Shown here: in pieces, positions 1-39,198 of the stretch
How the letters are laid out: each line of letters starts with the position of its first letter
Numbering within the stretch: the first letter of the stretch is position 1
DNA from: a virus
IMG/VR virus record: IMGVR_UViG_3300020000_000039
Location: 1 to 39,198 of that record
Length of the DNA: 39,198 nucleotides
Reading direction: 5' to 3' (one strand)
Notes under the pieces: model-generated
The model's input: the letters and a program-made list of their open reading frames with translations, nothing else
What the model was told of the DNA's origin: nothing
Database searches by the model: none
Position numbers and translations under genes: made by a program

Positions 1-60
1 GTGTCCGCTTGGCGAAACTTGGCAACTTTTGGACTTCCCCCCCCCCCGGAGGGTGTCCAG
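1..60. other. Left end of window, candidate cos/terminase-binding region
   Basis: This non-coding end lies between the HNH gene and, across the window ends, the terminase small subunit gene. HNH-encoding cos phages are packaged from this position. It contains related repeats (CTTGGC at 9-14, ACTTGGCA at 17-24, CTTTTGGA at 26-33), which could be small-terminase contacts, and a run of 11 C at 37-47. CTTTTGG at 26-32 mirrors CCAAAAG at 39170-39176, and the centre of that dyad falls almost exactly at the window junction. No physical end is visible from sequence alone, so the cos assignment is an inference. Confidence 0.45.
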
Positions 61-369
61 CTAGGCGGGCCAGCCGTCGAAGCCGGTCGCGCGTTTGAGT
101 TTGTGTCCAAATTGCTCGGCGGTCCGGACCCGGTGACAGTCAGCGCAAAGGCTCCGGACGTTGTCGTCGCGGTCGGAGCCGCCAAGGGCTAGCGGGATGA
201 TATGATCGACGACGGTTGCGGCGCGGACCAAGCCCGCCGACTTACAGTCTCGGCATAGTGGTTCGTTGTGTAAGCGACGAAGGCGGTTGGCAACGCCGAG
301 CCTTCCCCGGACTCGTTCGTTCATGGCTGGAGCCTTTGAGCCAATGCGGCGGCATTCGGAGCGGGCCAC
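61..369 (-). CDS. HNH endonuclease
   Basis: A 102-residue HNH nuclease. Two Cys pairs (C39/C42 and C75/C78) frame the core, with a VDHIIP motif (H56), a DDN segment (N70) and H79 after the second pair. This is the usual layout of small phage HNH enzymes such as HK97 gp74, which assist terminase in cutting cos DNA. The GTG start at 369 is supported by an AGGAG ribosome binding site six bases upstream; M16 is a weaker alternative. The gene is transcribed leftward and, once the genome circularises, runs into the terminase genes at the other end of the window. The family call is secure; a role in packaging is inferred from position. Confidence 0.88.
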   Translation of the reverse strand: MARSECRRIGSKAPAMNERVRGRLGVANRLRRLHNEPLCRDCKSAGLVRAATVVDHIIPLALGGSDRDDNVRSLCADCHRVRTAEQFGHKLKRATGFDGWPA

Positions 370-433
370 TGTGGACTCCTCTCCATCGCGGGAAGGGCGG
401 TTGGTCTCCCGGACCGAACCCCGACTCTCTCCC

Positions 434-988
434 CTATGGACGCCCGCTCGGCGTCGAACTTGGCGGCGTTTGTAAGGTAACGGCGACGATAAGGAAACTC
501 GGGACCAAGACGCGCCGTCCGTCGATATCGACCAACCAGCGGTCGCGGCCCTTGCGGCTAAGGACGACGCCGACCAGCCCGCGCAATGGCCCGACGACGA
601 CGCGGACCTTTTCCCCCGGCCTAAACAGTTCGGCGACCTTGCGCGGGTCTAGGGCTTGCATGGCGACCAGTTGGTCGACCGGGACTTGCGGGCGGTCGCC
701 ATTGAAAAGGAAGGGCCAAGAGCGCGGGACGGACCCGGCTAGGCCAAGGTCGACGGCGGCGTCGGCGTGATCGAACGGGACAAAGACGAACGACGGCAAG
801 AGCGCGACGGTCCTTAGCTCCGTCTTGCGCTTGCGCGGGATGCGGAAGCGGACGGCGGCGCTTGGCGACCAGCCGCCGAAGCCCTTGGCGGCAAGCCCTA
901 GGGCTAGGTCTAGGGTCCGGGCCGACTGGCAACGGAGCGCCGCCCAACGGTCGGCTTGTTCGGGGAGCGGGAGAGTCGGGCCAAGCAT
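434..988 (-). CDS. NusG/RfaH-like transcription elongation factor, probable late antiterminator
   Basis: A 184-residue NusG-family protein. Residues about 10-100 resemble the NGN domain that contacts RNA polymerase, including a LLPSFVFV segment matching the family's fPgYvFv strand. Residues about 122-165 form a KOW-type SH3 domain starting FRPGEKVRVVVGPLRG. NusG paralogues such as RfaH and LoaP suppress pausing and termination on selected operons. The ATG at 988 is the first possible start, because an in-frame TAA lies two codons upstream; its ribosome binding site is weak. The gene is the first of the leftward late unit (then HNH, terminase, head, tail), the position of lambda Q. The fold is fairly clear; the role as late antiterminator is inference. 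Confidence 0.75.
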   Translation of the reverse strand: MLGPTLPLPEQADRWAALRCQSARTLDLALGLAAKGFGGWSPSAAVRFRIPRKRKTELRTVALLPSFVFVPFDHADAAVDLGLAGSVPRSWPFLFNGDRPQVPVDQLVAMQALDPRKVAELFRPGEKVRVVVGPLRGLVGVVLSRKGRDRWLVDIDGRRVLVPSFLIVAVTLQTPPSSTPSGRP

Positions 989-999
989 CGCTTAAGCAT

Positions 1000-1013
1000 G
1001 GGGTGATTTGCCG
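1000..1013. promoter_or_regulatory. Possible repressor half-site upstream of the NusG-like gene
   Basis: GGGTGATTT here is identical to the left half of the early operator at 10342-10361, and the right half is poor. It lies 12-25 bases upstream of the NusG-like start, so it could tie that gene to the lysogeny repressor. A match this short may be chance. Confidence 0.25.
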
Positions 1014-1088
1014 GAGTTGAGTAGCCGCCAGCATTACCTTAACTTTCGGCTAGGGCGCGTTTCCTTTCGTCGCCCTTCCCGGAAGACT

Positions 1089-1129
1089 CCCCCGCGTCGC
1101 CTAGCCTCGGCGCGGGGGTTTGCTTTTGT
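1089..1129 (+). terminator. Rho-independent terminator, plus strand
   Basis: CCCCCGCG pairs with CGCGGGGG across a 14-base loop and is followed by TTTGCTTTTG. The T-rich tail is on the plus strand, although the neighbouring gene to the left is on the minus strand. It could protect the YecR-like gene from upstream plus-strand readthrough. Read leftward it is a stable hairpin about 100 bases upstream of the NusG-like start. Confidence 0.65.
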
Positions 1130-1199
1130 TAGAGTTGAAATATCCCCCGCTCCGGGCCAATGGCCGGGAGTCCACTTTGGGACAGGGGAAGGGACTCAC

Positions 1200-1520
1200 A
1201 TGAAGAGACTGGTTATCGGCGCGGCGATGCTCGCGCTTGCGGCTTGTGCCGTGAATAAGACGCTGGTTCCGGTCGGCGGGAGCCGAGCGGACGGGACGGT
1301 TAAGCTCGCGTATGAGTTTGGCCTATTTGAAAAGCCCCGGGTCGACGCGGCGTCGGCGTTGGTCGCGGCCCGCCAGCGTTGCCAAGCGTGGGGATATACG
1401 GAAGCCGAGCCGTTCGGCGGCGCGGTGACGCAATGCCAAGCGACCAACGGTTACGGCAATTGTCTCCGGACGCTGGTAACAATCGAATACCAATGCTCGG
1501 GCGCGAACAAACCGTCGTAA
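1200..1520 (+). CDS. YecR-like lipoprotein
   Basis: A 106-residue secreted lipoprotein. The first 15 residues are a short lipoprotein signal peptide (MKRL followed by a hydrophobic run) ending in a lipobox with C16 as the lipidated Cys. The rest resembles the YecR-like family: a VPVGGS-x-ADGTVKL-xYE stretch and four further Cys residues. The ATG at 1200 follows a GGGGAAGGGA ribosome binding site. It is a single plus-strand gene between a minus-strand operon and the late operon, and it has its own terminator, which is typical of a moron expressed from the prophage. Function is unknown; an outer-membrane location is predicted. An outer spanin cannot be excluded, but no inner partner is adjacent. 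Confidence 0.75.
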   Translation: MKRLVIGAAMLALAACAVNKTLVPVGGSRADGTVKLAYEFGLFEKPRVDAASALVAARQRCQAWGYTEAEPFGGAVTQCQATNGYGNCLRTLVTIEYQCSGANKPS

Positions 1521-1542
1521 ACGGCCCGCCAGCGTCCAAAGC

Positions 1543-1581
1543 AAAACCCCCGGAGCCTCGCGGTCCCGGGGGTTTCTTTTT
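1543..1581. terminator. Bidirectional rho-independent terminator
   Basis: CCCCCGG (1547-1553) pairs with CCGGGGG (1566-1572). A-rich sequence lies on the left and TTTCTTTTT on the right, so it can work in both directions. It separates the convergent YecR-like gene (+) and the 71-residue gene (-). Confidence 0.85.
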
Positions 1582-1606
1582 GGCCCGCGTTGGGCGTCCT
1601 AGAGCT

Positions 1607-1822
1607 TCAAGCGACCGCGATAAACCGGGCGGCTGGAAACAGGCGGCGATAGTCCGCGACCAACGCCTTAAGCCCGGACTTGGTCGTCGCGCCTTCGGGG
1701 GTGAATTCCTCGCCGTTGGGACCGAAGGCGGCGACTTGATATCGCTCGGCGTAGCAGGGGAGCAAACCGACTTCGGCTTGGAGCGCGTCGCGGCTCCCGA
1801 AGTAAACTTCCGTCGCGTCCAT
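1607..1822 (-). CDS. Small hypothetical protein
   Basis: A 71-residue protein of unknown function, not recognised. It contains a Val/Tyr-rich stretch with QVAAFGPNGEEF in the middle and an amphipathic C-terminal helix (LKALVADYRRLFPA). The ATG at 1822 is one base beyond the stop of the upstream gene at 1824, so the two are probably translationally coupled. It is the last gene of the unit headed by the leader at 2463-2533. Confidence 0.6.
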   Translation of the reverse strand: MDATEVYFGSRDALQAEVGLLPCYAERYQVAAFGPNGEEFTPEGATTKSGLKALVADYRRLFPAARFIAVA

Positions 1823-1823
1823 C

Positions 1824-2462
1824 CTAGCGGCCCTCCGCTTCGGATTGGCGGCGGGCTTCCTCGGCGGCGGCAAGGATAAGGTTAAGCGGAGTGAGCTTGC
1901 CGAAGAGGAAAAAATAGGTCCGGAGGAAGGTCGTTCCGTGGTCGTTAGTGACATAGTGCGAATTGGCGGAAAGCCCCTTCATGGTGAAGCCATCTTCGAA
2001 AACGGTCGTTAGGTCGATTGCCTCCAGATAGCGGACGTTAAGGCGGTCCATCCGGGCCTTGATGCTTTCGACGATGCGGGCGGCTTGGACTTTGGCTTCG
2101 TCCTTCATGGGACCGACGACCGGCGCGGCCAAGATGGCGACGCGGAGCGCGACCAGCTCGTCGGCTTTGGCGATAAGATCGTCGAAGCGGTCGCCGAAGG
2201 CGGCGCGGATAAGGTCGCCATGCTTGGCCTTGAACTGATGCGGATAGGACGGGACGTCCCAATAAACGGCGCTAACGGCGTCGACCATTTGGTCGTTATC
2301 GTCGCGCGGCATTGCCAAGCAAGCGTCCGCCAGTTCGCGCTCAAGAACTTGGTAAGCCCGGGTTACGTCGGCGGCGGCTTGCTTGGCTCCAGCCTTCGAA
2401 GTGAAGCCCGCGTTAAGGGCGTTGATGGCGGCGGCGGTGTAAAGGTCGAAGCGGTTGGTCAT
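1824..2462 (-). CDS. Hypothetical protein, mostly helical
   Basis: A 212-residue soluble, mostly helical protein without a recognised domain. There is no signal peptide or membrane segment. It contains several Asp/Glu-Lys rich helices and one Cys. The ATG at 2462 follows AAAGGCTAG at five bases, the ribosome binding site that ends the structured leader at 2463-2533. It is the first gene of a two-gene minus-strand unit that stops at the bidirectional terminator at 1543-1581. As cargo downstream of a regulated leader it may be expressed in the lysogen. No function can be assigned. Confidence 0.6.
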   Translation of the reverse strand: MTNRFDLYTAAAINALNAGFTSKAGAKQAAADVTRAYQVLERELADACLAMPRDDNDQMVDAVSAVYWDVPSYPHQFKAKHGDLIRAAFGDRFDDLIAKADELVALRVAILAAPVVGPMKDEAKVQAARIVESIKARMDRLNVRYLEAIDLTTVFEDGFTMKGLSANSHYVTNDHGTTFLRTYFFLFGKLTPLNLILAAAEEARRQSEAEGR

Positions 2463-2533
2463 TTAACTAGCCTTTGCGAATCGCGGTCCGAAGTGGTCCG
2501 CTCTAAGGCTCCGCCTTAGAGGGTCTTGGACCC
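2463..2533 (-). promoter_or_regulatory. Structured leader, copy D
   Basis: One of four related leaders of about 70 nt. Read on the minus strand: hairpin 1 is GGGTC-CAA-GACCC, hairpin 2 is CTAAGGC-GGA-GCCTTAG, and hairpin 3 is GCGGACC-ACTTC-GGACCGC with one A/A mismatch. Then come GATTCGCAAAGGCTAG and an ATG five bases later. It starts 27 bases downstream of a rho-independent terminator, so a promoter should lie in the gap. I see no clear consensus promoter there. Confidence 0.75.
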
Positions 2534-2560
2534 GCTCGCAAGCATAAAGCGACACATACG

Positions 2561-2593
2561 AAAAAGGCCCCCGACGTTTCCGCCGAGAGCCTT
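2561..2593 (-). terminator. Rho-independent terminator, minus strand
   Basis: Read leftward, AAGGCTCTCG pairs with CGGGGGCCTT (two G-T pairs) and is followed by a run of T. It ends the three-gene unit 3510 to 2623. Confidence 0.8.
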
Positions 2594-2622
2594 CCCGTAG
2601 GTCCGTAGCCGGACGCCCGCTT

Positions 2623-2940
2623 TTATCCGGCCCGGGCCAAGCGCCGCAAGCCGTCCAAGCATCGCCCGCATTTGCACGGCTCGGCGTCGCGGATATGCCG
2701 GACCGCGTCGGCGACGCTAGGACAGCCCCGGCTATGGAGCGCCATTCGCGCCTCCGGGTCGTCGCCTTCGTTTTGGGCGGCGTCTTGAAACGCGAAGCCC
2801 GGGACTAGGGTAACGATGCGGACGCCGTCGTCGGTCCCGGCGTCGTCGTAACATTCGACCCGGGGGTTACGGTCCAAGGTGACGCTTGGCCCCGCGTGTC
2901 CGTCGCCGCCGTCGTATTTGCTCGTCGTCTTGATCGTCAT
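2623..2940 (-). CDS. Small Cys-containing hypothetical protein
   Basis: A 105-residue acidic protein. The N-terminus is rich in Thr, Lys and Gly. The C-terminus carries a compact CKCGRC cluster in a short helical segment (DAVRHIRDAE before it, LDGLRRLARAG after it) that could bind a metal. The ATG at 2940 is preceded by AAAGGCTAG at the right spacing, the same ribosome binding site type as in the structured leaders; a longer in-frame reading to 3006 overlaps the next gene and is less likely. It is the last gene of a three-gene unit before a good terminator. Not recognised. Confidence 0.55.
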   Translation of the reverse strand: MTIKTTSKYDGGDGHAGPSVTLDRNPRVECYDDAGTDDGVRIVTLVPGFAFQDAAQNEGDDPEARMALHSRGCPSVADAVRHIRDAEPCKCGRCLDGLRRLARAG

Positions 2941-2969
2941 GGTTCTAGCCTTTCGTTTGGTCGGATTTG

Positions 2970-3236
2970 TTAAGCGTCCATCTCGGCGCGGACGGCGGCT
3001 TCCCAAGCCGCAAAGTCGGGACGGGCGTCGCCGTCGTTCCAGTAAACGGAGACGCGATTAACGAACCAGCCGTCCTTGCCGCGCGGCCCCATGCGGAAGC
3101 GGCTTTCGCGGACCTTGAATCCGGCTTGGCGAGCCTTGCCAGCGACGCGGGCGGCGACGCGCGGGTCGCGATAAGTCGCATAATCGGACGACTGGACGCG
3201 GTGCGCGTGAGCCATGCAACGGTTAGGATTTGCCAT
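2970..3236 (-). CDS. Small basic hypothetical protein
   Basis: An 88-residue basic protein of unknown function. Its middle alternates basic and aromatic residues (VRESRFRMGPRG, then KDGWFVNRVSVYW), which looks like a small beta-rich fold. The C-terminus is a short acidic helix. The ATG at 3236 is one base past the stop of the preceding gene (3238), so the two are coupled. It is the middle member of the unit headed by leader C. Confidence 0.55.
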   Translation of the reverse strand: MANPNRCMAHAHRVQSSDYATYRDPRVAARVAGKARQAGFKVRESRFRMGPRGKDGWFVNRVSVYWNDGDARPDFAAWEAAVRAEMDA

Positions 3237-3237
3237 C

Positions 3238-3510
3238 TTAGCGGCCCTTCATCTTGGCGGTTTTCTCGGCGGCGACGGCGGCTTCGAAGGCGGCGCGTTC
3301 GGCCAGCTTGGCGCGGACCGTCTCGGCGAAGTCGCGACCCTCTTGGGTCCAGCGGTCGACCGACCAAGAGCGGAAGCGCGGGATATAGACGCTTTCGCTT
3401 TCGTAAGCCGTGCCGTCGTCGAAAACGAAATAGTGATAACCCTCTCCCCGGACCAGTTCGACGGGATGGCCTTCGGCTTGGAGGCGGCGGGTTACGGTTG
3501 CGGTCGTCAT
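3238..3510 (-). CDS. Small hypothetical protein
   Basis: A 90-residue protein, not recognised. The first half is beta-like (GYHYFVFDDGTAYESESVYI), and the second half is a charged helix rich in Ala, Glu and Lys that may form a coiled coil. The ATG at 3510 lies five bases from AAAGGCTAG, the ribosome binding site at the end of leader C. It is the first of three closely spaced genes ending at the terminator at 2561-2593. Confidence 0.55.
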   Translation of the reverse strand: MTTATVTRRLQAEGHPVELVRGEGYHYFVFDDGTAYESESVYIPRFRSWSVDRWTQEGRDFAETVRAKLAERAAFEAAVAAEKTAKMKGR

Positions 3511-3580
3511 TGGGTCTAGCCTTTCGAATCGGCGGTCGGAAGTCGACCGCTAAGGCTTCGCCTTAGAGGGTCTCAGACCC
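3511..3580 (-). promoter_or_regulatory. Structured leader, copy C
   Basis: The best-paired of the four leaders. Read on the minus strand: GGGTC-TGA-GACCC, then CTAAGGC-GAA-GCCTTAG, then GCGGTCG-ACTTC-CGACCGC, a seven-pair stem with no mismatch. GATTCGAAAGGCTAG and the ATG of the 90-residue gene follow. Relative to copies A, B and D, both sides of the stems change together at several positions, which argues for a conserved RNA structure. Confidence 0.8.
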
Positions 3581-3610
3581 GGCGACAAGCCCTAATCGAA
3601 CAAGCCCGAA

Positions 3611-3651
3611 AGGGAACCCCCGGTCGCTAGCGTGGAAACTAGCGCCGGGGG
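3611..3651 (-). terminator. Probable terminator hairpin, minus strand
   Basis: A long interrupted hairpin: CCCCCGG and GCTAG on one side, CTAGC and CCGGGGG on the other. On the minus strand it is followed only by TTCCCTTT, so it is a weak intrinsic terminator. It lies after the MucR-like unit and just before leader C. The stretch 3652-3775 holds two direct GGAGGGGAGTC repeats and no convincing gene. Confidence 0.5.
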
Positions 3652-3775
3652 CGGGAACGGAGCCTTGGCCTTGCTTCGACCTTGCTCGGGTGCGGAGGGG
3701 AGTCGGCGTCCGTTCCCTTTCGCGACTGTGGAGGGGAGTCATTTTGCCGAATCGTCCCGGTCGCGAACTTGTCTC

Positions 3776-4225
3776 CTATTTTTTGCGGTTGGTCCGGCGC
3801 TTGGTCCCGAGACCGATAGCCAAGGCCAGTTCGCGGCGTTGCTCGGCATAGTTCGGCGCGACCATTGGATAATCGGCGGGAAGTTTCCAGCGGCGGCGAT
3901 AGTCGTCGGGCGTTTGTCCGTAATTCGCCATTAGGTGCCGCTTAAGCATTTTGAGTTTTTTTCCGTCCTCCAGACAAATCAAATAATCCGGCTTAATCGA
4001 CTGGCGGACCGGGACGGCGGGCGTCGGCGCGACTTCGGGCGGCGTTCCAACCGGGGAGAGCTTCGCCAGCGCCCCCCAAACGTTCGCGATAAGTTGCGGC
4101 AAGTCGGAGACGGCAACCGTATTGTTCGAAACGTGAGCCGCGACAATATCGGCGGTCGAAACGCGCAAAGCGTCGATATCATCGGCCAAAATCCGAGCCG
4201 CGTCGTCGTTATAGTTATCAGTCAT
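3776..4225 (-). CDS. MucR/Ros-family transcriptional regulator
   Basis: A 149-residue member of the Ros/MucR family, DNA-binding regulators of exopolysaccharide, virulence and cell-cycle genes in alphaproteobacteria. The N-terminal oligomerisation region (TADIVAAHVSNN, then LPQLIANVWGAL) and the C-terminal region (CLEDGKKLKMLKRHL, then LPADYPMVAPNYAEQRR) both fit closely, and length is normal. The zinc finger is degenerate: C84 is present, but the position of the second Cys is D87 and the second His is absent. This occurs in some MucR proteins that bind DNA without a classical C2H2 site. It is the last gene of the unit from 5282. It may target host genes or phage promoters. Confidence 0.9.
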   Translation of the reverse strand: MTDNYNDDAARILADDIDALRVSTADIVAAHVSNNTVAVSDLPQLIANVWGALAKLSPVGTPPEVAPTPAVPVRQSIKPDYLICLEDGKKLKMLKRHLMANYGQTPDDYRRRWKLPADYPMVAPNYAEQRRELALAIGLGTKRRTNRKK

Positions 4226-4239
4226 AAAAACCCCCTAGC

Positions 4240-4596
4240 CTATGGGTTAACGTATTCCTTCGTTGGGTCGCCGTCCGGACAACGCCGCCCCGTTCCCGGG
4301 TGACGATGCCAGCCTATCGGCTCGCCTTCGAACCCCCGGTTACGCCAGTCGACCAAAGCCGCCAGCGCGACGGACAAGTCCCGATAGCAAAAACGGTCGC
4401 GATAACCAAAATCGTCGCCAATATCGCCGACCAGTATTCCGAACGTGAAAGCAAAGCGGCTTATCGCCGCCCATTTGTCGCCGCCGATAGGGACCGGCGC
4501 TAGGTAATTGTTCGCGGTCGCCATCATCGCGAGCCAAACCAGCCCTTCGGGACTGGTCCCGCCGAACGGCTCTTCGATTGGCGCGGCTTGCGGCAT
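4240..4596 (-). CDS. Hypothetical protein
   Basis: A 118-residue protein of unknown function. The central part is moderately hydrophobic (LVWLAMMATANNY, then FAFTFGILVG) but has no clear membrane segment. The C-terminal part is aromatic, His- and Gly-rich (GWHRHPGTGRRC). The ATG at 4596 directly follows the stop of the upstream gene (4600), with AGGAAG as ribosome binding site inside that gene. It belongs to the four-gene unit ending with the MucR-like gene. Confidence 0.55.
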   Translation of the reverse strand: MPQAAPIEEPFGGTSPEGLVWLAMMATANNYLAPVPIGGDKWAAISRFAFTFGILVGDIGDDFGYRDRFCYRDLSVALAALVDWRNRGFEGEPIGWHRHPGTGRRCPDGDPTKEYVNP

Positions 4597-4599
4597 GGC

Positions 4600-4941
4600 C
4601 TAGCTTCCTTCCCGGGTTTGCACGGCGAACCGTGCCAGCGATTCCAGATCGACGACCAAGTCGCTTTCGACCAGTTCGACGATTTGCGGAAAAAGCGCGG
4701 CGATATCGGCGTCGATCAAGGCAAGGTCGCGGGCGTTGGAAAGCTGGCGGGTCGCCGTGTCGCAATGGGCGGCGAACAAGCGTCCCGAAAACCGGCAAAA
4801 CAAGAGCCGTTGCCGGTCGTCGGTAAAGATCGACGCGGCGGCGACGGTTGCCGCCATCGCGTCGCGTTGCGCGGTCGTAACCGCGACGACGAACCGGTCC
4901 AGTTCGTCGAACGTCCGGAATAGGCGAACGGTCGCCTTCAA
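4600..4941 (-). CDS. Hypothetical protein
   Basis: A 113-residue, mostly helical protein with no recognised domain and no strong membrane segment. The chosen start is a TTG that overlaps the stop codon of the upstream gene as TTGA (4938-4941), which mirrors the ATGA overlaps used widely in this genome. Another TTG five codons upstream at 4956 is possible. It shares a unit with a small membrane protein, a 118-residue protein and the MucR-like regulator. Confidence 0.5.
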   Translation of the reverse strand: MKATVRLFRTFDELDRFVVAVTTAQRDAMAATVAAASIFTDDRQRLLFCRFSGRLFAAHCDTATRQLSNARDLALIDADIAALFPQIVELVESDLVVDLESLARFAVQTREGS

Positions 4942-5282
4942 TCCCGAAGCCCCCAACGGTCGCGGACAAGCTGGACGGTCGCCAGCCGGTTAAGCTGGCG
5001 GGTCGTCGCCCGGTAACGGCTTTCGCAAAAGATAAGCCCGCCAGTCGAAACGGCGGCGCAAGCGGCGTTAAGCCAAGCCCAAGGGACCAGCGACGCCGAC
5101 GCAACGACGACGTTAAAAACGGCGGCGAAAAAGTGAATCGCGGAAAGGCGCGTCCAGCCGGGACGAAACTTCTTCCGCCAGTCGCCGAGCGAAGGGACGT
5201 CGCGAACGTAAAGCCCGACAAGGTCGGGACGCGCCCGCTCCAGTTCGGAGACCGCTAACCGGAAGTCGATATCCGTTCCCAA
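4938..5282 (-). CDS. Small membrane protein with two predicted helices
   Basis: A 114-residue protein. A cytosolic charged N-terminus is followed by two adjacent hydrophobic stretches (LSAIHFFAAVFNVVVASASL and WAWLNAACAAVSTGGLIF), then a basic C-terminal tail. This topology suggests an inner-membrane hairpin with both ends on the same side. The start is a TTG at 5282 with GGGGA seven bases upstream; there is no nearby ATG. It is the first gene of the unit containing the MucR-like regulator. An accessory role such as superinfection exclusion is possible but unsupported. Confidence 0.5.
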   Translation of the reverse strand: MGTDIDFRLAVSELERARPDLVGLYVRDVPSLGDWRKKFRPGWTRLSAIHFFAAVFNVVVASASLVPWAWLNAACAAVSTGGLIFCESRYRATTRQLNRLATVQLVRDRWGLRD

Positions 5283-5365
5283 CGCCTTTTCCCCAGTGCG
5301 GACTAGCCCCGCTTGCCTTCGTCGTAACTCAAAAGTGGACTCCGTGCAAAGTCCGCCGCTTCGAT

Positions 5366-5390
5366 CAATGCGGGGGATTTAACCGTCCGG
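5366..5390. promoter_or_regulatory. Possible third repressor operator
   Basis: GGGGGATTTAAC matches the left and central part of the early operators, GGGnGATTTATCnCCC, with a poorer right half. It lies in the 155-base gap upstream of the unit starting at 5282. Nearby is AAGTGGACTCC (5334-5344), a motif seen again near 1170 and 38650. Confidence 0.35.
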
Positions 5391-5421
5391 ATAACGACGG
5401 ACTTATGCAATCCGGGTTAAC

Positions 5422-5442
5422 CCTAGGGCGATGCGCCCTAGG
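5422..5442. terminator. Perfect CCTAGGGCG palindrome at the end of the left early operon
   Basis: CCTAGGGCG pairs perfectly with CGCCCTAGG around an ATG loop. It overlaps the stop codon of the 46-residue gene. There is no T tract on either side, so it may be an attenuator, an RNA processing site or a mild terminator. The same CTAGGGC stem recurs at 14947-14963 and 16177-16211. Confidence 0.45.
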
Positions 5443-5578
5443 CGACTTGCGGATAAATCAGCGCCGCGACGACGAACGCCGCGCCGAGCGGGAATAGCTG
5501 CACCTTGGGCGAAGTCGCGCCGAACGCCGCCAAGAGGAAGCAAGCCAAGGCGAGAACAAAGAGGATTAGGACGACCAT
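5438..5578 (-). CDS. Tiny membrane protein
   Basis: A 46-residue, very hydrophobic protein with two probable membrane helices (VVLILFVLALACFLLAAFG and LGAAFVVAALIY) joined by a short loop. The ATG at 5578 has GGAAGGG at nine bases upstream. It is the last gene of the leftward early operon and ends inside a perfect palindrome. Its size and topology fit a holin-like or other small phage membrane protein, but its place in an early operon argues against a lysis role. Function unknown. Confidence 0.5.
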   Translation of the reverse strand: MVVLILFVLALACFLLAAFGATSPKVQLFPLGAAFVVAALIYPQVA

Positions 5579-5649
5579 AACGGTTTCCCTTCCGGTTCCG
5601 AGTCGAGCCTCCGGCTTAAAATCATCGGACCGCCCCGGCTATTCGCCGT

Positions 5650-5832
5650 TCAAAGCAAGCGGTCGCCTTCGGCAAGGTCGCGGTAATCGGCGGCGATGGC
5701 TTCGAAGAGCGCGATTTGCTGGTCCGCGAAGCGGCGGGACATTCGCCCGTCGCCGACCCAATTGGGATAAACGCGGCGGCGAAGCTCTAGCTCGCGTTCG
5801 ACGCCCGCGAGCTTTTCGGCGTTGGTCGGCAT
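5650..5832 (-). CDS. Small hypothetical protein
   Basis: A 60-residue charged helical protein (ELELRRRVYPNWV, then FADQQIALFEAIAADYRDLAEGD). It resembles small coiled-coil proteins common in early operons of alphaproteobacterial phages, but no family is recognised. The ATG at 5832 lies just past the stop of the upstream gene at 5836. It is part of the left early operon. Confidence 0.55.
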   Translation of the reverse strand: MPTNAEKLAGVERELELRRRVYPNWVGDGRMSRRFADQQIALFEAIAADYRDLAEGDRLL

Positions 5833-5835
5833 GGC

Positions 5836-6978
5836 TTAACCCTTTCCAGCAAGGAACCGTTGGCAAGCCGCCTCCAAGGCTTCGGCCCGGGCGGCGATGG
5901 ACAAGGCGTCGTCCTTCAAGGCGGCGGCGGTCGCCTCCAGTTGGGCGGCGTCGACCTTGGCCCGGGCGGCGGCTTCGTTCGTGTCCTCCGGCCCGAAAAG
6001 CGCGGTCCGGATGCTCGCGACCCAAGCCCGGGGAACGCCGAGCCGCTTGGCGACGGTCTCGTCGGTAAGATCGCCGCAATAGCGGCGGGCCGTGTCGTCG
6101 AAGTGTCCGTCCAGATAATCGCGAATGCTCCGGTTCGCCTCCAGCGTCGGCGACGGCGGCGGTTCGGCTCGCGGCGGCTGGACGACGACGGCGACGGTCT
6201 CGGCTTCGGTTTGCATGGCGGACTCCTCGGTTTGGTCGGGTTGCATGGCGGGCGGGTCGAACTGATCGACGAACCGCCAGCGGAACGGGCGGCGCTCGCG
6301 ACCCGCGACCGGCTCTTCGATAAGGACGCCCGCCGCGATGGCGCGGACGACGGCGTCGTTAAACGTCCAGATATTGAAGTCGCCCCGGTGCGCGGCTTCG
6401 CGGCGTCCCGCCCAAATCCGGTTCGGATGCGCGGCGATAAAGGCCAGCATTCGCCGCTCTAGCGCGGTTGCGCCGACTTCCGACCGGCGTTCGCGCTTCC
6501 CCGGCTGGACCGGCAAGTCAGTTGCAATCTGATTATGTTGCATCGGCGCGGACTCCTTGGCGGCGGCGGTCGCGGCGCGGACCTTGGCGACTTCCTTGGC
6601 AAGAGCGCCGACCGGCTTGGCGGGCTTCGGCTTCCCCATTAGCCCGGACGCGGCGGCGGCTAGGTCGCGGTCGCGGATTGCCATAAACGCCGCCCGCTTT
6701 TGATGCGGCGGCATGGAGGACCGGCCCCCGGGCTTGTGATCGGGACAAAGGGCGTAACCGCGCTTGTCGCAAAGCCAGCCCTTTTGCTCGGCGAACTTGG
6801 CGACGCAATCGGGCGGGAGCCGGGACGCCTTCCCGGGTGAAAGCCGGAGCGTCGCCGCGCAACCGTCCTTCGCGAGACAATGAACGACATGGAACGGGCG
6901 GCGCTTATGGTCGTCGCCGCATTGCAAGAGCGTAACCGGATAGATCGCCGTCGACGTCGCGTTCGGTGTTTCCAGCAT
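5836..6978 (-). CDS. Hypothetical protein with Cys-rich N-terminus and HTH-like C-terminus
   Basis: A 380-residue multidomain protein. The N-terminal 75 residues hold several Cys and His (C20, then HVVHC, KDGC, LCDK, LCPDH) and could bind zinc. A winged-helix-like region follows near 175-235 (ERRMLAFIAAHPN, then FRWRFVD). Near 285-325 lies a helix-turn-helix-like stretch (YLDGHFDD, then ETVAKRLGVPRAWV), known from many alphaproteobacterial phage and prophage proteins. The C-terminus is an Ala/Glu-rich coiled coil. It is immediately downstream of the replication initiator, so a regulatory or replication role is plausible. Function not established. Confidence 0.6.
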   Translation of the reverse strand: MLETPNATSTAIYPVTLLQCGDDHKRRPFHVVHCLAKDGCAATLRLSPGKASRLPPDCVAKFAEQKGWLCDKRGYALCPDHKPGGRSSMPPHQKRAAFMAIRDRDLAAAASGLMGKPKPAKPVGALAKEVAKVRAATAAAKESAPMQHNQIATDLPVQPGKRERRSEVGATALERRMLAFIAAHPNRIWAGRREAAHRGDFNIWTFNDAVVRAIAAGVLIEEPVAGRERRPFRWRFVDQFDPPAMQPDQTEESAMQTEAETVAVVVQPPRAEPPPSPTLEANRSIRDYLDGHFDDTARRYCGDLTDETVAKRLGVPRAWVASIRTALFGPEDTNEAAARAKVDAAQLEATAAALKDDALSIAARAEALEAACQRFLAGKG

Positions 6979-6981
6979 TGC

Positions 6982-7710
6982 CTAGCCTCCAAGTTCGACC
7001 CGCCAAACGTGCGACGCCCAAGCGGTCTCCAGATTAGCGACGACGCCGTCGCGCTTGGCCCGCTGGCGGAAGCGTTCGACTTGCGTCGCCAGTTCGGCGG
7101 GCGACCAGCGTTCGACGAACTGGCGGGCGCGGTTGGTTTTGGGGAGCGTCGGCGGTTGCCAATCGGACGCGAGCGCGACTTTCCTTAAAACTGATTTTTC
7201 GGAATCCGCTTTAGTTACTGGTTCCTTACTAGGTTCCGTGTCGCCGCTCCGCGACCCTTTCTGTGACAAATTGCGACCGGTAGCGGGGGCGCAACCCTTT
7301 CCGAGCGGCGACCCTTTGGCCCCGTTAAAAAGGGTCGCCTTGTGTGCGACGCTTCCCGCCCCGTTCAAAGTGTCGCCGATAGAGCGACTCTTTCCAGCCC
7401 GGGAGCCGAGCCGCTTGCCGCGCTGGTCGACCAGCGGAAGCGAGTCCTCGGCATGGCGGAGTTTCCAGACTTTGACTTGCGACGTCCGCCCGCGCCGTCC
7501 GCCCGAATCTTCGATTAGCTGGAGCCGCTGGAGCCGGACCAGTTCGCGCATGATCGACGTTCGATGAAAGCCGCAAAACTCGGCAAGCCATTCGACGGAC
7601 GGCCAAGCCAAGCCGTCCTTATTGGCCCGGTCGGCAAGCGCGACCAGCAAGAGCCGCGACCGCGTCTCAATCCGCTGGCGAATCGCCCAAGTCATTGCGT
7701 CGAAACTCAT
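6982..7710 (-). CDS. Phage replication initiator with helix-turn-helix domain
   Basis: A 242-residue protein. The N-terminal 80 residues are a winged helix of the kind found in phage replication proteins (RLLLVALADRAN, AWPSVEWLAEFCGFHRTS). Residues about 95-175 are a low-complexity, Gly/Lys/Ser-rich linker. The C-terminal 65 residues are a small helical domain like DnaT/replisome-organiser tails (DWQPPTLP, then TAWASHVWRVE). The DNA coding for the linker carries six copies of a GCGACCCTTT iteron, the arrangement of lambda O and its origin. It would bind the origin and recruit host helicase. No separate helicase loader is recognised nearby. Confidence 0.75.
   Translation of the reverse strand: MSFDAMTWAIRQRIETRSRLLLVALADRANKDGLAWPSVEWLAEFCGFHRTSIMRELVRLQRLQLIEDSGGRRGRTSQVKVWKLRHAEDSLPLVDQRGKRLGSRAGKSRSIGDTLNGAGSVAHKATLFNGAKGSPLGKGCAPATGRNLSQKGSRSGDTEPSKEPVTKADSEKSVLRKVALASDWQPPTLPKTNRARQFVERWSPAELATQVERFRQRAKRDGVVANLETAWASHVWRVELGG
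7181..7393. other. Probable replication origin (iterons plus AT-rich stretch)
   Basis: Six copies of a 10-base iteron occur in 143 bases: direct GCGACCCTTT at 7251-7260 and 7308-7317, GCAACCCTTT at 7291-7300, GCGACTCTTT at 7384-7393, and inverted copies at 7329-7338 (exact) and 7367-7376 (one mismatch). An AT-rich stretch at 7181-7235 next to them could melt first. The array is inside the replication initiator gene, over its linker, as in lambdoid phages. Confidence 0.65.
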
Positions 7711-7713
7711 TGT

Positions 7714-7896
7714 TTACTCTTCCGGGAAATAGCCTTCGACCCAACCCAAAACCCGGTCGACGTCCGCGCCGCTGGCAAGCATCCCGGCGACCTTGCCTTC
7801 GATGCGGTTCGCGACCGCGACCGCCCGCTTACGTTGCTTGGGCGTCAGCCCATCGACCGGGATATGGAGCCGGAGGAAGTCTTTTGAATCCGTCAT
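7714..7896 (-). CDS. Small hypothetical protein
   Basis: A 60-residue helical protein (LTPKQRKRAVAVANRIEGKV, then ADVDRVLGWVEGYFPEE). It is not recognised. The ATG at 7896 is preceded by GAAAGGGCTAG, the local ribosome binding site type. It lies three bases upstream of the replication initiator gene and downstream of the methyltransferase gene, inside the left early operon. Confidence 0.55.
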   Translation of the reverse strand: MTDSKDFLRLHIPVDGLTPKQRKRAVAVANRIEGKVAGMLASGADVDRVLGWVEGYFPEE

Positions 7897-7912
7897 TTGC
7901 TAGCCCTTTCGA

Positions 7913-8902
7913 TTATGCCGCCGCCGCGCTTCCCCGGTCGACGACAAGGTCGACGAACAAGCCGGAGCGGTCGCGAAGGCGGCGCTCGGCAATGTCCAGA
8001 TAAGCGGGCTTAAGTTCAATCCCGACGAACGGGCGTTGGCAAATATGGGCGGCGATGGCGGTCGACCCGGAACCGACGAACGGGTCGACGACCAGCCCGC
8101 CCGGGGGCGTAACCAGCCGGATAAGCCATGCAAGCAAGGCGACCGGCTTAACGGTCGGATGATCGTTCCCGACGCCGCGTTCGTCGGCGCTCGTCTTGGC
8201 GCAATAGAAGTAACGGGCGCAATCGGTCGGGAAGCCTTGGACGGCGTTGGCGCTCCCGTCATGGGCGACGTTCGCGGGCCAGCGACCGGCCCCGGCTTCG
8301 TCGTCCGGCTGGACCCGGCAAGCGTCGATATTGAGCGCCCCGGTTCCCCAACGAAGGACGTTCGCCGGGACCGACTTTTCGGACAATGGCTTCCGGGCCA
8401 AGGCAATCGGTTCGATGGCGGGCTTAAGCGCCGTTCCCCAACCGTCCCAAAGCTCGGCGTCGGCTTCATCCATTGTCCGCCCGGTCCGGTGATTTTTCGG
8501 GAAGCCGGAGCCGTAAAGCCAAGCGATAAGGTCGCGGAGTTCGAAGCCCGCGTCCTCTATCGCGACCGCGAGCCGGTGATAATTGCGAGCCGCGCCGAAC
8601 GCGACCAAATGGCCCCCGGGCTTCAAGACGCGCAAGACTTCCGCCCAAGTCTCCGGGTCGAACGCGACGTCGCCGCCGTCCCATTGCTCGCCGTAAAAGC
8701 CCTTGCTGGTCCGGTGATACGGTCCCCAAATCCCGGCCTTTTCGTCGGCGTTGTTAATCGGCGCGGCGGTCGGCGACCCGAACCGCTTAACGATGCTGGC
8801 GAGATGATAGGGCGGGTCGGTTACGACCGCGTCGACGCTGGCGTCCGCAAGCTCGGCCAAGCGGACGCGCATATCCCCAAGCAAGAGCCGCGCCCCGGCC
8901 AT
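7913..8902 (-). CDS. Orphan DNA methyltransferase (DPPY, beta-type order)
   Basis: A 329-residue S-adenosylmethionine-dependent DNA methyltransferase. The catalytic DPPY motif is at residues 29-32, HPTVKP at 248-253 and the cofactor motif DPFVGSGS at 273-280. DPPY before the cofactor motif is the beta-group order, and DPPY favours adenine-N6 methylation, although N4-cytosine enzymes cannot be fully excluded. The ATG at 8902 overlaps the upstream stop by one base (TAATG). No restriction gene is adjacent. The likely roles are protection from host restriction or epigenetic control. The target sequence cannot be read from the gene. Confidence 0.9.
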   Translation of the reverse strand: MAGARLLLGDMRVRLAELADASVDAVVTDPPYHLASIVKRFGSPTAAPINNADEKAGIWGPYHRTSKGFYGEQWDGGDVAFDPETWAEVLRVLKPGGHLVAFGAARNYHRLAVAIEDAGFELRDLIAWLYGSGFPKNHRTGRTMDEADAELWDGWGTALKPAIEPIALARKPLSEKSVPANVLRWGTGALNIDACRVQPDDEAGAGRWPANVAHDGSANAVQGFPTDCARYFYCAKTSADERGVGNDHPTVKPVALLAWLIRLVTPPGGLVVDPFVGSGSTAIAAHICQRPFVGIELKPAYLDIAERRLRDRSGLFVDLVVDRGSAAAA

Positions 8903-9288
8903 TAGCGGCGACCGCGCTTCCCGAGACGGTCGACGGCTTCGGAGATAAGCAACGCCCATGCTTCGCCGAGCGGCAAGCCTTCGCGCTTGGCGAACCGGGC
9001 GACGGCGGCGGATTGCTTCGGCCAATCGGCCCGCATGGTCCGGATTAAGGCGGACGGCGTCGCGACCTTGCGGTCCGCCTCCAGCCGCCGCGACGCTTCG
9101 TCCATCCCAAGCCGCTCGGCAATCTCCCGGACGCGGTCGTCGATCATAAAAAATTGAGCGGTCGGACCGACCAGCCCGCGAATAGACGCGGGCGCTTGGC
9201 GATAGGATTCGCGGCGATAGCCGGTCGCCAAGGCTTCCGCCCGGACGGCTTCGGAGACTGATATCGAACGTTGCGGATTGCTTGCCAT
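8902..9288 (-). CDS. Hypothetical protein in early operon
   Basis: A 128-residue helical, moderately basic protein (SRRLEADRKVAT, then LIRTMRADWPKQSAAVARFAKREGL). No domain is recognised. The ATG at 9288 has AAAGGG seven bases upstream, and its stop overlaps the methyltransferase start by one base, so the two are translationally coupled. It might be a specificity or regulatory partner of the methyltransferase, but only position suggests this. Confidence 0.55.
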   Translation of the reverse strand: MASNPQRSISVSEAVRAEALATGYRRESYRQAPASIRGLVGPTAQFFMIDDRVREIAERLGMDEASRRLEADRKVATPSALIRTMRADWPKQSAAVARFAKREGLPLGEAWALLISEAVDRLGKRGRR

Positions 9289-9291
9289 TGC

Positions 9292-9528
9292 CTAGCCCTT
9301 TCCCAATTGGGGGACGCGGCTTCCGTCCGCGCCCCCCTCCGTCGCTAGGTTGCGAGCGACGGATTCCTTCGCGACCAAGTCCAAGCGGGCGGCGCTAATC
9401 AGCCGCTCCAGCCGGTCCCGGTCGAAGCCCGTTTCGTTGCGGAGATAGGCGCGGTCGACGTCGCCGAACGTCCGGGCGGCGCGGCGAAGCTCGGCGCGGA
9501 CGACCGCAAGGGCGATGCGGTCCGGCAT
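9292..9528 (-). CDS. Small hypothetical protein
   Basis: A 78-residue protein starting at the ATG at 9528; a longer in-frame reading to 9627 overlaps the RusA-like gene and looks spurious. Two helical segments (LAVVRAELRRAARTFGDVDR and DRDRLERLISAARLDLVA) suggest a small helical, perhaps DNA-associated protein. Not recognised. Confidence 0.5.
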   Translation of the reverse strand: MPDRIALAVVRAELRRAARTFGDVDRAYLRNETGFDRDRLERLISAARLDLVAKESVARNLATEGGADGSRVPQLGKG

Positions 9529-9542
9529 GGTCGACCAGCGAA

Positions 9543-9917
9543 TCACGCCATCGGCCCTTCGACTTCGATAACCAGCCGACCGGCCTTCGACTTGTCGGAC
9601 CAGTCGACCGGCTGGATTGCGAAGCAATCGTCGTCGACCCGGAGCGCGGCGGCGATGCCGTCCAAAAAGCTCTTCGCGCTGGCGATAAGGTTATCGTCGT
9701 CGCCGCGCGACCAGTTGATCGGCGGGAAAGCGTGAATCGTTACCTTCAAGGGCCGGTCCGCGACGAACTTGAACCCGACCGGTTTGGCGGCGGCGGTTGC
9801 CAAATATCCTTCGGCCTTCGCCTTCCGGATGGAGCTAGCCTTTTGCCAACGGTTCGGACGTCCGTTCGGACTTAAATTGCTTGAAGGCCAGCCGGTCTTA
9901 ATTTGGAGGCTAGCCAT
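9543..9917 (-). CDS. RusA-like Holliday junction resolvase
   Basis: A 124-residue RusA-family endonuclease, near the usual 120 residues. The family's acidic metal site is visible as RGDDDNL (D73-D75), then D86 in SFLDGI and an acidic cluster near 96-98 (RVDDD). The beta-strand PLKVTIHAFPP precedes it as in RusA. It resolves branched DNA made during phage recombination and replication, and can debranch DNA before packaging. It sits in the left early operon beside the Cro-like and zinc-ribbon genes. Confidence 0.8.
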   Translation of the reverse strand: MASLQIKTGWPSSNLSPNGRPNRWQKASSIRKAKAEGYLATAAAKPVGFKFVADRPLKVTIHAFPPINWSRGDDDNLIASAKSFLDGIAAALRVDDDCFAIQPVDWSDKSKAGRLVIEVEGPMA

Positions 9918-9929
9918 TCGGTTCGCCTC

Positions 9930-10145
9930 CTATCCGTTGGGCCGGACGCGGTCCTTATCGCGACGACGGCGGTTGCTTTCCCGGGTGATTTTGCGGCGGC
10001 AAAGGCGGCAACGAACGCGGTCCTTGCCGATTTTTTGGGTGTTCGCTGGCGTTTTCGGATGGAGACAGATCGGCCAAACTTCGCCGTCCGGCGACGGGTC
10101 GGCGGCATGGCCCGGATTGGGGAAATAGGGTCCGCGCCCGTCCAT
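9930..10145 (-). CDS. Small zinc-ribbon-like protein
   Basis: A 71-residue basic protein. C27 and H29 (ICLH) and a CRLC pair form a C-x-H ... C-x2-C arrangement that could bind zinc, followed by a very basic tail (RRKITRESNRRRRDKDR). This suggests a nucleic-acid-binding protein. The ATG at 10145 overlaps the stop of the Cro-like gene by one base, so it is the second gene of the left early operon. Confidence 0.6.
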   Translation of the reverse strand: MDGRGPYFPNPGHAADPSPDGEVWPICLHPKTPANTQKIGKDRVRCRLCRRKITRESNRRRRDKDRVRPNG

Positions 10146-10330
10146 TAGGCGGCGGTCCGATGCGCCCGCATGAAGGCGCGAACGCGGTCCAGAGTCGACA
10201 AGCGAATGTCGCGGCCTTCGCGAAGCTGGCGGACGAAATGCTTATCGCCAAGAGCTTCGACGCCGAACCGCGCTTCGCTCATATCGCGAGCGATACAGAA
10301 GGCTTCGATATCGACCAGCAGCGGGGACAT
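10145..10330 (-). CDS. Cro-like small DNA-binding protein
   Basis: A 61-residue protein divergent from the CI-like gene. It resembles short XRE/Cro-like phage regulators: MSEARFGVEALGDKHFVRQL gives a helix-turn-helix, followed by a helix (LSTLDRVRAFMRAH). It is the first gene of the left early operon and probably shuts down repressor synthesis. The predicted promoter (-35 at 10360-10365, -10 near 10337-10342) places the transcription start about at the ATG (10330), and there is no properly spaced ribosome binding site. The mRNA may therefore be leaderless. Confidence 0.7.
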   Translation of the reverse strand: MSPLLVDIEAFCIARDMSEARFGVEALGDKHFVRQLREGRDIRLSTLDRVRAFMRAHRTAA

Positions 10331-10336
10331 TCTCTT

Positions 10337-10365
10337 AAAATGCGGGTGATTTATCCCCCGCGCAA
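10337..10365 (-). promoter_or_regulatory. Leftward early promoter with repressor operator in the spacer
   Basis: On the minus strand: TTGCGC as -35, a 17-base spacer, then CATTTT as -10. The spacer lies in the near-perfect palindrome GCGGGTGATT/TATCCCCCGC (10342-10361; one mismatched pair besides the centre). The same TTGCGC plus operator block is found at 11098-11121 on the plus strand. Repressor bound here would block RNA polymerase directly. Confidence 0.65.
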
Positions 10366-10429
10366 GCCGCGCAAATCGTTTTTGTAGACTCCTAGAAACG
10401 TGATAAGCCCCCGCTTCGGAGGACTACGA

Positions 10430-11020
10430 ATGATTAAGAATATCCGCGTTGCGCTAGAGCGCGAGATGGACCGAACCGGCCTTCGCGGGAAAAAGCTAAG
10501 TCGCGACGCTGGTCTAAACGAAAGCGCGGTCCGCGACCTTATGTCCAAAGTCGACGACCCGCGCGTCGGCACCTTACTAAAGTTAGCCGCCGCCCTAGGT
10601 GTCCCGGCGTCGTTTCTTTTCGATAACTTCATCCCGGTTACGGGACTGGTCGGACCGAACGGGATAGTCCGCTTCGTCGACGAAAAGAATCCGATGATGG
10701 TTCCGCGCCCGCCGACGCCATTGGGGGAGATTGTCGCTATCCGAGTCGTCGACGACGGGCTTCGTCCCGCCCATCGCGCCGGGGACGTCCTCTTTTTCAG
10801 CCGCCAAAGCGACGTTATCGAACTGGACTATATCGGAGACGAATGCGTCGCGCAGACGATGGACGGGTCGGTCTATCTCCGGACCCTAGCGCCCGGGACG
10901 AACGCCGGGACTCATACGTTGCGCCACTGGACCGGACTCGACTCCGAAAACGTCGTCCTAGCTTGGGCGGCTCCGGTCCTCTTTTCGATGCGGCGGGCGG
11001 CGCTTCCGGACGTTAGTTAA
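10430..11020 (+). CDS. CI-like phage repressor with LexA-type fold lacking catalytic residues
   Basis: A 196-residue repressor. The N-terminal 60 residues form an XRE helix-turn-helix (KKLSRDAGLNESAVRDLM). The C-terminal 95 residues match the S24/LexA dimerisation domain (GEIVAIRVVDDGLRP, then AGDVLFFS). The usual DSMxP nucleophile region reads DGLRP, so Gly (110) replaces the catalytic Ser, and the usual Lys in the VxLK-like strand is Arg (151). RecA-stimulated self-cleavage is therefore unlikely. The ATG at 10430 has GGAGGA seven bases upstream. It should bind the two GGGnGATAAATCnCCC operators flanking the gene and maintain lysogeny. Confidence 0.85.
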   Translation: MIKNIRVALEREMDRTGLRGKKLSRDAGLNESAVRDLMSKVDDPRVGTLLKLAAALGVPASFLFDNFIPVTGLVGPNGIVRFVDEKNPMMVPRPPTPLGEIVAIRVVDDGLRPAHRAGDVLFFSRQSDVIELDYIGDECVAQTMDGSVYLRTLAPGTNAGTHTLRHWTGLDSENVVLAWAAPVLFSMRRAALPDVS

Positions 11021-11097
11021 GATCGCGCCGCCGTCTTTTCGATTAACGCTGATTAAACAAGTCTCCCAAAGGGACGTCGAAAACTAGACTCCTTCGG

Positions 11098-11126
11098 TTG
11101 CGCCGGGGGATAAATCACCCCACGAA
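11098..11126 (+). promoter_or_regulatory. Rightward early promoter with repressor operator in the spacer
   Basis: TTGCGC at 11098-11103 precedes GGGGGATAAATCACCC (11105-11120), the same operator as at 10342-10361. A -10 near 11121-11127 (ACGAAT) is weak. It would drive the operon starting at 11162. The rest of the gap 11021-11161 holds an AT-rich stretch and no gene. Confidence 0.55.
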
Positions 11127-11161
11127 TCGCGGTTTCCAAATCGACTCCAAAGGGGGCGACC

Positions 11162-11377
11162 GTGGCGACCGACGACCTAACCGACCCGATTCTTGCCTTG
11201 CTGATGGCGGAACTTAATTGTCCGTTTCCGCCCGGAACGCCGGACGCGACGGCTTGGCTTATCGGTTACGGCATGGGCCACAAGGCGGCGGCGGCGTTGG
11301 CATGGCCGGACCCGAAGGACCGCCCGCCGATAGCGACTTTCGAAGCGCCGCCGTCGCGCCGCGACCGGGCGAACTAA
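11162..11377 (+). CDS. Small hypothetical protein
   Basis: A 71-residue protein starting with GTG, behind an AAAGGGGG ribosome binding site. The middle is mildly hydrophobic (ATAWLIGYGMGHKAAAALAW) but interrupted, so probably not a membrane helix. It is the first gene of the rightward early operon and overlaps the next gene by one base (TAATG). Not recognised. Confidence 0.55.
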   Translation: MATDDLTDPILALLMAELNCPFPPGTPDATAWLIGYGMGHKAAAALAWPDPKDRPPIATFEAPPSRRDRAN

Positions 11378-11682
11378 TGGTCTCGCCGCCAGTCTTGAAG
11401 CTCCCGGCCTTGCCGGAGGCGTCGCCGGGTCGCTGGCAACTATGGCGGGCGTCGTCGCCGCCGCAACGGCTTTTCGTGATCGGCGCGACCGGGCGGTCGC
11501 TGGCGATGCTTTTCGAAACGGCTCGGCTCCCGGGTTGGGAAAACGGGCTTTTGATGGCGGAAGCTCCGGCCATGCGCGACGCGCTGGTCGCGCTGCTAAC
11601 CGCGCCGACCTTTGTCGCCTTCGAAGCGGCGGTCGACGACGCCCGCGCCATCATTTGCCGCCTTGCGGACAACCGGAGCTAA
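11377..11682 (+). CDS. Small hypothetical protein
   Basis: A 101-residue protein of unknown function. The ATG at 11377 overlaps the upstream stop by one base, and its own stop overlaps the next ATG in the same way, so this is tightly coupled operon coding. The sequence has a Trp/Leu-rich first half (RWQLWRASSPPQRLFVIGA) and an Ala-rich helical second half with one Cys. Confidence 0.55.
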   Translation: MVSPPVLKLPALPEASPGRWQLWRASSPPQRLFVIGATGRSLAMLFETARLPGWENGLLMAEAPAMRDALVALLTAPTFVAFEAAVDDARAIICRLADNRS

Positions 11683-12053
11683 TGGCCCGCGCCCGGACCG
11701 GAGGCGTCCGCGCCAAGAGCGGACCGGCGTTCGACCCGGACGTCCCGGTTCGCGGCGTCTATCGGACCCGCTTCGTTAAGGACGGCCCGCCCGTCGCCTT
11801 GCTGATTTGGTTCGGCCCGCCGCTGGACCCGGAGACCGGCGAACCGATGGACCGCGCCTCCAAATGGTTCGCCCGGATTAACGGCGGCGAAGTCGTCGAA
11901 GCGTCGCGCTTTTGGCCCGGGTGCGCCCGCGACCCGATTAGCTTCGCCCAATATCGCCATATCGTCGACCGGTCCCGGACGCTGGACCCGGGCGACCCTT
12001 ACTTCGACCCGTATCGCCCAATCGACCGGGCCGTCGCGCCGCCGCCGTTTTAA
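11682..12053 (+). CDS. Hypothetical protein
   Basis: A 123-residue protein starting at the ATG in the TAATG overlap at 11680-11684. It has a beta-rich, aromatic central part (RTRFVKDGPPVALLIWFGPP, then RASKWFARINGGEVV) and a Tyr/Pro/Asp-rich C-terminus. Proteins of this appearance are found near RecT genes of alphaproteobacterial phages, but I do not recognise a named family. It precedes the 200-residue gene by 15 bases. Confidence 0.55.
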   Translation: MARARTGGVRAKSGPAFDPDVPVRGVYRTRFVKDGPPVALLIWFGPPLDPETGEPMDRASKWFARINGGEVVEASRFWPGCARDPISFAQYRHIVDRSRTLDPGDPYFDPYRPIDRAVAPPPF

Positions 12054-12068
12054 GGAAGGAGTCCGACC

Positions 12069-12671
12069 ATGCCGTCCGACGCAATCCACGACGTTAAGCC
12101 TTGGCCCGCCGCCGACCGCCATCATAACGCGCCGCCGCTAGAGGACCGGATAACGTTCGACTTCGACGTCGCCATCGCGGCGAAGGAACTGGACGACCGC
12201 GTCCGCCAGATCGTCGCCAGCGCCGACGCCAGCCCGGACCCGCTGGAAAGCCCGGAGGACGCCGGGAAGGCGGCGGACTTGGTCGCAATGGCCCGCGACG
12301 CGGCCAAGGCTATCGAAGCCGAACGCGAGACCTTGAACCGTCCGCTTTTGACGGCGACCCGGGCGCTTAAGTCCAAGGCGGACGCGCTGGTCGCGCCGAT
12401 GGACGCCGCCGTCGCGCTGGTCCGCGACCGGCTGGACGATTGGGTCGCGGCGAACGACGCCGCCGCGCTCGGCGACTATGGCGCGAAGGCGTCCGCCCGG
12501 GAAAGCTGGAGCTTCGACGTCGTCGATTATGGCAAGTTGCCTATCGCCATCCGTCGCCATCCCGACGTTTTGGCGGCGATGGACAAGGTCGTCCGGGCGC
12601 AAGTTCGCGGCGGCGCTCGCCGGATTGCTGGCGTCCGTATCTTTGCCGCGACGAAGGCGGCGGTCCGGTAA
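12069..12671 (+). CDS. Helical phage recombination-module protein
   Basis: A 200-residue protein, helical over residues 30-140. An Ala/Glu/Lys-rich stretch (AARDAAKAIEAERETLN) is followed by RALKSKADALVAPMDAAVAL, and the C-terminal 60 residues are more globular. Similar coiled-coil proteins sit just upstream of RecT or other recombination genes in many phages of alphaproteobacteria; the function is unknown. The ATG at 12069 has AAGGAG seven bases upstream. Its stop overlaps the next start (TAATG). Confidence 0.6.
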   Translation: MPSDAIHDVKPWPAADRHHNAPPLEDRITFDFDVAIAAKELDDRVRQIVASADASPDPLESPEDAGKAADLVAMARDAAKAIEAERETLNRPLLTATRALKSKADALVAPMDAAVALVRDRLDDWVAANDAAALGDYGAKASARESWSFDVVDYGKLPIAIRRHPDVLAAMDKVVRAQVRGGARRIAGVRIFAATKAAVR

Positions 12672-13204
12672 TGGTCGCGCCGTTCGCAATCCCGGTCCAT
12701 TTGACGCCGACCGAAGTCCTTAACGCGACCAACGTCGGCAAGGCGCGGCTCGCGACGAACCTAGAGCGCGGCGACTATGACAGTCGCGGACTCAGTCGTG
12801 AAAACGCCTTAACGGCCCATATTCTCGGCGCGGCGGGCGAACTGGCGGTCGCCAAGCTCGCGAACGTCTATTGGAATGGCGACGTCGGCGACTTCGCCGC
12901 GACCGACGCCGGACCGCATGACGTCCGGACTTCGGAATGGCTAACCGCTCGACTTTGCTTGCATCCGACCGACAAGCCCCGCCGCGTTTATATTTTGGTC
13001 GTCGGCAAGCCTCCGGGCCTTTGGGTCGTCGGTTGGCTTTACGGCTTCGACGCAATGGTCCCCCGCTATTGGGGAAACCCGACCGGGAACAATCGTCCGG
13101 AAGCCTTTTGGATTCCCCAAGCGGACCTTTTGCCTTGGCCCCCGCCTCCGAACCGTTTTTTCGAAGCCCGCCGCCGCCAACCGGAAAGGATGATAGCAGC
13201 ATGA
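12671..13204 (+). CDS. Hypothetical protein, possible nuclease-like fold
   Basis: A 177-residue protein between the coiled-coil gene and recT. Its core has a GAAGELAVAK helix, then NGDVGDF, a GPHDVRTSEW strand and a YILVVG strand, followed by a GWLYGFDA segment. This order (helix with Glu, Asp strand, hydrophobic strand) is loosely like PD-(D/E)XK nucleases, but the final ExK is not evident. Position next to RecT suggests it might supply the missing exonuclease; that is speculation. The stop overlaps the recT start (ATGA). Confidence 0.5.
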   Translation: MVAPFAIPVHLTPTEVLNATNVGKARLATNLERGDYDSRGLSRENALTAHILGAAGELAVAKLANVYWNGDVGDFAATDAGPHDVRTSEWLTARLCLHPTDKPRRVYILVVGKPPGLWVVGWLYGFDAMVPRYWGNPTGNNRPEAFWIPQADLLPWPPPPNRFFEARRRQPERMIAA

Positions 13205-14475
13205 CAACCGAGACCGCCCCCGCCGTCCGCCAGTCGGACGAAGCCGTCCGGCTCGCGAAACTCCGCCAGCAACTAGAGGACCGCGCCGAAGAATTCCGGA
13301 TGGTCCTTCCGTCGCACATCTCGGCGGACAAGCTCCAAAGCGTTATCTTGTTCGCGGTCCATAAAAACCCGGACCTTTTGGCTTGCGACCGCCGTTCTTT
13401 CCTAACGTCTTGCATGAAAGCCGCGCAAGACGGCTTGCTTCCGGACGGGACCGAAGCCGCCATCATCCCGTTTAAGACGCGGGTTAAGGGTCCGGACGGC
13501 TGGAGCGACGTTCGCTTGGCGCAATATCTCCCGATGGTCGCGGGGATTCTTAAAAAGGTCCGGCAAAGTCCCGACATTCGGAAGCTCGAAGTCGACGTCG
13601 TCTATCGCCAAGAGATTGAGCGCGGGCTTTTCGTTTACGAAGCCGGTTCCGAGCCGACGCTTCGCCATAAGCCGATTAAGGGCGTCGACCCGGACGTCGT
13701 GACGACGGACGCCGATATCGCCGCCGTTTATTCGGTCGCGACGTTCGTCGACGGGACCAAGAGCTTCGAAGTTATGGGTCGCGGCGAACTGGACCGCGTC
13801 CGGGAAGCAAGCCAAACCGGAGCCAAGTTCGACCATAAAGGCGAGCCGCGCGAGCCTAAAGGACCGTGGCGCGACTGGTTCCCGGAGATGGCAAAAAAGA
13901 GCGTCCTTCGCCGCCATGCCAAGACGTTGCCGCAATTCGGCGACATTGCCCTAGTCGACGTCGAAGCGGAGGAAATAGCCCGCGCGGCGAAGAGCGCGGT
14001 CGCCTTGCTGGACTCGCGCCGGTCGGACCCGCCGACGCCGCTTGTCGACAAGGGCGAAGCCTTCGACCCGGAGACCGGCGAAGCCTTGCCGGAGCCGACG
14101 CCGACGCCGGAGCCGGAGCCGAGCTATCCGCCCGGGACGCCGCCCAAGCCGAAGAGCCGCCCGGTCCCGGAAGCCAAGCCGACCGCGCCCCCGGAGCATA
14201 AGGACGACGACCAGCCGGAGCCGGAGGCGACGCCCGCCGAGATTGACGCCGCGCCGAAGGACGACGTCGGCATTACCAAGACGGACGAAGAGCTTTTGGC
14301 GGACGGCTTTATCGCCCGCGCCCGGGCTTGCGACTTGCTGGTCGACTTTAAGACGCTGGAGAATATGGCCGGACTCGACCTTGCTTCGATGGACCCGAAC
14401 TTAGCCGCGCTGGTCGACGTCGAATTCGCCAAGGCTCGCAAGCGGTTGACGCCGCCCAATCCGAAGGCGTCCTAG
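13201..14475 (+). CDS. recT: RecT single-strand annealing protein with extended C-terminus
   Basis: A 424-residue RecT-family recombinase, longer than the 269 of Rac RecT. Residues about 20-270 carry the RecT core (AVHKNPDLLACDRRSFLTSC, AAQDGLLPDGTEAAIIPF, QYLPMVAGILKKVR, FPEMAKKSVLRRHAKTLPQ). It is followed by a long Pro/Glu linker of PEPTPTPEPEP type and a helical C-terminal domain of about 60 residues. It binds single-stranded DNA and anneals complementary strands. The ATG at 13201 overlaps the upstream stop. No typical RecE-type partner is recognised. Confidence 0.92.
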   Translation: MTTETAPAVRQSDEAVRLAKLRQQLEDRAEEFRMVLPSHISADKLQSVILFAVHKNPDLLACDRRSFLTSCMKAAQDGLLPDGTEAAIIPFKTRVKGPDGWSDVRLAQYLPMVAGILKKVRQSPDIRKLEVDVVYRQEIERGLFVYEAGSEPTLRHKPIKGVDPDVVTTDADIAAVYSVATFVDGTKSFEVMGRGELDRVREASQTGAKFDHKGEPREPKGPWRDWFPEMAKKSVLRRHAKTLPQFGDIALVDVEAEEIARAAKSAVALLDSRRSDPPTPLVDKGEAFDPETGEALPEPTPTPEPEPSYPPGTPPKPKSRPVPEAKPTAPPEHKDDDQPEPEATPAEIDAAPKDDVGITKTDEELLADGFIARARACDLLVDFKTLENMAGLDLASMDPNLAALVDVEFAKARKRLTPPNPKAS

Positions 14476-14476
14476 G

Positions 14477-14707
14477 ATGGCGTCCGAAGCGCCCGCCGTC
14501 GTTAGCGCCGACTTGGAGCGGGTTAAGGCGCGGCTCCGGGACTCTATTCATTGGCGGGATATGCTGGCGGAGGAAGTCGCCAAGTTCGACGCCATCATCC
14601 GGGACGACGCCCGGGCGTTCGCCACTTTGAACGGCGACCTTATGCGTCCGACGCTCGACCAGCTTCGCCGGATGCTTTTCGACCAGCCAACGAACGGGAA
14701 GGGTTAG
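14477..14707 (+). CDS. Small hypothetical protein
   Basis: A 76-residue mostly helical protein (ADLERVKARLRDSIHWRDML, then AEEVAKFDAIIRDDARAF), one base past the recT stop. It is probably a small dimeric coiled-coil protein. It lies between recT and the excisionase-like gene in the rightward operon. Not recognised. Confidence 0.55.
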   Translation: MASEAPAVVSADLERVKARLRDSIHWRDMLAEEVAKFDAIIRDDARAFATLNGDLMRPTLDQLRRMLFDQPTNGKG

Positions 14708-14710
14708 GCC

Positions 14711-14950
14711 ATGCCGACCGACGTCGAACCAACTGGCGGCTTGCTTCGCGGCGCGGAAGCCATCCGGGTTTATCTGAACCGCCGCCTTATCGGCGGGAAG
14801 CCGGTTTCCCGGGTGACGGTTTACCGGATGATCGAAGCGGGGGTTATCCCGGTTAGCCGCCTAGGCCGGAAGGGCGCGGAGCTTTGGGCGCGGCAAGCCG
14901 ACCTAGACGATTTGTTCGCGGGGGTTGCGGACGGGTCGGAGACCCGCTAG
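14711..14950 (+). CDS. Excisionase-like DNA-binding protein
   Basis: A 79-residue protein with a MerR/excisionase-type helix-turn-helix (SRVTVYRMIEAGVIPVSRLG, then LWARQADLDDLF). Such proteins bend DNA at attachment sites and set the direction of integrase action. It is immediately upstream of the integrase gene, which supports the role. Oddly, its last codons and stop are part of the structured leader of the integrase (14933-15002): the TAG stop falls inside hairpin 2. A transcriptional regulator is an alternative. Confidence 0.7.
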   Translation: MPTDVEPTGGLLRGAEAIRVYLNRRLIGGKPVSRVTVYRMIEAGVIPVSRLGRKGAELWARQADLDDLFAGVADGSETR

Positions 14951-15002
14951 GGCTTCGCCCTAGAGCGGACGACAACCGACCGCGATTCGAAAGGCTAGAA
15001 CA
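14933..15002 (+). promoter_or_regulatory. Structured leader, copy A (integrase)
   Basis: GGGTC-GGA-GACCC, then CTAGGGC-TTC-GCCCTAG, then GCGG...CCGC (weakest stem of the four), then GATTCGAAAGGCTAG and the integrase ATG five bases later. Hairpin 1 and half of hairpin 2 are within the xis-like reading frame, so ribosomes finishing that gene would melt them. Confidence 0.75.
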
Positions 15003-16145
15003 ATGGCAACGATCAAAAAGCGCGAACAAGACGGCGCGGAATCCTATCAGGTCCGTTACCGGGACGCCGAAGGAAAGGAACGGTCCAAGCAATTCGCCAA
15101 AAAGCGGGACGCCGAAGCCTTCCGGATTAAGGTCGAAGCCGAAGTCGTCGCGGGCGTTCATACGCCGGAGTCGACCAGCCTAACGGTTGCGGAAGCGGCG
15201 AAGCTCTATCTCGACGGGCGCAAGCTCCGGGACTTGGAGCGGTCGACGACGAACGCTTATTCCAGCTATATCGACTGTCATATCGTCCCGCTTATGGGCG
15301 CGGAAAAGCTGGCGACTCTGACAATGCCAGCGGTTAACAAGTTCGCCGAAACGCTGATTAAGTCGGGCCGGTCGCGGACAATGGCGGCGCGGGTGCTAAC
15401 GACGTTCCGGTCCATCCTTAAGGACGCAATGGCTCGCGGACTGGTCCGCCAAAATGTCGCAATCGGCGTAACGGTCCCGACCGGGAAGCGGCACAAGGCT
15501 AAGGTCGCCATCCCGACCAAGGCGGAGCTTCGCGCCATCATCGAAACGGCGGAAGCCAAGTTCCCCGACCTTTATCCGCTCGTCCTAACCGCCGTCTTTG
15601 CGGGTCTCCGGTCGTCGGAGCTTCGCGGCCTTCGCCGGTCCGACGTCGACCTTAGGGGCGGGACGATAACGGTCGACCAACGCGCCGACCAATGGGGAGT
15701 CTTGGACTCGCCGAAGTCGGACGCGGGACGCCGGACGGTCCCGGTCCCGCCGATGCTCGTCTCCGTCCTCCGGGCTTGGTTCCTTCGGTCGCCAGTGTCG
15801 GCGGAAGGCTTGGCCTTCCCGTCGAAGCTCGGTTGCGTCCAGCGCCCGGAGAACTTGCTTAAGCGCGGTTTCTATCCGCTCCAGATCGCGGCGGGCGTTT
15901 GCGACCCGACCGGCAAAAAGGACAAGCGCGGCGCTCCCATCATGCGGGCGCGGTTCGGGCTTCATGCGCTCCGCCATGCGGCGGCGTCGGCTTGGATTAA
16001 CCAGCGGGTCGACCTTAAGCGGCTCCAGACTTGGCTAGGCCATTCGACTATCGAACTAACGATGGACCGTTACGGCCATCTTATCGCCGACGACGCGGCG
16101 GACGCGGCAATCGCCCGGGCTTCCGAAGCGGCGCTTTTCGGCTAA
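15003..16145 (+). CDS. int: Tyrosine recombinase integrase
   Basis: A 380-residue tyrosine integrase. The N-terminal 55 residues are an AP2-like arm-binding domain (YQVRYRDAEGKERSKQF). A core-binding domain covers about 60-150, and the catalytic domain runs from 165. Catalytic residues are visible: R203 in AGLRSSELRGL, K238, H321-A-L-R324, H347 in WLGHS and Y357 in MDRYGHL. The downstream sequence holds a tRNA 3' end as attP core and GCGGACTC repeats as probable arm sites. Its expression is likely to be controlled through the structured leader just upstream. Confidence 0.95.
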   Translation: MATIKKREQDGAESYQVRYRDAEGKERSKQFAKKRDAEAFRIKVEAEVVAGVHTPESTSLTVAEAAKLYLDGRKLRDLERSTTNAYSSYIDCHIVPLMGAEKLATLTMPAVNKFAETLIKSGRSRTMAARVLTTFRSILKDAMARGLVRQNVAIGVTVPTGKRHKAKVAIPTKAELRAIIETAEAKFPDLYPLVLTAVFAGLRSSELRGLRRSDVDLRGGTITVDQRADQWGVLDSPKSDAGRRTVPVPPMLVSVLRAWFLRSPVSAEGLAFPSKLGCVQRPENLLKRGFYPLQIAAGVCDPTGKKDKRGAPIMRARFGLHALRHAAASAWINQRVDLKRLQTWLGHSTIELTMDRYGHLIADDAADAAIARASEAALFG

Positions 16146-16158
16146 AGCCAAACGTGAT

Positions 16159-16177
16159 GCGGACTCAAAGCGGACTC
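16159..16177. repeat. Left arm-type repeats (two GCGGACTC)
   Basis: GCGGACTC occurs at 16159-16166 and 16170-16177, 11 bases apart, about one helical turn. With three more copies at 16393-16421 they flank the attP core, as arm-type integrase sites do. Confidence 0.6.
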
Positions 16178-16211
16178 TAGGGCGATAAATGGCGGTTTTC
16201 CGCCGCCCTAG
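16177..16211 (+). terminator. Hairpin after the integrase gene
   Basis: An outer stem CTAGGGC/GCCCTAG (16177-16183 and 16205-16211) surrounds an inner stem GGCGG-TTTT-CCGCC (16191-16204). There is no T tract, so termination would be weak. The outer stem equals hairpin 2 of leader A. Confidence 0.4.
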
Positions 16212-16215
16212 GTTC

Positions 16216-16262
16216 GTTTCCTAAACCAAAGGTCGCAAGTTCGAATCTTGCCGGAGCCGCCC
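16216..16262 (+). other. attP core: 3' part of a tRNA gene, probably tRNA-Arg(CCT)
   Basis: The sequence reads as the last third of a tRNA. The anticodon loop TTCCTAA (16218-16224) contains CCT. The T stem GCAAG (16235-16239) and CTTGC (16247-16251) enclose TTCGAAT. An acceptor strand CGGAGCC (16252-16258), a discriminator G and CC follow. No 5' half is present, so it is not a functional tRNA gene here. It would restore the host tRNA gene on integration. The anticodon assignment is inferred from loop position. Confidence 0.8.
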
Positions 16263-16266
16263 TTAG

Positions 16267-16305
16267 AAACCCTCGGAAAACTCCGGTTTTTCGGGGGTTT
16301 TCTAT
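16267..16305. terminator. Terminator next to attP
   Basis: AAACCCTCGGAAAA pairs with TTTTTCGGGGGTTT (two G-T pairs) around CTCCGG, with T runs on the plus strand. It stops the integrase operon and may have come with the host tRNA segment. Confidence 0.7.
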
Positions 16306-16392
16306 GTCCGGACTCCCGAAAGCCGGTTCCCGTTTAGTGATCGTCGTTTGCCGCAGTTATCCGCCATTTTTTCATTTGTGATTTTTTGTCGT

Positions 16393-16421
16393 GCGGACTC
16401 TGTGCGGACTCTAGCGGACTC
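16393..16421. repeat. Right arm-type repeats (three GCGGACTC)
   Basis: GCGGACTC at 16393-16400, 16404-16411 and 16414-16421, spaced 11 and 10 bases. All copies contain GACTC, a GANTC site. Confidence 0.6.
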
Positions 16422-16438
16422 AAAAAAGCCTTGTGAAA

Positions 16439-16509
16439 GGGTCAGAGACCCGCTAGCCCTTCGGGCTTGAAGCGGACCAGTTCGGCCCGCGATTCGAAAG
16501 GCTAGTTTA
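16439..16509 (+). promoter_or_regulatory. Structured leader, copy B
   Basis: GGGTC-AGA-GACCC, then CTAGCCC-TTC-GGGCTTG (one T/T mismatch), then GCGGACC-AGTTC-GGCCCGC (one mismatch), then GATTCGAAAGGCTAG and an ATG five bases later. It starts 18 bases after the last arm-type repeat. Hairpin 2 uses CCC/GGG where C and D use GGC/GCC, a paired change. Confidence 0.75.
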
Positions 16510-17265
16510 ATGAAGCTCACCCCGAACCAAGTCGAAGCCATGCTCTACCTTAACCAGTATGTCGGACGGACCGTCCTAGTCCTAACGTCCGGCTATACCG
16601 CGAACGTCGCCCCCCAAGCGGTCCGGGACTCGGTCGCGACCGTTTCGTCCGCCGCGCTTCGCGGGCTTGAAGCTAAGGGGTTGCTTAAGGTCGACGCCTT
16701 TTGGAAAGGCGCGAACGTAACCGTCCTTAAGGCTTATGACTTCGTCGAAGAGAGCCGCGCCGCCCGCGAAGCCGCCCCGGCTCCAGCCGCCAAGCCGAAG
16801 CCGGTCGTCGCCCGGATGGCGCGTTACGAAGCCGCCTATCGCGCCCTTCATGGCCGGACCGTCTCGGTAACTTGGGACGGCGAAAAGGTCCGCGTCTTGG
16901 AGCATGGCGGCGACCCGGCTTATTGCCTTCGCTTCGACGCCGACGAACTGGACCGGCTTTCCGAGCGGATGGAAAACAAGGTCGCGGAGGACGCCGCCCG
17001 CCGCGCCGCCGCTGGCGGCTTCGAAAACCTTGGCGACATCTTCGCCGAGATGGAGGACGCCGCCCTAGCGGAAGCCAAGGCGGAGACCGCCCGCGACGCC
17101 GCCCGGTTCGCCGCCCTTAGCCCCGCCGAGCAAGCCGCCGAAGTCGCCGCTATCGAAGCCAAGCGGGAAGCATGGGCGGACAAGTTCGACGTCGCCGACT
17201 TGGGCGACGACGAAGAGGACGAAGAGGACGCGGACGGCGACGACGAAGAGGAGTCGGAAGCATGA
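16510..17265 (+). CDS. Hypothetical protein with acidic C-terminal tail
   Basis: A 251-residue protein. The N-terminal 75 residues look like a winged-helix domain (KLTPNQVEAMLYLNQYV, then SSAALRGLEAKGLLKVDAFW). A Pro/Ala linker and a second domain follow (ALHGRTVSVTWDGEKVRVLE, then LRFDADELDRLSERM), then an Ala-rich helical region. The last 25 residues are almost all Asp and Glu, as in DNA-mimic or histone-like proteins. It is the first gene after attP, behind leader B, so it may be expressed from the prophage. Function unknown; a nucleic-acid-related role is a guess. Confidence 0.65.
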   Translation: MKLTPNQVEAMLYLNQYVGRTVLVLTSGYTANVAPQAVRDSVATVSSAALRGLEAKGLLKVDAFWKGANVTVLKAYDFVEESRAAREAAPAPAAKPKPVVARMARYEAAYRALHGRTVSVTWDGEKVRVLEHGGDPAYCLRFDADELDRLSERMENKVAEDAARRAAAGGFENLGDIFAEMEDAALAEAKAETARDAARFAALSPAEQAAEVAAIEAKREAWADKFDVADLGDDEEDEEDADGDDEEESEA

Positions 17266-17507
17266 ACCGGGAGACCGAACTAGAAGAGACGCTAGCCGCC
17301 GTTTGCGTCGCCGCGTCGACCATGCTCGCCGGTATGGGGAAAGGGCGCGAGCCTTCGCCCCGGCTGGCGGAAGCCTTCGACCGCGCGTCCGCCTTGCTTG
17401 GGCGGGACGCGACGGTCGACCCGAACGACCGCAACGCCGCCCGCATTGCGGAAACCGAACGCCTCCGGGCGGAAGTCGCCATCTTGAAAGGAACGACGAA
17501 TGCTTAA
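17262..17507 (+). CDS. Small hypothetical protein
   Basis: An 81-residue helical protein overlapping the upstream stop (ATGA, 17262-17265). It has an N-terminal helix with a Cys (TLAAVCVAASTMLAGMGKGR) and a C-terminal coiled-coil-like helix (RIAETERLRAEVAILKG). It overlaps the start of the next gene by eight bases. Not recognised. Confidence 0.55.
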   Translation: MNRETELEETLAAVCVAASTMLAGMGKGREPSPRLAEAFDRASALLGRDATVDPNDRNAARIAETERLRAEVAILKGTTNA

Positions 17508-17832
17508 TCTCCCGACTGGCGCATGGGACGGCGAGACCGTCCGCGCCGCCCGCGAAGCCCTTGGACTGACTCAGCAAGAGCTAGCCGACAAGCTGGAGCT
17601 AGAAGGCAACTTCGGAAAGGACTCGGTCCGCAATTGGGAGCGCGAAAAGCGGCCCATCTCCGGCCCGTCCCGGGTCGCCATCCGTTGCTTGCTCTTGCTG
17701 GCGGGCGTCCGGCTGGCGAAGCCGAAGCCGACGCTGGTCCCGAAGCCAACGCCGACGCTTGCCGCCAAGCCGAAGCGGACCCTCTCCCCCCGCTATGCGA
17801 AGCCGGTCCAGCCGGAGGCGGGCGGCAAGTGA
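17500..17832 (+). CDS. XRE-family DNA-binding protein
   Basis: A 110-residue protein with an N-terminal XRE helix-turn-helix (VRAAREALGLTQQELADKL, then SVRNWEREKRPISGP), similar to small YiaG-type regulators. After residue 70 it carries a Lys/Pro/Thr-rich tail with KPKPTL-like repeats. It lies in the middle of the cargo operon behind leader B, so it probably regulates this operon or another phage promoter. Confidence 0.75.
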   Translation: MLNLPTGAWDGETVRAAREALGLTQQELADKLELEGNFGKDSVRNWEREKRPISGPSRVAIRCLLLLAGVRLAKPKPTLVPKPTPTLAAKPKRTLSPRYAKPVQPEAGGK

Positions 17833-18011
17833 GCGCGAAGCTAAATTGGGTCGACTTGATAACGGCCCGCGACGCCTTGGGGATTGCCGCCCGGTTTTGC
17901 GACCATGCCGCCGCCCAATTTTGGGCGACGGAGGACGTCGCGGAGAAAGCGACCCGCGACAACGCGGAGCGGTTTTGGGAGCTTTTGGCGAAGCTGGAGG
18001 GGAAGCGTTAA
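17829..18011 (+). CDS. Small hypothetical protein
   Basis: A 60-residue helical protein with a GTG start overlapping the upstream stop (GTGA). It contains one Cys and several aromatic residues (IAARFCDHAAAQFWATEDV). It is the last gene of the operon, 37 bases before a terminator. Not recognised. Confidence 0.5.
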   Translation: MSAKLNWVDLITARDALGIAARFCDHAAAQFWATEDVAEKATRDNAERFWELLAKLEGKR

Positions 18012-18048
18012 CCGGGGGTTTAAGCCGTCCCTTATTAACGAACGCCGG

Positions 18049-18084
18049 AGCCGGATTAGGTCGCAAGCCTAGTCCGGCTCTTTT
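18049..18084 (+). terminator. Rho-independent terminator, plus strand
   Basis: AGCCGGATTAGG pairs with CCTAGTCCGGCT (one mismatch) and is followed by CTTTT. It ends the operon 16510-18011. Confidence 0.85.
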
Positions 18085-18094
18085 GCGTCCGGGC

Positions 18095-18141
18095 TTGACA
18101 AAGGGGAGCAATCCCCCCCCATATTCGCGAGTTGTGGATAA
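18095..18141 (+). promoter_or_regulatory. Promoter with operator-like palindrome and a DnaA box
   Basis: A perfect -35 TTGACA (18095-18100) is followed, with a long 19-base spacer, by CATATT (18120-18125). The spacer contains GGGGA-GCAA-TCCCC, a palindrome reminiscent of the early operators. Just downstream, TGTGGATAA (18133-18141) is the exact reverse complement of the DnaA box TTATCCACA. It should drive the operon starting at 18159. Confidence 0.55.
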
Positions 18142-18158
18142 CTTCCGGGAGTCGAAGC

Positions 18159-19082
18159 ATGAACGCGAATCCAGTCGTCCGAGCGGTCGAACGCGAACTT
18201 AAACACTATCCGGGAGTCCGGATGGAGCTAGACGAAAGCGGCGGGCGGCATTCCCGAATGCTCTTCGAAAAGAACGGGACTTCCCGCTTCCTAACGGTCC
18301 CGCGAACGCCGAGCGACTTCCGCGCTCCTAAAAACGCGGTTCGCGACTTCCGCAAGACAATGAAAGAGCTAGGCGCGGAGCCTTTGCCGGAGCGTAAGCG
18401 GTCCAAGCGCATAAGCGACCGCTTCCCGGCGTCGCTCACATTAAACGAAAAGTCGCTTATGGTTTCCTTCCCTCGCCGGTCGCCGCTCTTGGCGCGGTTC
18501 AAGACGAAGGACGACAAGGCGACCGGCGTTTGGACCGCCGAGCTAATCGCCAGCCCGGACCTAGCCGCGCCGCCGTTGCTATCGCTTAAGCGGTCGGAGC
18601 TTCCCGCCGATGGCTCCAGCCATTACGGCTTCGTTAAAGGCTTCTCTCCCGCGCCGGGGGCGGGCTGGAAACTCCAATATGGGCGCGGCGTCGTCGCGGC
18701 GCTTGGGACGCTTGGGACGTTTACGGCGGAAGGCTTGCGGCTCTATAAGGACAACGGCGACGAACTGGTTTTCCAGTTGCCAGCCGCGACCTTGCCGACC
18801 GGCTTCGTCGCCCGCCAGTCGGACCCGGAGCCGGAGCCGGAGGACGACCAGCCGGAGCCGGTCGAAGCGCGGGAGACCGCCGCGCCCGCCGCCCGTCCCG
18901 CCGCCGAGCCGGTCGACGCGCTTCGCGACAAGCCAATAACCCTCCAGTTCCCGAAGCAAGCCGTAAGCGTCGAAGCCGCCATCGGGATTCTTAACAAGGC
19001 GAAGGCGCGGCTCGGGTCGAACTTGCGGTTTACGATAGAGGAAGGCGGCTTCCTCTCCGCCGTCCATCGGATAGGCAAGTGA
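18159..19082 (+). CDS. Hypothetical protein with HicA-like N-terminus
   Basis: A 307-residue protein. Residues about 5-80 resemble the HicA/YcfA mRNA-interferase fold (GGRHSRMLFEKNG, then LTVPRTPSDFR and a final helix); an active-site His is plausible but unproven. The middle 90-215 is beta-rich (LMVSFPRRSPLLARF). A Pro/Glu linker leads to a C-terminal domain of about 60 residues. The ATG at 18159 has GGGAG at eight bases. It is the first gene of the second cargo operon behind a strong promoter and a DnaA box. It is too long for a simple HicA toxin and has no HicB partner beside it. Confidence 0.6.
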   Translation: MNANPVVRAVERELKHYPGVRMELDESGGRHSRMLFEKNGTSRFLTVPRTPSDFRAPKNAVRDFRKTMKELGAEPLPERKRSKRISDRFPASLTLNEKSLMVSFPRRSPLLARFKTKDDKATGVWTAELIASPDLAAPPLLSLKRSELPADGSSHYGFVKGFSPAPGAGWKLQYGRGVVAALGTLGTFTAEGLRLYKDNGDELVFQLPAATLPTGFVARQSDPEPEPEDDQPEPVEARETAAPAARPAAEPVDALRDKPITLQFPKQAVSVEAAIGILNKAKARLGSNLRFTIEEGGFLSAVHRIGK

Positions 19083-19255
19083 GCGCCCCCGCCAAGTGGC
19101 TTAAGCGTCCCGGCCCCGGGCAGTTCCGGGGGGATGGCGAATGGCGTCGGATAGGGGACGACGCCGACGCCCTAGGCTTTTGGGAGCATTGCAAGGCGAC
19201 CGGCTATCTCCCGACGCATGAAGGCGACGCGCCGCCCGACGAGTCCGACCAGTGA
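19079..19255 (+). CDS. Small hypothetical protein
   Basis: A 58-residue protein with a GTG start overlapping the previous stop (GTGA). It begins SAPAKWLKRPGPGQF, contains a WRRIGDDADALGFWEHCK segment and has an acidic C-terminus. The end overlaps the next GTG start in the same way. Not recognised; accepted because of coupling on both sides and typical codon use. Confidence 0.5.
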   Translation: MSAPAKWLKRPGPGQFRGDGEWRRIGDDADALGFWEHCKATGYLPTHEGDAPPDESDQ

Positions 19256-19446
19256 CGGAGCCGACTTGGCCGGAGATGGCGCTAGCTGGAAAGCTCTTCG
19301 CAATCCTCGCCGAAGAACCGACCGCGTTTTTAGCAACGTCGGACGGCCCCCGGCTCGCGGCCCTAGAGATTAACAAGGGCGTTATTTTTGTAACGACGCG
19401 GGACGGCGACCGCTTCGAACTGGTCGTCCGCAAGGTCGAACCATGA
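19252..19446 (+). CDS. Small hypothetical protein
   Basis: A 64-residue protein with a GTG start in a GTGA overlap and a stop in an ATGA overlap. A helical first half (PEMALAGKLFAILAEEPTAF) is followed by a beta-rich half (KGVIFVTTRDGDRFELVV). Unknown function; part of the second cargo operon. Confidence 0.5.
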   Translation: MTEPTWPEMALAGKLFAILAEEPTAFLATSDGPRLAALEINKGVIFVTTRDGDRFELVVRKVEP

Positions 19447-19856
19447 CCGGCCCGCGTTACTATCGGCTTCGCGCGGACCATAGCGTCGAACCGTTCCCGG
19501 TCCGGAGCGACGCCGACCTTATCGCTTGGTCGACCGAAGTTTTCGGCGGCGACCGCTTCGGCGACCGCTGCGTCGCTTCGACCGAAGTCGCCCCCGGCGT
19601 TTCGGTGTCGACCGTTTTTCTCGGCTTAGACCGTAGCTTCGGGCGGACCGGCCCGCCGCTGGTTTTCGAAACGATGGCTTTCGACGCCGACCGGCGCTAC
19701 CAATGGCGTTGGTCGACTTGGGACGAAGCGGTCGTCGGTCACGAAGCCGCCTTGGCGATGCTCCGGGCGCGGCTTATGGCCCGCAACGCGCCGAGCCGCG
19801 ACCCAATGCTTCCCGGTCGGATTAAGATACGGAACGCCGACAAGCGGAAGCCATAG
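19443..19856 (+). CDS. Conserved phage protein of unknown function
   Basis: A 137-residue protein of a type common in phage genomes. Typical landmarks are VSTVFLGLDRSFG, GPPLVFETMAF and RWSTWDEAVVGHEAALAML. The function is not known. The first third is variable (LRADHSVEPFPVRSDADL). It starts in an ATGA overlap with the upstream gene. Confidence 0.7.
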   Translation: MTGPRYYRLRADHSVEPFPVRSDADLIAWSTEVFGGDRFGDRCVASTEVAPGVSVSTVFLGLDRSFGRTGPPLVFETMAFDADRRYQWRWSTWDEAVVGHEAALAMLRARLMARNAPSRDPMLPGRIKIRNADKRKP

Positions 19857-19866
19857 GAGTCCGACC

Positions 19867-20280
19867 ATGCCGTTAAAGGAAGTCCAGCGTTACGACCGCG
19901 AGCTTATCCGCGCTAACCCGGAATGGCTCTTCGTTTTCGGCGACAATCTCGGCGGCTCCGGCTTTGGCGGACAAGCCCGCGAAGCCCGGGGGGAGCCGAA
20001 CGCGGTCGGCATTGTGACGAAGCGAGCGCCAAGCATGGCGGACTCCGCCTTCCTTTGCGACGGCGACCTAGCCTTAGCCCGCTATTACTGGCGACCGGCC
20101 TTCGACCGGCTTAACGCGCATCTCTTCGCCGGGGGCGTCGTCGTATGGCCCGCCGATGGAATCGGGACCGGTCTCGCGGACCTAGAGACCCGCGCCCCGG
20201 CGCTTTGGCGGGAGCTTCAATTATTCATCGCCGGAATGCGCTCCGTTGCCGAAGTAATGGACGCGCAAAAAAAGCCCTAG
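19867..20280 (+). CDS. DUF7831-like phage protein
   Basis: A 137-residue protein with the hallmark NPEWLFVFGDNLGG-x-GFGGQA and EPNAVGIVTKRAPS segments of a phage family I know as DUF7831, loosely macro-domain-like. The biochemical role is not established; binding of a nucleotide or ADP-ribose-like ligand is a possibility raised by the Gly-rich GDN region. The ATG at 19867 has AGGAG seven bases upstream. Its 3' end is shared with the terminator of the convergent late operon. Confidence 0.7.
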   Translation: MPLKEVQRYDRELIRANPEWLFVFGDNLGGSGFGGQAREARGEPNAVGIVTKRAPSMADSAFLCDGDLALARYYWRPAFDRLNAHLFAGGVVVWPADGIGTGLADLETRAPALWRELQLFIAGMRSVAEVMDAQKKP

Positions 20281-20304
20281 GACGCTCGCGAAAGCGTCCG
20301 GGCT
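20267..20304 (-). terminator. Terminator of the late operon, minus strand
   Basis: Read leftward: AGCCC and GGACGC pair with GCGTCC and GGGCT (a TA bulge between), followed by seven T. It overlaps the last codons of the plus-strand DUF7831-like gene. Confidence 0.9.
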
Positions 20305-20356
20305 ATCTCGGGACCAAATTGTCGGGAAGTGCGCTAGGCGAGCGCCGGAGGCGGTC

Positions 20357-20452
20357 CTAGGCCAGCAAGAGAACCGCGACGACGATAACAAGCGTCGCCA
20401 TCGCCAAGAGAATCGGAATCAGCGGGTCCGGCGACCGGTTCGCGTTACGCAT
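20357..20452 (-). CDS. Tiny single-span membrane protein
   Basis: A 31-residue protein: [10 protein letters not shown] followed by one hydrophobic helix (LIPILLAMATLVIVVAVLLL) ending at the C-terminus. It overlaps the upstream tiny gene by eight bases and is the last gene of the late operon. Its size and position after the fibre gene would fit a lysis-related or other small late membrane protein. No family is recognised. Confidence 0.5.
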   Translation of the reverse strand: MRNANRSPDPLIPILLAMATLVIVVAVLLLA

Positions 20453-20576
20453 GGCGGAATCCTAACAAGCGGGCGGCTCCGAAGGCGGAACCGGCGACCG
20501 CGATAACCAGCAAGCCAAAGACGACGAAGGGAAGGGCGACCGCGACCGGTTCCCGCCAGTCGCGCCGGTCGTTCAT
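20445..20576 (-). CDS. Tiny single-span membrane protein
   Basis: A 43-residue protein: a charged N-terminus ([10 protein letters not shown]), one hydrophobic helix ([20 protein letters not shown]) and a short basic tail. The ATG overlaps the fibre gene's stop (ATGA), so it is translated with the late genes. A holin-like or pinholin-like protein is conceivable, but nothing beyond size, topology and position supports this. Confidence 0.55.
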
Positions 20577-22957
20577 GCGGCCCGCTTCGCCATGCTCGGC
20601 GCGTCGGGCGGCGGCGGCGCGTCCGGGTCGGCGGGAAACGGAATCGGCGGCGGCGGCGGCGGCGGAATCATCGGCGGCAAGTTCGCGGGCTTCGGCTCCG
20701 GCGCGGACTTAAGGGCGGTCGTTGCAATCAAGCCGTGCGCCCGGACCCGGTCTAGCAAGGCGTTGAACTTGGCGACCAGCGCGTCGAACTCCGCCTTGGT
20801 CGGAGCCGCCGCCGCGTTCGCCGCGTTCGCAATCAAAGCGCCTTGTGCGCCGACGACTTTGACGCCGCCGACCATGAATCCCAAGCCCGCCGCCAAGTTC
20901 ATGCCGAGCGCATTTATCCCGCCGTAAGGGACGCTCCCGGCTGTATCGTTAAACGTGAGTCCGTTGGTGAAGCGGAAGTTTAGTTGCTTGTTAACCGTGT
21001 AAAACGCGCCGTCGTCGACCATCGCTCCGCCCGAACCGCCCGCGCTCTTAAAGACGACAAAATTATAAAAGTTCGTCGCTTGCAATTGAAGGTAACAGTC
21101 GGCGGCGGTCATTCCCGCGTTGGGACCAAAGTTATAAGCTGCGCCTAGCGCGGTGATTCCGCCGTGAGCGACAAGCGCCCCGGCGCTATTAAAATAAGCC
21201 GCCTCCGCGCCGTTATAATTGAAGATATAAGCGCCGCCCTTAATGTTAAGCGAACAACCGTTATAGCCGCTAATCGTTAGGCTATCCGCGCCGTAAGCGG
21301 AGTCAAAGTTGATGCCGACATAATAGCTGCTGACGGGGTCGCCTTTAAGCCGGAGGTTCGGGTTCAATCCGTCCAAAGTTAAGTATGGAATCGTCCCCGC
21401 CGCGCCCTTGATTGTTAGCGCCGGGTTGCCGAGCGTGAGCGTCATTTGCGAGACGCCCGCGCCGTTAAACCAGTTAAAGCCGAAGTCGTTAATCGAATAG
21501 CGGTTGAAGCCGTCCGTTAAAAAATTGTGTTCGCCAACGGTGTTAAACGAAAGCCCGACGTTCGTTCCGGTTATCGAGCTAACGCCGACGACCGACGTAA
21601 AGCGAAGCTCGGCGGAGCCGGTCGGTCCCTTCAAGTGTGCAATCGGATTTGTCGCCGTAACGACTAGGTTCCCGGCGACGTCGAAACTTCCATCGGCGGG
21701 CGTCGCGCTTTCGACCGTGAGCGTCGCGCCGCCGCCGCCGACGACGACGTCGCCCTTATCGCCGTCCGTCAATCCGCCGACCGGAACGCCGCCGACCGTT
21801 ATCGTCTTGCCAGCCGGGAGCGCCAAGCCCGCCGCGCTAAACGTCGCAAGGTCGACGAATTGCGATTGCAACGTCGCGCCGGTCGGAGCGGCGCTAATCG
21901 TAACGACGCCGCTATCGGCGCAAACAACGCGGGTCGCGAACGCCGTCCCGTTATGGCCTAGCTCTAGCCCCCAATTGTAACCGCCGCCTTCAAAGATGGT
22001 AACGGGCGGATTGCGGGCGGTCGTCGAAAAGAGCGGAATGGAATTCGACGTTAAGCCGTTCGTCGCTAGGACTTTCCCGGTAACGTCGAACGTGCCGTCC
22101 GCTGGCGTCGCGCTTTCGACCGTGAGCGTCGCGCCGCCGCCGCCGACGACGACGTCGCCCTTATCGCCGTCGCTTATGCCGGAGCCGAGCGATTGAATCT
22201 TCGCATAAACGGCGTTCTTAGTCGGGACTTGCATATTAGCCGACCAGCTTGGCCCGTAGGCTTCATGCGGGACCGTTAGACCGGTCGGCGTTAGCGTCGC
22301 CGTAATGCCATAACCAGCGGTATAGAAATTGAGCGACCCGCCGCTATTGAATAGCGCCCAATTCTCGCCGGTTGTCCGGGTGTAAACCCAAAGCGCCCCG
22401 TTCGCTCCGGACGTTATAATCTCGTTGCTCGCAACGATTCGACCAGCAACGTCGAACGTCCCGTCGGCGGGCGTTGCGGTTTCAACCGTGTAAACATTGC
22501 CGCCGCCCGAAACGACGACGTCGCCCTTATCGCCATCCGAGACGACGCCGCTATCGCCCTTGTCGCCTTTCGGTCCGGGAACGGTCGAAGCTGGTCCGAC
22601 CGGTCCGACCGGACCAACGGGACCAACGGGTCCGGTCGGCCCCGGAACCGTCGACGCCGCGCCAGTGTCGCCCTTGTCGCCCTTGTCGCCCTTCGGCCCG
22701 GTTGGTCCGGGAACGGTCGAAGCCGCGCCGGTCGCGCCAGTGTCGCCCTTCGGTCCGACCGGCCCGACTGGTCCGACTGGTCCGACTGGTCCGGGAACGC
22801 CTTGCGGCCCGGTCGGTCCTATCGGCCCCCCGGACGGACCTTGCGCTCCGGAGACGTAAACCGGAATCGACGACTCTTCGATAACGACCGAAACGACCGT
22901 TTCGTCGGCGTAAGCGACGACGGCGTGGGAATCGATAACGACGGTCGCGTCGCTCAT
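20573..22957 (-). CDS. Collagen-like tail fibre protein
   Basis: A 794-residue fibre. Residues about 1-36 are a beta-rich head (VVIDSHAVV, then [17 protein letters not shown]), probably attaching to the tail tip. Residues about 38-150 are collagen-like Gly-x-y repeats ([21 protein letters not shown]) expected to form a triple helix. Next come three copies of a module beginning DGDKGDVVV and containing TVE-x-ATPADG, separated by beta-rich receptor-binding-type regions. The last 45 residues are Pro-rich ([15 protein letters not shown]). It starts in an ATGA overlap. It probably binds the host surface receptor; no separate fibre chaperone is seen. Confidence 0.85.
21699..21766 (-). repeat. 68-base repeat in fibre gene, copy 1
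   Basis: Identical to 22104-22171 over 68 bases. It codes for the module [13 protein letters not shown] and the [12 protein letters not shown] segment. A third, diverged copy is near 22455-22525. Identity at the DNA level suggests recent duplication or recombination between modules. Confidence 0.8.
22104..22171 (-). repeat. 68-base repeat in fibre gene, copy 2
   Basis: Identical partner of 21699-21766, about 405 bases apart in the same reading frame. Recombination between the copies would delete or duplicate one receptor-binding module in frame. Confidence 0.8.
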
Positions 22958-23409
22958 TGGGTGACTCCCGCGCGGACGATAAAGTCGCCGCCTAGATACT
23001 TGTCTTTAAGCCCCCCGGTCGGCGTCATTTGTAAATCCCAAGCGAAGGTCGCGTCGTCGCCGCGTTCGCCCGGATAGGGGAGTCCCTCCATTGTCGTTTC
23101 GTTGATTCGAAGCTGGAGTTGGGAGAGGACGACCGTATCGGTTAGCGTGTAACCGGGCGGGACTTCGGACAACCGGCCCGCCGCGATATGGTCGGCGACG
23201 GTCGACGTCGTAACGCCCAAGACGTTAAGCCCTTCGGCGTTCGCCGCCGCGTCGATAAGGCTAACCAGCGGAGCGCCGCCTAGGTCGGGCTTAAGCCGAA
23301 CTTGGGCGAATGCGTGAGCGCCGGTTAAGTCCAGCGCGACGAACGAAAACGTCCGGACGCAAGCGACCCAACGGTCCGCGTTAATGTCGTATCGACCCGG
23401 GCTTATCAT
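22954..23409 (-). CDS. Tail-tip associated hypothetical protein
   Basis: A 151-residue protein between the tip protein and the fibre. It is beta-rich, with [19 protein letters not shown] near the start and a conserved-looking [14 protein letters not shown] segment. The ATG at 23409 is chosen because AGGGAAGG lies seven bases upstream; an in-frame ATG at 23433 is less well placed. The stop overlaps the fibre start (ATGA). It may be the adaptor between tip and fibre, by position only. Confidence 0.6.
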
Positions 23410-23422
23410 GCCGTCGCCTTCC

Positions 23423-25447
23423 CTAGTTTTCATTGGGCGGGTTAAGCCCGCCGCCCGGACCGCCAGTCCCGCCCGAACCGCCGCCAGTTCCGGAGCCGCC
23501 CGAACCGGGCGACGCGGCGGGCGTCGGGACGATAAGCAAGCAAACGAAGTGCCGATAAGGATTCGTCGACGAAGCGAAGTAAGCGTCGATTTGTCCGGCT
23601 CCGCCCGGGAGCCGCGCCCATTGATAAGCGACGACGCCGCCGACGCGCGGTTGATCGTCATACCAAATCGCTATCTTGTCGCCCGCCGCGATGGTCCCGG
23701 TCGGCGTTACGGTCGCGCCGGTTACGGCGACCGTCTTATCCGAATAAACGCGGCTGTGATTGCTGATCGTAACGACGCCCGCCGACGTTATCGAAAGCGT
23801 TAGCCCGGTCGTCGAACTGTTTAGGATAAGCGCCGTAATTTGCGTTTCGGTAAGCTCTAAAACGGTGGTCGTTTGGTCGCGCTCTTGCGGCGTCGTTATC
23901 GTCGGCGTCGGCGGCGCGGTCGACGTTTGTCCAAGCGCGAAGCTATGCTTTGCGTCGGTTTCGCTTTCCAAGCTGAAAAGGACGGCCCCGGTCGCCGGGT
24001 CGATTTGCCGACCCAAGATGATCGCCTTTTGATTTGCTAGGCCAAGCTCCGGGATATTCAGCGTTACGGCTTCGCCGACTTGGAAAACCATAAACGCCGG
24101 TTTGAGCGGCAAAACGACCGGCCCGAATTCGCGCCCGTTGGTTAGCTGGTAAGCCGCCAGTTGCGCCCCTTGATTCACTTGCTGGACAAGATCGAACTGG
24201 ACTTCGGTCGTCTTAACTTCGCCGTCCTCGGTAACGTAAACCGACGACGAGACTTCCGGGAGTTGGGTATATTCCCAACGCTGATTCTCCAGCCGGACGC
24301 GGGGGACGACCGTATTTATTTTGTCGCGCCAAGACTTCATCGCTTGGACCGAAAGTTCGCCGTCCGCCAAGTCCGGCAAGCCAATGGTTACGACCGACGT
24401 TCGCGGCGCGGAGATTTTAACGCCGAGCTTGCCGCCGCCCCAAGTCGGCTCCGCGCCCGCCGCTTGCAAAATCCGCTTTAGGTTGTCCCATTTGGACGAC
24501 CCGGGCGCTTCGTAAATCTGGCCTCCGGCTTTCCAGCCGTTCGCGTCGCAAATGTTGGCAAGCTCGACGAACTGGTCGACTTCAATCTCCGCGAAGTCGA
24601 AGCCGCAACCCAAGAGCTTAACGGGCGGATTCAATGCCGCGCCCGCCGCCGTCTTTTCGATGAACCGGCCCCGCGCATAATTGAGCGCGGCAATCGCTGG
24701 ATTCTCGCCGGACGGCGTCGCCCCGGTTCCGAAAAGGAACGTCGCTTCGTCGCTCCAGCGGCAAGCCCCGGAGCCGCCCGGATAGGTGCTATCGAAGCGC
24801 GGGTCGTAAACCCGGACCGCCTTAAAGACGACGCCCCAAGCGGGAATGCCGGAGCTATACTTTTCGCCCTCCTTATCGAACTTCGCGGTTATCCGATAAG
24901 CGGCGTAACCCGATAGCTTATAGCTGGCGTCCCATTCGCGAAGCGCGGCGCGTCCCGGGTAGTTCGTAAACGCGGCCTCCGGACGGTTTCCGGGCTTAAC
25001 TTCAAGGAACATATAATCGGAGTAATAGCCGACCGCGTCGCCGCCGCCGACGTTCGAAGCCGAAGGCGCAAAGTTAATCGGCGAATAATCGGCCAAAAAC
25101 GTTTCGAAGGCTTCAATCGGACCAGCCGCCGAGACGACCATAATTTGCGAGCGGTCGCGGCGGTCGCCGCCGTTACTGTTATCGTAAACTTGAAAGCCGC
25201 CGACATAGGTTCGCCCGATGGCGTAAGGAATCGGCAAGTTCCGCCCAATGACAACGGAGTTTAACGACCCTTGCATATCCGGAGGCTTCGCCGTCGCGGC
25301 GGAGATTGCGCCCGCGACGGCGGAGACCGCGCTTAGAATCGCGCCGATGCCGATAAGGACCGGATTCCCGGTAACGACGCCGACGATAGTAACTATCGTT
25401 CCGACTATCGCGGCGACTTGCGAAACAATCTTGGCGGCTTTCGACAA
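23423..25447 (-). CDS. Tail tip protein (J-like / megatron position)
   Basis: A 674-residue central tip protein. Residues about 5-60 are hydrophobic with Gly and Ala (VGTIVTIVGVVTG), followed by LPIPYAIGRTYVGG, typical of the start of tip proteins. Beta-rich domains continue to about 560 (RWSDEATFLFG, VKLLGCGFDF), then a fibronectin-like or Ig-like region and a Gly/Ser-rich C-terminus (GSGGSGTGGGSGG). The start is a TTG at 25447 with GGAGG eight bases upstream, because no ATG lies nearby and the previous gene ends at 25450. It probably closes the tail and carries the fibre. Confidence 0.8.
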   Translation of the reverse strand: MSKAAKIVSQVAAIVGTIVTIVGVVTGNPVLIGIGAILSAVSAVAGAISAATAKPPDMQGSLNSVVIGRNLPIPYAIGRTYVGGFQVYDNSNGGDRRDRSQIMVVSAAGPIEAFETFLADYSPINFAPSASNVGGGDAVGYYSDYMFLEVKPGNRPEAAFTNYPGRAALREWDASYKLSGYAAYRITAKFDKEGEKYSSGIPAWGVVFKAVRVYDPRFDSTYPGGSGACRWSDEATFLFGTGATPSGENPAIAALNYARGRFIEKTAAGAALNPPVKLLGCGFDFAEIEVDQFVELANICDANGWKAGGQIYEAPGSSKWDNLKRILQAAGAEPTWGGGKLGVKISAPRTSVVTIGLPDLADGELSVQAMKSWRDKINTVVPRVRLENQRWEYTQLPEVSSSVYVTEDGEVKTTEVQFDLVQQVNQGAQLAAYQLTNGREFGPVVLPLKPAFMVFQVGEAVTLNIPELGLANQKAIILGRQIDPATGAVLFSLESETDAKHSFALGQTSTAPPTPTITTPQERDQTTTVLELTETQITALILNSSTTGLTLSITSAGVVTISNHSRVYSDKTVAVTGATVTPTGTIAAGDKIAIWYDDQPRVGGVVAYQWARLPGGAGQIDAYFASSTNPYRHFVCLLIVPTPAASPGSGGSGTGGGSGGTGGPGGGLNPPNEN

Positions 25448-25449
25448 AG

Positions 25450-25935
25450 CTAAACCCTCCAAGCCGCAAGGAAAGGCGCGGCGACGGTCGGTCGGATGAT
25501 GGCGAGACAATCGGCGTCGGGATGCCAGCCAAGCCATTTGCGCCCGACTGAAATAACGACGGTCCCGGCCCGCCATGCGGGAGCGCCCTTTTCGGATTGA
25601 ACCAAGGCGATATCGCCGGGGAGCATGAAGGCGGGCGCAATGCGCGGGAGCAAGCTATCGAAGAGCGTTTCCAGATCGTCGAAGCCGAGCGCCTTAAGCG
25701 CCTTGGTTACGCCAGCCGGAGACGAATAGGGCGGCGGCTCCGGCAAGCTCTTGTGTCCCATCTTGGCGAGATGAAAGGCGACAAGCTGGACGCAATCGGC
25801 GTCGCCGAGCGCGAACGCCTTTCCCTTGAAGGCGTCCATCGTCGCGGCTAACGCCCGCTGGCGACGAACCAAGTCGGGAACGCGGCTCCGTTGCTGGCGC
25901 GGCTTCCGCGCCTTTGGCTTATGCGGTTTGGCCAT
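25450..25935 (-). CDS. NlpC/P60-like (DUF6950-like) tail protein
   Basis: A 161-residue protein in the place where siphoviruses and gene transfer agents have an NlpC/P60 peptidase. LGDADCVQLVAFHLAKMGH looks like the active-site Cys helix. LPGDIALVQ and AGTVVISVGRKWLGWHPD follow, but the usual catalytic His after the G-x-V strand is not evident, so it may be a degenerate member (DUF6950 type). The first 20 residues are very basic (KPHKPKARKPRQQRSR). It may open the peptidoglycan locally during DNA entry or be purely structural. Confidence 0.6.
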   Translation of the reverse strand: MAKPHKPKARKPRQQRSRVPDLVRRQRALAATMDAFKGKAFALGDADCVQLVAFHLAKMGHKSLPEPPPYSSPAGVTKALKALGFDDLETLFDSLLPRIAPAFMLPGDIALVQSEKGAPAWRAGTVVISVGRKWLGWHPDADCLAIIRPTVAAPFLAAWRV

Positions 25936-26536
25936 TGGCGAGCCGCCCGAAGAGTCCGCCGTTGCCGCCGTTAGTCGTCCCGCGAGCCGGTCCGTTGACT
26001 CCCCAAGGGACTTGAATCCCGCTCCCGGTGCAATGGTCGAAACCCTTTTCTCCGGGCCAAGCCTCTTGATGGAAACGGGTCGAAAGGACGTTCCCTTCCT
26101 TGACTAAAAACAAGCGTTCGGAGGCGGCGACGAATTCGACGTCGACGGCTCGCGACGACGGCCCGACGCGGAGCGTCATAAAGTCGACCATTCCCCAAAA
26201 TAGAAGTTCGGGAGTCCCGACGACCGCGCCCGTTTGGCGGTCGACTTCCGCCATCCAAAACTTAATCGGACGGCCTTGGGCGTTGGACTGGAAAAGGTCC
26301 GTCGCGTCGGCGGTCGACCGGGGAAGTAATGTCATTCGCGCCCCGGGCGCTTCGTCGGTTAATCCTTCCGAGATGCTTTCGACGGACTCGATTGTGCCGA
26401 ACGCGACGTCGTTCGAAGTGAACGCGCCGACGCCCGACCAGTTAACGAAGCCGCCATCGCAAAGCCGGACGGTCCGGCTTGCTAATTGCATCTCGACCAG
26501 TCCGGCCAGCAAGAGGACGGGGGCGGTTAGCGCCAT
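25919..26536 (-). CDS. Tail hub/baseplate protein (DUF2163-like position)
   Basis: A 205-residue tail protein. Its start is beta-rich (VLLLAGLVEMQLASRTVRL), then CDGGFVNWSG. A later TRFHQEAWPGEKGFDHC segment resembles the PGD-x-G region of phage hub proteins. The order after the tape measure (Dit-like, this gene, NlpC-like, tip protein) is that of alphaproteobacterial gene transfer agents, where this slot is the DUF2163 hub. The ATG at 26536 follows the upstream stop at 26545. Confidence 0.65.
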   Translation of the reverse strand: MALTAPVLLLAGLVEMQLASRTVRLCDGGFVNWSGVGAFTSNDVAFGTIESVESISEGLTDEAPGARMTLLPRSTADATDLFQSNAQGRPIKFWMAEVDRQTGAVVGTPELLFWGMVDFMTLRVGPSSRAVDVEFVAASERLFLVKEGNVLSTRFHQEAWPGEKGFDHCTGSGIQVPWGVNGPARGTTNGGNGGLFGRLANGQTA

Positions 26537-26544
26537 CGCCGCGC

Positions 26545-27138
26545 CTATTCCATCTCGGCTAGTTCGAAGCCCATGCCGACGAAGTTCGCTAGCGCCATCT
26601 CCCAAGCGAACTCTTGGCCTTGGATGAAGCCTTCGACCATTGGCTTGCCGAACCAGCAAACGGCGTCGACGGGCGGAGAAACCCGAAGCATCGGCTCGAT
26701 TGGGAGCGTCGCCGTCCCGGTCGCCGACGCGATGGTCTCCGCCGTTACCATGTAAAGAAAATGTCGCCCGGTAACGACGACGCTAAAGAACTGGCCTTCG
26801 CGAAAAATATAGTTCGGCGTTGCCGCTTTGACGGGAAGCGACCGGCCCGCCGCGCCCGCGCTGGCGACCTTGATATCGCCCGGGTTTCCCGGGTCGAAGC
26901 CTTGGAGCGGCCAAGCCATTCGCGCCCCCTCTTGCTTCCCCCGGATTAGCCGCGCGACCCATTGGCGACCCAACTTCGGGTTAAGCATCGGCGGCATTGT
27001 AACGGCGATTTTGAACCGGCTTCCCATGCGTTCGACGCGCTGGACCGGACCGCCGAGCGACGGCGTTAGGAACGCGCCGAAGTCGACCAGCGCGGGCGCG
27101 GCGTTTGCCGGGGAAGGATAGTCGGGAAGGTCGATCAT
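26545..27138 (-). CDS. Distal tail protein (Dit/DUF2460-like position)
   Basis: A 197-residue protein immediately after the tape measure, overlapping nothing but adjacent (27139). It is beta-rich, with GSRFKIAVTMPPML and GQFFSVVVTGRHFLYMVT strands and a C-terminal helix (FVGMGFELAEME). By position and general character it is the distal tail protein that links tube and hub, equivalent to gene transfer agent gp12. I do not see a decisive motif. Confidence 0.6.
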   Translation of the reverse strand: MIDLPDYPSPANAAPALVDFGAFLTPSLGGPVQRVERMGSRFKIAVTMPPMLNPKLGRQWVARLIRGKQEGARMAWPLQGFDPGNPGDIKVASAGAAGRSLPVKAATPNYIFREGQFFSVVVTGRHFLYMVTAETIASATGTATLPIEPMLRVSPPVDAVCWFGKPMVEGFIQGQEFAWEMALANFVGMGFELAEME

Positions 27139-29364
27139 TTAAGCCGCCAAAAGGTTACGCCGCGCCCGACGATTGGCGCGGACTTCGGAGCCGGTGACTC
27201 CAATGATTGCCGCTTGTCCCGCCATCGGCGCGGCGACGTTCGCGGCGCGATGATCGACGACGACGTCGAAGTAAGGCGACGGGACGACGACCAGCCGTTG
27301 CGCTTGGCCTTCCTTGCCGGTCGGATGGATGAACCCGCGCCGCTTGGGCGAAAACCATTCCGGGCCGTTTTCGCCGACGCCGTAAGTCTTGCCGGGAACG
27401 ACTGGTCCGCCGCGAGCGCGGAAGCCGCCGAAGCCGTTGGTCGCGCCGGAGGTTGTCGCGGACGCGCCGCCGCCGCCAATCATGCCGACCTTTGAGAGCG
27501 TTTGGACAAGGCTAAGGACGACGTCCAAGAGCTTTTGAATCCCGCCAAGGATATCGCCCGACTTGAAGGCGTCGACCATGCCTTTCATGGACTCGATTGC
27601 GCTGGTCGCGAAGCTCCCCCAAGCGTCCGCCATCTCTTGAGTCTTGTTCTTGTTAATCTCGGCGATTTTTCCCATCGAAACTTCGGTCGAATGTTCGATG
27701 GCTTGTTCGTCGCGCCAAGCGTTGCCGCCTTGTTCGTAAACGTCGAAGCCGGTCGGCAAGTCCATCGGGACGTCGGTAAGATCGGACGTTAGCGCCTTGT
27801 CGCGTTCGTCGTTTAGCGCCTTGATCGCTTCCGCCAGCTTGTCCGCGCCGTCCGACGTTTTGCCGTATTGCGCGGTTAGGTCGGCCAAGTCTTTTTCGTA
27901 TTGCGCGAGTCCAGCTTGGGCGGGAAGAATCCGGTCGGTTATCGCCTTAACGCGGTTCGCCAGTTCCTTCGCGGCGTCGACTGTTTTCGTGTGTGCCGTC
28001 TTGGTCTTTTTGCTCCCGGTCCCGCCGCCGCTTAAATCCGGGATAACCGGCGACGGCGTCCCGGTCGCGCCGAGCATTTGCGCCCCAAGGTCTTGAGCCG
28101 ACCCGGCGATATTGCTTAACAGTCCGGCCTTAGTAACTTTCCCCGCGCCCTTGCCGCTTCCCGACGCCAGCCAACCCATCGCGGCGATTAACGCCCCTAG
28201 AATCGGGTGCGCCTTTTTCGCCGCGTCGATTAGCGGCCCGCCGATATAATCGGCAATCGCGGCGATGGTCCCGGTTACGGCGTCCTTCAACTTCGGGAAC
28301 GCTTCGAACGCTTCATAAAGCGCCCAAGCCGCCGCCGTCGCCAAGGCAATCGGACCTAGCGCGACATTAAGCGCCGCGCCCAACGCATAAGCGCCGGTTG
28401 CCGCCGCGCCTTCGCCAACGGAGACGGCGGTTAAGCCCGCCGCGAAAAGCGTTAGAACCCGGAACCCGGACGCGATTTTGATAATGTTGCCGAACAAGTA
28501 AAGGACCGGCCCGGTAAGCGCGACCATAAGGCCAAGCGTTACGATTATGTCCTTCGCCGGTCCGTTTAGATTCGTGAACGCGGTCGTTACGCTGGTTAGG
28601 TTGTCCGCCGTCGCTTTGAGATACGGCAAGAGCGCCGTTCCAAATTGTTCGCCGAGATTCTTAATCGCGTCGGAAAGCTGGTTATACGGGTCGGAGTTTT
28701 GCGCGGCTAAAGCGGCGTCGTGCGTCTTGCTGGCGAGCAAGCCCAAGATGGTCGATTGAATCTTCGCGGCGTCGCCGGTCGCGACCATTTGCGCGACGAC
28801 CTTTTTTTGCGCGTCGGTTAGCGTAATGCCGACGTCCTTAAGCGCCTTCATTCCCTTAACCGGGTCTTGCAACGCCTTGCCGACCGCAATCGACGCCGCC
28901 GACAAATCCTTCCCGGTCGCCGCCGCCAGATCGACGGCGGCTTGCTGCGCGGCTTGGAAGTTTTCGGGAAGGATTTTTCCGAAGCGAAGCAAGTTCGCGG
29001 TGACGTCGCTTAGGATTTGGTCGGCTTCGTAAAGGCTCTTCGCTTCGAAGGCGTCGGCGGCGGCTTTCAATTGCGGCGCGGTTTGCTTGGCGACCGCGCC
29101 GGTTTGCGCGAGCGCGTTTTTCACCTTGGACAAGGCGACTTCGGTTTCCCGGGCTTCCTTGATTCCCATCGCCGCGAACGCGACCAACGGCGCGGTTAAA
29201 GAGATGGACATAGACTTGCCAAGGTCCGCCATCGAAGCGCCGAACTTTTTGAACTTGCTGGACAGTTTCGCAAGCTCGCGGTCGGCTTCGCTCATTCCCT
29301 TTTTGAAAGAGATGGTATCGAAGCCAAGGACGAACTTAAGGAAGCCTAGCGTTGCTCCGGCCAT
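27139..29364 (-). CDS. Tail tape measure protein
   Basis: A 741-residue tape measure. It starts with the usual FKKGMSEADRELAKLSSKFK helix, then a conserved region with KALKDVGITLTDAQKK typical of siphovirus tape measures. The centre holds hydrophobic helices (VTLGLMVALTGPVLYLFG and following), then further coiled coils and a C-terminal Gly-rich region (ARGGPVVPGKTYGVGENGPE) that ends in RANRRARRNLLAA. At about 1.5 Angstrom per residue the tail would be near 110 nm. It overlaps the frameshifted chaperone by 29 bases. Confidence 0.9.
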   Translation of the reverse strand: MAGATLGFLKFVLGFDTISFKKGMSEADRELAKLSSKFKKFGASMADLGKSMSISLTAPLVAFAAMGIKEARETEVALSKVKNALAQTGAVAKQTAPQLKAAADAFEAKSLYEADQILSDVTANLLRFGKILPENFQAAQQAAVDLAAATGKDLSAASIAVGKALQDPVKGMKALKDVGITLTDAQKKVVAQMVATGDAAKIQSTILGLLASKTHDAALAAQNSDPYNQLSDAIKNLGEQFGTALLPYLKATADNLTSVTTAFTNLNGPAKDIIVTLGLMVALTGPVLYLFGNIIKIASGFRVLTLFAAGLTAVSVGEGAAATGAYALGAALNVALGPIALATAAAWALYEAFEAFPKLKDAVTGTIAAIADYIGGPLIDAAKKAHPILGALIAAMGWLASGSGKGAGKVTKAGLLSNIAGSAQDLGAQMLGATGTPSPVIPDLSGGGTGSKKTKTAHTKTVDAAKELANRVKAITDRILPAQAGLAQYEKDLADLTAQYGKTSDGADKLAEAIKALNDERDKALTSDLTDVPMDLPTGFDVYEQGGNAWRDEQAIEHSTEVSMGKIAEINKNKTQEMADAWGSFATSAIESMKGMVDAFKSGDILGGIQKLLDVVLSLVQTLSKVGMIGGGGASATTSGATNGFGGFRARGGPVVPGKTYGVGENGPEWFSPKRRGFIHPTGKEGQAQRLVVVPSPYFDVVVDHRAANVAAPMAGQAAIIGVTGSEVRANRRARRNLLAA

Positions 29365-30036
29365 AGTCTTTTCGTTCCTTTGCGGGGATTTTGCGGACGG
29401 CGACCGCGAGTCCGGTTTGCGCCATGCGAGAGAACATTGCGGCGACCGCGCTAGGCGGCGGCTTGGCGGCGCGTTTTTGCGTTAGGTAATGCTCGGCGGG
29501 ACGGAGCCGCTTGGTCCGGGCGAAGCCTTCGGTCGTATGCGCCAGCAAAACCAAACGCTCGGCTTCGAACTTGCCGCGCCCGCGCATGATCGGCCCGAAC
29601 GTCCGGGGAGTTTGCCGGAAAAACGAGTCCGGTTCTAAGCCGCTTTCGCACCATGCCGCGAAGAGCGCGTCGAAGTCCCAAGGGGCGGCTTGCGACCCTT
29701 CGCCGCCGCCCCGTTCGGAGGGTTTGGCGAACGCCGTTCCGCCATCTCTTGCATGGCGCGACCCAAGGCTTCGGAGATGGCTTCGCCGTCGACCATTAAA
29801 AGGTCGCCAGCCTCCGCTAAACTGACGTCGGGATGATGATAGCGAAGCGCCCCGTAAAGCATGGCGCGGGCCGTCTTAAGCCGCGCTCCGCCCCCGGCCA
29901 GTTCCTTCATCATCTCTTGAGTCCCGACGCCCGCCGCTTCCTCCGCTTCGACCAGTGCGCCGAAGTCGAAACGAAGGGTAAGCTCGCGGTCGTCCGAAAG
30001 GCAAAGCATGGCTTCGCCGTAAATGCGGTTTGCCAT
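29336..30036 (-). CDS. Tail assembly chaperone fusion made by -1 frameshift
   Basis: A 233-residue fusion predicted from reading frame 0 up to the slippery site, then frame -1. The -1 frame after the site continues open to 29336 without an independent good start until 29587. It encodes a typical chaperone T part (APWDFDALFAAWCESG, then LEPDSFFRQTPRTFG). The total of 701 bases plus one re-read base is 234 codons, which is self-consistent. Like lambda gpGT, the fusion would coat the tape measure, while the short form made without slippage supports tube assembly. Confidence 0.75.
29635..30036 (-). CDS. Tail assembly chaperone, short form (G-like, GTA-TAC family)
   Basis: A 133-residue protein starting at 30036. 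It resembles tail chaperones of the gene transfer agent type (RFDFGALVEAEEAAG, then ARAMLYGALRYHHPDVSLAEAGDL). The C-terminal 35 residues are low complexity, as expected downstream of the frameshift site. It sits between the tail tube gene and the tape measure gene, the standard place for the G and GT proteins. Confidence 0.8.
   Translation of the reverse strand: MANRIYGEAMLCLSDDRELTLRFDFGALVEAEEAAGVGTQEMMKELAGGGARLKTARAMLYGALRYHHPDVSLAEAGDLLMVDGEAISEALGRAMQEMAERRSPNPPNGAAAKGRKPPLGTSTRSSRHGAKAA
29719..29725 (-). promoter_or_regulatory. -1 ribosomal frameshift site A AAC CCT
   Basis: On the minus strand the heptamer AAACCCT lies in the zero frame as A-AAC-CCT, the canonical X-XXY-YYZ pattern; the offset from the start (311 bases) gives the right phase. 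Downstream GC-rich sequence could form a stimulatory structure. Confidence 0.75.
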
Positions 30037-30039
30037 AGC

Positions 30040-30552
30040 TTAGACCTTTGCGCTTCCTTCCTTGGCGGCTTTCGCCAGCGACGCGGCGCTTGTGCCGGTG
30101 TGCGCGGCTTCGGTCGGGAGGCCCGTTACCTTGCAAGTAAGAGTCGCCTCCATCGCGTCGTCGACGTTAACGTCGCCTCGGTCGTAACCGACGACGATAC
30201 AGTCGCCTTCGACGTCCCAAACGGGAACCCCGCGCTCCGGGATAACCGCCTTGAACTTGCGGTTATCGCCAGCGTTCAAAGCCTCGGCGATTAGCTGGTC
30301 CGTGTCGCTCCCGGCGCGGAAGTTAAGGACGACTTCGAATTCGCCGGACTCGATCATCCCGGGCGCATATTCGCGACGCCGTCCCGGGCTTTTCAAATGC
30401 GACGTTTCGACTTGTTCGACTTCGTCTTGGGGAAGCGTGAAGCTCTTAACTTGGACAAGCTCCGTAAGCGTTCCGGGCGCTCCGGAAACGCCAGTGTCGG
30501 CAAGCCAAAACTCGCCGCCCCAGCCGATTCCGGCCAGTTGCGTATCGACCAT
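30040..30552 (-). CDS. Major tail tube protein
   Basis: A 170-residue tail tube protein. It has the typical beta pattern: GWGGEFWLAD, then ELVQVKSFTLPQDEVEQVE with a HLKSPGRRREYAPGMIESGE segment found in tail tube proteins of the HK97/gene-transfer-agent type, FEVVLNFR and VEGDCIVVGY. The C-terminal tail is rich in Ala and Lys. It lies directly after the tail terminator-like gene and before the chaperones. It would form the hexameric rings of the tube. Confidence 0.85.
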   Translation of the reverse strand: MVDTQLAGIGWGGEFWLADTGVSGAPGTLTELVQVKSFTLPQDEVEQVETSHLKSPGRRREYAPGMIESGEFEVVLNFRAGSDTDQLIAEALNAGDNRKFKAVIPERGVPVWDVEGDCIVVGYDRGDVNVDDAMEATLTCKVTGLPTEAAHTGTSAASLAKAAKEGSAKV

Positions 30553-30631
30553 TTTAGGATTCCTTTTGTCTTGGGCGGCGGTTCGGTTTGAGACTTGCTA
30601 AGTCCGCGACCGCCGAGCGGACGAAGTTGGG

Positions 30632-31798
30632 TTAAGCGCGGAGACGACGCCGGTTCGGGTCGGGTCGCGGAGCCTTGGAACGGCGAACGCTGGTCGCCTT
30701 GCGGGCGGCTCCATCGGGACCGCTAATCGCTGGCAAATCCGCCAGCGGTTGCGGCGGATAAATGGTTAGCGATTCAACCGTCGCGACGGCGTCGCCCATC
30801 GTTTGGAAAGCGCCAATATAAAACGCGCCGGGGGGAATGCTGGTCGGATGCCAAGGGTCGGTTATGCTGGTCGTCGGGTTGCCGTCGACCGACATTGCGA
30901 GACCGTCTTTTAAGATGCTGGCGACGATAGAAAACAACGTCCCGGAAGCAATCGGCGTTCGGGTTTCTAGGTCGTAATCGTAACCGATAGGGTCTTGGTC
31001 GTAATCGTAAACGAAAAGCGCGTTAGTGCCGTCCGTGTCGTTATAAAATGAGACGTTGATATACTCGCCTAAGCCGGTTGCTTCCTTATGCTCGACCGCA
31101 AAAGAAACGCCGCCGCCGATGCCGGTCGGTCCGCCCGAAGTGAACTTGGCCCGCGCCTTCGCCGTGTAACCATTGGCAAGCATCGCCGCCGATAATGCCG
31201 GACTCGGATAAGCGCGATTTGAGTCCGTGCCGCCCGCCGCAATTGCCAGCGTCCAGCCGACGCCGGGAACGACGTTCGGCAACGGGTCGGCGAACAAGTC
31301 GTCGAAGGCGCAAGCGACGCCGTCCAGTTCGTAAACGCCCGCCTTGAAGTCGGCGACCGCCAGCGGGACCAGCGGCGGCGGCGGCGCGGCGACGGAGCGG
31401 TAACGGATAACCAAGTCGACGACGGCGCGATGGACGAAGCGGGTTTCCTCTTGGCCCCCAAGGTCGCGGGGACCGTCGACCGAACCGCGCCAAAAGACGA
31501 CGCTGGAGCCGTCCGCGTCGTCGACTTCGGCGACGTCGATAAGCGCGGCGACGGCGGCTTCCGCCAGTTGCCGCGAAAGCGAATAACGCTCGGCTTGCGC
31601 GGCGACTTGGACGGTCGCTTCGAAGGCGTCGTCGAAGCCCTTTAGGTGTTGCGTCCGCTCTTCGCTGATAATCTGGACGACCAGCGCCGGGAGCGGGGAG
31701 CCTTGCGGGCGGACCAGCCAATAAACGCGGTCGTCGACCAGCGCGGTAACGTTCGGGTCCGCCTCCAGTCGGGCGATGATGGCGGGTCCAAGCATCAT
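30632..31798 (-). CDS. DUF3168 tail-completion protein fused to a lectin-like C-terminal domain
   Basis: A 388-residue protein. Residues 1-135 match the DUF3168/tail terminator family (MLGPAIIARLEADPNVTALV, then RQLAEAAVAALID). That family is normally about 130 residues alone. After a Pro-rich hinge (APPPPLVPLAVADFKAGVYE) comes a beta-sandwich-like domain of about 200 residues ending GAFYIGAFQTMGDAVATVES, which looks like a concanavalin/LamG-type carbohydrate-binding domain. The last 40 residues are basic. It starts in an ATGA overlap. The extra domain would decorate the head-tail joint. Confidence 0.75.
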   Translation of the reverse strand: MMLGPAIIARLEADPNVTALVDDRVYWLVRPQGSPLPALVVQIISEERTQHLKGFDDAFEATVQVAAQAERYSLSRQLAEAAVAALIDVAEVDDADGSSVVFWRGSVDGPRDLGGQEETRFVHRAVVDLVIRYRSVAAPPPPLVPLAVADFKAGVYELDGVACAFDDLFADPLPNVVPGVGWTLAIAAGGTDSNRAYPSPALSAAMLANGYTAKARAKFTSGGPTGIGGGVSFAVEHKEATGLGEYINVSFYNDTDGTNALFVYDYDQDPIGYDYDLETRTPIASGTLFSIVASILKDGLAMSVDGNPTTSITDPWHPTSIPPGAFYIGAFQTMGDAVATVESLTIYPPQPLADLPAISGPDGAARKATSVRRSKAPRPDPNRRRLRA

Positions 31799-32238
31799 CC
31801 GGCGACGGCTTTCGATTTGCGGGCGGCTTTCTCGGCGGCTTTGTCGACTTCGCGGACAAGCTCCGTTTCGAAGGCGGCTTGCGCGGCGGGAGTCATGGCT
31901 TGGATGGCGGGCCGGAACCAAGGTTGCGCGGACATTTTGGTCGTTCCGTATTCGGTCGGAACCGCCGCAGGGTCGACGAACAAAATCGCGACCCGGGCTA
32001 GCGCCATATTTTGCCGACCGGTTCCCCGGACGATTTGAAACGAAGCCTTTAGACTTCCCGGCGTCGGGTCGTCGGGACGGGTTGAAACCGGCGCGTTCGA
32101 TTGCGCCCGCGCTCCGATGATATGCGCCGGGATTAAGAGCGCCCGCCGACCGACCGAACGTTGGACCGACTTCGTAAACTCGGCGATGGCTTCGCGGGTC
32201 TCTTGCATCCCGACCAGTTCGGAACGGACCCGCGCCAC
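31795..32238 (-). CDS. HK97 gp10-like tail completion protein
   Basis: A 147-residue protein of the HK97-gp10 family. N-terminal helix MQETREAIAEFTKSVQRSVG, then LIPAHIIGARAQSNAPVST and a C-terminal part with PWFRPAIQAMTPAAQAAFE. Members close the head side of the tail. The start is GTG at 32238, immediately after the previous stop (TAA-GTG); an ATG ten codons downstream is possible but would lose the conserved start. Confidence 0.8.
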   Translation of the reverse strand: MARVRSELVGMQETREAIAEFTKSVQRSVGRRALLIPAHIIGARAQSNAPVSTRPDDPTPGSLKASFQIVRGTGRQNMALARVAILFVDPAAVPTEYGTTKMSAQPWFRPAIQAMTPAAQAAFETELVREVDKAAEKAARKSKAVAG

Positions 32239-32583
32239 TTAGGCGGCTTCCGCGCTCGCGACCCGGGCGATTGCCGCGACTTGCAAAAGCTGGCGGCGGT
32301 TAATCTCTTCGACCGATTTAACGTCGTAAACCAGCCCGTCGTATTCGATGGAACTGGTCGGCTTAACCAGTCCCGCCCGCCAGCGGAAAAAGAACCGCAA
32401 GGGCGCAAGCGCCAAGTTTTCCGACGACTGGAAACGCTCCGTCCCGGGCGCGGTCCGGATTGCCGCCCATGCTTCGACGCGGGTCGGCTCCGGGCCGGTC
32501 GCTTCGTTCCATTCGTCGGTCGTCGTCGGGTCGACCGGAGTCACGATAACGACCTTCCGGTCGAAGTTGCCGGTCGCCATCAT
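32239..32583 (-). CDS. Head closure protein
   Basis: A 114-residue head-tail adaptor. It has the beta-barrel pattern of head-closure proteins: NFDRKVVIVTPVD, EAWAAIRTAPG, then FRWRAGLVKPTSSIEYDGLVYDV and IARVAS at the end. The ATG at 32583 is chosen because it overlaps the upstream stop (ATGA); a second ATG follows immediately. It would seal DNA in the filled head. Confidence 0.75.
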   Translation of the reverse strand: MMATGNFDRKVVIVTPVDPTTTDEWNEATGPEPTRVEAWAAIRTAPGTERFQSSENLALAPLRFFFRWRAGLVKPTSSIEYDGLVYDVKSVEEINRRQLLQVAAIARVASAEAA

Positions 32584-33086
32584 GGCGCGACGAACTTCAT
32601 ATAAAATAGGCAATTGGTCGCGCTGGTTATGGCGTCGTCGGGATAGGCAAAGCCCGCCGAATATTCGCCTTCGATAAGTGCCAGCATCGCGCCGATTAAG
32701 CGGGCGTCCTCCGTCCCGGGTTCGACGCCCGCCGTATAGGTGACAACGAACGGGCCGGACGCGGACGGCCAAGAGCCTTCAAGTTTGGTCGACGGCGGCG
32801 TCGCGCTCGGCGTGAAGTCTTGGGACGCGCCGTCGCCGTCCGGATAGGTGCAACCGTCGACCGTGATTAGCGGCCCCCGGGACAAGCGAAGGACGCCGCC
32901 GCGTGGCGACCGGACTTCGGAAAACGACCGCTTAATCAGCGCGAGTCCGGTATGCTCTTCGACCCATAGCCGGGAGCGCGGAATCATCGCCGAGATTTTG
33001 GCGTCCTCCGCGTCGTCCAAGACGCGGAGATATTCCTTAACCGTGTCCAGATCGACCGGCTCGACTAGGGGCGGCGGCGACGCCAT
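32580..33086 (-). CDS. Head-tail connector (gp6-like)
   Basis: A 168-residue connector of the HK97 gp6/phiE125 gp8 group. DLDTVKEYLRVLDDAEDAKI near the start and the later RLIGAMLALIEGEYSAG helix are typical, with a beta-rich middle. It forms a ring under the portal. It lies between the 130-residue gene and the head-closure gene, its normal place. Confidence 0.85.
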   Translation of the reverse strand: MASPPPLVEPVDLDTVKEYLRVLDDAEDAKISAMIPRSRLWVEEHTGLALIKRSFSEVRSPRGGVLRLSRGPLITVDGCTYPDGDGASQDFTPSATPPSTKLEGSWPSASGPFVVTYTAGVEPGTEDARLIGAMLALIEGEYSAGFAYPDDAITSATNCLFYMKFVAP

Positions 33087-33090
33087 CGGG

Positions 33091-33483
33091 TTAGCGCCGT
33101 CCGCGCTTGTCGGCTGGCATTTGCGTCGGCTTGGGTTTGCCGTCGCTGGAGCGGCCTTCGCCGCCGAGCGGCGGTTCGGGCGGCTTGCCGCCTAGCGGCG
33201 GCTCTTCCGGTTCGGGAAGCCCGGTGTCGACCTTGGGACCGTCGTAAGCGGCGACCGCGTCGGCGATGGCTTCGCCTTTCAAGCGCAACTCTTCGAAGTG
33301 GATAACGAAGGGTTCGGCTTTCTCTTCGATGCCGTAATCCGGGACGCCTTCCGCCGCCTCCATCTCCGCTTGCATCTCCTCTTGCATGATATGGACGACG
33401 CCGTCCGGTCCCGGCTCCGGGGGTTTTTCCTCGGAGCGGGCGGCGGCGCGACCGTCCTTATTTTCGGGGGCGCTCTTAATCAT
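33091..33483 (-). CDS. Acidic, Pro-rich late protein of unknown function
   Basis: A 130-residue protein just downstream of the capsid gene pair. It is rich in Glu and Pro, with a repeated PPLGG-containing segment in the C-terminal half (residues about 95-110). A Met/Glu-rich helix (VHIMQEEMQAEMEAAEG) lies in the first half. Proteins here are often head decoration or late accessory proteins, but no family is recognised. It overlaps the upstream tiny gene by eight bases. Confidence 0.55.
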   Translation of the reverse strand: MIKSAPENKDGRAAARSEEKPPEPGPDGVVHIMQEEMQAEMEAAEGVPDYGIEEKAEPFVIHFEELRLKGEAIADAVAAYDGPKVDTGLPEPEEPPLGGKPPEPPLGGEGRSSDGKPKPTQMPADKRGRR

Positions 33484-33613
33484 CGGACGGGCCTTCCGGT
33501 TCGGGTTGCTGGTCGTCGGCGGCGGCGTCGGCGTCGTCCTCCGGCGTGTCGCCTTCGGTCGGGTCGTCGTCGTCGGGGACGGGCGGTTCGGGCGGTTGTG
33601 TGGCGTCGATCAT
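33476..33613 (-). CDS. Tiny very acidic late protein
   Basis: A 45-residue, extremely acidic protein (MIDATQPPEPP, then DDDDPTEGDTPEDDADAAADD). The ATG at 33613 follows GGACTCC-GGAGG-like sequence (GGAGG seven bases upstream region). The stop overlaps the next start by eight bases. It lies downstream of the capsid gene. A decoration or scaffold-like role is possible; none can be shown. Confidence 0.5.
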   Translation of the reverse strand: MIDATQPPEPPVPDDDDPTEGDTPEDDADAAADDQQPEPEGPSDD

Positions 33614-33640
33614 CGGGGAGTCCTCCGGGTTGGAAAGGTT

Positions 33641-33697
33641 GGGGGGATTGCTGCGCTCGGCTCCCCCCGGGCCGTTATTACCCGCCTCGCGACGGGT
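33641..33697 (-). terminator. Two hairpins downstream of the capsid gene
   Basis: Read leftward: ACCCG-TCGCGAGG-CGGGT (33680-33697) followed by GGGGGG...CCCCCC (33641-33668), without a T tract. Such hairpins after a capsid gene can lower transcription of the genes beyond and stabilise the capsid mRNA. Confidence 0.5.
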
Positions 33698-33705
33698 GCT
33701 TCGGA

Positions 33706-35037
33706 CTAGGTCGCAAGCGCCGTGATCGTGTCGCTAAAGTCGCCCTTAACGAACGCGGCGGGACGATAGACCGCCAGCGCCAACCGCTCTTCCGCGAGCA
33801 AGGTAACAAGGTTCTTGCGGAAGTTGTCGGAGTCCTCCGTCGACAATTCGACGGTCGCGTTTTGGCGGTCGAAGATTTGCGCTCCGGCCTTGAACGCGCC
33901 GACAAGGAACTTATCCAAAATCATCGCTTGCGTTGCGACAACCGGAAGCCCCCAAACGCGGGCGGCGGCTTCGCTCTTCGGGTCGCCGATAATGTAGCGG
34001 CCCGTCGAATCCTTAAGCATCTCAATCGACGCCCAATCGGTCGGATGGAGAACGATTCCGGTCGCCGGATATTCGGCAAGCGAAGCGGTAAGCATGGCGA
34101 AGCGCAAGACGTCCAACTTCGTCGCCGCCGCCATAAGCCCCGGGTCGCCGATGGCGGTCGCTTGGGTGTAAATCCCGTTAAGGTTTACGCCCGTCCCGTC
34201 GCCGTGAAGCAACTGGAGTTCTTCGGCATATTGGAGACCGTAACGAAGCCGCCCGTCGATATACGACTGGAGCATCGGGACGTCGTCCAAGATTTGCCGG
34301 GTCGCGAGAACCCAATGCGCGATTGTCGTAACCGGCGACGTCTTAAGGTCGAACTTAAGATCGCTTTGCGGCTTCAAGGTGCCGTCCTCGGCGACCGTTC
34401 CCGCCGCGTTCGTGTAACCAGTCTCTTGCGGATACTGGATAGACGACGACGACGTCCGGCCCGGAGTCAGCAAGTCGCGAACGGTAAGGTTGCGAACTGG
34501 CGGGACCAGCAACGCCCCACGGTCCGGGACGACCAAGTCGCCAGCCGCGCCCATAACGTCGGCGGTTCCGCCGCCGATGATGGCCTTAACGTCGACGCTA
34601 ACCGACTTGCCGCCCGAAGGACTGGCAAGGAACGACTTAACGGCTTCGTCCTCGATGAACCGATAACCCGGAGTCCGGGGAGTCTTCGGTTCGTCGGAGC
34701 CGCGTTCGCCCGCCGCCTTTTGCTCCAGTTCGGTAAGCCGCGCCTTGGCTTCGTTAAGCCCGGTAAGGGCTTCGTCCGCCTTGGCCTTTTCGGCTTCCGT
34801 CATGGTCTCGGCGGCGGTCGCCTTGGCGACGGCGTCGGTCGCAATCGCTTTGACTTCGTCGAACCGCTTTTCGAAGTCCGCCCGGACTTCCTTGGCAAGA
34901 TCGGCGGCGGACTTTTCGCCGCCGTCGGTCGGATGGTCCGGACCGCGCAAATAGCGACCGGCGCGGCGCTCGGCGGGAGTCATTGCGCCAAGCGTTAAGG
35001 CAAGCGGAGACGTTCCCCGCGAGAGGGTGTTTTTCAT
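33706..35037 (-). CDS. HK97-type major capsid protein
   Basis: A 443-residue capsid protein. The first 110 residues, with a long coiled coil (AEKAKADEALTGLNEAKARL), are the delta domain that is removed by the protease. The HK97 fold follows, with GDLVVPDRGALLVPPVRNL and a final STEDSDNFRKNLVTLLAEERL segment. The protease gene is directly upstream. It assembles the icosahedral head. The ATG at 35037 has a purine-rich site (GAGATG region) upstream. Confidence 0.93.
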   Translation of the reverse strand: MKNTLSRGTSPLALTLGAMTPAERRAGRYLRGPDHPTDGGEKSAADLAKEVRADFEKRFDEVKAIATDAVAKATAAETMTEAEKAKADEALTGLNEAKARLTELEQKAAGERGSDEPKTPRTPGYRFIEDEAVKSFLASPSGGKSVSVDVKAIIGGGTADVMGAAGDLVVPDRGALLVPPVRNLTVRDLLTPGRTSSSSIQYPQETGYTNAAGTVAEDGTLKPQSDLKFDLKTSPVTTIAHWVLATRQILDDVPMLQSYIDGRLRYGLQYAEELQLLHGDGTGVNLNGIYTQATAIGDPGLMAAATKLDVLRFAMLTASLAEYPATGIVLHPTDWASIEMLKDSTGRYIIGDPKSEAAARVWGLPVVATQAMILDKFLVGAFKAGAQIFDRQNATVELSTEDSDNFRKNLVTLLAEERLALAVYRPAAFVKGDFSDTITALAT

Positions 35038-35066
35038 CTCAAGAGTCCTTGTTTGTGAAGCGGGCG

Positions 35067-35729
35067 TTAGCCCTTAAGCGCCGACCAAAAATCGGCGGAC
35101 GGGTTGTTCGCCCCGGACTCCCTCCGGAGCAAATCGGCCAAGCCCTTCGACGCGACGCCTTTGGCTTGGCTGTTCGAAAACCCTAACTCCCTTAGGGTCT
35201 CTTCGAATTCGCGGAGCGACGGCAACCCGCCGCCCGCTAAATGGCTTTTCACAGTGTCGACCGACGCTCGCGGTTGCGCCGGGAAGTTGACTGGCGAGAC
35301 TTCCCAAAGGTCGACTTGCTTCAAGATGCGGACGCCCGGGCGCTTCGGGTCGGTCTCCGAATCCTTGGACTCGTAACCGATGCTTAAGCCCTTCATCGCC
35401 TTGCGCTTAAGCGCCCGGTAAACCCGCGCCCCCATCGGGTCGGCTAGGTCGATATCGCCCTTAACCCAAAGCCCTTTCCCGTCCTCGGCAAGTTCGGTCC
35501 AATTGCCAATCGGCGGGTTAAAGGACTCGTGTCCCCAAAGCATTAGCGGCGACGTCCCGGCGCGACGGTGCGCGGCAAGGCTTTCGGCGAAGGCTCCCGG
35601 CGCGATAACGTCGCCGTAAGCATCGGGAGCGCCGCCGAACGTCGACGCATAGCCTTCGATTGTGCCGGTCTCGGCGTCGCCGTCGACCGCCTTTAGTTCG
35701 AACGTGAAGTCCCTACGCGCTAGCTTCAT
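35067..35729 (-). CDS. HK97-family prohead protease
   Basis: A 220-residue serine protease. It starts with the family pattern GTIEGYASTFGGAPDAYGDV, PGAFAESL, then LMLWGHE (active-site His) and KGLSIGYE (active-site Ser), followed by a helical tail. It cleaves the capsid delta domain during maturation. It overlaps the portal by 17 bases and precedes the capsid gene. Confidence 0.9.
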   Translation of the reverse strand: MKLARRDFTFELKAVDGDAETGTIEGYASTFGGAPDAYGDVIAPGAFAESLAAHRRAGTSPLMLWGHESFNPPIGNWTELAEDGKGLWVKGDIDLADPMGARVYRALKRKAMKGLSIGYESKDSETDPKRPGVRILKQVDLWEVSPVNFPAQPRASVDTVKSHLAGGGLPSLREFEETLRELGFSNSQAKGVASKGLADLLRRESGANNPSADFWSALKG

Positions 35730-37104
35730 CGGTTGAATCCTCTTCGCTGGCGGGCGGCGGCGTTTCGGTCGTTGCCGAGCCGGAGCCGTCGACAGGTTGG
35801 TTTTGCATTTGAACGCGGGCGATATCGCCGCCGTCGACGGGCGGGAGATTCTCCCAAGCCCGGACTTCGTTAATCGTATAATATCCGTTTTGAATCCCGG
35901 ACTGGTAGGAGTCCGCTCGGCTCTTGCTATCGCCGCGAAGCAAGCCGTCGATATTGAATTCGATGGTAAGCCCGGACTGTTTTTCGACCGCCGTTAAAAG
36001 CTGTTTTTCCAGCGCCATCTCTATCCGCTTCAAGCGGCGGCGGAGCGTGAACTTTTGAAAGCCTAGGGTTTGCTGTTCTAGCCCGGTTCCCCAACTGGTC
36101 GACTTTTGAGTGTGTCCAATCATAAACGGCGGGACGCCGAAAAAGCGGCAAATCTCTTCGACGCCGTAAGCCCGGGATTCGAGCATTTGGGCGTCCTCGG
36201 GATTCATCGAAATCGGTTGCCACTTCATCCCGTGATTTAGGATTAAAGGACGGCCCGCGTTCATCGCCCCGGCGTATTTTTCGTTTAGCGTCTCGTCGAC
36301 TTCGTCCATCTGAATTTTAGTCAAAGGATGCTCGGAAACGAACGCGCCGTTAGTCCGGATGCCGTTTCCGAACGTCGCTTGGCTGGCGGCGTTGGTCGTC
36401 ATTGCCGCCGCGATGGTCGACCGCGCAAACGTGAGCGTCGAAAGCCCGCCCAATGGGTTGCCGCCGAAGCCCCGGATATGAAGCATTCGGCTTTGCGGAA
36501 TCACGCGCTCCGAACCGTCGATATTGCGGACCCGGTATTCCAGCGGTCCGGCCTTGGTCCGGGTGACGTCGACCAGTTCGGGCGCAAGCGGAACGCCGAG
36601 CGCGACCGGGCGTCCGTCGCTGGTCCGCGTAATCTCGGCGTAACCGTTGCCGCGAAGCTCGATTGTCGCGGCGACAAAGTCCCAAAAGTCTAAAGCGGTT
36701 TGGTCGACGTTCGGGCTATCGTGGAGCAAATAATATAACGGATGATCGGAGGCGACGACGCGCTTCCCGTCCTTCCCGCGATAGACCATTAGCGGAAGGC
36801 TCGCGATGGTCCCGGACAAGAGATTCACGCAAGCCCAAACGGCGGACAAGGTAAGCGCGGCGGCGGTCCCGATGGCGAACCGGTCGGCAAACTCGGCGAC
36901 CGTTACTTGGTTCATCCGGAAGTTGTTTCCGTCCTCGCGGCTAATGGCGACGCCGGTTGCTGGTCCGGCGAACTGGCCTAGCCCGCCGTCCTGTCCAATC
37001 GGGATAATCGTTTTCCCGGACGACGGGAGCCGGACCAGCGCGTCGACGACGGTCCGGACATACGCCGCCAAGCTCGGCGGACGGGCGGGAAGGGCGGCGC
37101 TCAT
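35713..37104 (-). CDS. HK97-family portal protein
   Basis: A 463-residue portal. VWACVNLLSGTIASLPLMVY near residue 80, the segment around GNGYAEI and the IPQSRMLHIRGFGGN strand are hallmarks. The C-terminus is Pro/Glu rich. The ATG at 37104 overlaps the large terminase stop as ATGA, so an upstream alternative at 37125 is rejected. It forms the DNA entry ring in the head. Confidence 0.93.
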   Translation of the reverse strand: MSAALPARPPSLAAYVRTVVDALVRLPSSGKTIIPIGQDGGLGQFAGPATGVAISREDGNNFRMNQVTVAEFADRFAIGTAAALTLSAVWACVNLLSGTIASLPLMVYRGKDGKRVVASDHPLYYLLHDSPNVDQTALDFWDFVAATIELRGNGYAEITRTSDGRPVALGVPLAPELVDVTRTKAGPLEYRVRNIDGSERVIPQSRMLHIRGFGGNPLGGLSTLTFARSTIAAAMTTNAASQATFGNGIRTNGAFVSEHPLTKIQMDEVDETLNEKYAGAMNAGRPLILNHGMKWQPISMNPEDAQMLESRAYGVEEICRFFGVPPFMIGHTQKSTSWGTGLEQQTLGFQKFTLRRRLKRIEMALEKQLLTAVEKQSGLTIEFNIDGLLRGDSKSRADSYQSGIQNGYYTINEVRAWENLPPVDGGDIARVQMQNQPVDGSGSATTETPPPASEEDSTDEASA

Positions 37105-38693
37105 ACGGCGACCGCCCGGACCCATTCGTCCAGATCGACCCTAGGTTCGACCGTTTCGCCGACCGGAGCAACGCCGAACGCCATTGTTAGCGCGACGAGT
37201 CCGTCGATGCGTCCGGCGCTTTTCGCCTTGTTCAATTTGCGTCCTCCAGCCGGGTCCGTCGTAACGACCGCGTTCGCGGCGCACATCGCTAGGACCGGGT
37301 GATTCCCATGCCGCGCCTTGCCTTGGAGTAGGACCGACTCTTCGTCGCGAAGGGCGGGCGAAAAGCTCCGGAAGCCTTGTCCAAACTCGACGAAAAGTTC
37401 GTCCAAACGGGCGTCGGTAAATCCCGCCTTCAAGAGCCAAGGGCGAAGGAACTTCATCGCCCAACGGTCGAAGGCGCAACGTTTCCAGTTATGCGACTGG
37501 TCGAACGCGAAAAGCTGCGCGGCGACCCATTCGTATTCCACTGATAGCCCGGGCGTCGTCGCCAGATATCCGGCCTCGTGCCAAAGATCGTAAGGGACGC
37601 GGTCGGCGCGGGCTTTCTCTTTTAGGTTCGCGCCCGGGAGCCAAAAGGTCGACTTGACGTCCCAACGGTCCGGCTCCGTTTGTGCAATCGCAACGTGCGC
37701 CGTTAGGTCGTTCGTCGACGCCAAGTCCAAGCCCGAATAGACTTCGGCGGTCCCCCAATCGGCGGCGGGTTCGTCGCCGTTTTTGAGCCAAACCGACTTC
37801 GAAACAAACGGCGTCGATTTGTCGACTCGCTGGTTCAAAGTGTAGTTACGAAAAAGCGGCTCTTGCGACGGCAACGCCTTCGCGTTCGACGCTTGCCGCT
37901 TAACTTCGTTGGGATTCAGAAAGTCGCCGTAAGCCGGGTTCGCTTGGCGGATTGCCTTAACCGAAAACGGGTCGACCTTGTCGTCGGCACAATAGAGCGA
38001 AACGACGAACGTCGGGTCGGCGGCGGTTAGCGCGTAATCAATCAAGATCGACAATAGGTCGCCATCGGTCGGCGCTTGCGTCGATATGATGATCGACAAC
38101 GGGCGTTCGTGCGCCCCCATCGCGTTTTCGATTGCCGAGTAAAGTTCCGAGACCGGCCCCCGGACTTGGCCTAGTTCGTCGTGAACCGCGAACGGCGGGC
38201 TTAAGCCTTGGGCGGTCGACGTCTCCGAACTAAGCGCCCGGTAAAGCGTCCCAAGCTCGGAACAATAAAGCTCTTTGCGGGTCTCGCGGACGGTTACGAC
38301 CGCCCGCAAATCGGGCGACTGGCGGACGACCTTTGCCGCCAGTCCGAACAAGATCGCCGCTTGGTCCCGGCTTTGCGCGGTCGACGGGATGCCGGAGTTT
38401 CGAACCGCCTCCGGCCCGCATAAATGCAAGAGCAAGAGGAACGCCGCGAGCGACGTTTTCCCGTTCTTTTTGCCGAAGCTGATAATCGCGGTCCGCGTCC
38501 CGGACGGGTTGTCGTAAATCTTTTTAAGGTCGCGCTTTTGCCAGCTTCGAAGTTCAACCGGCTTGCCGATATCCTTGCCTTCCGGGACGACGCAATAACG
38601 CTCTATCCAAGCGATATTACGGTCGCCCCGCGTCGGAGCCTTCGGCGGGTTAAGTGGACTCCTGGCCTTCGTCTTGGCCCTTACGCTTCCCAC
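37101..38693 (-). CDS. Terminase large subunit
   Basis: A 530-residue HK97-type large terminase. Walker A is GKKNGKT at 74-80, Walker B FAVHDE at 168-173 followed by a C-motif-like ISTQAP. The nuclease domain starts with GLDLAS (D323), and a later DGLVALTMA supplies another Asp. It pumps DNA into the head and cuts it. It starts with GTG and overlaps the small subunit gene by 13 bases. Confidence 0.93.
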   Translation of the reverse strand: MGSVRAKTKARSPLNPPKAPTRGDRNIAWIERYCVVPEGKDIGKPVELRSWQKRDLKKIYDNPSGTRTAIISFGKKNGKTSLAAFLLLLHLCGPEAVRNSGIPSTAQSRDQAAILFGLAAKVVRQSPDLRAVVTVRETRKELYCSELGTLYRALSSETSTAQGLSPPFAVHDELGQVRGPVSELYSAIENAMGAHERPLSIIISTQAPTDGDLLSILIDYALTAADPTFVVSLYCADDKVDPFSVKAIRQANPAYGDFLNPNEVKRQASNAKALPSQEPLFRNYTLNQRVDKSTPFVSKSVWLKNGDEPAADWGTAEVYSGLDLASTNDLTAHVAIAQTEPDRWDVKSTFWLPGANLKEKARADRVPYDLWHEAGYLATTPGLSVEYEWVAAQLFAFDQSHNWKRCAFDRWAMKFLRPWLLKAGFTDARLDELFVEFGQGFRSFSPALRDEESVLLQGKARHGNHPVLAMCAANAVVTTDPAGGRKLNKAKSAGRIDGLVALTMAFGVAPVGETVEPRVDLDEWVRAVAV

Positions 38694-39142
38694 GGCCTTG
38701 CGCCCTTGGCGACCTTGCGTCCGGCGACCGCCGCCGCGTCCTTTTCATAACGCGACTGATTGGTAAGCCGGAGCTTCATTGCCAAGGTTACGGCGGCGCG
38801 GACTTCGACGTCCCGCCCCCGGCATATCGACCGGAAGCGGTTAAGCCCGTCCTCCGTCTTAAGCCATTCCGCGTCGAACGACTGGACTAGCCCGGAGTAG
38901 GTCGCGACCGTTTCCCGGGCGCGGCAATAATCGGCCAAGAGAGTCCGCGTCGCCGCCGTCCCGAAAAGTTCGGTCGGCTCCGTCTCGACAACGCTCCGCC
39001 AGATTGCCGCTTGCGCTTCCGTTAGATCGGCGGGCGGCGGCGGACGACCGGTCGCAAAGTCGCCGGTTATGACAGTCAGTCCCGCCTTTTTGGCGGCGCG
39101 GAGCGGAGTCGCCTTGGCGGGCGTTTTGGGACGGCGCGGCAT
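38681..39142 (-). CDS. Terminase small subunit (P27 family)
   Basis: A 153-residue protein of the P27 small-terminase family: PPPPADLTEAQAAIWRSVVE, then DYCRARETVATYSGLV and a basic N-terminus (PRRPKTPAKATPLRAAKKAG). It recognises the packaging site. The ATG at 39142 is chosen because GGAG lies nine bases upstream; a TTG two codons earlier is weaker. It is the first gene leftward from the right window end, so the late unit continues across the ends from the HNH gene. Confidence 0.85.
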   Translation of the reverse strand: MPRRPKTPAKATPLRAAKKAGLTVITGDFATGRPPPPADLTEAQAAIWRSVVETEPTELFGTAATRTLLADYCRARETVATYSGLVQSFDAEWLKTEDGLNRFRSICRGRDVEVRAAVTLAMKLRLTNQSRYEKDAAAVAGRKVAKGARPWEA

Positions 39143-39198
39143 TGGCAAAAACTCCGAAGTCCGTCCGGACCAAAAGAGGGGATTCGACTCAAAGGTGG
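39143..39198. other. Right end of window, candidate cos region
   Basis: Non-coding sequence upstream of the small terminase start. CCAAAAG (39170-39176) is inverted relative to CTTTTGG at 26-32, and GAAGTCC (39156-39162) is inverted relative to GGACTTC at 31-37. Together these put a dyad centre at the window junction. Confidence 0.4.

Follow-up and report, generated by a model that had tools for sequence, protein, structure and literature searches.

A NusG paralogue in the position of lambda Q as a candidate late antiterminator of HK97-type cos phages

The window analyzed here, i.e., the whole 39,198-nt IMG/VR record IMGVR_UViG_3300020000_000039 (positions 1 to 39,198), encodes a NusG paralogue with an NGN and a KOW domain (positions 434 to 988, minus strand) that probably fills the place of lambda Q as a processivity factor or antiterminator of the late operon. 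We infer the antitermination from fold, family, and position. Among related phages, NusG is a recurrent, though not universal, occupant of the slot ahead of the packaging genes.

The open reading frame (ATG start, TAG stop) encodes 184 amino acids, of which residues 11 to 154, most of the length, match phrog_6386, annotated as a transcription antiterminator (5.8e-13). The best NCBIfam match was UpxY (1.3e-8; 35 bits, under the cut-off of 100); RfaH (1.3e-3; 18.7 bits, under the equivalog cut-off of 144.5), NusG (0.02, under the curated cut-off), and the Pfam KOW profile (0.018, under the cut-off) scored lower still, and NusG was the top phmmer match in the PDB (1e-3). Judged by sequence profiles, the protein is a member of the NusG family outside every named subfamily; PADLOC returned no match for it. 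According to the predicted secondary structure and alignment, the NGN domain spans residues from about 13 to 112 (653 to 952, minus strand), and its strand motif LLPSFVFVPF aligns with FFPGYVLV and LFPNYLFV of NusG and RfaH. The KOW domain, a predicted beta-barrel in the model and alignment, spans residues from about 120 to 172 (473 to 631, minus strand).

The original prediction described this product as a 184-residue NGN-KOW protein and proposed a structural comparison with NusG and RfaH, which we carried out. An AlphaFold (AF2) model built from 12 homologues (mean pLDDT, 78; about 90 in the KOW block) contains an NGN-like alpha-beta domain and a KOW barrel, and a Foldseek search of the PDB ranked NusG, RfaH, and Spt5 first (6.6e-8 to 1e-6), in agreement with that description. 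Whole-chain TM-scores against these proteins were low (about 0.3), probably because the two domains are placed differently relative to each other, and the whole-chain structural match therefore depends on its rank and E-value. For the KOW part, superposition gave an rmsd of about 1 Å across 50 residues, and a second structural alignment (VIA-align) matched mostly the KOW only. Thus, of the two domains that define the NusG/Spt5 superfamily, the NGN is indicated by profiles and model and the C-terminal KOW by the structural match. The modeled KOW is a beta-barrel rather than the autoinhibited alpha-helical KOW of RfaH, although AF2 usually gives a single state only.

Several lines of evidence support the view that the phage gene is a paralogue and not a housekeeping NusG, as far as sequence comparison can tell. 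A 20-protein tree placed the three housekeeping NusGs in a clade with 100/100 support on a long branch, with no phage copy inside, and split the phage copies into several supported groups. The window gene lies outside the housekeeping clade and has no secE-nusG-rplK context, and the Rhodoplanes genome that carries prophage copies also has its own secE-nusG. The I164-F165-G166 loop of the NusG KOW contacts Rho, and loss of this contact is the first step inferred for RfaH evolution (PMC7593976). At the corresponding position, SIFGR of NusG is replaced by DIDGR in the window protein, and the other aligned phage NusG proteins also lack SIFGR; to judge from the alignment, the missing motif fits antitermination. 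A profile of the window clade gave just two weak matches in 385 genomes of the class to which Rhodoplanes belongs, and this subfamily is therefore rare in cells.

The position of the gene becomes apparent when the record ends are joined. No terminal repeat was found in the window record. In three relatives (L113, L004, and L003), the corresponding junction is contiguous and consists, with small variations, of a G-run, GTC(N)AAAAGT, about 15 nt, and CGGACACC. The window ends carry the same elements in the same order, with the break inside GGACACC, before its last C; comparison with the relatives thus places a cos-like junction at the left record end (1 to 60), joining position 39198. Because the window ends meet inside a junction that is contiguous in relatives, the real leftward order is NusG-HNH-cos-TerS-TerL-portal-protease-capsid, with the NusG paralogue as the first leftward gene, as originally predicted. 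Beside the joined junction (1 to 60 and 39140 to 39198) is a G-run of 11, with similar runs at the corresponding site in L113, L003, and L041. Many relatives' contigs start a few hundred bases before TerL or stop just past HNH.

All genes of this module lie on the minus strand. An HNH endonuclease of the HK97 gp74 kind (61 to 324; profiles, with the ATG at 324 picked by alignment) adjoins cos, followed across the junction by the small terminase TerS (38681 to 39148; phrog_12559, 7.7e-21), an HK97-kind large terminase TerL (37101 to 38693), the portal (35713 to 37125), an S78 prohead protease (35067 to 35729), and the major capsid protein (33706 to 35037), each of the last four identified by profile. 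The HNH protein gp74 of HK97 stimulates cos cleavage (PMC9410871), and HNH-cos-TerS-TerL is therefore the expected packaging module, with NusG ahead of it; the window contains such a module, with HNH next to cos, TerS, and TerL.

A TerL search yielded 80 viral and 8 bacterial loci, and phrog_6386 matched somewhere in 14 of the 80 viral records; a profile built by us added the NusG copies of Rhodoplanes elegans DSM 11907 prophages (L108 and L109). After deduplication, NusG immediately preceded HNH on the same strand in L113/L004, L021/L022, L028, L053/L054, L065/L066, L067 (with a short ORF between the two genes), L079, and L108/L109. Two long linear records, G033 (L100) and G019 (L101), the latter being the weakest member of the NusG-carrying set, have NusG at the same terminal spot, upstream of HNH once their ends are joined. 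In L113 and L004, NusG-HNH-TerS-TerL lie on a single contig, and the NusG protein is 51 to 52% identical to that of the window. An independent HNH search (80 loci, 72 of them with at least 1 kb of upstream sequence) added three NusG carriers among these 72 (L173, L180, and L182); the L182 protein (2740 to 3300), directly upstream of HNH, has an NGN domain, no recognizable KOW, and a basic C-terminus. In total, the same gene order was seen in about a dozen further lineages, with NusG proteins 19 to 53% identical to the window's and both domains kept in nearly all copies. Two records depart from the layout: in L060, NusG is on the other strand, and in L070, it is downstream of TerL. The two Rhodoplanes elegans loci share NusG coordinates and the same TerL match and lie about 63 kb apart on NZ_NHSK01000074.1, and are possibly a duplicated prophage.

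NusG occupies the slot in roughly half of the TerL relatives with enough upstream sequence and in few loci of the wider HNH search. Relatives that have the same HNH-TerS-TerL module but no NusG are equally common or commoner, and NusG is therefore not essential to the module. In NusG-less HNH loci (L143, L145, and others), unknown basic proteins are encoded just upstream of HNH (e.g., L145:2748-3326). The slot proteins of NusG-less relatives include MARGRKRKAGRRHP... (phrog_15385) and members of phrog_21451 and phrog_6836/DUF6362, and these are candidates for other late regulators. The window itself encodes a 380-aa protein (5836 to 6978, minus strand) with a C-terminal region matching phrog_21667/phrog_12127, a relative of which lies directly upstream of HNH in L161. 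No close DNA relative of the window was found among named phages, and a tblastn search of 50,697 phage records with the window and L173 proteins gave no match. Matches to L088 and L091 were rejected as phage copies: inspection of three of them revealed bacterial contigs with rfaH or secE-nusG-rplK regions, and the rest were mostly unannotated fragments. The phage-collection records AGRM01000003, AGRM01000005, and MW495066 hold such regions and look like bacterial contigs.

The genes upstream place NusG at the border between early and late genes, ahead of the late operon, where a lambda Q analogue would lie. The leftward early operon of the window contains a RusA-like gene, an O-like replication initiation gene (6982 to 7710, minus strand), and a MucR/Ros regulator, and it ends at a strong bidirectional terminator shared with a yecR-like gene (1535 to 1585; z -4.45, 0 of 200 shuffles as good). 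The same-strand replication gene upstream of NusG is a primase or primase-helicase in L065, L126, L101, L100, and L108. The Q-like position originally proposed is thus matched by the O-like gene of the window and by the primases of several relatives. In L108, the primase ends 17 nt ahead of NusG; the upstream ORF ends 27 nt ahead of it in L180 and overlaps its start in L173. These three loci have long NusG-HNH gaps (about 300 to 520 bp), which recalls the lambda order of Q, promoter, and late genes. A terminator in the NusG direction stands between the early genes and NusG in four records (the window, L113, L021, and L053), which fits NusG being the first gene of the late unit. The regulator (3776 to 4225, minus strand; ROS/MUCR, 1.9e-45) belongs to a family that we take to suggest an alphaproteobacterial host. 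The yecR-like gene (1200 to 1520, plus strand; lipoprotein family PF13992, 2.3e-24) has terminator-like hairpins on both sides and a moron-like place between the early genes and NusG.

We also examined the noncoding sequences flanking NusG. The stretch upstream of NusG that separates it from the divergent yecR-like gene (989 to 1199, minus strand) likely holds its promoter, unless NusG is expressed by read-through. The stable hairpin originally reported about 100 bases upstream of the gene is present (1089 to 1118; 11 pairs, 8-nt loop AGGCUAGG, 100 nt from the start codon), and "stable" is apt as a description, but its folding on the NusG strand is not exceptional: 19 of 200 shuffles were as good (z -1.56), which does not support it as a significant structure. 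Because its T-rich tail is on the plus strand, by consensus it looks like a rightward terminator, pointing away from NusG. A 10-bp hairpin sits about 84 nt ahead of the start codon in both L113 and L004; seven substitutions separate the two versions, and two of these form one compensated pair. At a similar distance, the window hairpin is partly alignable to it (AGCAAA, a GC-rich stem, and GCGCCGA), but weakly (under strict scoring, 65 of 300 shuffles did as well, and under lax scoring, 2 of 300). LoaP uses an RNA hairpin with a UNCG tetraloop in the leader (PMC12691694); no such loop was found near the NusG gene. The RfaH recruitment element ops was not found within 1.5 kb of the gene, with up to two mismatches allowed, and occurred at chance level elsewhere in the window. 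Words of the leader recurred elsewhere in the genome less often than those of random stretches, and an Rfam search gave no match.

Further signals came from the NusG-HNH gap, and stronger leader elements from relatives, notably a sister clade. The gap (325 to 433, minus strand), apparently noncoding, is conserved between the window and L113 (local alignment score 52, reached by none of 300 shuffles), with a conserved block, ACCAACCGCCC[C/T]T[C/G]CCGC, at 388 to 405. The gap is possibly a late promoter or leader; shuffles did not support it as a folded RNA (z 0.4). A collection scan for ACCAACCGCCCYTSCCGC from the block gave 15 matches, and those outside L004 and L113 look like chance because only these two carry NusG. 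In the L065/L122/L079 clade, the leader is hardly alignable except for a kept TTTGCATAGC[CT][CT]. TTTGCATAGC is a direct repeat, with two copies in L065 and in L122 (232 to 236 nt copy to copy); across four records, every match lies ahead of NusG on the NusG strand, and the reversed control gave none. The ops element GGCGGTAGCGTG of RfaH forms a mini-hairpin with a G4-A7 loop closed by C3:G8 (PMC5995543), and by analogy the GC-ATA-GC core of TTTGCATAGC could form an ops-like mini-hairpin; a promoter element would account for the repeat just as well. This leader element of the sister clade is a stronger candidate than the window hairpin.

Taken together, the late-antiterminator reading draws on the fold and family, the slot shared by about a dozen lineages, the primases upstream, the terminators in the NusG direction, the place outside the housekeeping clade, the lost Rho loop, the leader repeat confined to NusG, and the conservation of the gap. 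The paralogue would be made at the end of the early phase, and its NGN domain would bind the host RNA polymerase clamp shortly after the onset of late transcription. It may then travel with the polymerase over HNH, cos, TerS, and a head-tail operon of roughly 19 kb, protecting it against pausing and against intrinsic or Rho termination. In window-type phages, in which NusG lies on the late side of the terminator, the protein would promote its own synthesis. The best candidates for a recruitment site are, for the window clade, either the NusG-HNH gap or the leader of NusG and, for the L065 clade, the TTTGCATAGC repeat. Against this reading count the frequency of NusG-less relatives, the departures of L060 and L070, and a promoter search in which none could be placed. 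Terminator-like sites in the late operon likewise showed no excess (29, versus 34 in shuffles), and there is therefore no obvious terminator in it that requires antitermination.

A rival with some claim, which we nevertheless regard as unlikely, is that the protein acts as a global elongation factor, displacing host NusG and uncoupling Rho or altering translation coupling phage- or host-wide, without a late target. NGN domains compete with NusG for polymerase, and the absent Rho loop and the lack of an ops or UNCG element near the gene would suit such a factor; the recurrent placement at the early/late border and the conserved elements beside the gene in two clades speak against it. Chance capture is considerably less credible: a host gene (moron) of marginal role at the genome end would be in keeping with the adjoining yecR-like gene and its flanking hairpins, but not with the same slot being held across such divergent lineages with both domains retained in nearly all. 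Least probable of all is a packaging accessory working with HNH, TerS, and TerL at cos, for although NusG almost always adjoins HNH and cos, the NGN-KOW architecture is one that binds polymerase, the module works without NusG in many relatives, and unrelated proteins occupy the same slot. The late-antiterminator reading is thus the one that we prefer.

With lambda Q, the window gene shares the place after the replication genes and ahead of the late operon (the O/P-Q-late layout) and probably the role. It belongs to an unrelated family and has no Q-family match; Q is loaded at the late promoter region, and the window gene is followed by HNH-cos and not by lysis genes. RfaH, which suppresses polarity in long horizontally acquired operons, is likewise an NGN-KOW paralogue with the Rho loop lost, but the window protein scores far under the RfaH cut-off, lacks ops at its gene, has a predicted beta-barrel KOW, and lies in cis to the operon that it presumably serves. 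UpxY, LoaP, and the NusG paralogues of plasmid tra operons are also specialized paralogues tied to a single operon; the window protein differs from them in its subthreshold UpxY score, the missing LoaP-type UNCG hairpin, and its presumed target, phage late genes. GafZ of the Caulobacter gene transfer agent is another alphaproteobacterial antiterminator for a phage-like structural cluster, but it is described as a separate factor working with host NusG and not as a NusG paralogue (PMC11150451).

Prophage-borne rfaH-like genes have been mentioned (PMC7593976). The phrog_6386 family and two BFVD entries from uncultured Caudovirales phages, A0A6J5MAV8 (RfaH) and A0A6J5PZH6 (NusG antiterminator), share family and fold with the window protein; these are names only, and neither Q-slot placement nor mechanism is described in searchable sources. 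Phage NusG-like proteins are thus already annotated, and the proposed late-switch role and the slot are the new part. In the literature searched, which mostly excluded subscription journals, we found no account of a phage-encoded NusG as a late-gene switch or of its slot. To our knowledge, the known phage late switches (Q, Xp10 p7, sigma-like factors, and phage polymerases) are all unrelated to NusG, the only universally conserved family of elongation factors that we know of. The original prediction called a NusG paralogue an unusual late switch; this holds in comparison with lambda, but the layout is common to about a dozen lineages. The recurrence strengthens the late-switch reading beyond that prediction, yet makes the layout less singular.

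A whole group of phages probably relies on relatives of NusG for its late switch. More tentatively, and with somewhat less confidence than we place in the role itself, we propose that a large group of HK97-type cos phages, most of them uncultured, uses in place of Q a NusG recruited by a dedicated leader or gap element, in some cases with positive autoregulation, and that the slot is modular, being filled elsewhere by phrog_15385, phrog_21451, or phrog_6836 proteins. If so, these phages would provide compact, naturally occurring antitermination systems in Alphaproteobacteria as well as in other hosts, the story of RfaH, LoaP, and UpxY would extend beyond host and plasmid operons to viruses, and the Q slot would be a place to look for more unnamed late regulators.
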